Shown here: piece after piece, positions 1 to 64,000 of the stretch
How positions within the stretch are numbered: position 1 is the stretch's first letter
Layout: each line of letters opens with the position of its first letter
Assembly: GCF_900289045.1 (NCBI RefSeq)
Contig: NZ_LT985188.1
Span: 3,038,001-3,102,000 of the forward strand
Reading direction: 5' to 3'
Length of the DNA stretch: 64,000 bases
Source: Micropruina glycogenica
GTDB taxonomy: Bacteria; Actinomycetota; Actinomycetes; Propionibacteriales; Propionibacteriaceae
Translations under genes and position numbers: made by a program
Notes under the pieces: model-generated
Database searches by the model: none
The model's input: the letters and a program-made list of their open reading frames with translations, nothing else
Told to the model about the DNA's origin: nothing

Positions 1-536
1 CCGCCGTCGGTGCCACCGGTGAGGTTCCAGATCACCCAGGTGTCCATGTTGCCCATGACCAGATCGCCGGCCTCGGCCTTCTCGCGGGCGCCCTCGACGT
101 TGTCGAGGATCCACTTCACCTTGGGGCCCGAGAAGTAGGTCGCCAGCGGCAGGCCCACTCGGTCCTTGTACTTGTCCTGGTCGCCGCCGCCGAGCTCGTC
201 GACGATCTTGGCGGTGCGGGTGTCTTGCCACACGATTGCGTTGTACACCGGCTCGCCGGTGTTCTTGTCCCAGACCAGCGTGGTCTCGCGCTGGTTGGTC
301 ACGCCGACCGCAGCGAGGTGGTCTTTGTTGACCTGGGCATCGGCGAGGGCGATGCCGACGACCTCGCGAATGTTCGTCCAGATCTCTTTGGCGTCGTGTT
401 CGACCCAGCCAGCCTTGGGGAAGATCTGCTCGTGTTCCTTCTGGCCGGTAGCGACGACGCGGCCCTCGTGATTGAACACGATCGCGCGGGAGCTGGTGGT
501 TCCCTGGTCGATCGCGAGGACGTACTTCTCAGCCAT
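1..536 (-). CDS. glpK: Glycerol kinase (N-terminal part, cut by window edge)
   Basis: Phosphorylates glycerol with ATP to sn-glycerol 3-phosphate in the cytoplasm. About 178 residues are visible, beginning [20 protein letters not shown]. The DQGTTSSR phosphate-binding loop of FGGY kinases, GVTNQRET and the IVWQDTRTA motif are all present. The ATG at 536-534 puts the kinase motif at the usual distance from the N-terminus. The gene reads leftward and runs off the window, so only about the first third is seen. It lies just downstream of the facilitator gene on the same strand (108-bp gap), as in a glpF-glpK operon. The product feeds GlpABC, encoded nearby on the other strand. Confidence 0.95.
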
Positions 537-644
537 TGTGTTCCTTTCCACATCCTTGTAGAGGCTTTAACCATGGTGCCCTGTGCCGGGCGGCTACACC
601 ACTGGGTGCCTACCGCCCGGCACTACGGGCTTACTGCGAACCGG

Positions 645-1406
645 TCAGGGCAGCAGCACGTGCGACAGCAGACCGGCGACCACGCCACCGATGATCGGGC
701 CGACCACCGGAATCCACGAGTAGGCCCAGTCAGAGCTGCCCTTGTTGGGAATCGGCAGCACGGCGTGAGCGATGCGCGGGCCGAGGTCACGGGCCGGGTT
801 GATCGCGTAACCGGTGGGGCCACCGAGCGAGGCGCCGATGCCGACGACCAGCAGGGCCACGCCGAGTGCGCCCAGCCAGCCCAGGCCGGCGGGGGTGTTG
901 GTGGCCGAATCGCCCCAGTGACCCGCGGCGAGCACCACGAACACCAGCACGAAGGTGGCCAGGATCTCAGTCATCAGGTTCCACACCGTGTCGCGAATCT
1001 CGGGGCCGGTGGAGAAGACGCCCAGCTTGAAGCCCTCGGGGGCGTCGCCGTCGAACTGCTTCTTGTAGGCCAGCCAGGCCAGCACCGCACCGATGAAGGC
1101 ACCGATCAGCTGCGCGCCGATGTAGGTCGAGATCGACATGAAGTCGACCGGAATGCCGGGCACGAACTCTTTGGCGCCTGACGCCACGACGCCCAGCGTG
1201 ACGGCCGGGTTGAGGTGCCCGCCCGACTTGTACGACACGAGGACGCCGGAAAAGACCGCCAGACCCCAGCCGAAGTTGACCATCAGGAACCCGGTTCCCT
1301 CGCCCTTGTTCTTCGGCAAGATGTTGTTGGCAACCACTCCGGCGCCGAGCAGCAGCAGCATGGCTGTGCCCACGGTTTCGGAGAGGAAGATGGTTGCGAG
1401 GTTCAT
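645..1406 (-). CDS. glpF: Glycerol uptake facilitator, MIP/aquaporin family
   Basis: A six-helix channel of about 253 residues that lets glycerol cross the membrane by facilitated diffusion. Both half-helix NPA signatures are visible: GGHLNPAVT near residue 67 and GYAINPARD near residue 205. Asp after the second NPAR is typical of glycerol-conducting rather than water-only channels. The ATG at 1406 is preferred over upstream in-frame ATGs because GAAGGGAG lies about 10 nt before it and the protein then starts MNLATIFLSE, directly in helix 1. It probably forms an operon with glpK downstream and is divergent from the SorC-type regulator, a likely controller. Confidence 0.93.
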   Translation of the reverse strand: MNLATIFLSETVGTAMLLLLGAGVVANNILPKNKGEGTGFLMVNFGWGLAVFSGVLVSYKSGGHLNPAVTLGVVASGAKEFVPGIPVDFMSISTYIGAQLIGAFIGAVLAWLAYKKQFDGDAPEGFKLGVFSTGPEIRDTVWNLMTEILATFVLVFVVLAAGHWGDSATNTPAGLGWLGALGVALLVVGIGASLGGPTGYAINPARDLGPRIAHAVLPIPNKGSSDWAYSWIPVVGPIIGGVVAGLLSHVLLP

Positions 1407-1622
1407 GTCACTCAAACTCCCTTCAGGCATCATCTGCGATGCCACCCAGTGACCGGAGTGCTCCGGTCAACCAAAAACTACGCTGCTCACTCCTGGAGCG
1501 GCGGGGATTCGAGGGGGTGTCGGTGCGGTCACCGCAAAGGCTTTCGCGGTTGCGCACCGTACGGCCATCCACCGAGGCCGTCGGCCTCAGTCTTGCCAGT
1601 GCTGAACGGATGCGCTAGTACT

Positions 1623-1638
1623 GTGCACGAACGTGCAC
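1623..1638. promoter_or_regulatory. Candidate operator, palindrome GTGCACG-AA-CGTGCAC
   Basis: Two perfect 7-bp inverted arms (GTGCACG and CGTGCAC) are separated by AA. The site ends 15 bp before the ATG of the SorC-type regulator, almost at its ribosome-binding site, and lies in the divergent gap with glpF. The position suits autoregulation or coordinate control of glpFK. The binding protein is inferred, not shown. Confidence 0.4.
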
Positions 1639-1653
1639 CGGCCTGGAGGAGCG

Positions 1654-2604
1654 ATGAACACGCGCTACGACGACATGTACCAGGCTGCGTCCCGCTACTA
1701 CGTGCAGGGCGAAACCATGGACGCGATCGCCAAGCAACTCGGCCTCTCGCGGTCGAGCGTCAGCCGGTTGCTCAAAGAGGCCCGGGAAACCGGTCTTGTG
1801 CGCATCAGCCTGGCCGACGAGGCCGGTTCACGCTCACCGCTGGCCGCGTCGATCGGTCGCACGTTCGGGGTTCGGGTGCATCTGGTCGCGGTGCGCGAGG
1901 GCGTGTCGGAGCAGCGTCGTTTCGACCAGGTGGCGCGTCTGGCCGGGCGGCTGTTCAGCGAGGCTGTCACCGACCACTGCGTGATCGGGGTGGCCTGGGG
2001 TGTCACGTCGTCCCTGGTCGTGCGTTATCTGCAGCCCAAGCCGCTGGTCGACTCGATCGTGGTGCAGATGAACGGCGGCACCAACCAGTGGAGTTCGGGC
2101 ATTCCCTACGTGGGCGAGATTCTGCAGAGCGTCGGCGACGCCTTCAACTCGCGCGTCGTCTACTTTCCGGTGCCGGCCTTCTTCGACTACGCCGAAACCA
2201 AGAACGCCATGTGGCGTGAACGCTCGGTGCAGAACGTGATCGCGTTGCAGCACCGGCTCGACGTGGTGGTGTTCGGGGTCGGGTGCCTCAAGGGACGCGT
2301 GCCTTCGCACGTGTACACCGCCGGGTACATGGACGACGCCGACAAGCTGCAGCTGTCGGCCGACGGCGTGGTGGGCGACGTGGCCACGGTGCTGCTGCGC
2401 GAGGACGGCTCCTGGCGCGACATCGGCTTCAACGAGCGAGCCTCGGGCCTCAACCCGGCCGAACTGGCGCGGGTGCCGCGGCGGTTCTGCGTGGTGGCCG
2501 ACCCGTCCCGGGCGGCGGCGGTGGTCGGCGCACTGCGCGCCGGCACCACCACCGATCTGGTGATCGACGACGGCACCGCTCGCGCCGTGGTCGACCGGCT
2601 GTGA
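1654..2604 (+). CDS. SorC-family transcriptional regulator
   Basis: A sugar- or polyol-phosphate-responsive DNA-binding regulator of about 316 residues. The N-terminal helix-turn-helix (residues ~15-50) includes MDAIAKQLGLSRSSVSRLLK. The rest is the SorC/DeoR-type effector-binding domain, with GVAWGVTSSLVV, QMNGGTNQ and VVFGVGCLKG resembling the NagB-like fold. The ATG at 1654 follows GGAGGAG closely and starts MNTRYDDMYQAASRYYVQG; an in-frame ATG 21 bp upstream lacks such a site. It is divergent from glpF-glpK and overlaps the next gene by 3 nt, so the two are co-transcribed. Its effector is probably glycerol 3-phosphate or a related polyol phosphate, by context only. Confidence 0.85.
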   Translation: MNTRYDDMYQAASRYYVQGETMDAIAKQLGLSRSSVSRLLKEARETGLVRISLADEAGSRSPLAASIGRTFGVRVHLVAVREGVSEQRRFDQVARLAGRLFSEAVTDHCVIGVAWGVTSSLVVRYLQPKPLVDSIVVQMNGGTNQWSSGIPYVGEILQSVGDAFNSRVVYFPVPAFFDYAETKNAMWRERSVQNVIALQHRLDVVVFGVGCLKGRVPSHVYTAGYMDDADKLQLSADGVVGDVATVLLREDGSWRDIGFNERASGLNPAELARVPRRFCVVADPSRAAAVVGALRAGTTTDLVIDDGTARAVVDRL

Positions 2605-4451
2605 GCTCCGCAACCACCGGTGGGCCTCGTCGAGACCTGATCGGCGCGCTTTCTCTGTTGGAGTCGTGGGACCGACCCGCCTGGTGGACGCCCCCCGGAG
2701 CGCCGCACCGGCTCGAAGCCCTGATCGGCACCCCCGGCGAGCCGGGGCACCTGCGCATCGAGCACTGGTTCGCCGGCCAGGCCCGCCCGGACAATCCGTG
2801 GCTGCGTGGCGACGTGGTGAGCACCCAAGCACTCGGCCCGGCGGCCCTCGGCCAACGCGGCCGGGCCGGCACGGCCACCCACGAACTGCTGGCCCACGTG
2901 CCCGAGCCGGACGGTGTGGTGGCCTACGCCTGGGCGGTCAACGACCCCACCCCTCGGCGCTGGCGACGGCTGGGGATCGTCACGCAACTGCCGTCCGAGC
3001 CGGATCGTCCCTTGTGGGACGGCCCCGAAGGCCCCGCCGAGTGGGGTGCCGGACGCGTGGTGGCCACGGCCACCGCCGCCACCCGGCTGCGTTCGGGGTG
3101 GGTGCAGGCACTGGTGCAGGTCGACGACAGCATCTACCACCTGCACCGGCAGCAACGGGGTGGCAAGGTGCGCTGGCTGCGGCACGCCTGCCTGCGGCTG
3201 GCCGACCCGGCGCCGTTCGCGATCGCGTCCGAACCGTCGATGAAGGTGGCGCAGGTCAGCGGCGAGACCGACAGCCAACCCGAGCGGCCGCGGCGCACCC
3301 TGTCGTCGTCAGAGTCCCGATCGGGGGTGCGCGGCACCGACCTGGGCGTGCGCATCGACCACGCAGGCCAGGCGTTCATGCTGTTCGGCGACACCCACTG
3401 GACCCGGCGCCGGTTGGGCACCCGCGACAGCATCGCCGCGGTGCACCAGCCCGACGCCGACCTGCCGTCGGTCACGTTTCACGGGTCGCCGACCGCCATC
3501 ACCGGCGGTGGCACCACCCTGCGCGAGTACGACGTGCCGCTGGACGCCTTCAGCCTCGACGGCGAGCTGTATGCCTTCTTCACGTCCAACCACTTTCGCG
3601 ACGCGCAGGTGATGGGGCGCAGCGTGCTCACCCGCGCACCCCGGCCGGTCATCGAGCCAACGGCGCGGTGGCGTCCACTGCGGTTCGCCTACCGAGGCAC
3701 CTTCTCGACGCACCGGTTCGTCAACGTGTCGGTGCAGCGCTGGGGCGACCACCTGTACCTGTGGGGCACCGGCGCCTACCGCGCCGACGACGTGCGGCTG
3801 GCCAGGGTCGACCTGACCACCCCGGGGCTGGCCCGCAGCCTGCGCAGCGGCTCGGGCGCCGTGTTGCGCGAGGCCGTCCGGTACTGGGTGGCGCCACACA
3901 CCCCCGTCATCCCGGCGAACGCCGCGATATCCCAACCACACGAGCGGCTCTTGTCGGCCCACGGATCGGACGACCAGCTCTGGTCACCCCACGAATCGGA
4001 CGCCCGCCCGCTGTTCACGCCCGGAGCCCTGGGCGAGCTGTCCGTGCGCTGGGTGCCCGATCTGGGCCGATTCGTGATGCTCACCATGAGCGGCCCGGAC
4101 GACTCGATCGGCGCGGCGGTCGTCTTGCGCACGGCGGAGCGTCCCTGGGGGCCGTGGTCACCGAGGCTGCGGCTCTTCGACTGGATCGAAGGCGGCATGA
4201 GCTTCGCCGACGAGCGCCGCCGTTTCATCAAGGCCCACCGCGACGGCAGCGACCCGGTGGGTGACGCGATCTTCGCCGGCCAGGCCGCCGCCACCGGGGC
4301 CGCCTACGCCCCCTACCTGTTCGACGCCCGCGTGCAGGCCGGACGCCTGGTGCTGCGCTACACGCTGTCGACCTGGAATCCCTACCAGGTGGTCTTGATG
4401 CGACACCGCCTCGCGGTAGATGATCTGATAACAACCTCGTATTTGGTGTGA
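2601..4451 (+). CDS. DUF4185-like protein, function unknown
   Basis: About 616 residues with no signal peptide. It starts at GTG 2601, overlapping the regulator's TGA, so it is translationally coupled. Residues ~240-610 resemble DUF4185, a beta-propeller-like domain related to glycoside-hydrolase folds: FMLFGDTHW, GGGTTLREYDVPLDAF and YAFFTSNHF. The first ~230 residues are not recognised. Around residue 435 the coding sequence contains a copy of the chromosome's 26-bp palindromic repeat, giving the in-frame peptide HTPVIPANAAIS. The repeat either inserted without breaking the frame or marks a tolerated loop. Its role beside the glycerol genes is unknown. Confidence 0.6.
   Translation: MSSATTGGPRRDLIGALSLLESWDRPAWWTPPGAPHRLEALIGTPGEPGHLRIEHWFAGQARPDNPWLRGDVVSTQALGPAALGQRGRAGTATHELLAHVPEPDGVVAYAWAVNDPTPRRWRRLGIVTQLPSEPDRPLWDGPEGPAEWGAGRVVATATAATRLRSGWVQALVQVDDSIYHLHRQQRGGKVRWLRHACLRLADPAPFAIASEPSMKVAQVSGETDSQPERPRRTLSSSESRSGVRGTDLGVRIDHAGQAFMLFGDTHWTRRRLGTRDSIAAVHQPDADLPSVTFHGSPTAITGGGTTLREYDVPLDAFSLDGELYAFFTSNHFRDAQVMGRSVLTRAPRPVIEPTARWRPLRFAYRGTFSTHRFVNVSVQRWGDHLYLWGTGAYRADDVRLARVDLTTPGLARSLRSGSGAVLREAVRYWVAPHTPVIPANAAISQPHERLLSAHGSDDQLWSPHESDARPLFTPGALGELSVRWVPDLGRFVMLTMSGPDDSIGAAVVLRTAERPWGPWSPRLRLFDWIEGGMSFADERRRFIKAHRDGSDPVGDAIFAGQAAATGAAYAPYLFDARVQAGRLVLRYTLSTWNPYQVVLMRHRLAVDDLITTSYLV
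3905..3933. repeat. Palindromic repeat (family A) inside a gene
   Basis: A copy of the dispersed palindrome with consensus GTCATCCCGGCG then AACGCCGGGATCTC, here diverged at its end (CGCGATATC). It lies in frame within the DUF4185-like gene. Other copies are at 8764, 9516, 15841, 24681, 27541, 29543, 29668, 34031 and 44646. Confidence 0.75.
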
Positions 4452-4630
4452 AAAGTTGCCTGCCCGATGAACGAAGGTCAGTGAGTGGACGGGAGGCGTG
4501 CACGTCCGCCCCAACGACCGGGCCGTTAAGGGCGCGAACTCACCACACTGAATAGTGTGGCCAGCACAGGGCAGTTCGCCGCCGAGCAACGATGTTCACG
4601 GCGCTGACCCGCAAGTGATCGGAGGTCGAC

Positions 4631-6208
4631 ATGAAGACCCTCTCCGCAGATGTGGTGGTGGTGGGTGGCGGCTCCACGGGCGCCGGCGTCGTCCGAGACG
4701 TGGCCATGCGTGGCTACTCGGCGATTCTGGTCGACCGGGCCGACCTCGGCCAGGGCACCACCGGCCGCTACCACGGCCTGCTGCACTCGGGCGGACGCTA
4801 CGTGGTCAGCGACCCGCACTCGGCCACCGAGTGCGCCGAAGAGAATGCGATCATCGCCCGGATCCAGGCGCACGCGGTCGAGCGCACCGGTGGCTACTTC
4901 GTGGCCACCCATGTCGATGACCCGTCCTGGGGCGACGAGTGGGCCAAGGGCGCGACCGACACCAAGGTGCCGTTCGAAGAGGTGTCGGTCACCGAGGTGC
5001 TGAAGGCCGAGCCACGGGTCAACCCCAAGATCAGCCGCGCCTTCAAGGTCGAAGACGGCTCGGTCGACGGCTGGCAGATGGTGTGGAGTGCCGCCAACTC
5101 GGCCAAGCTGTACGGCGCGCAGATTCTCACCTACCACCGCGTCACCAACATCGAACGCGATGGCGACCGGGTCGCACAGGTGATCTGCACCGATGAGAAG
5201 ACCGGCGAAGAGGTGCGCATCAACACCAACTTCGTGCTCAACTGCGCCGCCGCCTGGGGCGGCCAGATCGCTCACATGGCCGGCTGCCCCGACGTTCAGG
5301 TGGTGCCGGGCGCGGGCATCATGATCGCGATGAACCACCGGCTCACCAACAGCGTGGTGAACCGGCTCACCTACCCGGCCGACGGCGACATTCTGGTGCC
5401 GGTGCACACCGTGTGCATCATCGGCACCACCGACCAGAAGGCCGACGACCCCGATCGTCTGGAGATCGCCTGGGACGAGGTGCAGCAGATGATGGACTGC
5501 GGCGAACTGCTGGTGCCCGGGTTCCGCAAGGCCAGGGCGATTCACGCCTGGGCCGGGGCCCGTCCGCTCGTGAAGGACTCGCGGGTGGGTTCGGGCGACA
5601 CCCGGCACATGAGCCGCGGCATGTCGATCATCGACCACTCCGAACGCGACGGCTTGAAGGGCCTGCTCACCATCGCCGGCGGCAAGCTCACCACGTACCG
5701 CCTGATGGCCGAGAACGTGGTCAACGCCATGTGCGAGCAGTTGGGCGAGTCGAGGCCGTGCCGCACCGCCGACGAGCAGGTGCCGGGGTCGGAAGACAAG
5801 AAGAACTACGTGATCACGCACCGGCTCGAAGAGCGTGAGCACGACCGGTTCGACGACCAGATCCTCTGCGAGTGCGAACTGATGAGCAAGGGCATGTTCA
5901 CCCGCGCCCTGGTCGATCAGCCCAAGGGCAACTTCGACGACCTGCGCCGCCAACTGCGCCTGGGCATGGGCCCTTGTCAGGGCGGTTTCTGCTCGATGCG
6001 CGCCACCGGGGTGGCGTTGCAGAGCGAGCACATCGACGTCGAGCGGGCCACCGGCCTGATGCGGCTGTTCCTGAAGAACCGGTGGATCGGCATCTGGCCG
6101 ATTCTCTACGGCGATCAGGTGCGCCAGACCGCCCTCGACAACTGGATCTTCCAGGGCACGCTCGACGTCGAGCGTCTGCCCGGCCCGACGCATGAGGAGG
6201 TCGTGTGA
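4631..6208 (+). CDS. glpA: Anaerobic glycerol-3-phosphate dehydrogenase, subunit A
   Basis: FAD-dependent catalytic subunit (525 aa) that oxidises sn-glycerol 3-phosphate to dihydroxyacetone phosphate and passes electrons through GlpB and GlpC to the quinone pool. The FAD dinucleotide fold is at the N-terminus (VVGGGSTGAG, residues ~10-20), and the conserved GGKLTTYR lies in the middle. The C-terminal BFD-like [2Fe-2S] domain carries ILCECE and GMGPCQGGFC; this Cys-rich tail separates GlpA from aerobic GlpD. ATG 4631 is preceded by GGAGG at 5 nt. It leads a three-gene operon with overlapping stops and starts. Its substrate comes from GlpK and GlpF. Confidence 0.96.
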   Translation: MKTLSADVVVVGGGSTGAGVVRDVAMRGYSAILVDRADLGQGTTGRYHGLLHSGGRYVVSDPHSATECAEENAIIARIQAHAVERTGGYFVATHVDDPSWGDEWAKGATDTKVPFEEVSVTEVLKAEPRVNPKISRAFKVEDGSVDGWQMVWSAANSAKLYGAQILTYHRVTNIERDGDRVAQVICTDEKTGEEVRINTNFVLNCAAAWGGQIAHMAGCPDVQVVPGAGIMIAMNHRLTNSVVNRLTYPADGDILVPVHTVCIIGTTDQKADDPDRLEIAWDEVQQMMDCGELLVPGFRKARAIHAWAGARPLVKDSRVGSGDTRHMSRGMSIIDHSERDGLKGLLTIAGGKLTTYRLMAENVVNAMCEQLGESRPCRTADEQVPGSEDKKNYVITHRLEEREHDRFDDQILCECELMSKGMFTRALVDQPKGNFDDLRRQLRLGMGPCQGGFCSMRATGVALQSEHIDVERATGLMRLFLKNRWIGIWPILYGDQVRQTALDNWIFQGTLDVERLPGPTHEEVV

Positions 6209-7488
6209 TGACGCGAGTCGTGGTGATCGGTGCCGGCCCCGCGGGCCTGGTCGCGGCCATTCGGCTGGCCGAGGGCGGTGCCCGGGTGGCGCTGCTCAAC
6301 AAGGGCACCGGCGGCCTGCAGCTCGGCCAGGGCACCTTGGACATCCTGGGTTACGGCCCCGACCGGGTCGAGCGTCCGCTGGACGCTCTGGCCGGCTTTG
6401 CCGAGGCACACCCCGGCCACCCCTACGGGGTGCTGCCCGCCGATCTGGTGGCCCGCTCGGCGAACTACCTGCGCGATCTGGTCGGCCCGGCGCTGCTGGT
6501 GGGTGATGCGGCGTCCAACCTGCAGTTGCCCACCGCGGTGGGCGCGGTGCGTCCGACGGCGCTGGCCTCGCCCAGCATGACCGCCGGCGCCTGCGTCGAC
6601 GGCGCCCGGTTCGTGATCGTCGGCCTGCGCCAACTCAAGGACTTCTACCCCGAGTTGGTGGTCGGCAACCTGGTGCGCACCGACCTGCCCGGCGGCGGAC
6701 GGCTGCAGGCCCGGGCGGCGATGCTCGACCTGCCCGCCCGTGAGGGCGAGATCGACTCGACCGGCCTCACCTACGCCAGGGCACTGGACGACCCCGCGTA
6801 CCGCAAGCGCTTCGCCCAGGCGGTCAAGGCTGTGGTCGAGCCGGGCGAGACCGTCGGACTGCCGGCCGTGCTCGGCTTGGACGACCACAACGCCTGGAGC
6901 GAGGTCGCTGAGGCGATCGGCGCGCCGGTGTTCGAGATTCCGCTGCCGCCGCCGTCGGTGCCCGGCATGCGGCTCAACCGGGCCCTGACCGCGCGGGCCA
7001 AGGCCGCCGGCGTCCGAGTCGTGCCGGGCAGCAAGGTGACCGGTTTTCGGGCTTCGGGCGGCGCCGTCGACAGCGTGCAATTGGCCACGGCCGGCGGTGA
7101 CCGCGACTTCGTGGCCGACGCGTTCGTGCTTGCCACGGGCGGTTTTGAGTCAGGCGCCCTGACGGCTGACAGCTACCACAACGTGCACGAGTCGGTGTTC
7201 GACCTGCCGCTGCGCCGGCCCGAGGGTCACCTGGTGCACGGCGACTACTGGGGTGACCCGCAGCCGTTGTTCACCATCGGTGTCGAGGTCGACGAGCAGA
7301 TGCTGGTGCGGCACCCGGGCGGCGACCCCGTGTACACCAACCTCTACGCCGCCGGCGGAATTCTGGCCGGCGCCACCCGCTGGCAAGAGAAGTCGGGCGA
7401 AGGCATCGCGGTGGCCAGCGCCGTCCGGGCCGCAGACTCGATTCTCGCCGCAGCAGCCACCGCCACAGACCAAGGAGCAGCCTCATGA
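6208..7488 (+). CDS. glpB: Anaerobic glycerol-3-phosphate dehydrogenase, subunit B
   Basis: About 426 residues with an N-terminal FAD/FMN-type Rossmann motif (VVVIGAGPAGLVAAIRLAEG) and the C-terminal FAD-family signature YAAGGILAGATRW. GlpB links the catalytic A subunit to the membrane-anchoring iron-sulfur C subunit. Two starts are possible: GTG 6205, overlapping the glpA stop, or ATG 6208. GAGGAGG at 6194-6200 sits 7 nt from the ATG and only 4 nt from the GTG, so the ATG is chosen. The gene overlaps glpC by 4 nt (ATGA). Confidence 0.92.
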   Translation: MTRVVVIGAGPAGLVAAIRLAEGGARVALLNKGTGGLQLGQGTLDILGYGPDRVERPLDALAGFAEAHPGHPYGVLPADLVARSANYLRDLVGPALLVGDAASNLQLPTAVGAVRPTALASPSMTAGACVDGARFVIVGLRQLKDFYPELVVGNLVRTDLPGGGRLQARAAMLDLPAREGEIDSTGLTYARALDDPAYRKRFAQAVKAVVEPGETVGLPAVLGLDDHNAWSEVAEAIGAPVFEIPLPPPSVPGMRLNRALTARAKAAGVRVVPGSKVTGFRASGGAVDSVQLATAGGDRDFVADAFVLATGGFESGALTADSYHNVHESVFDLPLRRPEGHLVHGDYWGDPQPLFTIGVEVDEQMLVRHPGGDPVYTNLYAAGGILAGATRWQEKSGEGIAVASAVRAADSILAAAATATDQGAAS

Positions 7489-8720
7489 ACGCCTCGCACG
7501 GCCTCGAGTTCGCCCAGACTGAAGTCGCGCGGGCGTCCCTCGACCATTGCGTGAAGTGCACGATCTGCGAAACGCACTGCCCCGTGTCGGCGGTGACGCC
7601 GAAGTTCACCGGGCCCAAGTTCGTCGGGCCGCAGGCCGAGCGGTTTCGCCACGGTGAGTCGGTCGACCACTCGCTCGACTACTGCAGTTCGTGCGGGGCC
7701 TGCACGCTGGCCTGCCCGCAGGGGGTGAAGATCGCCGAAATCAACGGCCAGGCCCGCGCGGTGATGAAGGCCGACCACATGCCGCTGCGCGACCAGTTGA
7801 TTTCGCAGACCACGCTGATGGGCATGGCGATGACACCGGTCGCGCCCGTGGCCAACGCGGCGTTGTCACTCAAGCCGCTGCGCACGGTGATCGAAAAGGT
7901 GATGGGCATTCACCGCGACGCACCCATGCCGAAGGCCAACACCCAGACCATCACCGGCTGGCTGAAGAAGCGGCAGAACCCTGCCACCAAGGCGACCCGC
8001 GGCACTCTGGTGTTCTTTCACGGGTGCGCGGGCGGCTACTTCGAGGTCGAGACGTCGAAGAAGTCGATCGAGGTGCTCGAACACCTGGGCTATGAGGTGC
8101 TGGTGCCCAAGCAGGGCTGCTGCGGCCTGGCTCAGCAGTCGAACGGGCTGTTCGACGGCGCCACCGACAAGGTGCTCAAGCTGTGCGACGACCTGCGCTC
8201 GGCCGGACGCGACCTGACGATCATTTCGTCTTCGGGATCGTGCACCGGCATGCTCAAGCACGAGGCGCACGAGATCATGGGCGTCGACGACTCACGGCTC
8301 AAAGACGTGGGCACCCGCATTCGCGACATCATGGAGTTTCTGCTCGAGCTCTACGAGGCCGGCGAACTGCCCACCGACTTCAAGCCGATCGAACTCACCG
8401 CGGTGTACCACGCACCCTGCCAGTTGAAGAGCCAGGGCATGGGCCAGCCGGCCATGGAGATCCTGAAGCTGATTCCGGGCGTCGAGGCGGTCGAGTCGGG
8501 CGCCACCTGCTGCGGCATCGCGGGCACGTACGGGCTGAAGAAAGAGAAGTACGAGATCGCCCAAGCCGTCGGCAAACCGCTGTTCGACAAGGTGAAAGAG
8601 GTCAACCCCGAGTACGCGATGTGCGACACCGAAACCTGCCGCTGGCAGATCCGCAAGGGTTCCGGCGCCCAGGTCGAGCACCCGATCTTCCTGGTCCACC
8701 AGGCGTACGGGCTGAGGTGA
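7485..8720 (+). CDS. glpC: Anaerobic glycerol-3-phosphate dehydrogenase, subunit C
   Basis: About 411 residues, the iron-sulfur subunit that carries electrons from GlpAB to menaquinone at the membrane. Two [4Fe-4S] ferredoxin-type clusters are near the N-terminus: CVKCTICETHCP and CSSCGACTLACP. Two CCG domains typical of heterodisulfide-reductase-like and GlpC proteins follow: HGCAGGYF...GCCG and HAPCQLK...ATCCGIAG. The start overlaps glpB's stop (ATGA) after AAGGAG. It is the last gene of the operon; a repeat-rich gap follows. Confidence 0.94.
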   Translation: MNASHGLEFAQTEVARASLDHCVKCTICETHCPVSAVTPKFTGPKFVGPQAERFRHGESVDHSLDYCSSCGACTLACPQGVKIAEINGQARAVMKADHMPLRDQLISQTTLMGMAMTPVAPVANAALSLKPLRTVIEKVMGIHRDAPMPKANTQTITGWLKKRQNPATKATRGTLVFFHGCAGGYFEVETSKKSIEVLEHLGYEVLVPKQGCCGLAQQSNGLFDGATDKVLKLCDDLRSAGRDLTIISSSGSCTGMLKHEAHEIMGVDDSRLKDVGTRIRDIMEFLLELYEAGELPTDFKPIELTAVYHAPCQLKSQGMGQPAMEILKLIPGVEAVESGATCCGIAGTYGLKKEKYEIAQAVGKPLFDKVKEVNPEYAMCDTETCRWQIRKGSGAQVEHPIFLVHQAYGLR

Positions 8721-8763
8721 ACGTCGCTCGGCGGGCGAAGCTGAGAAACGCGGCGAGACAATT

Positions 8764-8966
8764 CGTCATACCTGCGAACGCCGGGATCTCTTCGGCCGAT
8801 CGGGTGTCGAGTCCCTCGGCTGAGCCAGTGTCCGCTGCGCGGGGTCGCTCCTGTCTCGCCCATGCCGAAGATCGTCGGCATTCGCTGCCCAAAGCTGCGT
8901 TCCCAGTGGGGCCGACGATCCCGCCAACGCCCACCAAACCTGGACAGGAGCAACCCCGCTCCGCTT
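8764..8966. repeat. Composite repeat, copy 1 of 2
   Basis: About 200 bp, nearly identical to 24681-24884. Each copy starts with the family-A palindrome. It also contains a long imperfect stem whose arms end in CTCCTGTC and GACAGGAG (8835-8855 and 8943-8964). Both copies lie between genes on the same strand sense. Confidence 0.8.
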
Positions 8967-9018
8967 CGCCCTACGTCCCAGCCCAGGGCCGGTTCAGCCT
9001 GGCAAGACCCGCCCGCCG

Positions 9019-9150
9019 CTGGCCAAGCTTGTCGAGACCCAACCGCTGGTGGAGTCCGTCGAGACCCAAACCGCTCATCGAGCCCTGTCGAGACCCATCA
9101 TTGGTCGAGCCGGTCGAGACCCAAACCGCTGGTCGAGCCTGTCGAGACCT
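9019..9150. repeat. Tandem array of five ~27-bp GTCGAGACC units
   Basis: Five units with core GTCGAGACCCAAACC, starting near 9019, 9046, 9073, 9101 and 9128. Unlike CRISPR repeats they have no unique spacers. Single copies of the same unit are scattered through the window, for example near 29638, 34265, 36768, 44688 and 52735. Confidence 0.75.
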
Positions 9151-9551
9151 CGTCCTCGCCGACGGGCACCGGCTCGTCAGATAACGTCCGATCTGACCCT
9201 TCTTCGCGCTCAACGAGGCGATAGGCCCTTCAAATCGGACGTAATCTCGCACACTCACACGAGCCAGGTGCACGCGCACGGGTGAAGCGGAGTGAGCGGC
9301 ACCCCGTCCGGGATAGGTGGGCGTATCGACGCTGCGCTCCTCAACTTGCCCGCCTTCGGCGTGCTGCGTATAGAGGGGGGCGCGTCGGCCCTGGGCACCC
9401 AACGAGGGTTCAGGGCAATCGGCCGACGAGCTCCGCTGGGGCGGGACGGGGTGCCGCTCGCTCCGCGGCAGCACAGTCGACAAAGAGTCTCGACCCAAGC
9501 GACAGCCGCCGAGAGAACCCGGCGTTCGCCAGGATGACGAACGCCGAGCCC

Positions 9552-10619
9552 TCAGACCCCTGAGCCGTTGGCCCCGAAGAACGTCTTCCACGGCACGTTG
9601 ACGGCCCGGTCTTTCGCCACCACCTCGTGCAGGTGCCGCAGCAGCGGGAACTGGTCGGGCTGCAGTACTCCGCGCTCGGTGAGCCGTTCGAAGGCGTCGC
9701 CGATCACCTTGATGGCCGCTGCACCCTCGAGGGTGACCCCCGGCATGCGGTCGCGGGCCTCGGTGAAGGTGAGGCCTGCGCCGACCAGCCGTCCGACCTT
9801 GACGTTGCGACCGCCCATCGAGGTGACGAAGCAATCGCCGATGCCCGGCAACCCCAGCACCGTGGACGGTTGCCCGCCCAGCAGATCCATGAACTGGGTC
9901 ATCTCGACCGAGGCCTGCCCGAACAACGCCGCGCCGTAGTTGAAGTTCACGTACTGCGGGTCGTCTTCGTCGAGGGCGTCCAACTGACCGTGCATGAAGC
10001 CGGCCCCGAACGCGTAGCAGTTCTTGGTGGCGGCACAGACCTCGACGCCGACGAAGTCGGAGCTCGTCCACACGTGGTAGAAGTCGGTGGCGAACAGGTC
10101 GCGCCACAGGTCGAGCACCTCGGGGTTCTCGCCCGTGAACACCACGCACGTGTGGCGCCGCATCGCCACCTCGCCCGCGATGGACGGCCCCGCGATCGCC
10201 GAGATCGACACCTGGTCACGCAGGTCGTCGGGCAGGTGCGCCATCAGGGCTCGGGGCAGAATCGTCAGATTGCCGTCGTCGTCGGCCTGCATGCCCTTGG
10301 CCAGGGCGATCACGTGCATGCCGGGGCGCAGCAGGCCGGCCAACTGCTCGCCCGCCCAGTCGACGCCGAACGAGTTGACGCCGCTCATCACCAGGTCGAC
10401 CCCGTCGAACGCCTCGGCGGCCTCTTCCAACTGGTAGGCGGTCACGTTCGGGGGCACCTCGAGGTTGAGGTTGGGGTGCACACCGGTGTTCTTGATCGAA
10501 TCGATGATCTCGCGATCGAGATGGGTGCCGACCAGCCGCACCTCGTTGCCGTTGTCGGTGAAGGGGGTGGCCAGCGCGGTGGCCATGATGCCCGAGCCCA
10601 GCACGACGAGAGTTGCCAT
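9552..10619 (-). CDS. GpsA-like NAD(P)-dependent glycerol-3-phosphate dehydrogenase
   Basis: About 355 residues of the NAD-dependent glycerol-3-phosphate dehydrogenase family. Visible are the N-terminal Rossmann loop VVLGSGIMATALATP, LAKGMQ, IAGPSIAGEVA and CAATKNCYAFGAG, whose Lys aligns with the catalytic Lys of GpsA. The family interconverts DHAP and sn-glycerol 3-phosphate in the cytosol. The sequence departs from housekeeping GpsA at several motifs (GSGIMATAL instead of GAGSWGTAL), so a paralogue with another polyol-phosphate substrate is possible. ATG 10619 has AAAGGA 8 nt upstream. It is divergent from the DeoR regulator and probably belongs to that gene set. Confidence 0.8.
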   Translation of the reverse strand: MATLVVLGSGIMATALATPFTDNGNEVRLVGTHLDREIIDSIKNTGVHPNLNLEVPPNVTAYQLEEAAEAFDGVDLVMSGVNSFGVDWAGEQLAGLLRPGMHVIALAKGMQADDDGNLTILPRALMAHLPDDLRDQVSISAIAGPSIAGEVAMRRHTCVVFTGENPEVLDLWRDLFATDFYHVWTSSDFVGVEVCAATKNCYAFGAGFMHGQLDALDEDDPQYVNFNYGAALFGQASVEMTQFMDLLGGQPSTVLGLPGIGDCFVTSMGGRNVKVGRLVGAGLTFTEARDRMPGVTLEGAAAIKVIGDAFERLTERGVLQPDQFPLLRHLHEVVAKDRAVNVPWKTFFGANGSGV

Positions 10620-10979
10620 GATGCATCCTTTCCGGCGATTCGCCGGGCCTGGCCGTCGGCGGGGTGCCGAGCGGCTGAACGATCGGCAAGCCGCACCGAA
10701 GCGGCGCCGGTGCCGAATCTGGTACTCGCCCAACCTAGTGCTCCGCACGGGCGCTTAGCCACACAAACATCGGGCCAAGCGTGTGGAATACAACACATCG
10801 TGAGTGAAACAGTCCCGTTCGGACGCTGGTCGTTACCGGCTGCGAGGGCTGCAGCACCAGTCGCTGACTAGCTGCGAAAAGTGACCAACCGGCGAAATCA
10901 CCCCGCCCGATGTGGCAAAGTGCGTACATTTTCTCACAGATGCGCGGAGATGTTTGTTAACTGAGAGTAAAGGTCAGTC
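10620..10979. promoter_or_regulatory. Divergent promoter region between gpsA-like gene and deoR
   Basis: A 360-bp gap with no gene. Its deoR-proximal half is AT-richer than the surroundings. TGTTTGTTAAC at 10951-10961, just upstream of deoR, resembles in opposite orientation TGTTACAAACA upstream of the isomerase gene. GTGTGGAATACAACACA near 10780-10797 is partly palindromic. Confidence 0.45.
10951..10961. promoter_or_regulatory. Candidate DeoR operator 1
   Basis: TGTTTGTTAAC lies 19 bp before the deoR start. Its reverse complement GTTAACAAACA differs by one inserted base from the GTTACAAACA found at 11842-11851. DeoR-family proteins often bind such short T/A-rich sites near their own gene. 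Confidence 0.3.
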
Positions 10980-11783
10980 ATGGCTGTGAAAGGACGTGGA
11001 CGAGGGTCGGCGGGGGCGCTGCGCGAGCGGCGAATGACGATCGCCGAACGGGTGGTCAAGAACGGCTCGGCCTCGGTCGACGAACTCGTCGAACTCACCG
11101 GGGTGTCGGCGATGACGGTCTATCGCGACATCGAGGCCCTCGAAGATGCCGGCGTGCTGGTGCGCCATCGCGGTCAGGTCACCGCGGTGGCCACCGGGCT
11201 CAACGAGATCGCTGCCAGCATCCGGGTCAATCAGAACGCCGAACTCAAGCAACAGGTCGCCCGAGTGGTCGCCGACCGCATTCGCCCGGGCAGTTCGATC
11301 ATGGTGGACGACTCGACCACCGCCCTGTGGGTGCTGCGCCAGCTCGACGTGGTGCCGATCACCGTGGTGACCAACTCGATGTTGGTGGCGCGTGAACTCG
11401 AGCGCCGCTCGGGTGTGCGACTCTTCGTCACCGGCGGTGAGTACCAGGCCTGGGCCGAGGCGATGCTGGGCCAGAACACCACCGACGTGATCGCCGGCAT
11501 TCGGGCCGACTACTGCCTCATGTCGGCCTCTGGCATCAGCGACCTGCAGTGCTTCCACCCCTACGAAGACTGCGTGCAGGTCAAGCGGGCCATGATGGCG
11601 TCGTCGGCCGAGTCGATTCTGCTGCTCGACCACACCAAGCTGAACCGTCGGGCGCTGCACACCTTCGCCTCGATGACCGACTTCGACCAGGTGATCGTGG
11701 ACGCGCTGACGCCGTCCGACCTGATCGCCGACCTGCGCGAGCGGGGCGTAAACGTCACCCAGGCCGGCGCCGTCAACGAGTGA
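10980..11783 (+). CDS. DeoR/GlpR-family transcriptional regulator
   Basis: About 267 residues. An N-terminal winged helix-turn-helix (residues ~18-75; MTIAERVVKNGSASVDELVE then SAMTVYRDIEALEDAGVLVR) is followed by the DeoR sugar-phosphate sensor domain, with SIMVDDSTTALWVLRQL, ITVVTNSMLVAREL and the FVTGGEY segment. ATG 10980 is preceded by AAAGG. Because it heads the isomerase, membrane protein, phosphatase and dehydrogenase genes and faces the GpsA-like gene, it is the likely local regulator of both directions. The effector is presumably a phosphorylated polyol or tetrose/pentose intermediate. Confidence 0.88.
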   Translation: MAVKGRGRGSAGALRERRMTIAERVVKNGSASVDELVELTGVSAMTVYRDIEALEDAGVLVRHRGQVTAVATGLNEIAASIRVNQNAELKQQVARVVADRIRPGSSIMVDDSTTALWVLRQLDVVPITVVTNSMLVARELERRSGVRLFVTGGEYQAWAEAMLGQNTTDVIAGIRADYCLMSASGISDLQCFHPYEDCVQVKRAMMASSAESILLLDHTKLNRRALHTFASMTDFDQVIVDALTPSDLIADLRERGVNVTQAGAVNE

Positions 11784-11840
11784 CCGTGGGCGACTGAACG
11801 GCCCGATAAGTTCCAGACCGCTGGAAAGCATCACAAAGTC

Positions 11841-11851
11841 TGTTACAAACA
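11841..11851. promoter_or_regulatory. Candidate DeoR operator 2
   Basis: TGTTACAAACA lies 73 bp upstream of the isomerase start, in the only sizeable gap of the run (140 bp). Its similarity to the site before deoR suggests a second controlled promoter here. Confidence 0.3.
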
Positions 11852-11923
11852 CCTTGCTCGCTGGTAGGTTCAGGCCAGCGGACCCCTGTCGGCGGGTCCG
11901 TCACCTCGTGCAAAGGAGTACGA

Positions 11924-12415
11924 ATGGGCCTGCGAGTGGTGGTCGCGGCGGACATCGCCGGATACGACTACAAAGAGCAACTGAAGAAAGACCTCGAGGC
12001 CGACGACAGGGTCGATGAAGTCATCGACGTTGGCATCGGATCCGGCGAAGACGTCGACTACCCCCACGTGGCGGTGGCCGGCGCTCGGCTGATCGCAGAA
12101 GGCAAGGCCGACCGTGGCCTGTTCGTCTGCGGCACCGGCATGGGCGTTGCGATCGCAGCCAACAAGGTTCCCGGCATCAGGGCCAGTACGGCACACGACA
12201 GCTTTTCCGTCGAGCGACTCGTGTTGTCGAACAACGCCCAGGTGCTCACCTTCGGTCAGCGGGTCATCGGGCTCGAACTGGCCAGGCGACTGGCCAAGGA
12301 GTGGCTCGGGTACACCTTCGACCCGAACTCGTCCTCGGCGCCCAAGGTGGCCGCTCTCGAGTCGTACGACACCGGCGACAACAGTGCGGAGGCCGCGCGA
12401 ACCAGCTGCGACTGA
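11924..12415 (+). CDS. RpiB/LacAB-type sugar-phosphate isomerase
   Basis: About 163 residues of the RpiB fold, which interconverts aldose and ketose phosphates. [20 protein letters not shown] contains the catalytic Cys loop, and [12 protein letters not shown] and [18 protein letters not shown] are the other conserved segments. The stretch that reads R-x-x-H-N-(N/D)-A in ribose-5-phosphate isomerases reads [10 protein letters not shown] here, as I recall for tetrulose-phosphate isomerases of the EryI/DerI kind. A four-carbon substrate is therefore plausible but unproven. AAAGGAG lies 5 nt before ATG 11924. Confidence 0.82.
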
Positions 12416-12460
12416 GCAGCTGGACTCACCTTCCCTCAATCAATCTGACAAGGACGGCAC

Positions 12461-13459
12461 ATGTTCACCAGTGACATCGCTATCTTCCTGCTCGGGCTGA
12501 TCGCGGCCATCTTCGGCGGGTACTTCGGTGCAGCCATCGGTGGCAACTTCGCGTTCACCCTGACCGGCTTCATGATTCTGTTCTCGTGGGGCATCTTCGC
12601 GGTCGGTGGCAGCGACATCGGCTTCAACTACGTGGCCTTCGGCCCCGTGATGGGCCCGCACATCACCTTTGCCGCAGGCGTTGCCGGCGCGGCGTACGCC
12701 ATGCACAAGGGATTGATCGAATCAGGCCGAGACGCCTCGTCGCCGCTGGCCCGTCTCGGCCGTCTCGACGTGCTGCTGGTCGGTGCCGCTTTCGGCGCGT
12801 TCGGCTACCTGTTCAACATCGGGCTGAGCTTCATTCCGTGGTTCGGCAGCCACATCGACACCGTCGCCCTCACCGTGTTCACCTCGAACGTGCTCGCGCG
12901 CCTGATCTGGGGCAACGGGCTGCTGTCGCCGCAGAACTACAACAAGGACGCCACCTCGTTCATGAAGAAGATCGCCCCGAACGACACCTACTTCTGGCTG
13001 CGTTACCAGGAAAAGCCGGGCCAGTACCTGCCGCTGGGCTTCTTCGCCGGCGGCATGGCCGCGGCCGTGTCGATCATGCTGGCGCACTACGTGCAGGGTG
13101 GTTCGGCCTGGGCGCAGACCCTGCCGTTCGCCATCTCGGCCATCATCATCGGCTTCCTGATCCTGGGGGCCGAAATGCCGGTGCAGCACCACATCACGAT
13201 CATCGGCGGCCTGGCCGCGGTGAAGTTCATGCCCGTGCTGGCCGGGGCCGGCTTCGAGTGGAACGCCACCTGGACCTCAGCCACCTGGATGGTCGCCATC
13301 GGAGCGGTGCTGATCGGGTGTGTGTTCGGCATGATCTCGGCGTTCCTGGGCGAGTTCCAGTCGCAGTTGTTCCACCAGCGCGGCACCACCCACGTCGACC
13401 CGCCGGCGGCCGCGATCTGGGTGTCGACGCTGCTGGTGCTGACCCTTTCCGGCAACTGA
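12461..13459 (+). CDS. Polytopic membrane protein, unknown
   Basis: About 332 residues, mostly hydrophobic, with roughly eight to nine predicted membrane segments starting at the N-terminus (IAIFLLGLIAAIFGGYFGAA). Gly- and Ala-rich helices and conserved-looking polar spots (GSDIGFNY, MPVQHH) suggest a permease or channel. I do not recognise the family. It lies 45 bp after the isomerase and 28 bp before the HAD phosphatase, so it may import or export the substrate of this gene set. No partner ATPase or PTS gene is present. Confidence 0.6.
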   Translation: MFTSDIAIFLLGLIAAIFGGYFGAAIGGNFAFTLTGFMILFSWGIFAVGGSDIGFNYVAFGPVMGPHITFAAGVAGAAYAMHKGLIESGRDASSPLARLGRLDVLLVGAAFGAFGYLFNIGLSFIPWFGSHIDTVALTVFTSNVLARLIWGNGLLSPQNYNKDATSFMKKIAPNDTYFWLRYQEKPGQYLPLGFFAGGMAAAVSIMLAHYVQGGSAWAQTLPFAISAIIIGFLILGAEMPVQHHITIIGGLAAVKFMPVLAGAGFEWNATWTSATWMVAIGAVLIGCVFGMISAFLGEFQSQLFHQRGTTHVDPPAAAIWVSTLLVLTLSGN

Positions 13460-13487
13460 CGAACTGATCGACCACGAGGGGCCGTCC

Positions 13488-14357
13488 ATGTCGAACACTG
13501 ATGTACTGCAGGCGCCGAGCGAGTTCTACGACGCCTACGTCTTCGACATGGACGGCACCATCTATCTGGGCGACCATCTGCTGCCCGGGGCAGCCCGCAT
13601 GATCAACGAGCTGCGCCGGCGCGACATACCCATTCGGTATCTGTCGAACAACCCCACCAAAGACCCCGAGATGTACGCCCGCAAGCTGACCAAGCTGGGG
13701 CTGCCGACGCCCGTCGAAGACATCAGCAACACCATCGTCACCACCACCAAATGGCTGAAGGCCCACCACCCCGACGCGGTGCTGTTTCCGATCAGCGAAG
13801 AACCGCTCAAGCGGGCTCTGGTGAAGGCGGGGTTCACGCTCAGCGACGATCCCGAAGAGATCGACATCGTGATCGCCAGCTACGACCGCACCTTCGAGTA
13901 CCGCAAGCTGCAGATCGCCTTCGACGCGATCTGGTTCTACAAACGCGCCTTTCTGATCGAAACCAACCCCGACCGGTTCTGCCCGTTCCCGGGCGGCCGC
14001 GGCGAGCCCGACTGCGCGTCCATCACCGCCGCCATCGAGGCCTGCACGCGCACCAAATGCGTGAAGTCGCTGGGCAAGCCCGACCCGATCATGCTGCAGG
14101 TCACCATGGAGGGCTTGGACGCCCGCGTCGAGCATTCGATGATGGTGGGCGACCGGTTGCAGACCGACATTCAGATGGCGCTCGACACCGGCATGGTCTC
14201 GGGTCTGGTGCTCACCGGCGAGGCGACGGCCGACGACGTCCGTGCGCTGACCGATGAGCACCGGCCCCGCTACGTGATGGATCGCGTCGATCGGTTGATT
14301 CCGGCCGCGGTCTGGCACGAACTCGGCTGGACCGACGACAACCGGACCGACAGCTGA
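13488..14357 (+). CDS. HAD-IIA family sugar-phosphate phosphatase (AraL/NagD-like)
   Basis: About 289 residues. HAD motif I is FDMDGTIYLGD (Asp nucleophile plus acid/base Asp), motif II YLSNNPT, the cap domain follows, motif III Lys lies in KSLGKPDP and motif IV is MVGDRLQTDIQMAL. This is the NagD/AraL subclass, which dephosphorylates small sugar or polyol phosphates. The next gene is AraM-like, so the pair recalls the adjacent araL-araM of Bacillus arabinose operons. A role in removing or recycling a phosphorylated intermediate is inferred. The start codon follows GAGGGG. Confidence 0.85.
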   Translation: MSNTDVLQAPSEFYDAYVFDMDGTIYLGDHLLPGAARMINELRRRDIPIRYLSNNPTKDPEMYARKLTKLGLPTPVEDISNTIVTTTKWLKAHHPDAVLFPISEEPLKRALVKAGFTLSDDPEEIDIVIASYDRTFEYRKLQIAFDAIWFYKRAFLIETNPDRFCPFPGGRGEPDCASITAAIEACTRTKCVKSLGKPDPIMLQVTMEGLDARVEHSMMVGDRLQTDIQMALDTGMVSGLVLTGEATADDVRALTDEHRPRYVMDRVDRLIPAAVWHELGWTDDNRTDS

Positions 14358-14432
14358 CTGCTTTCGGCCGTGGCCCGGTGCCACGGCGGTGTTCGGCATT
14401 CCCAAACCCCGCTAGAACGGAGCGCAACCCAC

Positions 14433-15782
14433 ATGTCCGACCTGATCGAAAAGGCCCTGCAGACCTCGACCGACACCAAGGCGGTACTTGCCGGCGAACA
14501 GGCGATCGACAGCGTCGCCGAGGTGTTCACCGCCACCTTCGGTCAACGGCCGGCCGTGGTGGTGGGCGACGAGCGCACCATGGCCGTGGCCGGCAACGCC
14601 GTCATCGAAGCGCTCAAGGCGGGCGGCGTCGAGGTGGCCGACCCCTACGTCTTTCCCGGTGACCCCGAGCTGTACGCCAAGTACGAGAACTGCGAGCTGC
14701 TCCGCGACGTGCTGCGCGACATCGACGCGGTGCCCTTAGCGGTCGGCGCGGGCACCCTGAACGACATCGTCAAGCGTGCCTCCGGCGAACTCGACCGCCC
14801 CTACCTGGTGGTGTGCACGGCCGCGTCCATGGACGGCTACACCGCCTTCGGCAGCTCGATCGCCGTCGACGGCTACAAGCAGACCCTGAACTGCCCGGCC
14901 CCCGCCGCCTGCGTGGCCGACTGGACGGTGATGGCCGCGGCTCCGCAGGTGATGACGGCCTCGGGCTACGGCGACCTGCTGGGCAAGGTGCCCGCCGGCG
15001 CCGACTGGATCATTGCCGACGCGCTGGGCGCCGAAGCCATCGATGACTACGTGTGGGGGTTGGTGCAGGGGCCGCTGCGGGCGTCCCTGGCCAAGCCGGA
15101 GGCGCTCGCCGCGGGCGACGTGCCCGCCACCGGTGAACTGGCCGAGGGCCTGGTGATGTCGGGCCTGGCCATGCAGGCGCACGAGTCGTCGAGGCCGGCA
15201 TCGGGTGCCGAGCACCAGTTCAGCCATTTGTGGGAGATGGAGGGCCACGGGGTCGACATCAAACCCCGCCGGCTCAGCCACGGGTTCAAGGTGGCGGTGG
15301 GCAGCGTGGCGGTCGCGGCCCTGTACGAACGCTTCTTCGAGCGCGACATCGCCAACCTCGACGTGGACGCGGCAGTGGCCGCCTACCCCGACGCCGCGGC
15401 GATGGAGGCCCGCTCGCGCGCCGCCCACCAGCCGCACCTGGTCGAAGAGGTCGTGGTGCAGACGATGGCCAAGCACCTGACGCCCGAGCAACTGCGCGAA
15501 CGTCTCGAACTGCTCAAGTCGTTGTGGCCGACCCTGTTGCCCAAGCTGCAGGAGCAGTTGATTCCGGCCGCCGAGTTGCAGCGCATGCTGCGGGCCGCAG
15601 GCGCCCCCGCGCACCCCTACGACATCGAGCTGACCTGGCCCGAGTTCAAGGCCACGTATCAACGGGCCCAGATGATCCGCAAGCGCTACACGGTGCTCGA
15701 CCTACTGCTCGAGCTGAACCTGCTCGACGAACTCGTGGAGGAGTTGTTCGCACCCGGCGGGTTCTGGGCCGAGCAGGAGTGA
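14433..15782 (+). CDS. Glycerol-1-phosphate dehydrogenase family protein (AraM/EgsA-like)
   Basis: About 449 residues of the iron-containing-alcohol-dehydrogenase superfamily, subgroup sn-glycerol-1-phosphate dehydrogenase. The nucleotide-binding GAGTLNDIVKR, CTAASMDGYTAFGSS and the metal-ligand segment SGAEHQFSHLWEM are visible. The family reduces DHAP to sn-glycerol 1-phosphate with NAD(P)H; other polyol phosphates are possible. A long C-terminal helical extension (residues ~330-449) is present. ATG 14433 is preferred over an upstream in-frame ATG because GGAG precedes it and the homology begins there. It closes the DeoR-led run, and a strong hairpin follows ~180 bp later. Confidence 0.85.
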   Translation: MSDLIEKALQTSTDTKAVLAGEQAIDSVAEVFTATFGQRPAVVVGDERTMAVAGNAVIEALKAGGVEVADPYVFPGDPELYAKYENCELLRDVLRDIDAVPLAVGAGTLNDIVKRASGELDRPYLVVCTAASMDGYTAFGSSIAVDGYKQTLNCPAPAACVADWTVMAAAPQVMTASGYGDLLGKVPAGADWIIADALGAEAIDDYVWGLVQGPLRASLAKPEALAAGDVPATGELAEGLVMSGLAMQAHESSRPASGAEHQFSHLWEMEGHGVDIKPRRLSHGFKVAVGSVAVAALYERFFERDIANLDVDAAVAAYPDAAAMEARSRAAHQPHLVEEVVVQTMAKHLTPEQLRERLELLKSLWPTLLPKLQEQLIPAAELQRMLRAAGAPAHPYDIELTWPEFKATYQRAQMIRKRYTVLDLLLELNLLDELVEELFAPGGFWAEQE

Positions 15783-15935
15783 CAAGCCCGTGGCGCGAGT
15801 TGGGGACGGTTCCCAGCTCGGGCCACATCCCCCTCACCGCCATCCCGGCGAACGCCGGGATCTCCTCCGCACCACGATCCCGAGCTAAGCCCAGATGATG
15901 AAGGAAGCCGCCCACCCGGCCTACCATTGACGTTG

Positions 15936-15989
15936 TCGTCGGTGATCGTCGCCTTCGATATCGAGGGTGTCACTGCCCACCAGTGGCAC
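15936..15989. repeat. Flanking direct repeat, copy 1
   Basis: Shares GATCGTCGCCTTCGA and CACTGCCCACCAG, in the same order and at the same spacing, with 19305-19355. The two copies bracket the five-gene ABC transporter module exactly. Confidence 0.55.
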
Positions 15990-15996
15990 CCTCTTT
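15963..15996. terminator. Hairpin terminator, probably bidirectional
   Basis: A 13-bp stem (15963-15975 with 15981-15993, one G-T pair) with a 5-nt loop and a short T run on the plus strand. It lies downstream of the glycerol-1-phosphate dehydrogenase run and also covers the stop codon of the leftward gene, so both convergent units may end here. Confidence 0.6.
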
Positions 15997-16503
15997 ATGT
16001 GCCGTTTCGAGCTGCGCCCGCTCAAGGTCCCACCGCCGCACCAGGCCGGCGCAACCGGCGTGCAGCGCCACCGCCCCGTCCGTTCGGCGCACCGGTACCA
16101 GGTTGAGCAGATGGACGCCGGCGAACGCCGTGGCGATCCAGACCGGCGCCGGTGTCAGGGCCGCGATGCCGACCGACACCGCTGCGCCTGCCAGCGGCCC
16201 GACCAGGGCCACCGCCGCACTGTGCTGCGGGTGCAGGCCGGGAGCGTCGACCGACAGGCCCCGCCACGAAGTCCGTAGCCGCGCGGCGTCGGGGCCGCCC
16301 AACCGGCGGGCGAGCCACAGGTGTGCGCCCTCGTGGGCCAGAAGTCCCGTCACCCCCACCAGCACCCCCCAGCCGGCGGCCGCGAGCGGGGTGGCCAGGT
16401 CGGCGGCCGCCCAACCCGCCAGGGTGGCGGGGCCGAACAACAACGCCGCCATGGTCAGGCCGGGTTTGAGGCAGCCGCGCAGCAGCTCCAGAGCAGTCGT
16501 CAT
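15970..16503 (-). CDS. Membrane protein with HExxH motif (putative zinc metallopeptidase)
   Basis: About 177 residues with four to five hydrophobic segments. GLLAHEGAHLWLARRLGG contains HEGAH, a match to the zinc-binding HExxH motif inside a membrane helix, as in site-2-protease-like peptidases. HLLNLVPVRRTDG resembles the second conserved region of that family, with Asp as a possible third ligand. The start overlaps the permease stop (ATGA), and the gene is the last of the module. A peptide-processing or immunity role beside an ABC exporter is inference. Confidence 0.6.
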   Translation of the reverse strand: MTTALELLRGCLKPGLTMAALLFGPATLAGWAAADLATPLAAAGWGVLVGVTGLLAHEGAHLWLARRLGGPDAARLRTSWRGLSVDAPGLHPQHSAAVALVGPLAGAAVSVGIAALTPAPVWIATAFAGVHLLNLVPVRRTDGAVALHAGCAGLVRRWDLERAQLETAHKEGATGGQ

Positions 16504-17948
16504 CGCAGCGCCGCTCGCACCGACACCAGGCCGTAGCCCAGCGCAGCCAGTCCGATGGCCGCCACCTGAAGGGCCAGCGCCCACCACAGGCTGTCGACCC
16601 CGGCCAGGGCGCTCTGAAAGCCGGCGGCCAGCACGATGACGCTCACCAGCGCGGCGGCCTCGCTGATCGAACCACTGATCGACTGGTCGGCGGTCACCGG
16701 CAGCAGCACGCCCACCGCCATCGCCACCAGCAACTCGGCCAGCGAGATGGGCAGCATCCAGGCCAGGTCGTGCCAGGTCCACTGGCCGAGCAGCGCCAGT
16801 GCCGCGCCGTAGCCGACCACCACCACGGCCCACACCGAGCAGACCGCCAGCATTTTGGGTACAACCCAGGCCAGCGGCCGCCCGGTCATTCGGTACAGCC
16901 ACAGCACCCGCCTGGTCGGCCCGAAGGCACCGACGCCGACGGCGCTGAGCATGGGCAGAATCAGGTAGGCGGTGCCCAGCGGATCGTTGCCGGACGCGCC
17001 GGTGCCGGCCAGCGCCAGCACCGCCACCCCGTTGAGAAAGATCAGCATCACCAGGTTCGGGCCGAACCGCAGCCATTGGCGGCGCTCGAGGCTCACCATG
17101 CCCGCGCCGGCGCGGCGGGCCGAGACGCGTCGGTCGCGGCCCCGGCCCGGCTCGATGTCGTCCACCCGCCCGAGCGCGAGCCACAGCCCGCCCGACACCG
17201 CGCCCAGGGCGCCGACCAGCACCCAGCCCTGTGGCCCGTCCAACGCCCAGACCAGTCCCGCGGCCGACCAGACGGCCGGCCCGTGCGGTTCGTTGAAGTT
17301 GATCGGCAGGCTGGCCAGAAACATCCACGCGAACGCCGCCAGCACCGCGAGGGCCGCCAGCGCTCGCGCGACGGACGGCTCGATGCGTCCCGCGGCAAGA
17401 GCCAGGCCGACCAGGCGGGTGGCGACCAGGGTGAGGTTCTCGGCCACCGCGATCAGGCCGAGCAGCAGAGCCACCCCCCGGACGGCGGCCTCGGGCGGGC
17501 CCGACAGTGCCGCCTGGCTGAGAATCGGTGCGGTCAGGGTGACGGCCAGCACCAGGCCGACCAGCAACTCCTGGGTACGCGCCGCCCGGCGCAGAGCCGC
17601 CGGCTCGATCGGCAACGGCGACAGGTGCGCGGTAAGGGTGTTGCGGTCGGGGGTGTAGAGGGCCGCCAGAATCGTGCCCAGTGCCGCGAGGCAGCTGACA
17701 GCGCCGACCACCACGGCCGGCGCCTCGTGCAGCAGTTGCACCCCGCCGATGCTGTCGAGCACGCTGGCCGCACTCCACACCACGGCCACGATCACCAGGG
17801 CCAGCAGCGCTGCCAGCAGCAACGCCGCCTTCCAGCGGGCCCCCAGGGCTCGGGCGATCTGGTTGAACCACGACCTCCAGGCGGCCACGAACAACACCGC
17901 GGTCGCACGGTGCCGGTGCCGACCCTCGTTCGCCTTCGTCACCTGCAT
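16500..17948 (-). CDS. ABC-type exporter permease, ~12 TM
   Basis: About 482 residues with about a dozen hydrophobic segments and no nucleotide-binding motif. Its place directly after the ATPase and its size fit a putative ABC exporter permease. Ala, Leu and Val dominate, and a short cytoplasmic RGRDRRVSARRAGAG linker divides the halves. No signal peptide is visible; the first ~40 residues are basic and cytoplasmic. The exported substrate is unknown; the 80-residue protein encoded first in the module is the obvious candidate. Confidence 0.7.
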   Translation of the reverse strand: MQVTKANEGRHRHRATAVLFVAAWRSWFNQIARALGARWKAALLLAALLALVIVAVVWSAASVLDSIGGVQLLHEAPAVVVGAVSCLAALGTILAALYTPDRNTLTAHLSPLPIEPAALRRAARTQELLVGLVLAVTLTAPILSQAALSGPPEAAVRGVALLLGLIAVAENLTLVATRLVGLALAAGRIEPSVARALAALAVLAAFAWMFLASLPINFNEPHGPAVWSAAGLVWALDGPQGWVLVGALGAVSGGLWLALGRVDDIEPGRGRDRRVSARRAGAGMVSLERRQWLRFGPNLVMLIFLNGVAVLALAGTGASGNDPLGTAYLILPMLSAVGVGAFGPTRRVLWLYRMTGRPLAWVVPKMLAVCSVWAVVVVGYGAALALLGQWTWHDLAWMLPISLAELLVAMAVGVLLPVTADQSISGSISEAAALVSVIVLAAGFQSALAGVDSLWWALALQVAAIGLAALGYGLVSVRAALR

Positions 17949-17954
17949 GGCGCG

Positions 17955-18206
17955 TCAGGCCCGGGCGACCCGGGTGCGCAGCGCCCCGACAGCGGTGAAC
18001 AGCGCAGCTCCGAGCAACGTCACGGCCACCAGGCCCAGCGGGTCGAAGGCCACGTCGATCGACGGGGCGGCGCCGCCGCGGGGCGGCGCGGTGACCAGCC
18101 AGGGCACGTTCACGCCGACCCCGGTGGTGAAGCAGACGACCGCCACCACGATCATGCCGGCAACCACCAGCGCCGCGGTGAGGACGAGATTCTTGGCGAA
18201 CTTCAT
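17955..18206 (-). CDS. Small membrane protein, 2 TM
   Basis: About 83 residues with two hydrophobic helices (LVLTAALVVAGMIVVAVVC and PLGLVAVTLLGAALFTAVGA) and a Pro/Gly-rich loop between them. It overlaps the ATPase stop by 4 nt and is followed by the permease 6 nt later, so it is probably a small transporter component or accessory. I recognise no family. Confidence 0.6.
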   Translation of the reverse strand: MKFAKNLVLTAALVVAGMIVVAVVCFTTGVGVNVPWLVTAPPRGGAAPSIDVAFDPLGLVAVTLLGAALFTAVGALRTRVARA

Positions 18207-19012
18207 GAGATGCCTCCTGAGACTTCGGTTGCGACCGGATCGATGCGGTCGGGATCGAGGGTGTGGGTGAGGTGTTGCAGCTTGCGCTCCAAGCCGGTGC
18301 CGATGCCGGTGAGGGCAAGGAACAGCGCCTCCAGGTTGGCGGCGCGGTGCCGCTCGAGCAGCTCGGCCGGGGCGCCCTGGGTGACGACGCGTCCTTCGCT
18401 GACGATCACCACCTCGTCACAGCCGCGTTCGGCGGCGAACAGGTCGTGGGTGGCGATCAGCACGCCGTTGCCGGCGCCCGCGGAGCGTTCGATGACGGTG
18501 TTCATCAAGATCGCGGCTTCGGGGTCGAGGCCGCGCAACGGTTCGTCGAGCACCAGCAACCGCGGACGGTGCGCCGTGGCCAGCACGAGTTGCAGCTTGC
18601 GCTTCATGCCGTGGGAGTAGTCGCCCACGTACTTGTCGAGGTGGTCGGCCAGGTCGAAGACGTCGAACAGGTCGTAGGCGGCCGCGAGGTCGAGGCCGGG
18701 CCGCAGATGGGCATGCAGCATCAACAGTTCGCGACCGCTCAGCGATTCGGGCAGCGGCAGGTCGTCGGGCAAGAAGCCCAGGCGGTTCTTGGCCGCGGCG
18801 GTGTCGTGAGGGTGGCCGGCGATCGTGATGCCGCCCGAACTGAGCCGGTGGTAGCCGGTGATGCAGTGCAGGGTGGTGGACTTTCCGCTGCCGTTGGGCC
18901 CCAGCAGCCCCACGATGCGGCCGGGCCGCACCGTGAAACTCGCGCCGTCGATGCCACGCTGGCGTCCGTACACCTTGGTCAGGTTGTCGACCTGCAGCGG
19001 AAAGTCCACCAC
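18203..19012 (-). CDS. ABC transporter ATP-binding protein
   Basis: About 269 residues. Walker A is GLLGPNGSGKSTT, the ABC signature region YSHGMKRKLQL, Walker B LLVLDEPLRGLDPEA and the switch His sits in IATHD. The closest type is the CcmA/drug-exporter family of stand-alone ATPases that pair with a separate permease. It powers the permease encoded two genes downstream. The 4-nt overlap with the next gene and the short gap from the upstream small protein place all five genes in one operon. Confidence 0.9.
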   Translation of the reverse strand: MVDFPLQVDNLTKVYGRQRGIDGASFTVRPGRIVGLLGPNGSGKSTTLHCITGYHRLSSGGITIAGHPHDTAAAKNRLGFLPDDLPLPESLSGRELLMLHAHLRPGLDLAAAYDLFDVFDLADHLDKYVGDYSHGMKRKLQLVLATAHRPRLLVLDEPLRGLDPEAAILMNTVIERSAGAGNGVLIATHDLFAAERGCDEVVIVSEGRVVTQGAPAELLERHRAANLEALFLALTGIGTGLERKLQHLTHTLDPDRIDPVATEVSGGIS

Positions 19013-19046
19013 TCCTCCTTCAGGGGTTCAGCTCAGCGACCGGGGG

Positions 19047-19289
19047 TCAGTAGCAGCCGAGCTTGACGCCGATCTTGATGCCCCACGGCCCGCGGACGGC
19101 CTGGATGTCGCCGGTGAAACCGCGGTAGCCGGCGTTGCGGCAGTACACCCAGGCGACGGCGGCGGCGACGACGAGAATGCCGATCAGCACCAGCCACACC
19201 CAGCGGTACTCGCTGCTGGTAGCCAGTTCGGCCTGCCGACGCACGAACGACTCGACCGCGATGCGGGTCTTGACGTAGGTCTCCAACAT
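19047..19289 (-). CDS. 80-residue membrane-anchored protein, unknown
   Basis: The first gene of the transporter module. It has a charged N-terminal ~30 residues, one membrane helix (VWLVLIGILVVAAAVAWVYC) and a Gly- and aromatic-rich tail ending GIKIGVKLGCY. ATG 19289 has GGAAAGGA upstream. Size, position and the Cys-Tyr end would suit a processed peptide or a regulatory subunit, but I recognise no bacteriocin family and no double-glycine leader. Function unknown. Confidence 0.6.
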   Translation of the reverse strand: MLETYVKTRIAVESFVRRQAELATSSEYRWVWLVLIGILVVAAAVAWVYCRNAGYRGFTGDIQAVRGPWGIKIGVKLGCY

Positions 19290-19304
19290 GATGCTTCCTT
19301 TCCG

Positions 19305-19355
19305 CGTCGGGCGATCGTCGCCTTCGACGCTGACTCGGCCACTGCCCACCAGCGG
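19305..19355. repeat. Flanking direct repeat, copy 2
   Basis: Partner of 15936-15989, with GATCGTCGCCTTCGA and CACTGCCCACCAG conserved. It lies just upstream of the first gene of the transporter module. Confidence 0.55.
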
Positions 19356-19534
19356 CCGGTTTCAGTGCAGTTCACCGGTGCCGGGGGAGGCAACGGCAGA
19401 CGGCCAGAAGTCAACTTGCGGTGATCGAAGAGTCCCCCGAAGTTGATTGCGGAATACCCCGCCCGCGGCCGGAGTTGGTGCAGAAGCAAGCGGCGGTAGG
19501 CTGTCGGGGTCGTCTCAACACCACGGGGTAGTGC

Positions 19535-20512
19535 ATGTCAGAGGTTCGTGAAGTCATCATCATCGGCTCCGGCCCGTCGGGTTACACCGCGGCCATCTAC
19601 GCGGCGCGGGCCGACCTGCACCCGCTGATCTTCGAGGGCGCCGTCGAGGCCGGCGGTGCGCTGATGAACACCACCGACGTCGAGAACTTTCCCGGTTTTC
19701 CCGAAGGCATCATGGGGCCCGACCTGATGGGCAACCTGCGTGCTCAGGCCGAGCGTTTCGGCGCCGAGATCGTCACCGACGACATCGTGGAGGTCGATCT
19801 CACCGGTGTGATCAAGTCGGTCACCGACTCTGCCGGTGGCGTGCACCACGCCAAGGCGGTGATTCTGGCCATGGGGTCGGGCTATCGCCGGCTGGGCGTG
19901 CCGGGTGAGGACGAGCTGAGTGGACGAGGCGTGAGTTGGTGCGCCACCTGCGACGGCTTCTTCTTTCGCGACAAGGCCATCGCCGTGATCGGCGGTGGTG
20001 ATTCGGCGCTTGAGGAGGCCACGTTCTTGTCGCGCTTCGCCAGCTCGGTCACTGTGGTGCACCGCCGCGACGAACTGCGCGCCTCGAAGATCATGATCGC
20101 CCGCGCCGAGGCCGACCCCAAGATCAGCTTCGCGTGGAACTCGCGGGTGGTGTCACTCAACGGCAACCCGTCGCTCACCTCGATCACCCTCGCCGACACC
20201 ACCACCGGTGAAGAGCGCGACCTGGAGGTTCAGGGCTGCTTCATCGCCATCGGTCACGACCCCCGATCCGCTCTGGTGCAGGGGCAGATCGACCTCGACG
20301 CCGCCGGTTACGTGCTGGTGCAGCCCGGTACCACCCACACCAACCTGCCCGGCGTGTTCGCCGCCGGCGACCTGGTCGACCACACCTACCGGCAGGCCAT
20401 CACGGCGGCCGGCACCGGGTGCTCGGCCGCTCTGGACGCCGAGCGCTACCTGGCAGACATCGAAGGCCTGGCCGACCTGAACGAACTGTCTGAGTCGGGC
20501 GCTAGCGTCTGA
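19535..20512 (+). CDS. trxB: Thioredoxin reductase
   Basis: A flavoprotein of 325 residues that reduces thioredoxin with NADPH. The FAD motif [14 protein letters not shown], the redox-active CATC within [12 protein letters not shown], the NADPH-binding [10 protein letters not shown] and the C-terminal [10 protein letters not shown] are all present, and the length is normal. It is followed by trxA after a 54-bp gap, the usual actinobacterial pairing that supplies reduced thioredoxin for ribonucleotide reductase and disulfide stress. Confidence 0.96.
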
Positions 20513-20566
20513 CCGTCACAGGCTGAACGACCCAGAGGGCCCCCACCCACAATCGAGAGGAACACG

Positions 20567-20890
20567 ATGGCTGAAGTCAACGCCGTCACCGACGACACCT
20601 TCGAATCGCTGGTCGTCAAGGCGACCAAACCGGTACTGGTCGACTACTGGGCCGACTGGTGCGCCCCCTGCCGCCAGATCGCCCCGATCATCGACGAGCT
20701 GGCCGGCGAGTTCGGCGACCGCATGGGCTTCTACAAGCTCGACACCAACACCAACCCGCGGGTGCCCACCGAGCAGGGCGTGCTCGGCCTGCCGACCATT
20801 CAGATCTTCTCGGGCGGCGAGGTCGTCAAGTCGTTCACCGGCGGCAAGACCAAGGCCGCGCTGATTCGCGCCATCGAGGAGTTCATCTGA
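20567..20890 (+). CDS. trxA: Thioredoxin
   Basis: 107 residues with the active site WCAPC (in ADWCAPCRQ) and the cis-Pro region VLGLPTIQIF. It is a cytosolic disulfide reductant regenerated by the upstream TrxB. GAGAGGAA precedes the ATG. Full-length and intact. Confidence 0.96.
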   Translation: MAEVNAVTDDTFESLVVKATKPVLVDYWADWCAPCRQIAPIIDELAGEFGDRMGFYKLDTNTNPRVPTEQGVLGLPTIQIFSGGEVVKSFTGGKTKAALIRAIEEFI

Positions 20891-21051
20891 CGCAGCGCTG
20901 GTCGGCCGGGTCATGACCCGTGGCTGACCGAGCTCTTGCGAGATCCACGCCGAGACTCGTGGGTTGAGCCCGCCGAACGCCCACGCTGAACTGGTGGTGC
21001 GCTCATCGAAACACCTAGTCAGCCCGTATCAACCACTGCACTCGGCAATGC

Positions 21052-21633
21052 TCAGCTGCGCCAGGCGCCGATGACCTGACGACCCGCCGGTTCGGGCGGG
21101 GCCACCGGCCGAACCGACTGAACCAGGCGTTCCAAGCGATCCATCACGCCTTCGAAGGGCACGCGTGCGGTGGCGCCCAGGTCGAGGCGCCACCGTCCGG
21201 CACGCTCAGAAGGCGTGAACCCGGTGGCCAGCAGAAAGCCCGCGGGCAGGCTCGAACAACTCCGAACCGCTGACGACGTCGCTCGAACAGAGCCCACCCT
21301 CGCCCGCACCAACCCGGCGGCTGCGGTGCGCACCAGTTCGCGTCCGGTGCCCGCCCCGACGAGCTCGGGCGCAACAAAGGCAGTGACGATACGGGCCGGC
21401 GAGCGCGAACCACTGCCGTCCGGCGTCAGCAGCAGCAGGCCGACCGTGCGGCCCTCGGCCACCGCTCGTGCCGCGCACCAGCCCCAAGCCGCTTGTGCCG
21501 AGACCGCATCGGCCTCATCGGCGGGCACGGCCAGGCCGCAGTAGGGGCAGGCCAGCCCGCGCAGCATCGCCGAGGTCACCAGTTCGACACCGATCACGGG
21601 TCCTCCTGCCGTTCGCGCCGCGACCACTGTCAT
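21052..21633 (-). CDS. GNAT-like acetyltransferase, substrate unknown
   Basis: About 193 residues. The middle segment RIVTAFVAPELVGAGTGREL has the hydrophobic strand and Gly-x-Gly loop expected for acetyl-CoA binding in GNAT proteins. A CPYCG pair near residue 30 could bind metal. The start is either the first ATG (21642) or the one three codons later (21633); the latter begins MTVVAARTAGG. It is convergent with trxA and its start abuts the divergent aminotransferase. The family assignment is moderate. Confidence 0.55.
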   Translation of the reverse strand: MTVVAARTAGGPVIGVELVTSAMLRGLACPYCGLAVPADEADAVSAQAAWGWCAARAVAEGRTVGLLLLTPDGSGSRSPARIVTAFVAPELVGAGTGRELVRTAAAGLVRARVGSVRATSSAVRSCSSLPAGFLLATGFTPSERAGRWRLDLGATARVPFEGVMDRLERLVQSVRPVAPPEPAGRQVIGAWRS

Positions 21634-21659
21634 CTTAGGCATCTGGCTAAGCTGGGCCG

Positions 21660-22985
21660 GTGAGCCTGCCGCAACCCGTCACGCGTCGTGACACGGTTCT
21701 CGACCCGTGGATCGACACCTACGCCGAACGCACCCACGGGCTCACCGTGTCGGCCGTACGCGCTCTGTTCTCGGTGGCCAACCGGCCCGAGGTGGTGTCG
21801 CTGGCGGGCGGCATGCCGAACATCGCCGACCTGCCGCGCGAGGCGATCGGCGAGGCCATCGCCGCCCTGATCAGAGACCGGGGCGCGCAGGCCATGCAGT
21901 ACGGCTCGGGGCAGGGCGAGCCGTTCATGCGCGAGCACATCACCGAGGTGATGGCCGAAGAAGCCATCGCCGCGCACCCCGACGACGTCGTGGTGAGTTG
22001 CGGGTCGCAGCAGGCGCTCGACCTGGTCACCCGAACGTTCTGCGACCCCGGCGACGTGATTCTTGCCGAGGCGCCCTCATACGTGGGGGCGCTGGGCACG
22101 TTTCGCGCCTATCAGGTGCAGATCGTGCAGGTGGCCATGGACGAGCGCGGCATCGTGCCGCAGGCCCTGCGCGAAGCCGTCGCGGCCTGCCGGGCGGTGG
22201 GCAAGCGAGTCAAGTTTCTGTACACGATCCCCAACTTTCAAAACCCCACCGGCGTCACCCAGAGCCTCGAGCGCCGCCGCGAACTCATCGCGGTCGCGCA
22301 TGAGCTCGACCTGCTGATCGTCGAAGACAACCCCTACGGACTGCTCACCATCGAGGGCGAGCCACTGCCCGCCCTGCGCTCGATGGACGACGAGCGGGTG
22401 ATCTACCTGGGCTCGTTCAGCAAGACGTTCGCCCCGGGGTTCCGGGTGGGTTGGGCGTTGGCGCCGCACGCCGTCCGAGAGAAGCTGACCCTGGCGCAGG
22501 AGTCTGCCACCCTGGCGCCGCCCGTGTTCAGTCAGTTCGCCATCTCGACCTACCTGCATCAGTTCGACTGGCGCGCGCAGATCGTGGCCTACCGCGACAT
22601 GTACCGCGGCCGCCGCGACGCCATGCTGCGCGGCTTGACCGAGAACATGCCCCCCGGCTGCACGTGGACGCACCCGACCGGCGGATTCTTCGTGTGGCTG
22701 ACCATGCCCGAAGGGCTCGACAGCCAATCGATGCTGCCGCGCGCGGTGTCGGCTCGGGTCGCCTACGTGCCCGGCACGGCGTTCTACGCCGACGGCCTGG
22801 GTAGTCGCAACATGAGATTGTCGTTCTGCTTTCCGAGCGAAGAGCGCATCGTCGAGGGCACCCGGCGGCTCGGTGAGGTGATCCACGACGAGCTCGACAT
22901 GCTGCGTACCTTCGGTATCGACGCCGGCACCGTCGAGGCCGTGCACCGTGACCTCACCACCGGCCCAGCACCCGATATCACCTAG
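21660..22985 (+). CDS. PLP-dependent aminotransferase, class I/II (2-aminoadipate/valine-type)
   Basis: About 441 residues, GTG start. The PLP-binding Lys lies in YLGSFSKTFAPGFRVGW; the cofactor-binding GSQQALDLV, the Asp-containing IVEDNPYG and NFQNPTG are also present. The fold-type-I subgroup matches LysN/ARO8-like or MocR-related aminotransferases without an attached regulator domain. The amino donor is not predictable. It lies 19 bp before the ligase-like gene and is probably co-transcribed with it, hinting at amino-acid or cell-wall precursor metabolism. Confidence 0.85.
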   Translation: MSLPQPVTRRDTVLDPWIDTYAERTHGLTVSAVRALFSVANRPEVVSLAGGMPNIADLPREAIGEAIAALIRDRGAQAMQYGSGQGEPFMREHITEVMAEEAIAAHPDDVVVSCGSQQALDLVTRTFCDPGDVILAEAPSYVGALGTFRAYQVQIVQVAMDERGIVPQALREAVAACRAVGKRVKFLYTIPNFQNPTGVTQSLERRRELIAVAHELDLLIVEDNPYGLLTIEGEPLPALRSMDDERVIYLGSFSKTFAPGFRVGWALAPHAVREKLTLAQESATLAPPVFSQFAISTYLHQFDWRAQIVAYRDMYRGRRDAMLRGLTENMPPGCTWTHPTGGFFVWLTMPEGLDSQSMLPRAVSARVAYVPGTAFYADGLGSRNMRLSFCFPSEERIVEGTRRLGEVIHDELDMLRTFGIDAGTVEAVHRDLTTGPAPDIT

Positions 22986-23004
22986 CCAGAGAGGCGCACA
23001 GAGC

Positions 23005-23964
23005 ATGAGCAGCGAGATCGGCACCATCGTGGTGCTGGCTGGCGGTCTGTCGCACGAGCGCGACGTGTCGCTGCGGTCCGGACGCCGCGTAGCCCAGGCC
23101 CTGCGCGACCGTGGCCACGACGTGGTCGAGTCCGACGTCACAGCAGGGCTGGCCGACCTGCTGGCGACCACCCCCGATCCGGTCGTCTTTCCGGTGCTGC
23201 ACGGAGGCGACGGCGAGGACGGTGCGCTGCGCACGGTGCTCGATCTGTTGGGCGTGCCCTACGTGGGGTCGTCCGGCCCGGCCTCGCAACGCGCGTTCGA
23301 CAAGTCGATCTGCACTCCGCTGGTGACGGTGCGCAAGCCCGAGCAGGTGGCCTTGCCCAACTCGGTGTTCCGCGAGCTGGGTGCTCCGGCCCTGGTGCAG
23401 TCGGTGGTTCGCCAACTGGGCCTGCCGCTCATGGTCAAACCCAGTCGCAGCGGCTCGGCCCTGGGCTGCACCCGCGTCGACCGGGTCGAAGCCCTGCCCG
23501 CCGCTCTGGTCGCCGCCTTCGCCTACGGCGAGCTCGCGGTGATCGAACGGTTCGTCGCCGGCACCGAGGTGGCGGTCACCGTGATCGACATCGGCGAGGG
23601 CCCACGTGCGCTGCCGGCGGTCGAGATTCGTCCACGCGCAGGCGTGTACGACTACACCGCCCGCTACACCGCGGGCGAGACCCGGTTCATCGCGCCCGCC
23701 AACATCACCGACGAGAACGCCGAGGCCTGCGCCGCCATGGGGCTGGCCGTGCACGCCGAACTGGGCCTGCGTGACCTGTCGCGCACCGACATCATCATCG
23801 ACGCCGACGGGCCGGTGTTCATCGAAACCAACGTGGCGCCCGGCATGACCGAAACGTCGCTGGTTCCGCTCGCCGTCGAGGCGGCCGAACTCGACTTCGG
23901 TGAGCTGTGCGCGGCTCTGGTGCGGCAGGCGCACGTCCGCGGCGGCGGAACGAGTCAGGGCTGA
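23005..23964 (+). CDS. D-alanine-D-alanine ligase family, ATP-grasp
   Basis: About 319 residues with the ATP-grasp layout of Ddl: VLAGGLSHERDVSLRSGRRV at the N-terminus, LHGGDGEDG, VKPSRSGSALG, YDYTARYTAGETRFIAPA and the metal-binding FIETNVAPGMTE. Ddl joins two D-Ala for peptidoglycan; the family also includes other amino-acid ligases. The chosen start MSSEIGTIVVLAGG fits the fold. Neighbours (an aminotransferase upstream, SURF1 2 bp downstream) are those often seen around this second Ddl-like gene in actinobacteria. Whether it is the main Ddl is unclear. Confidence 0.82.
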   Translation: MSSEIGTIVVLAGGLSHERDVSLRSGRRVAQALRDRGHDVVESDVTAGLADLLATTPDPVVFPVLHGGDGEDGALRTVLDLLGVPYVGSSGPASQRAFDKSICTPLVTVRKPEQVALPNSVFRELGAPALVQSVVRQLGLPLMVKPSRSGSALGCTRVDRVEALPAALVAAFAYGELAVIERFVAGTEVAVTVIDIGEGPRALPAVEIRPRAGVYDYTARYTAGETRFIAPANITDENAEACAAMGLAVHAELGLRDLSRTDIIIDADGPVFIETNVAPGMTETSLVPLAVEAAELDFGELCAALVRQAHVRGGGTSQG

Positions 23965-23966
23965 GC

Positions 23967-24665
23967 ATGTCGGTGCGCGGACGGCAGGCCCTGGTGATCG
24001 TGCTCGGCGTGGTGCTGGCCGGTGTGATGACCGTGCTCGGCGCGTGGCAACTGCGGGTGTTCACCGACCAGGCCAATGCCTCGGTGCAGGCCAGGGCCCA
24101 GCAGTCACCGGTGCCGCTGCTCGACTTCGTGGCCGTCGACGGCACCGTCGGCGACATCTACGGCAAGCCGGTCACGGTGCAGGGGCACTATCTGGCCGAC
24201 CAACAGCAACGAGTGCTGGGCGCCGACGGCGTGGTACGGGTGCTGTCGGCCTTTCAACTCGCCGACGGACGGGTGCTGCCGATCGTCCGGGGCGCCATCG
24301 CCCAAGGTGTGGACGCTCCCCCGCCGCCGACCGGCGAGCACAGCGAAACAGGTCTGTTCTTGGCGTCCGAAGCCGGCACCGATCACGCGTTGGCTACGGG
24401 TTATGCGCTTGGTTCGGTGCGACTGCCGCAACTCGCCCAGCTGTGGCCGCAGCCGTTGTTGCCGGGCTTCATCACCCTGGACGCCACCGCGGCCGCGAGT
24501 CAAGGGCTGCAGCCCGCCACGGTGTCGCTGCCCACCGGCGAGGGTTCGTGGCGCAACAGCGGGTACGCCCTTCAGTGGTGGGCGTTCGCACTGTTCACCC
24601 TCGGCATGAGCATCAGAATCGCGCAGGGCATGGCGAAGAAAGCGCGCACGGTCGCCCGCGACTGA
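23967..24665 (+). CDS. SURF1 family membrane protein
   Basis: About 232 residues with an N-terminal membrane helix (ALVIVLGVVLAGVMTVLGAW followed by QLRVF) and a C-terminal one (YALQWWAFALFTLGMSIRI) bounding a periplasm-facing domain. This two-helix layout and the ALQWWAFALF end match SURF1, an assembly factor for haem-copper oxidases in other organisms. It starts 2 bp after the ligase-like gene. Presence of an aerobic oxidase is implied but no oxidase gene is in this window. Confidence 0.8.
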   Translation: MSVRGRQALVIVLGVVLAGVMTVLGAWQLRVFTDQANASVQARAQQSPVPLLDFVAVDGTVGDIYGKPVTVQGHYLADQQQRVLGADGVVRVLSAFQLADGRVLPIVRGAIAQGVDAPPPPTGEHSETGLFLASEAGTDHALATGYALGSVRLPQLAQLWPQPLLPGFITLDATAAASQGLQPATVSLPTGEGSWRNSGYALQWWAFALFTLGMSIRIAQGMAKKARTVARD

Positions 24666-25042
24666 CGACTCGCAGCAACTCGTCATCCCGGCGCACGCCG
24701 GGATCTCTTCGGCCGATCGGGCGTCGAGTCCCTCGGCTGAGCCAGTGTTCCGCAGCGCGGGGTCGCTCCTGTCTCGCCCATGCCGACGATCGTCGGCATT
24801 CGCTGCCCAAAGCTGCGTTCCCAGTGGGGCCGACGATCCCGCCAACGCCCACCAAACCTGGACAGGAGCAACCCCGCTCCGCTTTCACGTTGCGTTGGGT
24901 GCGTCCCGACGACTCCGTCAGACTTCAGGTTTCGTTCGGTGCGTCCCGACGACTCCGTCACCCCGGCGAGCGCCCGGATCCCGGGTGAGCCCGCTCCGTT
25001 CAGCGACCGGAATCAGGGAACCTGGACACCCGACAGGGTGGA
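24666..25042. repeat. Repeat gap after the SURF1 gene
   Basis: Contains composite repeat copy 2 (24681-24884, starting with a family-A palindrome), then a direct tandem repeat of about 41 bp with core TGCGTCCCGACGACTCCGTC (24899 and 24940), then a diverged family-A palindrome (24956-24981). No gene is seen. Confidence 0.8.
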
Positions 25043-25423
25043 TCAGCCAGCCGTTGGTGCTTCGTCCGGCTGAGGGTCGGCAGTCGACTGCTCCACCGCG
25101 GCGAGCCGGGCATGGACGTCCTTGGTGGCGTACCGCTCGGCCACGAACGACAGGAACGGCACCGTGCCGGCCAGGGCGATCAGAATCAGGCGTAGCCAGG
25201 GCCAGTTCACCCGGCGTCCGAGGTCGTAGGCGGTGATGAGCAGGATCATGTAGAGCCAGCCGTGCGGAACGCCCGTCCAGGTCACCACGGTGTCGCTGTG
25301 GGCCAGGTACTTCAGGGGCACGCCGACGCACACCAGCACCACCAGCAGAATGCCCACCACCCACGCCATGACTCGGTAGCGCAGCAGTGCAGAGCGGACG
25401 GCGGGTGCGTCGCGGGCAGTCAT
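25043..25423 (-). CDS. DUF3817 integral membrane protein
   Basis: About 126 residues with three hydrophobic helices (VMAWVVGILLVVLVCVGVPL, PHGWLYMILLITAYDLG and LRLILIALAGTVPFLSF). GVPHGWLYMILLI and the PFLSF end match the DUF3817 family common in actinobacteria. The function is unknown. ATG 25423 is used; a GTG one codon earlier is also possible. It is encoded next to parB but in a separate reading unit. Confidence 0.75.
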   Translation of the reverse strand: MTARDAPAVRSALLRYRVMAWVVGILLVVLVCVGVPLKYLAHSDTVVTWTGVPHGWLYMILLITAYDLGRRVNWPWLRLILIALAGTVPFLSFVAERYATKDVHARLAAVEQSTADPQPDEAPTAG

Positions 25424-25513
25424 CACGCAGCCGAGGTTACCCGGGCCCCGGGGTTCGAATCGGCCGAACGGACATCATGGTAAATGTCGACAAAGCAACA
25501 AGTAGCCGAGTAG

Positions 25514-26434
25514 CTAGATCGAGTTATAGTCACCCAGCAGCTCGGCCAGGCGCTCCAGGTCTTCGTCACCGGCGAAGTCGATCACGATGCGTCCCTTGCC
25601 CTTGGCGCCCATCACCACGTTGACCCGGGTGTCGAGCCGTTCGATCAACCGGTCTGCCAGGGCGCTGGCGCGAGCGCTCGGTTCACGTACCACCCGGGCC
25701 CGGGTTCGCTTCTCGGTCGCGCCGTCGCCGAGTGCCACGATCTCTTCGACGGCCCGCACCGACAGGTTCTCGGCGACCACGCGTTGCGCCAGCCGCTCCA
25801 TGGCCAGCGGGTCACCGAGAGCAAGAATCGCGCGCGCGTGGCCGGCGCTCAACACTCCGGCGGCGACCCGCCGCTGCACCGGAGCGGGCAACTGCAGCAA
25901 CCGAATGGTGTTGCTGATGTGGGGCCGGCTGCGCTTGATGCGGCCCGACAGCTGCTCTTGGGTGCAGCCGAAGTCGGAGAGCAGTTGCTGGTACGCGGCG
26001 GCCTCTTCCAAGGGGTTGAGCTGGGCCCGGTGAAGGTTCTCGAGCAACGCGTCGCGCAGCAGATCGTGCTCTTGCGTCGGTCGCACGATCGCCGGAATGG
26101 TGTCGAGCCCGGCCGCCTGGGTCGCGCGCAGCCGGCGCTCCCCCATCACCAACTCGTACTGATCATCACCCAGTGGACGCACCACCACGGGCTGCAACAG
26201 ACCGACCTCACCGATGGACGCCACCAGTTCGGCCAGCGCATCCTCGTCGAACACCTGCCGAGGCTGCTTGGGGTTCGGGCGAATGCTCTGCACGGCCAAG
26301 TCGGCGTAGTACGAGCCCGCGGGGGGTTCGACCGCAAGCGGTTCGGCGCGTCGAGGTTCCAGGCTCGGATCGGTGCGGTGAATAAGGTCGCCGAGCCCTC
26401 GACCCAGGCCCGGACGGGGTTTGGTGGCGTTCAT
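25514..26434 (-). CDS. parB: Chromosome-partitioning protein ParB
   Basis: 306 residues. The N-terminal RPGLGRGLGDLI binds ParA. The CTPase/ParB motif GERRLRA lies in VMGERRLRATQAAGL. A helix-turn-helix region (ISNTIRLLQLPAPVQRRV) recognises parS, and a C-terminal dimerisation domain follows. ParB spreads from parS and loads SMC near the origin. The start overlaps parA's stop (ATGA). Two parS-type sites lie just upstream at parA. Confidence 0.96.
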   Translation of the reverse strand: MNATKPRPGLGRGLGDLIHRTDPSLEPRRAEPLAVEPPAGSYYADLAVQSIRPNPKQPRQVFDEDALAELVASIGEVGLLQPVVVRPLGDDQYELVMGERRLRATQAAGLDTIPAIVRPTQEHDLLRDALLENLHRAQLNPLEEAAAYQQLLSDFGCTQEQLSGRIKRSRPHISNTIRLLQLPAPVQRRVAAGVLSAGHARAILALGDPLAMERLAQRVVAENLSVRAVEEIVALGDGATEKRTRARVVREPSARASALADRLIERLDTRVNVVMGAKGKGRIVIDFAGDEDLERLAELLGDYNSI

Positions 26435-27342
26435 GACTGTCCTTTCGCCGCTACGCCGCGCTGGGCGATCTCGCTGGCCGCCGCCAGGTACGCCTGGGAG
26501 CCGGCCGAGGCTTGGTCGTAGGTGATCACGGTGCGTCCGTAACTGGGAGCTTCGGACACGCGCACCGACCGGGGAATCGCCGTGCGCAGGGTTTCGGCGC
26601 CGAAGTGGGTTCGCACCTCATGCGCCACCTGCGCCGACAACCGCGTGCGGGCGTCGTACATGGTGAGCACGATGGTCGACAGCCGCAGCCTGTCGTTCAT
26701 CGACCCCTTCACAAGGTCGATGGTGCGCAACAACTGAGACACGCCTTCGAGCGCGTAGTACTCACACTGAATCGGTACCAGTAGCTCTTCGGCCGCGACC
26801 AGTGCGTTCAACGTCAACAGGCCGAGTGACGGCGGACAGTCGATGAAGATGTAGTCGACCCGGTGACGCTGCAGCAGTCGGTCGAGAGCGCGGAGCAGTC
26901 GGCTTTCACGTCCGGGTATGTCCACCAAGCCGATCTCGGCACCAGCCAGATCGATGGTGGCGGGCAGCACCCAGAGATTGTCGGCCTCGGGGGACTGCTG
27001 CACGTGCTGCTCGATCGGTTCGCCGTCGATCAGCACCTCATACGTGCCGGGAACGCCGGCGTTGTGGTCGATACCCAAGGCGGTGGACGCGTTGCCCTGA
27101 GGATCGAGGTCGATCACGAGCACACGTAGACCGCCGTTGGCGAGGCCGGCCGCGAGGTTGACGGCGGTGGTGGTCTTTCCCACGCCGCCCTTTTGGTTCG
27201 CAATGACGAATACTCGGGTGCGTTCGGGAAGCGGAAGCGGGCCCGTTTCACGTGGAACGGAGTCGTCTGGAAGCTCAACAGGCGGGGGAGTGAACTCGTC
27301 GGTGTCGTAGACGACGCGGCGGGGGACCGCTGACTGGGTCAT
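26431..27342 (-). CDS. parA: Chromosome-partitioning ATPase ParA/Soj
   Basis: 303 residues with the deviant Walker A KGGVGKTTT in FVIANQKGGVGKTTTAVNL, the A' motif VIDLDPQGN and the switch region FIDCPPSLGLLTLNAL. It forms the gradient that moves ParB-parS complexes. The N-terminal ~40 residues are an acidic, Pro-rich extension, and the DNA encoding SVPRETG there is itself a near-parS palindrome. ATG 27342 is used. Confidence 0.96.
   Translation of the reverse strand: MTQSAVPRRVVYDTDEFTPPPVELPDDSVPRETGPLPLPERTRVFVIANQKGGVGKTTTAVNLAAGLANGGLRVLVIDLDPQGNASTALGIDHNAGVPGTYEVLIDGEPIEQHVQQSPEADNLWVLPATIDLAGAEIGLVDIPGRESRLLRALDRLLQRHRVDYIFIDCPPSLGLLTLNALVAAEELLVPIQCEYYALEGVSQLLRTIDLVKGSMNDRLRLSTIVLTMYDARTRLSAQVAHEVRTHFGAETLRTAIPRSVRVSEAPSYGRTVITYDQASAGSQAYLAAASEIAQRGVAAKGQS
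27245..27258. promoter_or_regulatory. parS-like site inside parA
   Basis: GTTTCACGTGGAAC matches the parS palindrome GTTTCACGTGAAAC at 13 of 14 positions and lies in the 5' coding region of parA. ParB binding here would give a second nucleation site 102 bp from the perfect one. Confidence 0.75.
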
Positions 27343-27360
27343 GCGCGTGCTCCATTAGGG

Positions 27361-27374
27361 GTTTCACGTGAAAC
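27361..27374. promoter_or_regulatory. parS: parS centromere site
   Basis: GTTTCACGTGAAAC is a perfect match to the bacterial parS core, 18 bp upstream of the parA start. It nucleates ParB and could also affect parAB transcription. Confidence 0.92.
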
Positions 27375-27540
27375 CGTCGGCCCTTTGGTCACCAGCAATC
27401 CTTCATTCTTGTTCGATCTGAAAGCCTATCTGCCAGCCCGACGCGTGCCGCGTACATCTGGTGCGCGTCACCAAGACGGTCGACGATACGTGACGGAAGA
27501 GATTCCGGCGGTACGCACAATCGGGAACACCCGAACCGTT

Positions 27541-27566
27541 GTCATCCCGGCGAACGTCGGGATCTT
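27541..27566. repeat. Palindromic repeat (family A)
   Basis: GTCATCCCGGCGAACGTCGG and following bases; one centre base is changed. It lies immediately 3' of rsmG in the gap with parA, where it could act as a terminator hairpin. Confidence 0.7.
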
Positions 27567-27568
27567 CG

Positions 27569-28165
27569 TCAGCGAATGCGGACGACCCAGGTCGGCTCGA
27601 GCTCGGGATCTGCCGAGACCGCCAGCACCTCGCCGGTCAATCGCCGACTGCGCAGGGTGCCCTGAACGTCCAGGAGTTCCTGCTCGGCACTCTCGCCCTT
27701 CATGGCCAGAAGTTGCCCGCGGGGGGCCACCAGGGGCAGGCACCAGGTGAGCAGTTTCGGCAACGCCGCCACCGCCCGGCAGGTCACCACGTGATAGCGG
27801 TCGTGCTGCTCTTCAGCGCGACCACGCACCACCGTTACGTGATCACCCAGGCCCAACTCCTTCACCACCTCGGTGAGAAAGTTGGCCCGCCGCAACAGCG
27901 GTTCAAGCAGCGTTACCTTGAGGTCGGGGCGCGCGATGGCCAACGGAATGCCCGGTAGACCAGCCCCGGAACCGACGTCGAGAACCGACGAACCCGGGTC
28001 GATCAACTGGCTGATGGCTACGGAGTTCAGCACGTGTCGCGGCCACAGCCGCTCGACCTCGCGAGGGCCGATCAGGCCCCAGTCGACTCCTCGACTTGCC
28101 AATATGTCGACATATCGGTTCGCTGTCTCGTACGCGTCACCGAACACCCGGCTCTCGATCTGCAC
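27569..28165 (-). CDS. rsmG: 16S rRNA (guanine-527-N7)-methyltransferase
   Basis: About 198 residues, GTG start. The SAM-binding motif SSVLDVGSGAGLPGIPLAI is intact, with WPRHVLNSVAI upstream and TCRAVAALPKLL downstream as in RsmG (GidB). It methylates 16S rRNA in the 30S subunit using S-adenosylmethionine. Its place between parA and jag/yidC is conserved among bacteria. A family-A palindrome follows its stop. Confidence 0.93.
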   Translation of the reverse strand: MQIESRVFGDAYETANRYVDILASRGVDWGLIGPREVERLWPRHVLNSVAISQLIDPGSSVLDVGSGAGLPGIPLAIARPDLKVTLLEPLLRRANFLTEVVKELGLGDHVTVVRGRAEEQHDRYHVVTCRAVAALPKLLTWCLPLVAPRGQLLAMKGESAEQELLDVQGTLRSRRLTGEVLAVSADPELEPTWVVRIR

Positions 28166-28174
28166 CCACTCTGT

Positions 28175-28608
28175 CTACTGCACGAAGGCCTGCAAGCCAA
28201 CCTCGTCGAGATCGTCCAGCAGTCGTTCGACGTAGGCCTGCACGCCGGCCTCGGAATTGCTGGCAGCCACGTCATCTGCCCTAGCCCTCAGCCAGTCGGG
28301 TGCGTTGGCCATGGCCACGCCGTGGCCCACCACAGCCAGCAACTCGGCGTCGTTGCCCCCGTCGCCGAAAGCCACAGCATCGTCGACCCGCAAGCCCAGG
28401 CGGTTGGCGAGCCACTGCAGGGCAGTGCCCTTGTTCACGTCGTCGGCGATCAGATCGATGGAGCCGCGCCCGCTGGAGGTGGCGACCACCCCGCTCGGCA
28501 TGGTGCGGCGCAGCTGGTCGAGCAACTGCGTGGTCGATGCGGGCGCGCAGCCCGGAACAACTTGACCACAGGCTCGGGTACGTCAGCCCAATCGTCCACC
28601 CAGCCCAG
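28175..28608 (-). pseudogene. HAD (Cof-type) phosphatase, truncated and frameshifted
   Basis: The C-terminal half of a Cof-type HAD hydrolase is intact in one frame from ~28545 to 28175: SGRGSIDLIADDVNKGTALQ, AFGDGGNDAELLAVVGHGVA (motif IV) and the tail. A preceding stretch (DDWADVPEPVVKLF) matches the same family but lies in another frame, so a one-base shift occurred near 28545 in a GCGCGCCC run. Everything upstream of ~28608, including motif I (DxD) and motif II, is missing. At that point the neighbouring acetyltransferase homology begins on the other strand. No functional enzyme is expected. Confidence 0.7.
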
Positions 28609-28611
28609 CTG

Positions 28612-28971
28612 CCGCTGTTCGTCGACTACGGCGATCACATCACCATCGGCGATCGCACGTTCATCAACTGCAACCTCACCGCCCTCGACGTGGCCCCGAT
28701 CGTGATCGGCGCCGACTGTCAACTCGGGCCGTCGGTGCAACTGCTCACCCCGATCCACCCGATCGAGCCGCAACCCCGCCGCGACAAGCTCGAAGGCGGA
28801 CGTCCGATCACGCTGGGCGACAACGTGTGGCTGGGCGGAGGAGTGATCGTCTGCCCGGGTGTGACGATCGGCGACAACACCGTGGTGGGGGCCGGTTCGG
28901 TGGTCACCCGCGACCTGCCGGCAAACGTGATCGCCGTGGGCAATCCCGCCCGGGTGTTGCGGAGCATCTGA
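28612..28971 (+). pseudogene. Maltose/galactoside O-acetyltransferase, 5'-truncated
   Basis: About 119 residues of a left-handed beta-helix acetyltransferase: PLFVDYGDHITIGDRTFIN, LLTPIHPIEPQPRRDK, DNVWLGGGVIVCPGVTIGDN and VVTRDLPANVIAVGNPARV. These hexapeptide repeats include the catalytic His region. The usual N-terminal ~60-70 residues of Maa-type proteins are absent; the frame continues upstream only into unrelated HAD sequence read backwards. It has no credible start or ribosome site of its own, so it is called a remnant, though a fusion product is conceivable. The TetR gene starts 2 bp after its stop. Confidence 0.7.
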
Positions 28972-28972
28972 C

Positions 28973-29527
28973 GTGCCGGCCAACCCGCGCTACGACCCTG
29001 GGCGCCGCGAGCGCATCATCGACGCCTGTCTCGACGTGATCGCCGAGCATGGCGTGGCCGGCACCTCGCACCGTCGGGTGGCGGCGGCGGCCCGGGTTCC
29101 GCTGGGTTCGATGACGTACCACTTCGACGGCATGGACGACCTGTTGCGGGCAGCCTTCGCGCGGTTCAGCGAGGGCGGCGCGCAGCAGATCGAACGGCGC
29201 ATGAACGGTGCGAACACCGCCGACGAGGCACGGGCCGCCGTAGTGGCTTTGATCACCGACGACGTGTTCAGCAACCAACGCGACCTGGTGCTCACCCACG
29301 AGCTGTACACGTTGGCGGCGCGAGAGCCGGCTTACCGCGAGTTCACCCACGCGTGGATGGCACGCAGCCGAGCCGCTCTGGCCAGGCATTTCGACGCGGT
29401 CACGGTGCGCATTCTGGACGCACTGATCGAGGGCCTGACCATTCACCGGGCGCTTGATGTCGATGACGAGTACTCCGCCGACGCCGAGCAGGGTGTGCGC
29501 AGGATTCTGGCGCAGGCAGGCTCGTAG
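28973..29527 (+). CDS. TetR-family transcriptional regulator
   Basis: About 184 residues, GTG start. The N-terminal helix-turn-helix is RRERIIDACLDVIAEHGVAG then TSHRRVAAAARVPLGSMTYH. The divergent C-terminal domain senses an unknown ligand. It lies directly downstream of the acetyltransferase remnant and was probably co-transcribed with it, so its original promoter may have been lost in the same deletion. Confidence 0.85.
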   Translation: MPANPRYDPGRRERIIDACLDVIAEHGVAGTSHRRVAAAARVPLGSMTYHFDGMDDLLRAAFARFSEGGAQQIERRMNGANTADEARAAVVALITDDVFSNQRDLVLTHELYTLAAREPAYREFTHAWMARSRAALARHFDAVTVRILDALIEGLTIHRALDVDDEYSADAEQGVRRILAQAGS

Positions 29528-29773
29528 CGGTCGGTCACCACCAGATCCCGGCGTTCGCCGGGATGACGTAGGTGCGTGCGGGAGTCGATTGTCGTCCCGT
29601 GCTCGAGGGTGTAGAGACGGACTCCTATGGTCGAGCGCGTCGAGACCAGTTCGTTGACCAGCGTCCCGAGATCCCCGGCGTACGCCGGGATGACGGTGCT
29701 CATAGCGGCCTCCGCCGGCAATGCCGTGGGTGCGCGAAGGGTCAGAGGTCTCGACAAGCTCTACCAGCGAGGG
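29528..29773. repeat. Repeat gap between tetR and jag
   Basis: Two family-A palindromes in inverted sense (29543-29568 and 29668-29696) flank GTCGAG-type repeats (29638-29665 and 29745-29768). No gene is seen. Confidence 0.75.
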
Positions 29774-30337
29774 TCAGCCCTTCGGCAGCACCACGACGCG
29801 GCGCTTGGGCTCTTCGCCCTCCGACTCGCTGACCAGACCAGCCGCGGCCACCACGTCGTGCACGATCTTGCGCTCGAACGGGTTCATCGGGGCCAGCCGG
29901 ACGGGCTCGCCGTCTTCGACCACCTCGGCGATGGCGTCCTTGGCCAGCACCTCCAGCTCTTTGCGACGCTTGTCGCGGTGCCCGGCCACGTCGAGCATCA
30001 GCCGGGAGCGGTGACCCGTCTCGGTCATCACCGCCAGCCGGGCCAGCTCTTGCAGCGCCTCGAGCACCTCACCGTTGCGGCCCACCAGCACGTCACCGTC
30101 GGTGACGATCGACACGTGGGCCCGGCCGCCCTCGCTGTAGGTGTCGATGTCGCCGTCCAGATCGGCGATGTCGAGCAGCTCTTCGAGGTAGTCGGCAGCG
30201 ATCTCGCCTTCGTTCTCGAGGGCCTGCTCGCGCTTACTGCGCGTCGGCTCCTCACCGGCGTCCGTCGTGTCGTCGGCTTCGACCACCGCATCGGTCTCTT
30301 CATCCACGGCGGTCTCTTCGGTGTGCAGATCGGTCAT
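29774..30337 (-). CDS. jag: R3H/KH RNA-binding protein (Jag/KhpB)
   Basis: About 187 residues. An acidic N-terminal ~60 residues is followed by a KH-like domain with the G-x-x-G-type loop in DVLVGRNGEVLEALQELARL, then an R3H domain (APMNPFERKIVHDVVA). The protein binds RNA and helps control cell-wall or division mRNAs in Gram-positive bacteria. It is encoded 24 bp after yidC, the conserved rpmH-rnpA-yidD-yidC-jag order. Confidence 0.92.
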   Translation of the reverse strand: MTDLHTEETAVDEETDAVVEADDTTDAGEEPTRSKREQALENEGEIAADYLEELLDIADLDGDIDTYSEGGRAHVSIVTDGDVLVGRNGEVLEALQELARLAVMTETGHRSRLMLDVAGHRDKRRKELEVLAKDAIAEVVEDGEPVRLAPMNPFERKIVHDVVAAAGLVSESEGEEPKRRVVVLPKG

Positions 30338-30361
30338 GTTCGGTTCACTCCTGTTGCCGGC

Positions 30362-31522
30362 TCAGGCGTCGCCGGTGGTGGGCTTGGGCTTGGGTTGGGC
30401 CGACCTGCGGGCCGAGCGGCTGGAGCGTGTGGGCTGCTGCCGCTGCACCTGCTGGCGTTGCGCCGAGGCCTGCTCAGCGGTGCCGCTGGTCGAGGTGGTG
30501 CCGTTCTTCGCCGTCGACCCCTTGCCGCCGGCGGACGGCGCGCTGCCGGTGCCCGACGTGCTCTGCCTCGCGACCTTTGTCGGGTCGGCGGGTGCAGCGG
30601 ACGGAGCAGCCTTGCGACTCTTGCCGGCTCGCTTGCGAGCGAGCTCTTCGGGGTCTTTACCCTTGGCCCGCATGCGCTCTTCCCAGTCGATGTAGGCCGG
30701 GGTGTTGGGGGCCGGGTTGTTGTGGATCAGGATGTACTGCTGCGCCATCGTCCAGGTGTTCGAGACCAGCCAGTACAGCAGCACGCCGACCGGAATGTTC
30801 ACGCCCATGAACAGGTACATGAACGGAAAGACGTACAGCATGATCTTCTGCTGCTGGGCGAACTGGCCGGTCAGCGCCTCGGGCGGCATGTTCTTGCGCA
30901 TCAGCTGCAGCTGGGTGACGAACAGCACCGCGGTCATGCTGAGCACCAGCACCGCGGTCAGAATCTGCGTGGGGCCGAAACCGCTGGTGAGCGGCCAGAA
31001 GACGCCCGACAGCTTGGCGCCGAAGATCGTCGCGTTGCGCAGCGATTCGGCCTGCTCGATGGTCAGCACACCAATGGCGTGACCCTGCGAGGCGTTCCAC
31101 AGCACCTGGTAGAGGGCGATGAAGATGGGCATCTGCAGCAGCAACGGCAGGCAGGACGCCATCGGGTTCACACCCTCGTCCTTGTACAGCTTCATCGTCT
31201 CTTGGCCCAGGCGCTCGCGGTCGTGGCCGTACTTCTCTTGCAGGGCCTTCATCTGCGGCTGCAGCAACTGCATGTTGCGCGAGCTGCGAATCTGGCGCAC
31301 GAACAACGGAATCAGCGCGGTACGAATCACCACTGTCAGCGAGATGATGGCCAGCGCCCACGCCCAGCCGCTGTCGGCCCCCAAGAACGAAGCGAAGAGG
31401 GCGTGGAACGTGGTCATCACCCACGACACGGCCCAATACAGCGGCGCCATCATGGTGTTCAGGGCGCCGAGGAGGTCGCCCCACAGGTCCAGCGGCACGA
31501 TCTGCGGAATCGGTGGAATCAC
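30362..31522 (-). CDS. yidC: Membrane protein insertase YidC/Oxa1
   Basis: About 386 residues. The five-helix Oxa1 core includes IISLTVVIRTALIPLFVRQ with the conserved hydrophilic-groove Arg, and PMASCLPLLLQMPIFIALYQ. A basic, Ser/Thr/Gln-rich tail of about 100 residues probably contacts ribosomes. It has no large periplasmic domain, as usual for Gram-positive YidC. Its start overlaps yidD's stop by 4 nt. Confidence 0.95.
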   Translation of the reverse strand: MIPPIPQIVPLDLWGDLLGALNTMMAPLYWAVSWVMTTFHALFASFLGADSGWAWALAIISLTVVIRTALIPLFVRQIRSSRNMQLLQPQMKALQEKYGHDRERLGQETMKLYKDEGVNPMASCLPLLLQMPIFIALYQVLWNASQGHAIGVLTIEQAESLRNATIFGAKLSGVFWPLTSGFGPTQILTAVLVLSMTAVLFVTQLQLMRKNMPPEALTGQFAQQQKIMLYVFPFMYLFMGVNIPVGVLLYWLVSNTWTMAQQYILIHNNPAPNTPAYIDWEERMRAKGKDPEELARKRAGKSRKAAPSAAPADPTKVARQSTSGTGSAPSAGGKGSTAKNGTTSTSGTAEQASAQRQQVQRQQPTRSSRSARRSAQPKPKPTTGDA

Positions 31523-31797
31523 GTTGCTCCTCGAAGTCGGGGTTCGGACGCGGCTTGTTCACGGGCCCACTCGGCGGCCGCGGGGGTGCCCGGCACGGGG
31601 TCGTACCCTCCCAGCGACCACGGGTGACAGTGCGCCAGCCGATGCAGCGCCAGCCCGGTGCCCCGCCATGCGCCGTGCACGGTGACGGCTTCGAGCGCGT
31701 AGGCCGAGCACGACGGGTAGTACTTGCAGACCTGCCCGTAGAGCGGGCTGATCAGGGTGCGGTACGCCTTGAGTAGGCCGATCAGCACGTGTTTCAT
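31519..31797 (-). CDS. yidD: Membrane protein insertion efficiency factor YidD
   Basis: About 92 residues: [35 protein letters not shown] and [18 protein letters not shown], with the conserved Cys residues. A small membrane-associated protein that assists YidC-dependent insertion. ATG 31797 overlaps the rnpA stop. Normal length. Confidence 0.93.
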
Positions 31798-32126
31798 GCC
31801 GCGGCCAGCTTCTTGGTGGTGGTCGTCCAGGCGGCGGCCAGATCGTCGGCGAGCCGGCCGTGTTGGGGCAGTGCGCGCACCACCACGTCGACCGCGAACG
31901 GCGTCTGGTTCAGCCGGGCGGCCACGAGGTGACGCAACTGCCGCTTCACCCGGTTGCGTCGCACCGCGTTGCCGACGGCCTTGGACACCACAAAACCCGC
32001 CCGAGACGGCGGGTTGTCGGTGCGCAGCATGTGCAGCACCAGCGTGGGGCGCCCACAACGGACGCCCCGGCGCACGGTGGTGCGGAACTCGTCGGCGGTT
32101 CGCAGCCGCGCGGCCTTGGCCAGCAC
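31794..32126 (-). CDS. rnpA: Ribonuclease P protein component
   Basis: About 110 residues from the GTG at 32126 ([20 protein letters not shown]). The RNA-binding motif is [20 protein letters not shown]. It assists the catalytic RNase P RNA in trimming tRNA 5' ends. The longer open frame upstream reads through rpmH sequence in another frame and is rejected. It lies 22 bp after rpmH. Confidence 0.93.
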
Positions 32127-32148
32127 CTGACGACTCGTCAGGTGCTGA

Positions 32149-32286
32149 TCAGCCGGCGAGGCGAGCGCGGCCCCGGCTACGGCGAGCCGAAATGATGGCG
32201 CGCCCGGCGCGGGTGCGCATGCGCAGACGAAAGCCATGGGTGCGGCTGCGACGCCGGTTGCTCGGCTGGAAAGTGCGCTTGCTCAC
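32149..32286 (-). CDS. rpmH: 50S ribosomal protein L34
   Basis: 45 residues from GTG 32286: [20 protein letters not shown] then [21 protein letters not shown] match to L34 over its whole length; highly basic. First gene of the leftward rpmH-rnpA-yidD-yidC-jag operon and divergent from dnaA. Confidence 0.96.
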
Positions 32287-32625
32287 GGAAGTGCTCCCCG
32301 TTTCAATGTCATGCGGAACCGATACGCCCACAGCGGACGCACGCAGGTGAATCGCTGGCTGCGACCAACCAAGGTTACGCGGGGGTGGTGCCGGTGGGCA
32401 AACCGACCGTGCAGGAGCCGTCCGAACGGCGCGTCGAGCCGACACGCCGAAGGGCGTGGAAATTGTGCCGGACTGGTTTGCAGATGGCCCCCGGGAGCGG
32501 CTAGCGTTTCGGTCCGTTGACCTTGGCCCCACCCCGTCGGTGGCGAGGTTCCATTGTTCACACCCTGTGGATAACTTATGTGGACGACCTCGGTCGACGG
32601 CGAACGCGCAGGGAAGGGAGAGCGG
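32287..32625. promoter_or_regulatory. rpmH-dnaA divergent region with DnaA boxes
   Basis: No gene. Just before dnaA are TTGTTCACA (32554-32562, one mismatch to the actinobacterial box TTGTCCACA) and TGTGGATAA (32566-32574, perfect reverse TTATCCACA). They could autoregulate dnaA or form part of a split origin. Confidence 0.7.
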
Positions 32626-34023
32626 GTGCCCGACCAGCAGACCCCTCCCGCCGGTCCGTCCGATGACCTGGATGACGCCTGGCGGTTCGTCTGGTCAGAG
32701 GCCGATGCGCCGTCCCGGGCCTGGCTGCGCAACACCCGCGCCGAGGCCATGCACGAGGGCACCTTCATCATCAGCGTGCCCAACGATTTCACCCGTTCAC
32801 GGGTCGAGTCGCGGCTGCGTCCGTGGGTCGAAGGCCAGCTGACCAGCTATTTCGGACGTCCGATCGGCATCGCCCTGGTGCTGGCGCCCGGCGCCGACGA
32901 CGTCGCGGACGACGACGCCTTCGACACCACCGTCACGGCGCCCGCCCCCGTGCTCACCGCGGCCACCCAGGTGGACGACCGGGCCGGTGGCCGGCTGAAC
33001 CCCAAGTACACCTTCGAGTCGTTCGTGATCGGCAGCTCGAACCGGTTCGCGCACGCTGCGGCGGTGGCCGTGGCCGAGGCGCCCGGCAAGGCCTACAACC
33101 CGCTGATGATCTACGGCGAGTCAGGGCTGGGCAAGACGCACCTGCTGCACGCGCTCGGCCACTACGTGCGCAACTACCACGCCAGCCGCCGGGTCAAGTA
33201 CGTGTCGACCGAAGAGCTCACCAACGACTTCATCAACGCGATCAGCGACAACCGCACCGCCGACTTCCGGCGCACCTACCGCGACGTGGACGTGCTGCTG
33301 ATCGACGACATCCAGTTTCTCGAGAGCAAGATCCAGACCCAGGAAGAGTTCTTCCACACGTTCAACACGCTGCACACGGCGCAGAAGCAGATCGTGATCA
33401 CGTCCGATCGGCCACCCAAGTCGCTGGAGGCGCTCGAGCCGCGGCTGCGCAGCCGGTTCGAATGGGGACTGATGACCGACATTCAACCGCCCGACCTCGA
33501 AACCCGCATCGCGATTCTGCGCAAGAAGGCGGCGGCCGAGCGGCTCACCGCCGGCCCCGAGGTGCTCGAGTTCATCGCCACCAAGATTCAGGCCAACATT
33601 CGCGAACTCGAAGGTGCGCTGATTCGAGTCACCGCGTTCGCCAGCCTCAACCGGCAAGAGGTCGACCTGAGCCTGGCCGAGGTGGTGCTGCGCGACCTGA
33701 TTCCGCACGGTGACGACACTCCGATCACCGCCCCGCTGATTCAGAGCGAGACCGCCGCCTACTTCTCGATCAGCACCGACGACCTGTGCGGCGCCAGCCG
33801 CACGCAGAGCGTGGTGATGGCCCGCCAGATGGCCATGTACCTGTGCCGTGAACTCACCGACTTGTCGTTGCCGAAGATCGGGCAATCGTTCGGCGGTCGC
33901 GACCACACCACGGTGATGCACGCCAACAAGAAGATCCACCACCTGATGAGCGAAGACCGCAAGGTGTTCAACCAGGTCGCCGAGCTGACCAACCGCATCA
34001 AGCAGCGAGCTGCCAAGCGCTAG
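32626..34023 (+). CDS. dnaA: Chromosomal replication initiator DnaA
   Basis: About 465 residues from GTG 32626, chosen because GGGAG lies 6-7 nt upstream; an in-frame ATG at 32578 overlaps the DnaA-box area. Domain I is N-terminal ([20 protein letters not shown]) and a short linker is domain II. The AAA+ domain III has Walker [10 protein letters not shown] and Walker [12 protein letters not shown]. Domain IV carries the DnaA signature [20 protein letters not shown]. It binds DnaA boxes with ATP and opens oriC. Confidence 0.97.
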
Positions 34024-34604
34024 CCATCACCTCATCCCGGCGCACGCGGGGATCTCCAAACCGCCCTGCGAGAGTACGTCCGATCTGAACGGTGCTCAGG
34101 CCTGCTGAGGGGTCACGCCCCCGAAATCGGACGTACTCTCGCACAGCTTCTGCGGTCTGCTTCTACGCAGGTGTTCCTCCACGGTGTGGTCGACGTCAAC
34201 CAAGATTCCGGCATCCGCCGGCATGACGAGGACCGTCACGGAACGACGTCGGGCGACCACCCGCTGGCGGAGCCTGTCGAGACCCGTCCTGTCTGCTCAC
34301 TCGGCGGTGGAGAACTACTGCAACGTGTGACTCGCACCTGTGGACAACCTCTCGGGCCGCGGATTCGTCCGCATCTACTCCCCGTGTAGTTCTGACTTGC
34401 CCACACCGCTGTGCACACCCGCTTCGAGCCTGCTCACCAGGGGTGACGCTGGTTCTGCACACTTTCCACACCAGCTATGACTACGAAGAATTGATACTCG
34501 TCAAAGAATCATCAAAGTAACCCGATCCCCATACTGTGGAAGCAGGTCGCACCCGGAGCCCGCCGGATATGATCGTCCCCCGGAAGTACGAGCAAGGGAG
34601 CCCT
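34024..34604. other. oriC: dnaA-dnaN intergenic region, probable oriC
   Basis: 581 bp without a gene. The left half carries a family-A palindrome (34031-34057), a 77-bp perfect-arm hairpin (34067-34143), a variant palindrome (34204-34229) and a GTCGAGACC unit (~34265). The right half has DnaA-box-like sites: TGTGGACAA (34339-34347, perfect reverse box), TTGCCCACA (34397-34405), TGTGCACAC (34410-34418) and TTTCCACAC (34463-34471). An AT-richer stretch (34476-34535) then suits a DNA-unwinding element. Between dnaA and dnaN is the usual actinobacterial oriC position. Confidence 0.8.
34067..34143. repeat. 77-bp element with perfect 18-bp inverted arms
   Basis: TGCGAGAGTACGTCCGAT at 34067-34084 and its exact reverse complement at 34126-34143. 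Two small internal stems (CTCAG/CTGAG and GGGG/CCCC) fill the loop, so a cruciform is possible. A degenerate relative is at 9175-9251 with the same ACGTCCGAT/ATCGGACGT core. Confidence 0.8.
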
Positions 34605-35765
34605 GTGAAGATCCGCCTCGACCGCGATGTTCTCGCCGAAGCAGTCGCCTGGACGGCACGCAGTCTGCCCACCCGGCCCAGTGTGCCGATTCTGGCCGGT
34701 CTGCTGGTCAAGGCGGCCGACGGCCAGGTGGTGATGTCGAGCTTCGACTACGAGACGTCGGCGCAGATCACCGTGAAGGCCGATGTGATCGAAGACGGCG
34801 TAGCTCTGGTGTCGGGCCGGTTGTTGGCCGACATCGCCCGCTCGCTGCCCGGCAAGCCCGTCGACGTCACCGCCGACGCCAGCCGCATGGAACTGGTCTG
34901 CGGCAGCGCCCGGTTCACCCTGCAGACGCTTCCGGTCGAGGACTACCCGGCTCTGCCTGCCATGCCCGAGGCGACCGGCACCGTCGCCAGTGACGACTTC
35001 GCCAAGGCGGTGGCCCAGGTCGTGGTGGCCGCCGGCCGCGACGAGCTGTTGCCGGTGTTCACCGGCGTGCGCATGGAGATCGAAGACGACACCCTCTCGC
35101 TGCTGGCCACCGATCGCTACCGCATGGCGCTCAAAGAGATTCCCTGGAACCCCAGCAGCGCCCACACCGCCGGTGCCGCGCTGGTGCCGGCTCGGGTGCT
35201 GGGCGAGTCGGCCAAGTCGATGACGTCGGGCGAACTGGTCACGCTCAGCCTGGCCGGCAGTGGCACCGGTGACGGGCTGATCGGTTTCGAGGGTGACGGG
35301 GCGGCCGGCGTCCGCGAGATCACCACGCGCCTGCTCGACGGGGAGTTTCCGAAGGTGCGGCACCTGATGAGCGTGCAGGCCACGCTCACCGTGCGTGCCA
35401 ACACCGCCGAGGTGATCGCCGCAGTCAAGCGCGTCGGGCTGGTGGCCGAGCGCAACACATCGCTGCGCATGATCATCGGCGACCAGGCCATCACGCTCGA
35501 GGCCGCCACCGGCGACCAGGCGCAGGCCGTCGAAGCGCTCGAAGCGGTGGTCACCGACGAGACCGGTAACGGTCTGGCCATGACCGCGGCCGGGTTCAAC
35601 CCGCACTACCTGTCGGACGCGCTGTCGGCGCTCGACGCCCCCTACGTGCACTTCGCGTTCACCGCGCCCGGCAAGCCCTGTCTGCTCACCGCGCTCAACG
35701 AACTGGACGGCGAACCGCTCACCGACTACCGCCACGTGATCATGCTGATGCGGCTGCCCGCCTGA
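34605..35765 (+). CDS. dnaN: DNA polymerase III beta sliding clamp
   Basis: 386 residues from GTG 34605, preceded by AAGGGAG. Three beta-clamp domains cover the whole length: VKIRLDRDVLAEAVAWTARS at the start, LLATDRYRMALKEI in domain II and the C-terminal VIMLMRLPA. The clamp tethers replicative polymerase and partners to DNA. The upstream AT-rich region is the putative origin. Confidence 0.97.
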   Translation: MKIRLDRDVLAEAVAWTARSLPTRPSVPILAGLLVKAADGQVVMSSFDYETSAQITVKADVIEDGVALVSGRLLADIARSLPGKPVDVTADASRMELVCGSARFTLQTLPVEDYPALPAMPEATGTVASDDFAKAVAQVVVAAGRDELLPVFTGVRMEIEDDTLSLLATDRYRMALKEIPWNPSSAHTAGAALVPARVLGESAKSMTSGELVTLSLAGSGTGDGLIGFEGDGAAGVREITTRLLDGEFPKVRHLMSVQATLTVRANTAEVIAAVKRVGLVAERNTSLRMIIGDQAITLEAATGDQAQAVEALEAVVTDETGNGLAMTAAGFNPHYLSDALSALDAPYVHFAFTAPGKPCLLTALNELDGEPLTDYRHVIMLMRLPA

Positions 35766-35857
35766 GTCCTAACCCTGACCGATCGCGCTTGCCACAGCCC
35801 GATTCGTCCCCACACCGGGTAGCGTCGGCGACACTGCAGCACGAAGTGGAGGCACGC

Positions 35858-36739
35858 ATGCACGTCGGACTCGTCGGCCTGGGCAAGATGGGCAACAACA
35901 TGCGCGAGCGAATGCGTCGCGCCGGGCTGACGGTCGTGGGCTACGACCGCAACCCCGAGGTCACCGACACCGCCTCGCTGGCCGAGTTGGTGCAGAAACT
36001 GGACGGCCCGCGCGTGGTCTGGGTGATGCTGCCCATTCAGGTCGTCGACCAGGTGATCGACGAACTCAAAGGTCTGCTCGCCGAGGGCGACCTGGTCATC
36101 GACGGCGGCAACAGCAAATGGACCAACGACGCCCGTCACGCCCAATCGCTGGCTGAGAAGGGCATTCACTTCGTCGACTGCGGCGTTTCGGGCGGCGTCT
36201 GGGGCCTCGAGAACGGCTACGCGCTGATGGCCGGCGGCGACGAAGCCGACATCGCGCTGGCCCAGCCGATCTTCGACGCGCTGAAGCCCGAGGGCGAGTA
36301 CGGCTTCGTCCACGCCGGTGAGGTGGGAGCCGGCCACTTCGCCAAGATGGTGCACAACGGCATCGAGTACGGCCTGATGCAGGCCTACGCCGAGGGCTGG
36401 GAACTGCTCGAAACCGCACAGTTGGTCACCAACGTGCGCGACGTGTTCAACTCGTGGCGCGAGGGTACGGTGATTCGGTCGTGGCTGCTCGACCTGATGG
36501 TGCGCGCCCTCGACGAAGACCCCCACCTCGACACGATCGAGGGCTACGCGGCCGACTCGGGCGAAGGACGCTGGACGGTCAACGCCGCGGTCGACCTCGG
36601 CGTGCCGGTGCCCACCATGGCGGCCGCGTTGTTCGCCCGGTTCACCTCGCAGCAGGAGGACTCGCCGAGCATGAAGATGGTGGCGGCGATGCGCAACCAG
36701 TTCGGCGGACACGCCATGAAGGCCGACGACGGCAACTAG
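35858..36739 (+). CDS. gnd: 6-phosphogluconate dehydrogenase, decarboxylating (short type)
   Basis: About 293 residues, the short GndA/YqeC-type enzyme that oxidises 6-phosphogluconate to ribulose 5-phosphate and CO2. The N-terminal GLVGLGKMGNNM binds the cofactor, VIDGGNSKW and CGVSGGVWGLENGY are substrate motifs, and HAGEVGAGHFAKMVHNGIEY holds the catalytic Lys. ATG 35858 follows GGAGG. Its place between dnaN and recF is a common actinobacterial arrangement. Confidence 0.94.
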   Translation: MHVGLVGLGKMGNNMRERMRRAGLTVVGYDRNPEVTDTASLAELVQKLDGPRVVWVMLPIQVVDQVIDELKGLLAEGDLVIDGGNSKWTNDARHAQSLAEKGIHFVDCGVSGGVWGLENGYALMAGGDEADIALAQPIFDALKPEGEYGFVHAGEVGAGHFAKMVHNGIEYGLMQAYAEGWELLETAQLVTNVRDVFNSWREGTVIRSWLLDLMVRALDEDPHLDTIEGYAADSGEGRWTVNAAVDLGVPVPTMAAALFARFTSQQEDSPSMKMVAAMRNQFGGHAMKADDGN

Positions 36740-36994
36740 GCCGCGCTGGTCGAGATCTCGGCTGGTCGAGCGTGTCGAGACCTCGATTGGTTGCCGCGGA
36801 GCGGGGGCGGCCCCCTGTCCCGCCCTTGCTGGACTGCTCGGCTAGCGCCTCGCAGTGCGCAAACGCCCGACCACGCCTGACAGGGGCGCCCCCACGCAGC
36901 GGCAACTGACGCGCCCACGACACCCATGAAGAGAAAGCAGGGGTGGGCAGGTCGCGATGACGACGTAGGGGGAGCGGGCGAATAGGGTGACCTG
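36740..36994. repeat. Repeat gap between gnd and recF
   Basis: GTCGAG-type repeats at 36762-36787 are followed by a ~117-bp element with long near-complementary arms (36790-36819 and 36879-36906) ending in CCCTGTC and GACAGGG. The arms resemble those in the composite repeat at 8764-8966. No gene is seen. Confidence 0.7.
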
Positions 36995-38140
36995 GTGTTC
37001 GTCACTCACCTTTCGCTGGCCGACTTTCGGTCGTACGCCGGCGCAGAGGTGGCCCTAGAACCGGGTGTGACGACGTTCACCGGTGCCAACGGGCAGGGTA
37101 AGACCAATCTCGTCGAGGCCGTCGACTATCTGGCCACCCTGGGGTCGCACAGGGTGTCTTCGGAGCAGCCGTTGGTGCGGCACGGGGCCGAGCGGGCCAT
37201 CGTGCGGGCCCGGGTGCAGGCCGGGGCGGACGACACGCGACAACTGCTGCTCGAGATCGAGATTCTGCCCGGCCGGCAGAACAAGGCGAGTCTCAATCGC
37301 GCACCACTGCGCCGGCCACGGGAGTTGCTGGGTGCGCTGCGCACCGTGGTGTTCTCGCCCGAGGACCTGGCCCTGGTGAAGGGCGATCCGAGTGAGCGCC
37401 GACGCTTTCTGGACGAGCTGATCACCACCCGCTGGCCGCGGCTGGCGGGCGTCCGGGCCGATTACGAGCGGGTGCTGCGGCAGCGGTCCACACTGTTGAA
37501 ATCGCTGGCCGGACGGGGCCGCACCTTGCGCGACGACGTCGAGACCACGCTGGGCGTGTGGGACGAGTCGCTGGCCCGGTTCGGCGCCGAGTTGATGCAC
37601 GCACGGCTCGACACGTTGGCCGCCCTGGCACCCCACGTCGCCGACGCCTACTCGGCGATCGCGCCCACCAACAATGACGCCACCCTGGAGTACCGCTGCG
37701 CGATCGGTGCTGAGGTGAGCACGAGCCAGGACGAGATCGAGGCCCGGCTGATCATGGCGATGGGGGAGCGCCGCGCTGACGAGATTCAGCGCGGCGTCTG
37801 TCTGGTGGGCCCACACCGCGACGACCTGGTGCTGGCCCTGGGGGAGCTTCCGGCCAGGGGTTATGCCTCGCACGGCGAATCGTGGTCGTTCGCCCTGGCC
37901 CTCAGGCTGGGGGCGTTCGCGCTGCTGCGGGCCGACGGGGTCGAGCCGGTGCTGATTCTCGACGACGTGTTCGCCGAACTCGATCAACTGCGCCGCGAGC
38001 GGTTGGCGGGCATGATTGCCGAAGCGGAACAGGTGCTGATCACGGCGGCCGTGCCCCACGACGTGCCGGCCGAGTTGGGCGGTCGTCGGTTTCGCGTCGG
38101 CGGCGGTGAAGTGAGCGAGGTGAACGATGCCCGACCATGA
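36995..38140 (+). CDS. recF: DNA replication and repair protein RecF
   Basis: 381 residues, GTG start. An SMC-like ABC ATPase: Walker [21 protein letters not shown], signature region [17 protein letters not shown] and Walker [16 protein letters not shown]. It loads RecA at gapped DNA with RecO/RecR. It overlaps the next gene by 14 nt, as is common for recF-DUF721. Confidence 0.96.
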
Positions 38141-38612
38141 CCCCTCGGGCATCGAGCTGGCCCGGCTGATCGCCCGCAGCGCCCAGGGCGGGGCGCCGGC
38201 GCCCAAGCCGCGCAGGCCGTCCACCCCGGCCAAGCCGGCCAAGAAGCGGCAGCCCGGCGACCCGCAGGCCCTCGGCGAAGCCCTGGACGACCTGATCGCC
38301 GACTCGGGCTGGAGCACCGAGGTCAACCTGCACCACCTGCTCGGCCGCTGGCCCGAACTGGTCGGCCCGGCGAACGCCGAACACGCCACCCCCGCGGGCT
38401 TTGAGCAGAAGGTGCTGCACGTGCGGGCCGACTCCACCGCGTGGGCCACGAACCTGCGGTTGCTGGCGCCGTCGATCGTGGCCCGGCTGAACGAGCAGTT
38501 GGGCGAGGGCACGGTGCTGCGCATCGTGGTGAAGGGCCCCGACGCGCCGAGCTGGAAGCACGGCCGACGCAGCGTGCGTGACGGGCGCGGCCCCCGCGAC
38601 ACCTACGGCTAG
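38127..38612 (+). CDS. DUF721 family protein
   Basis: 161 residues. A disordered, Pro/Lys-rich N-terminal third is followed by the DUF721 core: [20 protein letters not shown] and [20 protein letters not shown]. The family follows recF in most actinobacteria and is thought to bind nucleic acid or the replisome; its exact function is not established. The 14-nt overlap with recF indicates coupling. Confidence 0.85.
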
Positions 38613-38616
38613 CCTC

Positions 38617-38731
38617 GCTGAGCCAAAATAGGGACGGTTCTCTTTTCAGCTCACGAGAACGAATGCCTTGTCAAGCCAAGTTTGAAGCTGAGAATGGGCT
38701 GAAAGAAGAACCGTCCCCCATTTCAGCTCAC
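38617..38731. repeat. MITE/REP-like element with GGGACGGTTC arms
   Basis: A 115-bp stretch less GC-rich than its surroundings. Near-complementary arms (38617-38650 and 38698-38731) start with GCTGA and contain GGGACGGTTCT. Single copies of the motif also occur at ~15806 and ~48088. The form resembles IS200/REP-associated mobile hairpins. Confidence 0.6.
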
Positions 38732-38802
38732 CGAGAGTCGGCAACCCTCCAACGATTGCGAGCTCGTCCCGCTGGACGTCTGCCTGGTTAGGATCCTTGC
38801 CG

Positions 38803-40209
38803 ATGGAGCCGATTCGCAGCCTGCTCAGTGCGCTGAACCAACTGGTCACCACGACCGGGGTGGTCTGGTGGCGGTGCCTGCCGCGGCTGCTGGTCACGGC
38901 CATGCTGGGCTGGCTGGGCTACCGCATCTTCGCCCAGGGGGCGGCGTTGGTGGTCGACGTGAGCGCCTGGTGGTCGCTGCTGCTGCTGTCGATCGGGTTC
39001 GTGGTGCGGCTGTCGGCGATCATCATCGGGTTGCGCATCGCCGGCGAGCAGCTGCAGATCAGGGCCGCCATTCCGCTGCCGGACGACGACCCGCGCGACG
39101 ACTCGATGTCACACCTGCTCTCGATCACCCTGCTGCCGTTTCTGGGCATCTACGCCGTGTTCGACGTGATCACCGACGCCGCCAATCACATTCAGATCGA
39201 CTACTACGTGTTCAGCGGGCTCACCTTCGAACGGCAGGTGCTCAGTCAGTTCAACCCTGAAGGCGCCGGGGTCTGGCTGATCGTCGGCGTGATCGTGGGT
39301 CTGTACGTCGTTCGCCGGCTGGTCGAGGCGTGGTTCGAACGCACGGGATTTCGTCCGTTGGGTCTGGTCACGGCGGTCACTGAGGGCTTCTTCATCATGA
39401 TCGTGCTGCTGAGCGGCCGACAGGTGCTGGTGATGGTGCAGCAGTGGGTCGACGACCGCAACTTTCGGGTGTGGCTCGACTACCCCGGCTGGGGTCTGCA
39501 GCAGGTCTTCTCGTGGGTGGGCGTCGACATCTCTGACGTGCTCGACCAGCTCGGCTCGCTGTGGTTCGACACGGTGTGGCCGGGCGTCGTGGCCATGGTG
39601 GTCGAACCGATGCTGTGGCTGGCGCTGGCCTCGCTGGTTTACGGCAGCCAGGTGTTGTCGGCGGCCGACCTGTGGCGGCGCGGCCGTCCGGTCACGGTAG
39701 GGGCCGGACGGTCCGGGGTGCGCATCGGCGATCGTGAACGTGGCGTGGCGCTCGGCTTTCAGGACGCGTTCTTCGGCGACCTGAACGACAAGTACCTACC
39801 CACCTTTCAGTCGCTGCGGCTGGTGCTGAGCGTCGGTGCGACCTTCTTTGCGGCCTACCTGCTGTGCTACGGCGTGCTCACCACCGGCGAGGAGTGGCTG
39901 AGCCGCGGGTTCTACGCACTGATCGGCGGCCAGCGGGTCTCATTCTGGTCGTTCGCCGCGCCACCCATCGAACTACTGGTCGAGGTGATCGCCGAACCAC
40001 TGCGCTGGGTGCTGCTGGCCACCGCCTTTCACGCCTGCCTGGTGCTGTACGCGGCGCGGGTGGATGAAGAGGTCGCGACTGAACCCGGCGACGGGGTCTC
40101 GACACGCTCGACCGGCGAAGGCTCGACCGGTGAAGGCTCGACGAGCGCAGGCTCGACCAGCGTCGTCCCCGAGACGGTGAACCCCGGTGCCGAGGGGGCG
40201 TCCGCATGA
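38803..40209 (+). CDS. Large polytopic membrane protein, unknown
   Basis: About 468 residues from ATG 38803, with around eight hydrophobic segments (LLVTAMLGWLGYRIF, WWSLLLLSIGFVVRLSAIII, VWLIVGVIVGLYVV, MVVEPMLWLALASLVY and others). I recognise no family. The C-terminal ~45 residues are a low-complexity Ser/Thr/Gly/Glu tail (VSTRSTGEGSTGEGSTSAGS) encoded by several copies of the chromosome's GTCTCGACACGCTCGACC repeat. It overlaps the next gene by 4 nt, so it forms a unit with the two exported proteins that follow. Confidence 0.65.
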   Translation: MEPIRSLLSALNQLVTTTGVVWWRCLPRLLVTAMLGWLGYRIFAQGAALVVDVSAWWSLLLLSIGFVVRLSAIIIGLRIAGEQLQIRAAIPLPDDDPRDDSMSHLLSITLLPFLGIYAVFDVITDAANHIQIDYYVFSGLTFERQVLSQFNPEGAGVWLIVGVIVGLYVVRRLVEAWFERTGFRPLGLVTAVTEGFFIMIVLLSGRQVLVMVQQWVDDRNFRVWLDYPGWGLQQVFSWVGVDISDVLDQLGSLWFDTVWPGVVAMVVEPMLWLALASLVYGSQVLSAADLWRRGRPVTVGAGRSGVRIGDRERGVALGFQDAFFGDLNDKYLPTFQSLRLVLSVGATFFAAYLLCYGVLTTGEEWLSRGFYALIGGQRVSFWSFAAPPIELLVEVIAEPLRWVLLATAFHACLVLYAARVDEEVATEPGDGVSTRSTGEGSTGEGSTSAGSTSVVPETVNPGAEGASA

Positions 40210-40763
40210 TCCGCCGGTTCGGGCACTGGCTCGTCGCCCTGCTCGCCTGCGCGGCGATGATCGGCCTGCACGCGTACACCGGCGAGTTCGGCCACGTCGA
40301 CGCACGGCGTGCCACGATCGGGCAAACCGCCCGGCTGTACGCCTCGACCGTGGTGGTCAACGGCTGGTCGATCGGGCAGGTGCTCTACTCAGACGACGCG
40401 TTCGTGGGCCGCACGGGCGTGATCTACCTGGCGGTGAACGTGACGGTCGCCACCGATGGCTCTGAGCGCAGCACCAGTTGGAAGGTTGGCGGTGAGTCGA
40501 ACGGCCGCACGTTCGCCGTGGATGATTCGCTCTTCGTGCCCGAACCGGGTTTTCAGCGCAGGCAAGACGTGGTGTTCGAGCTCAGCCCCGACGACCTGGC
40601 CGGCTTCACGGTCACGTTTCTCGACCAGGCTCCGATCTATGCCTACGACCCTCAGGTGAACGTCGACCTGGGCATCACGGCGCAGGACGCTGCGCAGGCC
40701 TTCGACCGCTCGCGCTACGACACGGTGCGCACCACGAGCGGAACGGTCGAGGTGATCCGGTGA
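40206..40763 (+). CDS. Membrane-anchored extracytoplasmic protein, unknown
   Basis: About 185 residues. An N-terminal helix (WLVALLACAAMIGLHAYTG) acts as signal-anchor. The outer domain is beta-rich (GVIYLAVNVTVATDG, DVVFELSPDDLAGF). No Cys for a lipobox. It overlaps both neighbours by 4 nt and resembles the two following genes in layout: one helix plus a beta-rich domain of about 150 residues. Family unknown. Confidence 0.65.
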   Translation: MIRRFGHWLVALLACAAMIGLHAYTGEFGHVDARRATIGQTARLYASTVVVNGWSIGQVLYSDDAFVGRTGVIYLAVNVTVATDGSERSTSWKVGGESNGRTFAVDDSLFVPEPGFQRRQDVVFELSPDDLAGFTVTFLDQAPIYAYDPQVNVDLGITAQDAAQAFDRSRYDTVRTTSGTVEVIR

Positions 40764-41290
40764 GCGAGCGACGGCGGCAATGGCTGGCGGTGGCGGTCAC
40801 GGGCCTGTTGGTTCTCGCGATGGTGGTGGGCTGGGGCGGCTACCTGCGCGCGCGAGCGACCCCGCACTACGTGCAGGTACCACCGGGGGCCGTCGCGACG
40901 CCCGAGCAGGGTTACGACATGCCCATGCGTCTGGTGTCGCTGACCGTCACTCCCGCCCTGGTCACCAACCGAGAGGTGAACTACGCGCAGGCGGGCGCGG
41001 TCTGGGTGATTGCCGTGGTCGACTACACGCCGCCGCCCGAGGGTGGATTCTGCCGCCTGCACCTGATCGCCACCGATGGCCGCGCGTGGTCGTCCATCGA
41101 TTCGCTCGGCTACGAGGGCGAACGGGTGCTGCCCACGTCGTGCTCGGCCAAACCTGGCGAGGGCACCCCACGGGTCGAACTCATCTATCTGATTCCCGAA
41201 ACCGCCGCCACGCAGTTGGCCGGTCTGGCCAGCAGCGCGACCGCGTACCGGGGCACCGAGCCGTTCTGGACGCTGACGCCGGCAGGCTGA
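40760..41290 (+). CDS. Membrane-anchored extracytoplasmic protein, unknown
   Basis: About 176 residues, GTG start overlapping the previous stop. One N-terminal helix (WLAVAVTGLLVLAMVVGWGG) and a beta-rich outer domain with two Cys (GGFCRLHLIA and LPTSCSAK), which may form a disulfide. It is the third gene of the unit that starts at 38803. Function unknown. Confidence 0.65.
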   Translation: MSERRRQWLAVAVTGLLVLAMVVGWGGYLRARATPHYVQVPPGAVATPEQGYDMPMRLVSLTVTPALVTNREVNYAQAGAVWVIAVVDYTPPPEGGFCRLHLIATDGRAWSSIDSLGYEGERVLPTSCSAKPGEGTPRVELIYLIPETAATQLAGLASSATAYRGTEPFWTLTPAG

Positions 41291-41312
41291 GCGAGCCCGG
41301 TCGCCGCCACTG

Positions 41313-41951
41313 TCACGGGGCGTCCTCGGGTTGCATCACCACCGGCACCTCGAACCGGTACCCCACCCGCCCCGCCGACCAGACCATGTCGCCCTCGCCG
41401 GTCGGGCTGCGATCGACCCACTCCATGCGCGACACACCCACCGACACGAAGTTCGTGGCCGGAAAGTCGTCAAAGTCGAACACCAACTGGCAGGGCACCG
41501 GCGGCGTGCCCGGATTGAGTACCGACGAGCGTCCGATCGTCTCACCCGGGCCGAAGAAGAGTGACGCGTCGCTGACCACCAGGCCGCTCACCGGGTGCCG
41601 TGTGCTGAAGCCGTTGGCGACCAATCGGTCGGCGCTCGACCGCAGCGGCTCGTCGGTGTTGTTCGAACAGTGGCCGAACACATACAGCGACCAGTTCCCG
41701 AACGAGTGTCGGGCGAGGGCGCGATCGAAAGAGACCGACATCGGCCCCATGTTCACCTGGGTGCCCACGGGCAGCCGAAAGAGCCGGGACGTCGCGACAT
41801 CGAACCCGCCGGCCAACCACGTGCCGCCGACCAGCAGCAGCGCACAGGCCAGGGCGATCAGCCACGCCGGCAGGTGCCGCCGAGGGACGTCATCGGGTTC
41901 GGCGACCGCGTCGGCGGGAACGTCACCCGCACCGTCTGCCTCGGTGCTCAC
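41313..41951 (-). CDS. Membrane-anchored extracytoplasmic protein, unknown
   Basis: About 212 residues. A short acidic cytoplasmic start, one helix (LPAWLIALACALLLVGGTWL) and an outer domain with two Cys (FGHCSNN and VPCQLVF). The layout resembles the preceding two proteins, but the gene is convergent with them (22 bp between stops). I recognise no family. Confidence 0.65.
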   Translation of the reverse strand: MSTEADGAGDVPADAVAEPDDVPRRHLPAWLIALACALLLVGGTWLAGGFDVATSRLFRLPVGTQVNMGPMSVSFDRALARHSFGNWSLYVFGHCSNNTDEPLRSSADRLVANGFSTRHPVSGLVVSDASLFFGPGETIGRSSVLNPGTPPVPCQLVFDFDDFPATNFVSVGVSRMEWVDRSPTGEGDMVWSAGRVGYRFEVPVVMQPEDAP

Positions 41952-42354
41952 GAGCGCAGTCTAGGCCGCGGGGGCTCGGGCCACGGCAGGGGCACCGCCG
42001 GATCGGGGCACCGCAGAAATGGTGTGAGTACGACCACCCCGGACGGGGGGTCGGATTCACAATGTCTTCGCGGCGCCGGCTCAGGCGGCGTGGCAACAGG
42101 CTCACTGCTCACTTGTTCACGTGACGCTTTGCGCCGCGGAGCCCTGCCGGGGGTATGGGGGCCCGTGAAAGGGGGCAGAACGGCTCACAGAGCCATTCAC
42201 GGGCTTTCTGTCCACAATTTGCGTCGCGAAGACCCTCAGGATTGGGGTTGGGTCGCCCGCACAGGGTAGACTTGGTGAGGTTGTGAATGCCGCCGTGCGC
42301 CCGCTGGGTCGAGGCGGTGTTTGTGTGAGTGAGACAGTCAGCGAGGAATACCGA
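41952..42354. promoter_or_regulatory. gyrB upstream region
   Basis: 403 bp with no clear gene; it should hold the promoters of gyrB and of the leftward membrane protein gene. CTGTCCACA at 42208-42216 is one mismatch from the DnaA box TTGTCCACA. GTTCACGTGAC near 42115 shares only the central TTCACGTGA with parS. Confidence 0.45.
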
Positions 42355-44361
<2,007 letters not shown>

Positions 44362-44764
44362 TGCTCGTGCCCCTATCTCGCACTCACGTGAGGTGCCGCG
44401 GCCGGAGAACATGCCCGAGCCGCCCATCTCCAGATCGAGTGGACGCACGCGTCCCCTCGATCTTCCGAACGCCCACCCACCTGCCTCGGGCATGTTCTCC
44501 GACCGCTTCAGTGTCACGGCTGCGAATGGGCCGGTCGCACCACACTCCTGCCGAGCGGAGGGCCTTGGCGGTTCGCCTTCATTCCGAGTGTGACCTCGCT
44601 TCGCTCGGAATCCGTGGAACCGATCTCGACCAGCGGGCGTCCGTCGTCATCCCGGCGAACGCCGGGATCTCTACCCGCGCCCAGGGGTCTCGACAAGCTC
44701 GACCAACCAGAGTGCGAGTCTCGACCGCGCTCGACCAGCGACACACACGATTGGAGACTGACCG
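44362..44764. repeat. gyrB-gyrA gap with a two-tier hairpin and repeats
   Basis: 403 bp with no gene. It holds the long hairpin at 44403-44501, a smaller stem ATTCCGAG/CTCGGAAT (44580-44608), a family-A palindrome (44646-44671) and GTCGAG-type units (~44688-44733) ending ~30 bp before gyrA. The insert may let gyrA have its own promoter. Confidence 0.75.
44403..44501. repeat. 99-bp two-tier hairpin after gyrB
   Basis: Outer arms CGGAGAACATGCCCGAG (44403-44419) and an exact reverse complement (44485-44501). Inner arms AGATCGAGTGGACGC (44432-44446) and its complement with one mismatch (44449-44463), with a 2-nt loop. It may serve as a terminator, but it is far longer than needed. Confidence 0.8.
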
Positions 44765-47392
<2,628 letters not shown>

Positions 47393-47409
47393 GCAAGTCG
47401 AGGAGAACT

Positions 47410-48039
47410 ATGAGCGACCAGCAGGGCACGACCCGCACGTCCGCCTCGGGCAACGTGTGGAGCTCGGCCCCCGCCGGTGCAGGCGCATCGGACCTCTACC
47501 GTCCTGACAGTGATCGGCCGACGCTGCCGAACCCTCCCGACTTCGAAGAGCCGGACGAGACCCGGGTGCAGCCGGCCGTCACCGACAAGGCGCCGGCGGC
47601 CGACAAGCAGCCGCCGGCCGCCGCCCGTCCAACGGTGGTGTCGGCGGGCCCGCGCTCGGTGGCCAGGCGCACCCGCAAGGCCCGGCTGCGGTTGTCGCGC
47701 ATCGACCCGTGGTCGGTGATGAAGACGTCGTTCTTGTTCTCGATCGCCTTCGGCATCATGTTCTGGTTCGCCACCTACGTGGTGTGGTCGGTGGTGGGCG
47801 CGTCGGGTCTGCTCGATTCGGTCAACGCCATTCTGCAAACCCTGCTGAGCAACCCCAACGACCAGACCCAGGTGCGCATCGAAGATTTCGTGAACACCAA
47901 CAAGGTGCTCGGCATCGCGGCGCTGATCGCCGTGATCAACGTGGTGCTGCTCACCGCCATCGGCACGCTCACTGCGTTTCTGTACAACCTGTCGGCCAAC
48001 ATTCTGGGTGGCCTCGAGCTGACGCTCGCCGAAGACTGA
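47410..48039 (+). CDS. DUF3566 membrane protein
   Basis: About 209 residues. A disordered N-terminal ~90 residues rich in Pro and Ala is followed by the DUF3566 core with two helices: RLSRIDPWSVMKTSFLFSIA, FGIMFWFATYVVWSVV and LGIAALIAVINVVLLTAIGT. The family is almost always found directly after gyrA in actinobacteria; its function is unknown. AGGAG precedes the ATG. In many relatives tRNA-Ile and tRNA-Ala come next, but here 11 kb of accessory DNA intervenes. Confidence 0.88.
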   Translation: MSDQQGTTRTSASGNVWSSAPAGAGASDLYRPDSDRPTLPNPPDFEEPDETRVQPAVTDKAPAADKQPPAAARPTVVSAGPRSVARRTRKARLRLSRIDPWSVMKTSFLFSIAFGIMFWFATYVVWSVVGASGLLDSVNAILQTLLSNPNDQTQVRIEDFVNTNKVLGIAALIAVINVVLLTAIGTLTAFLYNLSANILGGLELTLAED

Positions 48040-48141
48040 CGCCAGGTCGTCCTGGCCGGTCCAGGGTGGCGGCCCAGCCTGAACAGGGACGGGGACGGTT
48101 CTCGATCCGGACCAGCCACCGCCTCGACCAACGATCAGCGG

Positions 48142-49197
48142 TTACTGGGGCCCTGATCCGGACGCCCGGCCGACGCCCATCGCAGGCGAAACCCTCTGGC
48201 TGCGCTGAGCCGTCGAGCCGCGCACCCGCAGTTGCACCGGCATCACCATCGCCTCGGTGGCCTGCGAGCGGGCGCCGTTCAAAATGGCGACCAGGTTGCC
48301 GACCGCGTTGGCACCCATCTGCCGCATCGGGGCCGCGACCGTGGTGAGGGTGGGCAGCACCAGCCGGGCGATCAGAATGTCGTCGAACCCGATCACGCTC
48401 ACCTGTTCGGGCACCCGCAGGCCGGCCTGCATGAGGCCGTGCATCACGCCCACGGCCACCAGGTCGTTGTAGCCGATCACCGCGGTCGGACGGCGCTCGG
48501 CCAACTGCCGCGCCGCCGCGAGTCCGCCCTCGAAGGTGGGCAGCACGGGCCCCACCCGGTGCACCGTCATGCCGAGCGTGTGGGCGTGGTCGCGTAGCCC
48601 TCTGAAGCGCATGCCGTCGGGCCAGGCCGCCTCAGGGCCGGCCACGTAGTACACGTCGTCGTGGTGCAGCTCGCGCAGCAGTTCCAGAGCCATGCGGGCG
48701 CCGCCGGCGTTGTCGGTCACCACGCTCGGCACGTCGACCATGGCACGGTTCATCGACACCATGGGCCGCTGCTTGGCGATCATGCGCAGCGTCGAGTCGG
48801 GCATGCGTGAGCTGCCGATAACGAAGCCCTCGACCACCGGGATCAACCGCTCGAGCGCGGCCCGCTCTCGGGTGCCCGACTCGCGGCAGTCGGCCAGCAG
48901 AATCTCGTAACCCACCTCGTTGGCGGCCAGTTGAGCGCCCCGAATGAGCTGGCTGAAGAACGGGTTCGCGACGTCCGACACCATCACGCCGAGCAGCTTG
49001 GTGCGCGTGGTGGACGGCCCCTGCCGAATCTGCGCCGACCGGTACCCCAACTGCTCGGCGGCCTGGCGCACCCGTTCGGCGGTGTCGGCGTTGACCCGTC
49101 CGGGGCGCGCGAAGGTGCGGCTGACCGTCGAGGGCGCCACTCCGGCGGCCTTGGCGACGTCGTAGATCGTCACAGGTGCACGCGACTGCTCTGTCAC
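48142..49197 (-). CDS. LacI-family transcriptional regulator
   Basis: About 351 residues from GTG 49197. The LacI helix-turn-helix is VTIYDVAKAAGVAPSTVSRT followed by the hinge-helix region; a periplasmic-binding-protein-like sensor domain follows (TKLLGVMVSDVANPFFSQL, VSVIGFDDILIARLVLPTLT). It is divergent from larE-larB-uidA and probably represses them in response to a glucuronide or related sugar. ATGGYAACSG-like motifs occur near its own gene and before uidA. Confidence 0.88.
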   Translation of the reverse strand: MTEQSRAPVTIYDVAKAAGVAPSTVSRTFARPGRVNADTAERVRQAAEQLGYRSAQIRQGPSTTRTKLLGVMVSDVANPFFSQLIRGAQLAANEVGYEILLADCRESGTRERAALERLIPVVEGFVIGSSRMPDSTLRMIAKQRPMVSMNRAMVDVPSVVTDNAGGARMALELLRELHHDDVYYVAGPEAAWPDGMRFRGLRDHAHTLGMTVHRVGPVLPTFEGGLAAARQLAERRPTAVIGYNDLVAVGVMHGLMQAGLRVPEQVSVIGFDDILIARLVLPTLTTVAAPMRQMGANAVGNLVAILNGARSQATEAMVMPVQLRVRGSTAQRSQRVSPAMGVGRASGSGPQ

Positions 49198-49201
49198 GGC
49201 C

Positions 49202-49256
49202 TCATGGTAACGGTCACTGCTCGTCAAGCGGCAGCAACCGATGGCAACGGCTTGGC
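49202..49256. promoter_or_regulatory. Candidate LacI-family operators
   Basis: ATGGTAACGG at 49203-49212 and ATGGCAACGG at 49240-49249 lie in the LacI-larE divergent gap. A third copy, ATGGCAACCG, occurs at ~50868-50877 at the end of larB, ~60 bp before uidA. Three copies of ATGGYAACSG around these genes are more than expected by chance. Confidence 0.4.
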
Positions 49257-49326
49257 GAGCGACCGCGGGCGCTGTTTGATGGCAGAAACCATTTCACCGA
49301 TCGGCGAGCGCACCCAGGAGACGCCC

Positions 49327-50165
49327 ATGAGCACCACCGAACTCAGCCCTGCCGCCACCGCGTTGGTCGACCGGGTGACGGCGTCGTTGGGCGACCCGGC
49401 GCGCTTGGGGGTCGCCTTTTCGGGTGGCGTGGACTCGTCGGTGCTGCTCGCCCTGGCCACCCGGGCGCTCGGCCCGGGCCGCACGTTGGCGATTCTGGGG
49501 GTGTCGGCCAGCCTGGCCGCGGCCGAACGGCGGGCCGCGCACGCCGTGGCAGCCGGCATCGGGGCACCGCTGATCGAGCTGACCACCAACGAGCTCGACC
49601 GGGCCGACTACCGGGCCAACGGCGCCGACCGTTGCTTTCACTGCAAGACCGAACTGTTCGAACGCATCGACGACGAGCTGGTCAAGACCCACGGCCTGAC
49701 CGCCGTGGCCTACGGCGAGAACGCGGACGACGCACGGCGCCCCGACCGGCCGGGCGCCCAGGCGGCGACCAACCACCAGGTGCTGCGTCCGCTGGCGGCC
49801 GCCGGGCTGACCAAGGCGGACGTCCGGGTGCTGGCCCGGGCGCTCGAGCTGCCCTGCGCCGACAAGCCCGCTGCGCCCTGCCTGGCCTCGCGCATTCCGC
49901 ACCACGAGCCGGTGACGGCCGAGAAACTGCAGCAGATCGATGAGGCCGAGCAGGTGCTGCACGACCTGGGCTTCGCCGAGGCCAGGGTGCGGCATCACGG
50001 CGACGTGGCGCGCATCGAGGTGCCGGCGGCCGACCTGGTGCGGGCGGTCACCGAACCACTGCGCGGCCGGCTGTTGGGCGGGGTGCGGGCGGCGGGCTTC
50101 CGGTTCGTCAGTCTCGATCTCGGCGGCGTCCAGTCAGGGGCCTTCACTTTGCCGCTGGTGACCCG

Positions 50166-50169
<4 letters not shown>
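49327..50169 (+). CDS. larE: ATP-dependent sacrificial sulfur transferase LarE
   Basis: About 280 residues. The PP-loop AFSGGVDSSVLLALA binds ATP, and ADRCFHCKTELF and PCLASRIPHHEPVTAEKLQQ are LarE signatures, the latter holding the Cys whose sulfur is donated in single-Cys LarE. The enzyme makes the nickel-pincer nucleotide cofactor of lactate racemase and related LarA enzymes. Cofactor maturation also needs LarB (next gene) and LarC. LarC and a LarA-type enzyme are not in this window. Confidence 0.88.
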
Positions 50170-52719
<2,550 letters not shown>

Positions 52720-53037
52720 TCCGCCCTGCCGCTGGTTGAGCTTGTCGAACCCCCCACGTTGGTCGAGCGTGTCGAAACCCGTCTGACCAACGAGGGTCTC
52801 GACACGCTCGACCGACGCCTCACAGCGGGCTCGCGCCGAGTCCGCGCGCGTGCATCCCGGCCGGTATCGGTGCTCGTCACAGGCTGATCGGCGAGCGAAC
52901 ATGCGTCTGGGTGCCGGCGCGTGCGAACCAACCGCGCCCGCAGAGGCTGGGCGGCCCACGGGTAGCACTGCCCACGGAACGTTCTGCGGCCCGTTGAACC
53001 CGTAAAGTTGAGTGATCCCGAACTGAAGGCGTGAGTG
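52720..53037. repeat. Gap after uidA with GTCGAG-type repeats
   Basis: Three units of the TGGTCGAGCNTGTCGA family, alternately oriented, lie between 52734 and 52828. The remaining ~200 bp should hold the promoter of the next gene; no further feature is recognised. Confidence 0.65.
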
Positions 53038-54447
53038 ATGACCGACCCGAACAACCCGCAGAACCCGAACCAGCCGCACAATCCACAGGTGCCGTCGGCC
53101 GGCAGTCCTTACCAGCCGGGCTACGGTGCCCCTGGTCAGCAGCCCGGCTACGGCGCTCCGGGTCAACAGGGTTATGGCGCACCCGGCCAGCCGGGCTTCG
53201 GTCAGCAGCCGTCCGGTCAGCAGCCCGGCTATGGCCAGCAGCCGTCCGGTCAGCAGGGGCAGCAGCCCTACGGCCAGCAGCAGCCCGCACAACAGGGTCA
53301 GCAGCCCGGCTACGGTCAACCCACCGGCGGCTACCAGGCACCGGGTGCTGCGGCGTCCGGCCCGGGTCAGTACGGCGCTGCAGGGGGTCAGCCCCCGGCG
53401 TGGGGCCAGGCGCCCGTGCCCGGAGCGAAGCCGGCCAAGAACAACAAGATGCCGCTCATCATCGGTGGCGCCGTGGTGTTGATCGTCGCCCTGATCTTCG
53501 GCCTGATGCAGCTCAACCGTGGCAACAACAACGCCGGCACCGGCACCCCCACCGGCTCGGCGACCGCCTCGCAGGGCACCGGGGTGGGTGCTGCGTCGGC
53601 CACCGAGGTCGTGCAGAAGTACTACGACGCGCTCGCCGCGTCCGACCCCGACGCCATCTTCGCGCTCGTGCGTGGCGATCTGCCCGATCGCACGTTTCTC
53701 ACCAAAGAGGTCATGACCGCTGCCGTGCAGGCCGCACCGATCACCGGTCTGCAGTTGACCGTGCAGGACGAGACGAAGTACAGCGCCGAGGTGCAGGCCA
53801 GCTACACGATCAACGGCCGCACCAAGACCGACAAGTTCTACGTGAGCGCGCGCGACGGCGCTTTCTACCTGAGCACGATCACCGGACGCCTCTACGTCAA
53901 GGGTCTCAGCCCGGCCGACACCGGCCTCACCGTCAACGGTGTCGCAGTCCCCGGCGACGCCGACTCGATCGACGTCTTTCCCGGTGGGTACACGCTGGCG
54001 TCCACCAGCCCGATCTACACGTTCAGCAAAGACAAGGTCGTGGTCGAGGCGGTGTCGTCGTCGAGCACCGACATGTTCGAGATCAAGGTGGGGCTGTCGG
54101 ACGACGCACTGAAAGACTTCAAGGCGGCCACCACCAAGCTGGTGAACTCGTGCAAGAAGCCCGGCAGCCTGGTCAGGGACGACTGCGGCATTCGGTTCCG
54201 CCAGCCGTCCGGCGACAAGGCGAAGCCCAGCACGATCGCCTGCACCCCCTCGGGCACCAACTCGATCAACCGCATGAAGCCGTCCCTCGACACCTCGGAC
54301 CTGTCGGTCTCGGCGTCGCTGAGCATCAGCTGGACCTGCACCATGAAGGGCAGCAAGGGCAGCTACCGGGGCTACGACTCGCTGGTGCGGGTCTACGGCA
54401 CCGTGGCTGAGGACGGCACCTGGAAGGTCACCGGCGAGCGTCCGTGA
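53038..54447 (+). CDS. Gln/Pro/Gly/Tyr-rich single-pass membrane protein
   Basis: About 469 residues. Residues 1-135 are low complexity with PGYG, APGQQ and GQQPSG repeats and face the cytoplasm. One helix (residues ~138-157, MPLIIGGAVVLIVALIFGLM) follows. The outer part has a DUF4878/NTF2-like domain (VVQKYYDALAASDPDAIFAL) and two further beta-rich segments with paired Cys. Such layouts occur in actinobacterial envelope proteins that may interact with the cell wall; function unknown. A strong hairpin terminator follows. Confidence 0.7.
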   Translation: MTDPNNPQNPNQPHNPQVPSAGSPYQPGYGAPGQQPGYGAPGQQGYGAPGQPGFGQQPSGQQPGYGQQPSGQQGQQPYGQQQPAQQGQQPGYGQPTGGYQAPGAAASGPGQYGAAGGQPPAWGQAPVPGAKPAKNNKMPLIIGGAVVLIVALIFGLMQLNRGNNNAGTGTPTGSATASQGTGVGAASATEVVQKYYDALAASDPDAIFALVRGDLPDRTFLTKEVMTAAVQAAPITGLQLTVQDETKYSAEVQASYTINGRTKTDKFYVSARDGAFYLSTITGRLYVKGLSPADTGLTVNGVAVPGDADSIDVFPGGYTLASTSPIYTFSKDKVVVEAVSSSSTDMFEIKVGLSDDALKDFKAATTKLVNSCKKPGSLVRDDCGIRFRQPSGDKAKPSTIACTPSGTNSINRMKPSLDTSDLSVSASLSISWTCTMKGSKGSYRGYDSLVRVYGTVAEDGTWKVTGERP

Positions 54448-54455
54448 TCGTGTGA

Positions 54456-54484
54456 CTCGGCCGCCCCGACACGGGGCGGCCGAG
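54456..54484. terminator. Intrinsic terminator-like hairpin
   Basis: A perfect 12-bp GC stem (CTCGGCCGCCCC with its complement) and a 5-nt loop, 9 bp after the preceding stop codon. No T tract follows, as is common in high-GC actinobacteria. Confidence 0.75.
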
Positions 54485-54567
54485 CCGTATCCCGCGTCGA
54501 GCGTCTTGCCTCACGTCAAGATGTCCGCGGGTGATTGGCGCGTGCCTCATATGAAATGTCCGGATGG

Positions 54568-55764
54568 TTAGGCGGCGGGGCGGGTGCCGAGGGTGCGTGC
54601 TTTGGCTAGGTCGATGAGTTGTTGCTGGATGTGGTTGATGCCTCGGGTGATGCGTGCTGGGTTGAGCTTGTCGTGTTCGGCTGCGAGCCGGGCACGGGTC
54701 GCGGGGTCGGGCGGGCCGGTGTCGAGGAGCCGCTGGTAGGGGGTTTTGGGTTTGTCGTAGACACGCTTCTTGCGGCCGCTGCGGGTCTGGGTCCAGTCGA
54801 CGGCTTTGACGCAGGGCAGCAGGTGGTTCTTGCGGGCCATGACCAGGTCCCAGAGTTGGTTGAGCAGGGCGAGTTCGGTGTCGGTTTCGTAGCGGTAGCG
54901 GAAGGCGTGGCGGCGGACCCAGTCGCCGTTGCGTTGCTCGATGTGGGCGTTGTCGTTGTGGTGGTAGGGCCGGCCGCGGGTGATCGGGATGTGGTGGTCG
55001 TCGCACCAGGCGATCACGGACCAGTTCATGAACTCGGAGCCGTTGTCGAAGTCCATGCCGGCGATCGGGAGGGGTGCCAGTTTGGCGATCCATTCCAGGC
55101 CGGCGTGGACGTGCACGAACGCGTTGTTGCGGATGCTGCGCAGCATGGTCCAGCCGGTCACCGGATCGGTTGCTGACAAGGTGCGAAGGAACTCGCCTTT
55201 GAGTGTGTGGCCGCAGTGAGCGACAGTGTCCAACTCCAGAAACCCGGGCACGGTGATCGGGTCGTCGGTCGCGGTGCGCAGCGGGATCGAGGACCGCAGG
55301 ATGTGCGAGGGTCGGGTGCTGGACAGGCCGGCGGCGGGGTAGCCGGCAGCCTTGTGCGGTTTCAGGTAACGGTCGATCGTGGCTGCCGACATCGACCTTA
55401 GTTCGTCGATCACCGTGTCGCTGACCCGGTCGGCGACCTTGCCGAGCTCACGGTCTCGAACCAGCCGACACAGGGTGTCCTCCATCACCACGGCCAGGTA
55501 CTTGCCCGATGGTTGACCGGCCAGCCGCCACACCTCCTGCAACACGATCAGCGCATCGTAGGAGTACTTGCGTGGGCGTGGTTTCCGCTGCTGGTCGCGG
55601 GCCGCGCCCTTGCGGGTGGCCGCGGCCCGGATCGCTCGGCGGGCGTGATCGCGGGTCCAGCCCGTCGACGCCACTAGCGCGTCGAGGATACGGCTCTTCT
55701 CAGCTCTGTCCGCCTTCGCGTATTCGCGGGCGAACTTCTTGGTCACATCACGGCGCGACGCCAT
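54568..55764 (-). CDS. DDE (rve-type) transposase of IS-A
   Basis: About 398 residues from ATG 55764 (MASRRDVTKKFAREYAKADR), preceded by GGGAG. An N-terminal helical DNA-binding part (TRDHARRAIRAAATRKG; AATIDRYLKP) precedes an integrase-type catalytic core. The likely acidic triad is Asp in GFLELDTVAHCGH, Asp in IAGMDFDNGSEFMNW and Glu in NAHIEQRNGDWVRR. It is related to the transposase at 57734-59014. I do not assign a named IS family. The IS1182-type element lies upstream, between this gene and the right end. Confidence 0.8.
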   Translation of the reverse strand: MASRRDVTKKFAREYAKADRAEKSRILDALVASTGWTRDHARRAIRAAATRKGAARDQQRKPRPRKYSYDALIVLQEVWRLAGQPSGKYLAVVMEDTLCRLVRDRELGKVADRVSDTVIDELRSMSAATIDRYLKPHKAAGYPAAGLSSTRPSHILRSSIPLRTATDDPITVPGFLELDTVAHCGHTLKGEFLRTLSATDPVTGWTMLRSIRNNAFVHVHAGLEWIAKLAPLPIAGMDFDNGSEFMNWSVIAWCDDHHIPITRGRPYHHNDNAHIEQRNGDWVRRHAFRYRYETDTELALLNQLWDLVMARKNHLLPCVKAVDWTQTRSGRKKRVYDKPKTPYQRLLDTGPPDPATRARLAAEHDKLNPARITRGINHIQQQLIDLAKARTLGTRPAA

Positions 55765-55807
55765 CGACAACTCCCTGCTCACAGGGCCAGGGAACCCCAA
55801 CAGCTAG

Positions 55808-57649
55808 GAGTCTGCTGAACAAGGCGCCATTTTGAGGGCGTGGTGGGCGTGTGAGGCGGGCGGGACGCCGCCAGGGTCGTCGAGCGGCGAGTTTGGGTCA
55901 GTGCCCTTGATCGCGACGACGGTGTCGTGCCGCCCGTCTGGGGTCCGTCGTGGGCGCTGTTTGGCTGGGTTGTATGCCCTGTCCGGGGCGGTGGGTCAGG
56001 CGATCGTCCAGCCGGTCGGTCCGTGGGTCAGGCCAAGGGCGAGGAGTCGGCGCAGGTTGATCGCTGCGATCCGATTGTGGAGCCAGTTGTTGTTCCTGTC
56101 CACGCCTCGGTAGGGCACCTTCCGGCTGCCTCGGGTCAGCCAAGCGATCGTGCGTTCGACCATCGGCCGGTGTTGTCGGTAGGTGGCCTGGAAGTCGGCG
56201 TCGAGGGCCCGCTGACGGTGCTGACGTTGCAGCAAGTCGTGAGGGTGCAACTGGATGGTGCGACCCTTCGCCGCGGTGGTGCACCGCTGCCTGAACGGGC
56301 AGGCTCGGCAGGCGATGCCGAACACCGCCTTACGTGTCTTGGTGATCGTCTTGGTGATCCCGGCCGGGCAGGTCAGGGTGCCGGCGGCCGGGTCATGGGT
56401 GAAGTCGTCGTTGCCGAACCCGCCGGCGACGGCGGGCCGGGTCGGCCACGGTTTCACCAGCGCTGCCCACCCCTTGCCCTCGAGCGTGTGCAGCATGTCT
56501 CCGGTGGCGTAGGCCGAATCACCCAACACCTCAACCGCGCCGGTATCGATGGTCGGATCGGCGACCACGAGACGGGCACCGACAGTGGCGTCGCTGTTGT
56601 CTGGGCCGGCAGCCTTGGTCAGCTCAACCATCGTGGCCAGCCCGGTGTCGGGCTCGACCACCACGTGGGCCTTGAACCCGTCCTGGCGACGTTCCACTGT
56701 CTTGTGCGCATGCCGCGCCTCCGGGGCGACGGTCGAGATGACCCGATCCGGGGCGACCCGCCGGGCGATCCGCCACTGGCCATCGGTGCCGTCAGAGTCT
56801 TCGGCCGGTTCGACATCCTGCCCGGCGACCAACGCGAGTAGGGCGATCGCCTCGGCCGGCTTGCCGCCAGCGGCAGTGATCGTCTCGACATCAAGGCCGT
56901 CGAGCAGGGCAAGGGCGTCGTTCACGAGTGCGGTCACCAACTCGTCGCGGGCCTGGGCGTCGTCCCACGCGATCCGCGGTTTCGCGGTGGAGTCGTAGCC
57001 CTGCCCGGTCAACGCGGCCAGCCGAGTGCACCGCTCGCCGATCACCTGATGGGCGCCGGGCACCTCCCGGCCCACCCGGCGGACCTGGGCGATCAGCTGG
57101 GTGACGGTGTCCTGTCGGGCCACCGCATCATCCAGGATCGTCGAATCCAACGCCCGCCGCTGACGACCTTTCACCGCACCCGTCGCGGCGATCACGTCCC
57201 GGACCACCTCAAAGATCCGCTGCGGCCGCCCGCTGGACGCCAGCCGACGCCGCCACACCGTCAACGACGACGCATCGAACCCCTTCGCGTCGATCGGGAA
57301 CCCGCACGCTGCTTTCCACCGCAGGTCGAACGTGAGCGCCTCGACCGCTTCCCGGTCCGACAACCCATGAAGGGACTGCAGCACGATCACCGACGCGATC
57401 ACCTCGCCCGGGATCGAGGGCCGTCCACGGCCTGAGGGGAACAAGTCAGCGAACAACGCGTCCGGGAACAACCGCTGCCGATGCTCGGCCAGGAAGCGGA
57501 ACACGCTGCCCTCCGCCAGCAGATGCCCCGCCAACGACTCCACATCCAACACGTCCCGCTGCGGACTCCACTCACCCTGCACCACCCAAGAATTCCAGCC
57601 GACCACCAATCAGGTCGCGCGGCACGCAGGCGAATTGTTCAGCAGTCTC
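55808..57649. mobile_element. IS1182-type insertion sequence with CTAG target duplication
   Basis: 1842 bp. The terminal inverted repeats begin GAGTCTGCTGAACAAGGCGC on the left and read GAGACTGCTGAACAATTCGC on the right (reversed). CTAG flanks both sides (55804-55807 and 57650-57653), a 4-bp target duplication in a palindromic site. It carries one transposase gene. Confidence 0.88.
55996..57609 (-). CDS. IS1182-family transposase
   Basis: About 537 residues. An N-terminal DUF772-type segment (FPDALFADLFPSGRGRPSIP then GEVIASVIVLQSLHGLSDRE) precedes a DDE domain with Asp in ALDSTILDDAVA, Asp in VLGDSAYATGDML and the C-terminal RPMVERTIAWLTRG holding the Glu. A Cys cluster (GIACRACPFRQRC) matches the family's zinc-binding insertion. 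It appears full length and intact. The start is uncertain: TTG 57609 or GTG 57606. Confidence 0.88.
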   Translation of the reverse strand: MVVGWNSWVVQGEWSPQRDVLDVESLAGHLLAEGSVFRFLAEHRQRLFPDALFADLFPSGRGRPSIPGEVIASVIVLQSLHGLSDREAVEALTFDLRWKAACGFPIDAKGFDASSLTVWRRRLASSGRPQRIFEVVRDVIAATGAVKGRQRRALDSTILDDAVARQDTVTQLIAQVRRVGREVPGAHQVIGERCTRLAALTGQGYDSTAKPRIAWDDAQARDELVTALVNDALALLDGLDVETITAAGGKPAEAIALLALVAGQDVEPAEDSDGTDGQWRIARRVAPDRVISTVAPEARHAHKTVERRQDGFKAHVVVEPDTGLATMVELTKAAGPDNSDATVGARLVVADPTIDTGAVEVLGDSAYATGDMLHTLEGKGWAALVKPWPTRPAVAGGFGNDDFTHDPAAGTLTCPAGITKTITKTRKAVFGIACRACPFRQRCTTAAKGRTIQLHPHDLLQRQHRQRALDADFQATYRQHRPMVERTIAWLTRGSRKVPYRGVDRNNNWLHNRIAAINLRRLLALGLTHGPTGWTIA

Positions 57650-57724
57650 CTAGGCGGACATCCTCATGTGAGGCACGCGCTGCCCTTCCCGGACCTTTTA
57701 CGTGAGTCAAGTCGTCGAGCCTGT

Positions 57725-59089
57725 GGACTCATGTCAAGATGCCCGCTTGGGTTGGGTCGTTGACTCATTTCGTTTTGCCCGCGTCATTTTTGTTCGGGAT
57801 AGGTAGACGTGGTTGCGTTTGGCTGCTTTGAGGATGGTGCCGCGGCGGCGGGCGAGTTCGAGCAGGTTGCGTTGGATGAGGTCGATGTCTCGGCGTAGTT
57901 GGGCCGGGTTGGCCTGGGTGATGCGACTGTCAAGGTGTCGCCGGTCCTGGTCGTCGAGGACGGTGGGGTGGTCACGGAGCAGCCGGCCGGCCGGGGTGGT
58001 GGCGGTGTCGTAGGTCTTGGTGACTTTCGCTCCGGTGCGGGTCTTGGTTTTCAGCTTCTGTTGCGGGGTGAACAGGTTGGACAGTTCAGCGGCCAGGGGC
58101 CATAGCTGGTTGAGCAGGTCGAGTTCCCGGCTGGTGTCGTAGCGGTAGTAGCCGACGTTGCGGCGGACTCTGGTCCAGTTCTTCTGTTCGATGTGGGCTT
58201 GGTCGTTGGAATGGTTCGGGCGGCCGCGGGTGAACGTGATCTCACGGGTGTTGCACCAGCTCATCAGGTGGTGGTTAATGAACTCGGAGCCGTTGTCAGA
58301 GTGGACGCCCACGATCGCGAACGGGAACCGGAGGGCGAGTTGCTCCAGCCCGGTGGCCACGATCCTTTCGCCCTTGGACTTCACGGTGATGGTTTCGGTC
58401 CAACCGGTAGCCACGTCGACAGCGTCCAGGCTGTAGTGGAAGTGGCCGTTGTTGTCGCCGCCGTCGTGACCGACCAGATCGATCTCGATGAACCCTGGCT
58501 GGGTGTCGTCCCACTCGTGCCAGGTCTTCAGCGGGATCGACGATTTCAACAGCGATCCGGGGCGGGTCAAGGACCGGCCCTTGAGGTTGCCGACCAGCCC
58601 GAGCCGGTAGGGCCGCAATCGGCGATCGATGGTCGCCGCCGACATGGCCAGCAGTGCGTCGATGACTTCGGGTGTCGCGTTCAGCTCGCCCTTGGCGACC
58701 AGGCTCGCGACCAGGACCGGCAGCGCTGGGCGCACGATCTTGCCGCTGGGTCCGTCCAGCACCGCCCAGCACACCGCCAAGGCGTCGATCACCTCAGGTC
58801 CGTAGCGGAACACAGGCTCGCGGGGCCTGCGTGGCCGGTTCACGTCCACACCGGCGACCGCTGCCCGGATCATCTTGCGGGCATGGTCTCGATGCCAGCC
58901 GTTGACCGCGACCAGATGATCCAAAATGGTCGACTTCTCAGCCTTGGTCGCCTTCGGCCACGCCTTGACCTGGCTCGCCAGCACAGCCTTCCGTTGCCTC
59001 ATCGTCAGCCCCATCCCCGCAGCCTGACCCACGCGGGCATTCTCAGATGAGTCAACGACCCCACCCACGCGGGCATTCAGCACGAGTCA
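57725..59089. mobile_element. rve-type insertion sequence IS-B
   Basis: 1365 bp with doubled terminal sites at both ends. Left: 57725-57746 and 57761-57782. Right, reversed: 59033-59054 and 59069-59089. The cores are TGACTC...TGCCCGC, again 36 bp apart. IS-B lies 15 bp from the end of IS-A. Both ISs carry related transposases on the minus strand. Confidence 0.8.
57734..59014 (-). CDS. DDE (rve-type) transposase of IS-B
   Basis: About 426 residues from ATG 59014 (MGLTMRQRKAVLASQVKAWP); a longer open frame reads into the terminal repeat and is rejected. Catalytic Asp, Asp and Glu are expected in GFIEIDLVGHDGGD, VGVHSDNGSEFIN and QAHIEQKNWTRVRRN. It shares RDHARKMIRAA and SAATIDRRLRPY motifs with the IS-A transposase. 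Its stop codon falls inside the outermost left terminal site, so its last residues are encoded by transposon-end DNA. Confidence 0.8.
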   Translation of the reverse strand: MGLTMRQRKAVLASQVKAWPKATKAEKSTILDHLVAVNGWHRDHARKMIRAAVAGVDVNRPRRPREPVFRYGPEVIDALAVCWAVLDGPSGKIVRPALPVLVASLVAKGELNATPEVIDALLAMSAATIDRRLRPYRLGLVGNLKGRSLTRPGSLLKSSIPLKTWHEWDDTQPGFIEIDLVGHDGGDNNGHFHYSLDAVDVATGWTETITVKSKGERIVATGLEQLALRFPFAIVGVHSDNGSEFINHHLMSWCNTREITFTRGRPNHSNDQAHIEQKNWTRVRRNVGYYRYDTSRELDLLNQLWPLAAELSNLFTPQQKLKTKTRTGAKVTKTYDTATTPAGRLLRDHPTVLDDQDRRHLDSRITQANPAQLRRDIDLIQRNLLELARRRGTILKAAKRNHVYLSRTKMTRAKRNESTTQPKRAS

Positions 59090-59155
59090 ACTCGTCGAGT
59101 TGAGCGGGTGCCGGGTGAGTCGGTAATGTTGTCTCTCGGTGTTCCCGCCGCAAGC

Positions 59156-59232
59156 GGGCCTATAGCTCAGACGGTTAGAGCGCTGCCCTGATAAGGCAGA
59201 GGTCACTGGTTCAAGTCCAGTTAGGCCCACCA
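59156..59232 (+). tRNA. tRNA-Ile (anticodon GAU)
   Basis: GGGCCTA pairs with TAGGCCC in the acceptor stem. The anticodon loop CTGATAA gives GAU. The T-arm region GGTTCAAGTCC is intact, and discriminator A plus encoded CCA complete the gene. In many actinobacteria tRNA-Ile and tRNA-Ala follow gyrA-DUF3566. Here an integrase gene follows, so the 3' end of this tRNA is the likely attachment site of an integrated element. Confidence 0.95.
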
Positions 59233-59400
59233 GATCTCGATGAGATCCACGCACCCCACTTCCCGCCTCCCTGACTAGGGCTTATGCTTGTTCTGAGCAG
59301 GTCGAGCGAGTGGTCAGAAGTAGGCAGATGGGGACAGAAATAGGCCCTCATAATGCACGCAAGATGCACGACACGCCGGTGGAACGGGCGGGTGAGAGCC

Positions 59401-60530
59401 ATGGCACGGACGAAGCGAGCCTTCGGGACGATCCGCAGGTTGCCCTCGAAGATGTACTAGGCCAGTACATCGGGCCAGACATGGCTCGACACAACGCGCC
59501 GGGCACATTCACCGCCAGAGCGGACGCGGAGGGCTGGATCGCTCTGGAGCGCCGGCTGATCGAGTGGGACGAGTGGGCGCCGCCGGCCCAGCGGCGGGCG
59601 AAGCAGCTCCACGACGACACCCAGACGTTGCGGACGTACGCGGACACCTGGTTGCCGGAGCGAACCGCCGTACGCGGCCTGAAGCCGAAGACAGTGAGTG
59701 AGTACCAGCGGTACCTCGACCGGCTCATCTACCCGACGCTGGGCGAGATGCGGCTGAAGGATGTGACGCCAGCGACCGTGCGTGCGTGGATCGGGAAGCT
59801 CAACGCCAGGACGCCACGGATCAATGAGCACGCCTACGCGCTGCTGAAGACGATCTTTGCCACGGCCGTGCAGGATGAGCTGCTCGACCGGAACCCGTGC
59901 CGGGAACGGATGCGGAAGCCCTTCCGGCACATCGGGGAGCCGGCCACGCTGGACGAGCTGGCGCTGCTGGTGGCCGCGATGCCTGAACGGCTGAGGCTGA
60001 TGATCGAGCTGGCGGCGTGGTGCGCGCTGAGGTTCGGTGAGTTTGCCGAACTGCGACGAGGCGACGTCGACCTCAGGAACGGCGAGATCCGGGTCAGCCG
60101 AGCGGTGCAGTGGGTCGACGGCAAGAAGATCGTGGCTGCGCCCAAGGCGGACAGCGTTCGCGTGGTGGCGTTTCCGCCCCACCTCGGGGAGGCGGTCAAG
60201 GAGCACCTTCGGACGCACGCGCAGTGGGGCAAGGACGGCCTGCTGTTCCCGACCACCCACGGTGAGCAGTACCGGGCGCCCACGTTCCACCAGGCGTACT
60301 TCAGGAAGGCCAGAGAGGCCGCTGGGCGGCCCAACCTCCGTTTCCACGACCTCCGGCACACCGGAGCCACCTTGGCGGCCGCCTCAGGCGCAACGCTCGC
60401 CGAACTGATGCAGCGTCTGGGCCACTCGACCGTCTCGGCCGCGCTGGCCTACCAGCACGCTGCGCAAGGCTCGGACAAGCGGATCGCGGTCCAGCTATCA
60501 GCGTTTGCCAGCGCCTGGAACGAGAACTGA
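59401..60530 (+). pseudogene. int: Tyrosine integrase, 5' end broken by stop and frameshift
   Basis: A family-typical start MARTKRAFGTIRRLPSKMY is encoded from ATG 59401 but ends at TAG 59458-59460. The rest (YIGPDMARHNAPGTF onward) continues one frame away, so a CAG-to-TAG change and a lost base lie within about 10 bp. The downstream 350 residues are intact: core-binding domain, then catalytic Arg in ALRFGEFAEL, HDLRHTGATL, GHSTVSAALAYQH. A shorter protein from an unknown start in the main frame is possible but would lack the DNA arm-binding N-terminus. It lies 168 bp after tRNA-Ile and is the probable recombinase of this island. Confidence 0.75.
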
Positions 60531-60735
60531 AGCTCTGGAAACGACCAACCTGAGGGCGCAGGCTGCCTAGGTCTACAAGTTGTCACTGTCACTGCAGGCA
60601 GATCTCGGCGCGCGGCCTTGTTCTGCTCTGCTCAGCGACGCCTAGCAGCACACTTCTCAACCCACGCCGACATGTCGACGTTGACCCGCCGCATGGCGGT
60701 GCAGGCACGGCGAGGTGAGCGACGGTGCTCGGCGC
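60531..60735. other. 205-bp gap, nothing recognised
   Basis: No open frame with family features and no repeat of the kinds seen elsewhere. It lies between the convergent integrase and ribbon-helix-helix genes. Confidence 0.5.
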
Positions 60736-60939
60736 CTAACGGAGAAGACCGCGGGCGCGTTCGATGCGTTCGCGAAGCCCCTCCTGGAACTTCGCGTCCT
60801 TGCTGACGGATTCGATGTGACTCGCGATAGCGGCCCGGATCACGTCCGAGACTGGCTGGTTCTCGACGCTCGCCACGGTCTCCAGTTGCTCAGCCTGTTC
60901 GGCAGACAGACGAATGGTCATTGCTTTCTGGGCGGACAT
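60736..60939 (-). CDS. Ribbon-helix-helix DNA-binding protein
   Basis: About 67 residues from ATG 60939. MTIRLSAEQAEQLETVASVE has the beta-strand and first helix of CopG/Arc-type proteins, and QPVSDVIRAAIASHIE the second helix. The charged tail could bind a partner. No toxin gene is adjacent, so it may be a stand-alone repressor. It is divergent from the Ubl operon, and a tandem TGGTATCA repeat lies in the 95-bp gap between them. Confidence 0.75.
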   Translation of the reverse strand: MSAQKAMTIRLSAEQAEQLETVASVENQPVSDVIRAAIASHIESVSKDAKFQEGLRERIERARGLLR

Positions 60940-60990
60940 GCCACCCAGTGTGCCACCACATGCACGAATTATCCATATATCTTGGTGGCG

Positions 60991-61006
60991 TGGTATCATG
61001 GTATCA
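60991..61006. promoter_or_regulatory. Tandem operator candidate TGGTATCA x2
   Basis: Two perfect adjacent 8-bp copies, 29 bp before the Ubl operon start and 52 bp from the RHH start. Tandem short direct repeats are a common operator form for RHH repressors. TATCAT here could also serve as a -10 element, so binding would block transcription. Confidence 0.45.
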
Positions 61007-61034
61007 ATGAACCACAACAGTTAGGAGTAGGACC

Positions 61035-61499
61035 ATGACCGCACAGGCTGAAGCCCACGCGAAGAAGATCACCATCTACATCGACGGCGAGTCGTACGAG
61101 ACCACGTCGGGGCGCACCCCCGTCGCGACTCTGCGTGGCCTGCGTCGCCCGCCGGTCCCGGCCGACAAGGACCTCTGGCTTGATATAGAGGACGAGCAGG
61201 ATCAGGAACTCGACGCGGCCGGCACCCTCGACGTCGTCGACGGGATGCGGTTCTTCACCGAAATCGACGCGATTACCATCCGCATCGACCGCGTCGAGTA
61301 CGAGGTCTACAAGCACAAGATGACCGGCGTCGAGCTGCGCGCTGTGCCCAGCCCCGATGTTCCTGCCGACCGCGACCTGTGGCTTGACGTGCCCGACAAG
61401 CGCGACGTCAAGGTCCAGGACGAGGACGTCGTTCGTCTTAAGGATGGGGTGCGCTTCTTCACCGCCCCCGGTCGCATCAACCCTGGGCGGGCGTCGTGA
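61035..61499 (+). CDS. Two-domain ubiquitin-like protein (multiubiquitin family)
   Basis: 154 residues made of two tandem beta-grasp domains. Domain 1 is ~9-70 (KKITIYIDGESYETTSGRTP ... VVDGMRFFTEI) and domain 2 ~72-145 (AITIRIDRVEYEVYKHKMTG ... LKDGVRFFTAPG). The repeated pattern VPADKDLWLD/VPADRDLWLD then DGMRFF/DGVRFF shows the internal duplication. The C-terminus is GRINPGRAS, not a terminal Gly-Gly, so trimming to a glycine (for example after INPG) by the JAB domain of the same operon is plausible. The ATG follows AGGAG. It should be the modifier conjugated or polymerised by this system. Confidence 0.85.
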   Translation: MTAQAEAHAKKITIYIDGESYETTSGRTPVATLRGLRRPPVPADKDLWLDIEDEQDQELDAAGTLDVVDGMRFFTEIDAITIRIDRVEYEVYKHKMTGVELRAVPSPDVPADRDLWLDVPDKRDVKVQDEDVVRLKDGVRFFTAPGRINPGRAS

Positions 61500-61879
61500 A
61501 GCTGCCCGAGCCGGACCGCGAATTCCTCGACCGGTCCGGCATCAACTACCGGGTCTTCGACGACGGCACCGGCATGCTGAACGTCGAGTTGATCGGCTTC
61601 CCGCTGCCGCTCGGCCTGAACGCGGATGTGGCCTGTGTGTTGTTCCGTCTTTCCGCCAGCTACCCCGATACCCCGCCCGACATGTGGTGGATCATCCCCC
61701 ACCTGGCGCCGGTGGGCGGCGGCGGGATCCCCGCCACGGAGGTCATCGAGACCCACGACGGCCGCAGCTGGCAGCGTTGGTCGCGACACCTTGATCCGAC
61801 AGCCTGGCGGTCCGGAATCGACGGGCTGGAGAGTTACGTGCGCCTCCTGCGCACTGAGCTGGGGAGCGCTGCCGCATGA
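61496..61879 (+). CDS. E2-like protein (prokaryotic E2 family E type)
   Basis: 127 residues, GTG start overlapping the Ubl stop. YRVFDDGTGMLNVELIGFPL, LFRLSASYPDTPPDMWW and RSWQRWSRHLDPTAWRSGID match the prokaryotic E2 family E layout; YPDTPP corresponds to the conserved YPxxPP turn of E2 enzymes. The only Cys (Cys47) precedes this turn, whereas the catalytic Cys of classical E2s follows it. So either the active residue differs or the protein is a non-canonical carrier. It is co-translated with Ubl and E1. Confidence 0.78.
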   Translation: MKLPEPDREFLDRSGINYRVFDDGTGMLNVELIGFPLPLGLNADVACVLFRLSASYPDTPPDMWWIIPHLAPVGGGGIPATEVIETHDGRSWQRWSRHLDPTAWRSGIDGLESYVRLLRTELGSAAA

Positions 61880-63252
61880 CCGCCACCCTGCGCCTTACAG
61901 GCCCGCTGCATGACGGCCTGGTGGCGATGGCTACTAGCCCAGTTGAAACCGGCGCCGTGCTACTCGTGCGTTACACCACCATCGATGGCAGCGACGTCAT
62001 CCTCCTGGGCGACGAGCTTGTGGCCGTTCCCGAGGATGCCTACGAGATTCGCACCCACCAGGCACTTCAGATCACCTCGGACGGCTATGTCCACGCGCTC
62101 AAGACCGCTCAGCAGCGCGGGAGGATCGCAATTTGGGTGCACAGCCACCCCGGTGAGCAGGCGATTCCCCGCCCGAGTCGCCACGACCGCGTCGTCAACG
62201 AGCAGCTCGAACCGCTGTTCCGTGACCGCACCGAGACCGACCAGTACGGCTACCTCGTCGTCAGCCACGACAACGGCACTCTCACCTTCACCGGCGAGCT
62301 CATCGGGCGGATCAACACGCCGATCGCGCGGTTGTCCGTCATCGGCGAGCGCTGGATCTTTCGTCCGGCCTTCGACACAGACGCCGGCACCGACCGATCC
62401 CTGTTCGACCGGAACATCCGTGCCTTCGGCGACGGGATCCAAACCGCCATCAGCGAACTTACCGTCGCCGTGATTGGCGCCGGAGGCACCGGTTCCGCCG
62501 TCGCCGAACAGCTCGCCCGGCTCGGAGTTCGCTCGTTCATCCTCATCGACCCGGACATCCTCTCCGACTCCAACACGACGCGCGTCTACGGCTCCACGCC
62601 TGCCGACGTCGGTCGCCCGAAGGTGGACGTCCTCGGTGATCACCTCGAACGCATCGCCCGTGGAGTCCGCACCACGCGCGTCCAAGGGTCGATTCTCACC
62701 GAGACCGTCGCACGTACCATGGTCGGCGCGGACTTGGTCTTCGGCTGTACCGACGACAACGCCGGCCGTCTGCGGCTGTCGCGGTTGCCGTACTACTACC
62801 TGATCCCGGTCATCGACTGCGGCGTGCAGATCCCCGCCGACCAACAGGGCATCATCACTGGCGTATTCGGAAGGGTGACGACCCTGTACCCGAGCAGCGC
62901 CTGTCTGATCTGCCGCGACCGCATCGACCTCGCTGTCGCAGAGGCCGAGACCCGGTCCGCGAACGAGCAGAAGCGGCTCGAGAAGGAGGGTTATGCACCA
63001 GCGCTGCCAGGTGTCGAGCCCGCCGTGGTCACCTTCACCACCCTCGTCGCGGCCACTGCTGTCAGTGAGCTACTGGAGCGGCTGGTCGGCTACGGCGACA
63101 CCCCCACCCCGTCCGAGCTGATCCTCTTCATCCACGACCGCACCATCCGCGGCAACATCGGGGCGTCGCACGAAGGGCATTACTGTGACCCGGCTACTCG
63201 CCGAGTTGGCACCGACGACGACATGTTCCTGGGGTTGAATTGGGCATCCTGA
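61876..63252 (+). CDS. JAB peptidase-E1 (ThiF) fusion protein
   Basis: 458 residues. Residues ~10-150 form a JAB/JAMM zinc isopeptidase: possible Glu24, His89-x-His91-Pro, Ser101 and Asp104 (VHSHPGEQAIPRPSRHD). Residues ~185-450 form a ThiF/E1 adenylation domain with GAGGTGS (201-207), Asp225, Asn233 and Arg236, plus Cys343-x-x-Cys346. The JAB part probably trims Ubl or removes it from targets; the E1 part adenylates its C-terminus. A candidate catalytic Cys is not obvious. It overlaps the E2 gene by 4 nt (ATGA). Confidence 0.88.
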   Translation: MTATLRLTGPLHDGLVAMATSPVETGAVLLVRYTTIDGSDVILLGDELVAVPEDAYEIRTHQALQITSDGYVHALKTAQQRGRIAIWVHSHPGEQAIPRPSRHDRVVNEQLEPLFRDRTETDQYGYLVVSHDNGTLTFTGELIGRINTPIARLSVIGERWIFRPAFDTDAGTDRSLFDRNIRAFGDGIQTAISELTVAVIGAGGTGSAVAEQLARLGVRSFILIDPDILSDSNTTRVYGSTPADVGRPKVDVLGDHLERIARGVRTTRVQGSILTETVARTMVGADLVFGCTDDNAGRLRLSRLPYYYLIPVIDCGVQIPADQQGIITGVFGRVTTLYPSSACLICRDRIDLAVAEAETRSANEQKRLEKEGYAPALPGVEPAVVTFTTLVAATAVSELLERLVGYGDTPTPSELILFIHDRTIRGNIGASHEGHYCDPATRRVGTDDDMFLGLNWAS

Positions 63253-63575
63253 AGAGCATCCGATACTGGCGCCGCTGGAAGGCCGACCTGAGCACGTCCT
63301 CGGCCGCCGACATTCCCGTCCGGCTACCCGTCCGCCGCGCTGTGGTCGTGGAAAGCGCGGGCCGACCCAAATGGCTCATCTTCGACTGCCCCTGCGACCG
63401 GGGGCATCGAGTGATGCTCAATCTGGACCGAGGGAACCGACCGCTCTGGCGCATCGCCGACCGCTATCCGCTCACCCTCTATCCCAGCGTCGACGAGCGC
63501 AGTTCCGTCGGCCACTGTCACTATGTTGTACGCGACGGCTACGTACGCTGGATCGAACGAACGGATCACCGATGA
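63240..63575 (+). CDS. DUF6527-like protein
   Basis: 111 residues. It resembles DUF6527, a small family I associate with bacterial Ubl operons: KWLIFDCPCDRGHRVMLNL, PLWRIADRYPLTLYPSVDER and CHYVVRDGYVRWI. The CPCDRGH pair and later Cys/His could bind metal or form a catalytic site. The apparent start is TTG overlapping the E1 gene by 13 nt, and no better start exists. Its biochemical role is not known to me with certainty; processing or removal of Ubl is possible. Confidence 0.65.
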   Translation: MGILKSIRYWRRWKADLSTSSAADIPVRLPVRRAVVVESAGRPKWLIFDCPCDRGHRVMLNLDRGNRPLWRIADRYPLTLYPSVDERSSVGHCHYVVRDGYVRWIERTDHR

Positions 63576-64000
63576 CCCACCCTCACACCGAGCCCGAGGA
63601 CCAGCTCGGATTCGTTCCAACACCGCCACTGCCCGAGCCCACCCCAGCGCCGAAAGGACCGACGCGGACTCCGATGTTCGAGGCGATGAACGCCAATCGC
63701 TATGCCCGGCAGAGTCTCATCAGAGAGATCGAGAAGGTCACGTCGACGACCCTGATTTGCTACGTCGTGGCTGACCTACAGATCGAGCGCACCGACGTCG
63801 TCGCCATGGTCGACCTACTGCACAACATCACGCCCGGCACCCCGATCGACCTGCTGCTGAACTCACCAGGGGGCGACATCGACGCTGCCGAAAAGCTCAT
63901 TCTCCTCATCCGAAAACGTGCTGGCAGCGCACCTGTGCGAGTCATCGTGCCCGACTACGCAAAAAGCGCGGCTACGCTCATCGCCCTAGGGGCCAACACC
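63572..64000 (+). CDS. SDH/ClpP-class serine protease (cut by window edge)
   Basis: 143 residues visible. A Pro-rich start of ~35 residues is followed by a crotonase-like ClpP/SppA-type fold: TTLICYVVADLQIERTD, LLLNSPGGDIDAAEKLI (oxyanion region) and IVPDYAKSAATLIALGAN, where Ser132 after Lys131 is the likely nucleophile. It is closest to the serine-dehydrogenase-proteinase (SDH_sah) group. ATG overlaps the DUF6527-like stop (ATGA), so it is the fifth gene of the Ubl operon. It might degrade modified proteins or be controlled by modification; the gene continues past the window. Confidence 0.8.
   Translation, partial: MTHPHTEPEDQLGFVPTPPLPEPTPAPKGPTRTPMFEAMNANRYARQSLIREIEKVTSTTLICYVVADLQIERTDVVAMVDLLHNITPGTPIDLLLNSPGGDIDAAEKLILLIRKRAGSAPVRVIVPDYAKSAATLIALGANT

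Follow-up and report, generated by a model that had tools for sequence, protein, structure and literature searches.

Five overlapping genes at the end of the window, the 64,000-nt stretch of the Micropruina glycogenica chromosome that was analysed, may form a Bub conjugation operon that is carried on a mobile tRNA-Ile element and has added an SDH/ClpP-fold protease as a built-in effector. We give this reading an even chance. On sequence evidence we prefer, over simple tagging and degradation, a module that conjugates proteins and whose effector, probably anti-phage, can be exchanged.

All five genes lie on the + strand. bubA (61035..61499) encodes a two-domain ubiquitin-like protein (Ubl; Pfam Multi_ubiq, 3e-10), bubB (61496..61879) a UBC-fold protein (Prok-E2_E, 3.4e-29), and bubCD (61876..63252) a fusion of a JAB/JAMM peptidase and a ThiF-type E1 (ThiF, 1.6e-33; Prok-JAB, 3e-5). 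They are followed by a gene with a TTG start for DUF6527 (63240..63575; Pfam, 1.4e-18), a predicted metal-binding all-beta protein, and by the gene of an SDH/ClpP-fold serine protease (SDH_protease, 3.6e-16), which starts at the ATG at 63572 and fills the rest of the window (63572..64000). The chromosome sequence carries the protease frame on to window coordinate 64504 (5572-6504 of locus L002, to which 58000 is added to obtain window coordinates), for a total of 310 residues. The overlaps measure exactly 4 nt between bubA and bubB, 4 nt between bubB and bubCD, 13 nt between bubCD and the DUF6527 gene, and 4 nt between the latter and the protease gene. An earlier note on this DNA had named these five genes and their domain families, and both are borne out. 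When operon order was compared across loci, the same order was seen in dozens, far more than a chance arrangement would give.

The earlier note was also correct in placing the operon on an island next to a tRNA. A tRNA-Ile (GAT) gene (59156..59232, +; ARAGORN), the integration site, and the gene of a tyrosine recombinase, the integrase of the element (59310..60530, +; Pfam Phage_integrase, 2.3e-22), adjoin the operon. A repeat search found the 29-bp 3′ end of the tRNA (attL, 59206-59234; L002 1206-1234) in a second copy 9,014 bp downstream (attR, 68220-68248; L002 10220-10248), outside the window, as an integrative element predicts. The att repeat and the integrase point to a mobile element of ~9 kb. 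The same element carries a Doc-type toxin gene and an HTH/PIN pair. A search of relatives with the right flank returned two same-family matches, 69-72% identical along most of its length; the rest were short. BubCD has three relatives in 96 related genomes (E ≤ 1e-30); the one in its own genome alone is close, and the others are 30-33% identical.

BubA shares with the modifiers of Bub and group 6e systems a beta-grasp architecture and a C-terminal glycine. It ends in FFTAPGRINPG followed by RAS, and INPG is present in all 51 BubA proteins of the protease clade, with 1-25 residues beyond the Gly. A phmmer search with the window's own BubA gave no match in the PDB. BubB is UBC-like, lacks a conserved catalytic Cys as other BubB proteins do, and matches Citrobacter BubB in a profile search (9eae_C, E 4.7e-22). 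Its single Cys (47) is N-terminal of the YPD motif. In an alignment of 92 rows, some Cys occurs C-terminal of YPD in 45 rows, and no column in that region has Cys in ≥30%. The Ser and His of the WQRWSRH motif are invariant (92/92). This combination, an E2 catalytic position without a conserved Cys and an invariant Ser-His, is newly observed in this analysis. BubCD matches Citrobacter BubCD (9ea4, E 9.5e-33) and likewise places the JAB domain N-terminal to the ThiF-type E1. Its Prok-JAB score is 24.3 bits in one Pfam search, under the cut-off of 25, and 27.4 bits in another, above it. Across the 51 protease-clade rows, the JAB Glu is found in 49 (two gaps) and each of the two His, the Ser, and the Asp in 50 (one gap), and the ATP-site Arg, Lys, and Asp of the E1 are present in every row. 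The E1-E2 models of PADLOC match the E1 part of BubCD alone.

The DUF6527 gene stands where Bub operons have a gene for a metal-binding protein, directly after BubCD, as it does in Citrobacter and on pSYSX. It is not universal, with no match in the BubB-bearing genomes G042 and G289. The AlphaFold2 model of the protein is all-beta (pLDDT 91.9); it has no fold match in the PDB (best Foldseek E 0.53; best VIA Z 2.5), and a profile search of the PDB gave no match either. A treble-clef fold was proposed for the metal-binding protein of group 6e by Iyer et al. (2006, PMC1779556). A RING or treble-clef E3 is not supported for DUF6527 by an all-beta model without a PDB match, and is put no more strongly than that because a missing match does not prove a new fold.

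The protease falls within SDH_protease PF01972 (59.5 bits, cut-off 31.3) and scores 74.7 bits against NCBIfam Clp_like_SDH, for which the cut-off is 250. The model of a homologue (L015) fits the 1510-N NfeD protease and ClpP (3viv_A, Z 14.1, rmsd 3.5, 178 residues). Over 51 rows the Ser is invariant and the His is found in 48 (three gaps).

The co-translated protease described in the earlier note is real and specific to one Bub clade, in whose operons it recurs. All protease-bearing loci fall in a single group of the tree, where the gene is present in 51 of 56 rows and spans seven phyla; broken, short, or duplicate entries (L009, L064, L081, L087, L095, and the window copy of L002) were left out of the tree. 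A protease that marks one Bub clade is newly observed in this analysis. The gene lies 3′ of DUF6527 in 50 of the 51 loci and 5′ of bubA at L039. Its start falls within an ATGA overlap at 28 of the 48 loci with measured spacing, a count without the window copy, L009, L039, and L048. The protease co-evolves with BubCD (Mantel r 0.75 over 48 loci, omitting L009, L024, and L048; shuffle maximum 0.16). Its correlation with BubA (0.54) is below those of the core genes among themselves (0.71-0.88). Among 72,556 plasmid records, the protease is matched at E ≤ 1e-20 in seven, identical to the seven best BubB matches; 7 of 98 plasmid BubB records have one. The genome scan found it at 45 of 80 loci, a share inflated because the scan kept, out of 211 relatives, the 80 most similar to the Micropruina BubB. 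SDH-type proteins at E ≤ 1e-20 occur in 24 of 396 genomes. Two of these are linked to Bub; of the remaining 22, two were inspected and have no Bub genes. Neither a protease-bearing Bub variant nor DUF6527 appears among the matches listed in literature searches, many of which were unrelated, or in the text of EMBO J 2026.

The clade-wide coupling of the protease to the conjugation genes would fit a one-operon analogue of the ubiquitin-proteasome system, in which the protease recognises and degrades BubA-marked phage or host proteins. The modelled ClpP/NfeD fold, with its invariant Ser and near-invariant His, is compatible with such a role, and an N-terminal protease tail modelled at lower confidence could bind the Ubl. 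However, Pfam finds no unfoldase among the five operon proteins, though an ATPase encoded elsewhere in the genome might supply that function, and two relatives have a deaminase in place of the protease, an enzyme incapable of degrading tagged proteins. Tag-and-degrade, one of the functions offered by the earlier note, is therefore not favoured and we regard it as unlikely.

The two relatives, L032 and L052, belong to the protease clade, and the enzyme in the protease position is an anti-phage dCTP deaminase (PADLOC dCTPase, 3.1e-141 and 2e-133; NF041025, with a cut-off of 400 bits, 414.9 for L032 and, just short of it, 389.1 for L052). The deaminase ATG lies in a 4-nt overlap at both loci; that of L032 is internal, the frame being open for 57 nt further up. 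This replacement, known within the operon from two metagenome-assembled loci, is likewise a new observation. Since an anti-phage enzyme takes the place of the protease, the fifth position is read as an effector position, which suggests that it holds the exchangeable weapon of the pathway. Three further loci (L095, L138, and L139) have a deaminase within about 3 kb of the Bub genes, outside the bub transcription unit. On plasmids the deaminase has 46 matches, most of which are not in BubB records among the matches listed. Because deaminases are also stand-alone defence genes, some of this neighbourhood may be mere defence-island clustering.

The deaminase also bears on whether the protease acts as an additional enzyme of Ubl processing that matures or removes BubA, and hence as a regulator rather than the output. 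Ubl systems often encode several deconjugases, and BubA has short tails beyond the conserved Gly. Yet the JAB half keeps its motif residues in the protease clade, so that a maturase is already encoded, and a deaminase would be no substitute for a deconjugase. This role is quite improbable, and an exchangeable effector is the preferred reading of the fifth gene.

Upstream of the operon, a divergent gene (60736..60939, −) encodes a ribbon-helix-helix (RHH; CopG/DUF6290) protein, a predicted repressor, with Pfam scores of 27.1 bits for DUF6290 (cut-off 27) and 21.7 for RHH_1 (cut-off 20.5). The protein probably starts at MSAQKAM. The gene is found in the same position at 49 of 51 protease-bearing loci. 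It also precedes five protease-less operons (L059, L064, L066, L067, and L071), and its link to the protease is confounded by ancestry, with three independent pairs and a sign test p of 0.25. A tandem GGTATC-type candidate operator (60984..61005, +) is located 30-51 bp upstream of bubA and comprises an exact pair, GGTATC-N2-GGTATC, at 60992-61005 and a degenerate third copy at 60984. With ≤2 mismatches, the tandem motif is present at 46 of the 55 loci that carry the RHH gene and at none of 35 without it, and 20 dinucleotide shuffles gave a mean of 0.65 and a maximum of 2 of 55; one set of loci served both to discover the motif and to count it, so that the controls are the loci lacking RHH and the shuffled sequences, in place of an independent set. 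The copies are spaced by 8 bp, and a 9-bp spacing occurs at 0 of 55 loci. The pair is absent from the + strand at all five protease-less RHH loci. The pairing of a divergent RHH gene with a tandem GGTATC operator is also new in this analysis.

Cap-type regulators (CapW, CapH/CapP, or CapK/CapS) are linked to 219 + 59 of 544 Bub operons, and are thus common, not defining (EMBO J 2026). At the Micropruina locus the RHH gene is present instead, and M78 has no match in the searched span with a local profile built from one seed, which undercounts. In the protease-less set, Pfam M78 was found in 14 of 75 scanned ORFs. XRE and M78 genes adjoin the operons of several relatives; those compared with CapH/CapP match weakly, for example at L014 (capP 2.9e-6, capH 5.7e-4). 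Fic genes are near 22 of the 51 protease-bearing operons; neighbour counts omit L004, L098, L006-L008, L087, L095, and duplicate own-genome loci.

Together with the Doc-type toxin gene and the HTH/PIN pair in the element, the Fic genes could indicate that the operon serves plasmid or island maintenance or a general stress response, under toxin-antitoxin-like regulation, and not defence. The neighbour of the Synechocystis cassette was interpreted as a toxin-antitoxin pair (Kopfmann et al. 2016, PMC4963859), and EMBO J 2026 leaves a global stress role for Bub possible. We find this improbable, given that five Bub loci have an anti-phage deaminase within or next to them and that XRE and M78 genes, with their weak CapH/CapP matches, stand beside several relatives.

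Bub operons have not been demonstrated to protect against phage (EMBO J 2026), and no role of Bub conjugation in the cell is demonstrated in the literature found; we infer a defence role for the Micropruina operon. PADLOC has no model match (E ≤ 0.001) to BubA, BubB, DUF6527, or the protease. In a phage collection BubCD was matched in eight records, none covering over 80% of the protein. BubB relatives are present in three IMG/VR contigs, one of which has recognisable but shortened forms of both BubB and BubCD, and relatives of the protease occur in 14, with no Bub match in the stretches examined.

In the favoured reading, the RHH protein, whose gene is associated with the tandem GGTATC, would repress bubA until stress or infection lifts repression. 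The JAB half of BubCD, whose active-site residues are retained, would then trim BubA after the Gly of INPG, a cleavage that fits the start and end points of the solved Citrobacter chains. The E1 half, with its ATP-site Arg, Lys, and Asp, would adenylate this Gly, and BubB would hand on BubA without a cysteine thioester, perhaps via the invariant Ser-His. DUF6527, probably a metal-binding accessory, may help to select or hold the partner. Conjugation of BubA to the protease or its substrate would turn the protease on, and the activated enzyme would cut host or phage proteins and end the infection; a dCTP deaminase could serve as the alternative effector in the fifth position. The protease clade with its two deaminase members gives the pathway a candidate output. 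Should BubA conjugation activate the protease, ubiquitin-like tagging and proteolysis would be joined in a compact bacterial system distinct from the Pup-proteasome and from those of eukaryotes. More tentatively, the operon may be a self-contained immune system in which a Ubl cascade without an E2 Cys forms conjugates that directly guide or activate a co-encoded, ATPase-free protease, and the output can be swapped between protease and deaminase. In that case Bub would serve generally to activate effectors that can be exchanged for one another, much as CBASS does.

Compared by sequence, the first four genes are the Bub pathway, a known family. The earlier note had called the system uncharacterised in this lineage; this is right only in part, as the cassette has been on record since 2006 and its BubCD and BubB homologues in Citrobacter have solved structures (PDB 9ea4, 9ea5, 9ea8, 9eae, 9eav, and 9d59). 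The Citrobacter and Micropruina systems share homologous BubB and BubCD, an adjacent DUF6527 gene, the Ser-x-His motif, and a Ubl ending in Gly. However, in Citrobacter BubA and BubB are in one reading frame instead of separate genes, the Ubl is longer, and the E1 CxxC of the Micropruina clade is missing from Citrobacter BubCD when the two are aligned. The Citrobacter regulators are CapK and CapS rather than an RHH protein with a candidate GGTATC operator; the plasmid that closely matches the solved chains encodes both (WP_001567866.1 and WP_001567865.1), the accessions given in EMBO J 2026. The Citrobacter operon also has no protease gene and, like many Bub operons, ends at DUF6527, so that Bub does not depend on an effector encoded in cis.

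The multiubiquitin cassette of Synechocystis plasmid pSYSX (Kopfmann et al. 2016) has the same order of BubA, BubB, BubCD, and DUF6527, but it lacks the protease and has an XRE and ImmA/IrrE (M78) neighbour where Micropruina has RHH. Group 6e, as far as the accessible text of Iyer, Burroughs and Aravind (2006) describes it, also combines a polyUbl, an inactive E2/RWD-like protein, a JAB-E1, and a metal-binding protein; that text names no serine protease gene and does not contain the term ClpP. Bil (BilABCD) likewise unites Ubl, E2, E1, and a JAB-type deconjugase in a single operon, but its E2 has a catalytic Cys138 in a CEHH motif (PMC11354881), whereas BubB, without a Cys in that region, is not an E2 of this kind. 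In type II CBASS, Cap2 is an E2-E1 fusion accompanied by a CD-NTase gene, whereas here the E1 is fused to JAB and the UBC protein is separate; the ORFs scanned by Pfam at the locus belong to families other than CD-NTase. The likeness of the protease to PF01972, NfeD 1510-N, and ClpP lies in the fold and the nucleophile-type Ser, and relative to these the Bub-operon proteases form a subfamily of their own.

The earlier note had described five overlapping genes at the end of the window, and the sequence extended past 64000 bears this out. The overlaps are 4, 4, 13 and 4 nt, and the fifth gene, encoding the protease, ends at window coordinate 64504. The Pfam family given there for each of the five proteins also holds, with the Prok-JAB match straddling the Pfam cut-off (slightly below it in one search, above it in another).

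The operon is cargo of an integrative element in the chromosome, which is one contig of 3,844,677 bases. A tRNA-Ile(GAT) gene (59156–59232) is followed by a tyrosine integrase gene and then the bub operon, and the 29-bp tRNA 3' end has an exact second copy 9,014 bp downstream. The G+C content of the element is 64.4%, compared with 67.6% for window positions 1–57000. Among 96 related genomes, a close BubCD occurs only in the operon's own genome. The element also carries an HTH/PIN pair and the gene of a Doc-type toxin, which scores 39.8 bits with DOC_P1 (cut-off 38.65).

Directly 5' of the tRNA gene lies a 449-residue protein on the minus strand (57734–59083), which contains an integrase-core (rve) domain (3.2e-10) and is therefore probably a transposase. 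Between attR and an att-like copy (69%) beyond this 29-bp site are two shortened frames, one for isocitrate lyase (ICL, 8.5e-69) and one for malate synthase (MS_TIM-barrel, 1.4e-55). The two frames and the att-like copy occupy 10444–12215 and 12310–12338 of L002, the chromosomal stretch that starts within the window and runs past its end, or 68444–70338 on the window scale. The shortened frames look as if an earlier insertion at this tRNA site, or a rearrangement there, had left them behind.

The protease is very probably a component of the Bub (bacterial ubiquitination-like) pathway. In a tree of 87 BubCDs, built by a quick method with SH-aLRT support only, the protease-bearing rows cluster in a single starred group of 56. 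The protease is present in 51 of these, namely 50 labelled loci and L004, which was labelled protease-less until a longer sequence (L098) revealed the gene. The members without it are L032, L052 and three loci with M78-type (ImmA/IrrE-type) neighbours, L022, L023 and L041. By record title, the group spans Actinomycetota, Pseudomonadota, Acidobacteriota, Chloroflexota, Gemmatimonadota, Planctomycetota and Spirochaetota, many records being metagenome bins and possibly misbinned. Over 48 loci, protease distances correlate with those of BubCD (Mantel r 0.75), BubB (0.72), DUF6527 (0.75) and BubA (0.54); core gene pairs give 0.71–0.88, and shuffles reach at most 0.28 across all pairs. At E ≤ 1e-20, the protease is found in 7 of 72,556 plasmid records, each with BubB, and the same seven are the best BubB matches. 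Bub-less occurrence is seen for more distant SDH proteins.

In genome G007, an SDH-type protease gene without Bub is divergent to an M78 gene (L119, 4872–7288). G397, from the window's genus, contains a distant, different Bub-type locus (L123, 6399–8612), which has an M78 gene beside it and gave no match to the protease. The closest plasmid copy of the operon, on Microbacterium plasmid pSGAir0570_2 (L009, 5353–8826), has BubCD and the protease broken into several separate frames, reflecting sequencing error or decay. A partial DNA-alkylation-repair frame overlaps the end of DUF6527 in L041.

In L032 and L052, the gene directly 3' of DUF6527 encodes an anti-phage dCTP deaminase and has a 4-nt overlap with the stop of DUF6527, in L032 via an inner ATG. 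Because a deaminase is unable to do the protease's job, position five can be read as an effector slot. A candidate for a further occupant is the CoiA-type gene of Roseovarius plasmid pTHAF8_b (L140, 9171–9872), which begins 5 nt downstream of the DUF6527 gene in a Bub operon. Against the slot reading, the deaminase occurs only in L032 and L052 among 34 protease-less loci with DUF6527 from the genome scan and pSYSX (four of them ending at DUF6527), and most of the others lack a long frame overlapping the DUF6527 end. Outside the protease clade, the deaminase is close to Bub, and outside the bub transcription unit, in plasmids L138 and L139 and viral contig L095. The two plasmids are the overlap of a deaminase search (best 30 of 46 records) and a BubB search (best 40 of 98); chance alone would give about 0.06 shared records in 72,556, by an arithmetic that treats plasmid records as independent, which they are not. 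Judged from sequence, the protease has an even chance of being an effector under control of conjugation, and an anti-phage role of the whole operon would be somewhat probable.

In L075 and L085, DUF6527 is followed by a frame for a calcineurin-like phosphoesterase, possibly another pairing; frames that look alike by eye are present in L076 and L077. A 3.4-kb co-directional ORF lies upstream of bubA in L068, L075, L076, L077, L084, L085, L089 and L093. In a scan covering seven of these eight loci, UvrD helicase matches seven members and PD-(D/E)XK nuclease eight.

A divergent ribbon-helix-helix (RHH)/DUF6290 gene precedes bubA in 49 of 51 protease-bearing loci versus 5 of 35 others. The two protease-bearing exceptions, L034 and L063, have M78 neighbours, like three protease-less clade members. 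Three independent pairs show RHH and protease co-varying in the expected direction, a number too small to reach significance (p 0.25). A GGTATC-N2-GGTATC pair with at most two mismatches lies upstream of bubA in 46 of 55 RHH loci versus none of 35 RHH-less loci (20 shuffles: mean 0.65, maximum 2), and an exact pair, the putative operator, is at 60992–61005 of the window. The plus strand of the five protease-less RHH loci has no such pair, so the putative operator is associated with the protease clade.

The Doc toxin gene of the same element is preceded by a small gene, which has no Pfam match and is RHH-like by eye only; the pair occupies L002 6697–7253 on the minus strand. Directly upstream of this pair is GATACCAACCTGGTATC, which shares its GGTATC core with the putative bub operator; cross-regulation between the Doc pair and the bub operon is therefore conceivable. 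In the protease-less Bub operons L059, L064, L066, L067 and L071, a divergent RHH gene is followed by a Doc-like gene. The arrangement suggests that the bub RHH regulator may originate from an RHH-Doc toxin-antitoxin pair.

Other Bub operons neighbour XRE and M78 genes, or CapK/CapS in the Citrobacter plasmid L112; the neighbours in L014 give weak CapH/CapP matches. We take DUF955 to be the M78 family. In an excerpt of Kopfmann et al. 2016 (PMC4963859), 70% of PF14452 proteins adjoin DUF955 genes and a toxin reading of these is given. A CapH/CapP reading of M78-type neighbours suits passages of the later literature (PMC13373217) better.

Conserved residues were counted in 51 protease-bearing loci (the own locus, 5 plasmid loci and 45 genome-scan loci) and 41 others. 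BubA has INPG in 51/51, with 1–25 residues beyond. In L112, BubA and BubB are fused as a single reading frame. Of the solved Citrobacter chains, one of BubA has Gly229 as its last residue, and the match of the two BubB chains begins at residues 230 and 228, respectively; these boundaries, which are those of the authors' constructs, are in line with a BubA end at the glycine.

BubB carries the Ser and His of WQRWSRH in 92/92. C-terminal of the YPD motif, in the E2 Cys region, no column has Cys in at least 30% of the 92 rows; some Cys occurs there in 45 of 92 single BubBs (14/51 protease-bearing, 31/41 others). The Citrobacter work reportedly argues for oxyester, not thioester, intermediates, which the Ser-His pattern would fit.

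In BubCD, the JAB residues are Glu (49/51, two gaps) and His, His, Ser and Asp (50/51 each, one gap), and the E1 ATP site has Arg, Lys and Asp in 51/51. The conserved E1 cysteines are that of FGC and those of CxxC (51/51) and HxC (50/51, one gap). The latter two motifs appear to resemble a zinc knuckle, and Citrobacter BubCD lacks the CxxC, so a catalytic E1 Cys seems unlikely.

The protease has Ser in 51/51 and a candidate His in 48/51 (three gaps), and a model of the L015 homologue adopts the ClpP/NfeD fold (Z 14.1). DUF6527 contains Cys50, Cys52, His56, Cys93 and His94 in 51/51 each; its predicted model is all-beta, with no match in the PDB. DUF6527 occurs in four genomes of a 396-genome phylum sample, preceded by an E1-like gene in 4/4; two of the four are without BubB, and G042 and G289, also in the sample and BubB-bearing, have no DUF6527 match. 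BubB-less compact operons of Ubl, E1 and DUF6527 adjoin M78 genes in L148 (3857–5688) and L149 (5663–7495).

Matches to the solved Citrobacter proteins have E 9.5e-33 for the window's BubCD and, by profile, 4.7e-22 for its BubB. The proteins of Citrobacter freundii plasmid L112 match the solved chains closely (BubCD 1.2e-253, BubB 2.4e-72), and its bub genes are preceded by CapK WP_001567866.1 and CapS WP_001567865.1 and followed by DUF6527. In passages of an EMBO J 2026 paper (PMC13373217), the same two accessions denote a CapK/CapS pair of Enterobacter, Bub-linked in the text and CBASS-linked in one figure legend. On these matches to the chains and their Bub-linked plasmid neighbours, the operon is almost certainly a Bub operon of a protease-bearing subtype. 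In an excerpt of Iyer et al. 2006 (PMC1779556), where the E2-like protein is deemed probably inactive since it has no Cys, the four-gene cassette appears as group 6e.
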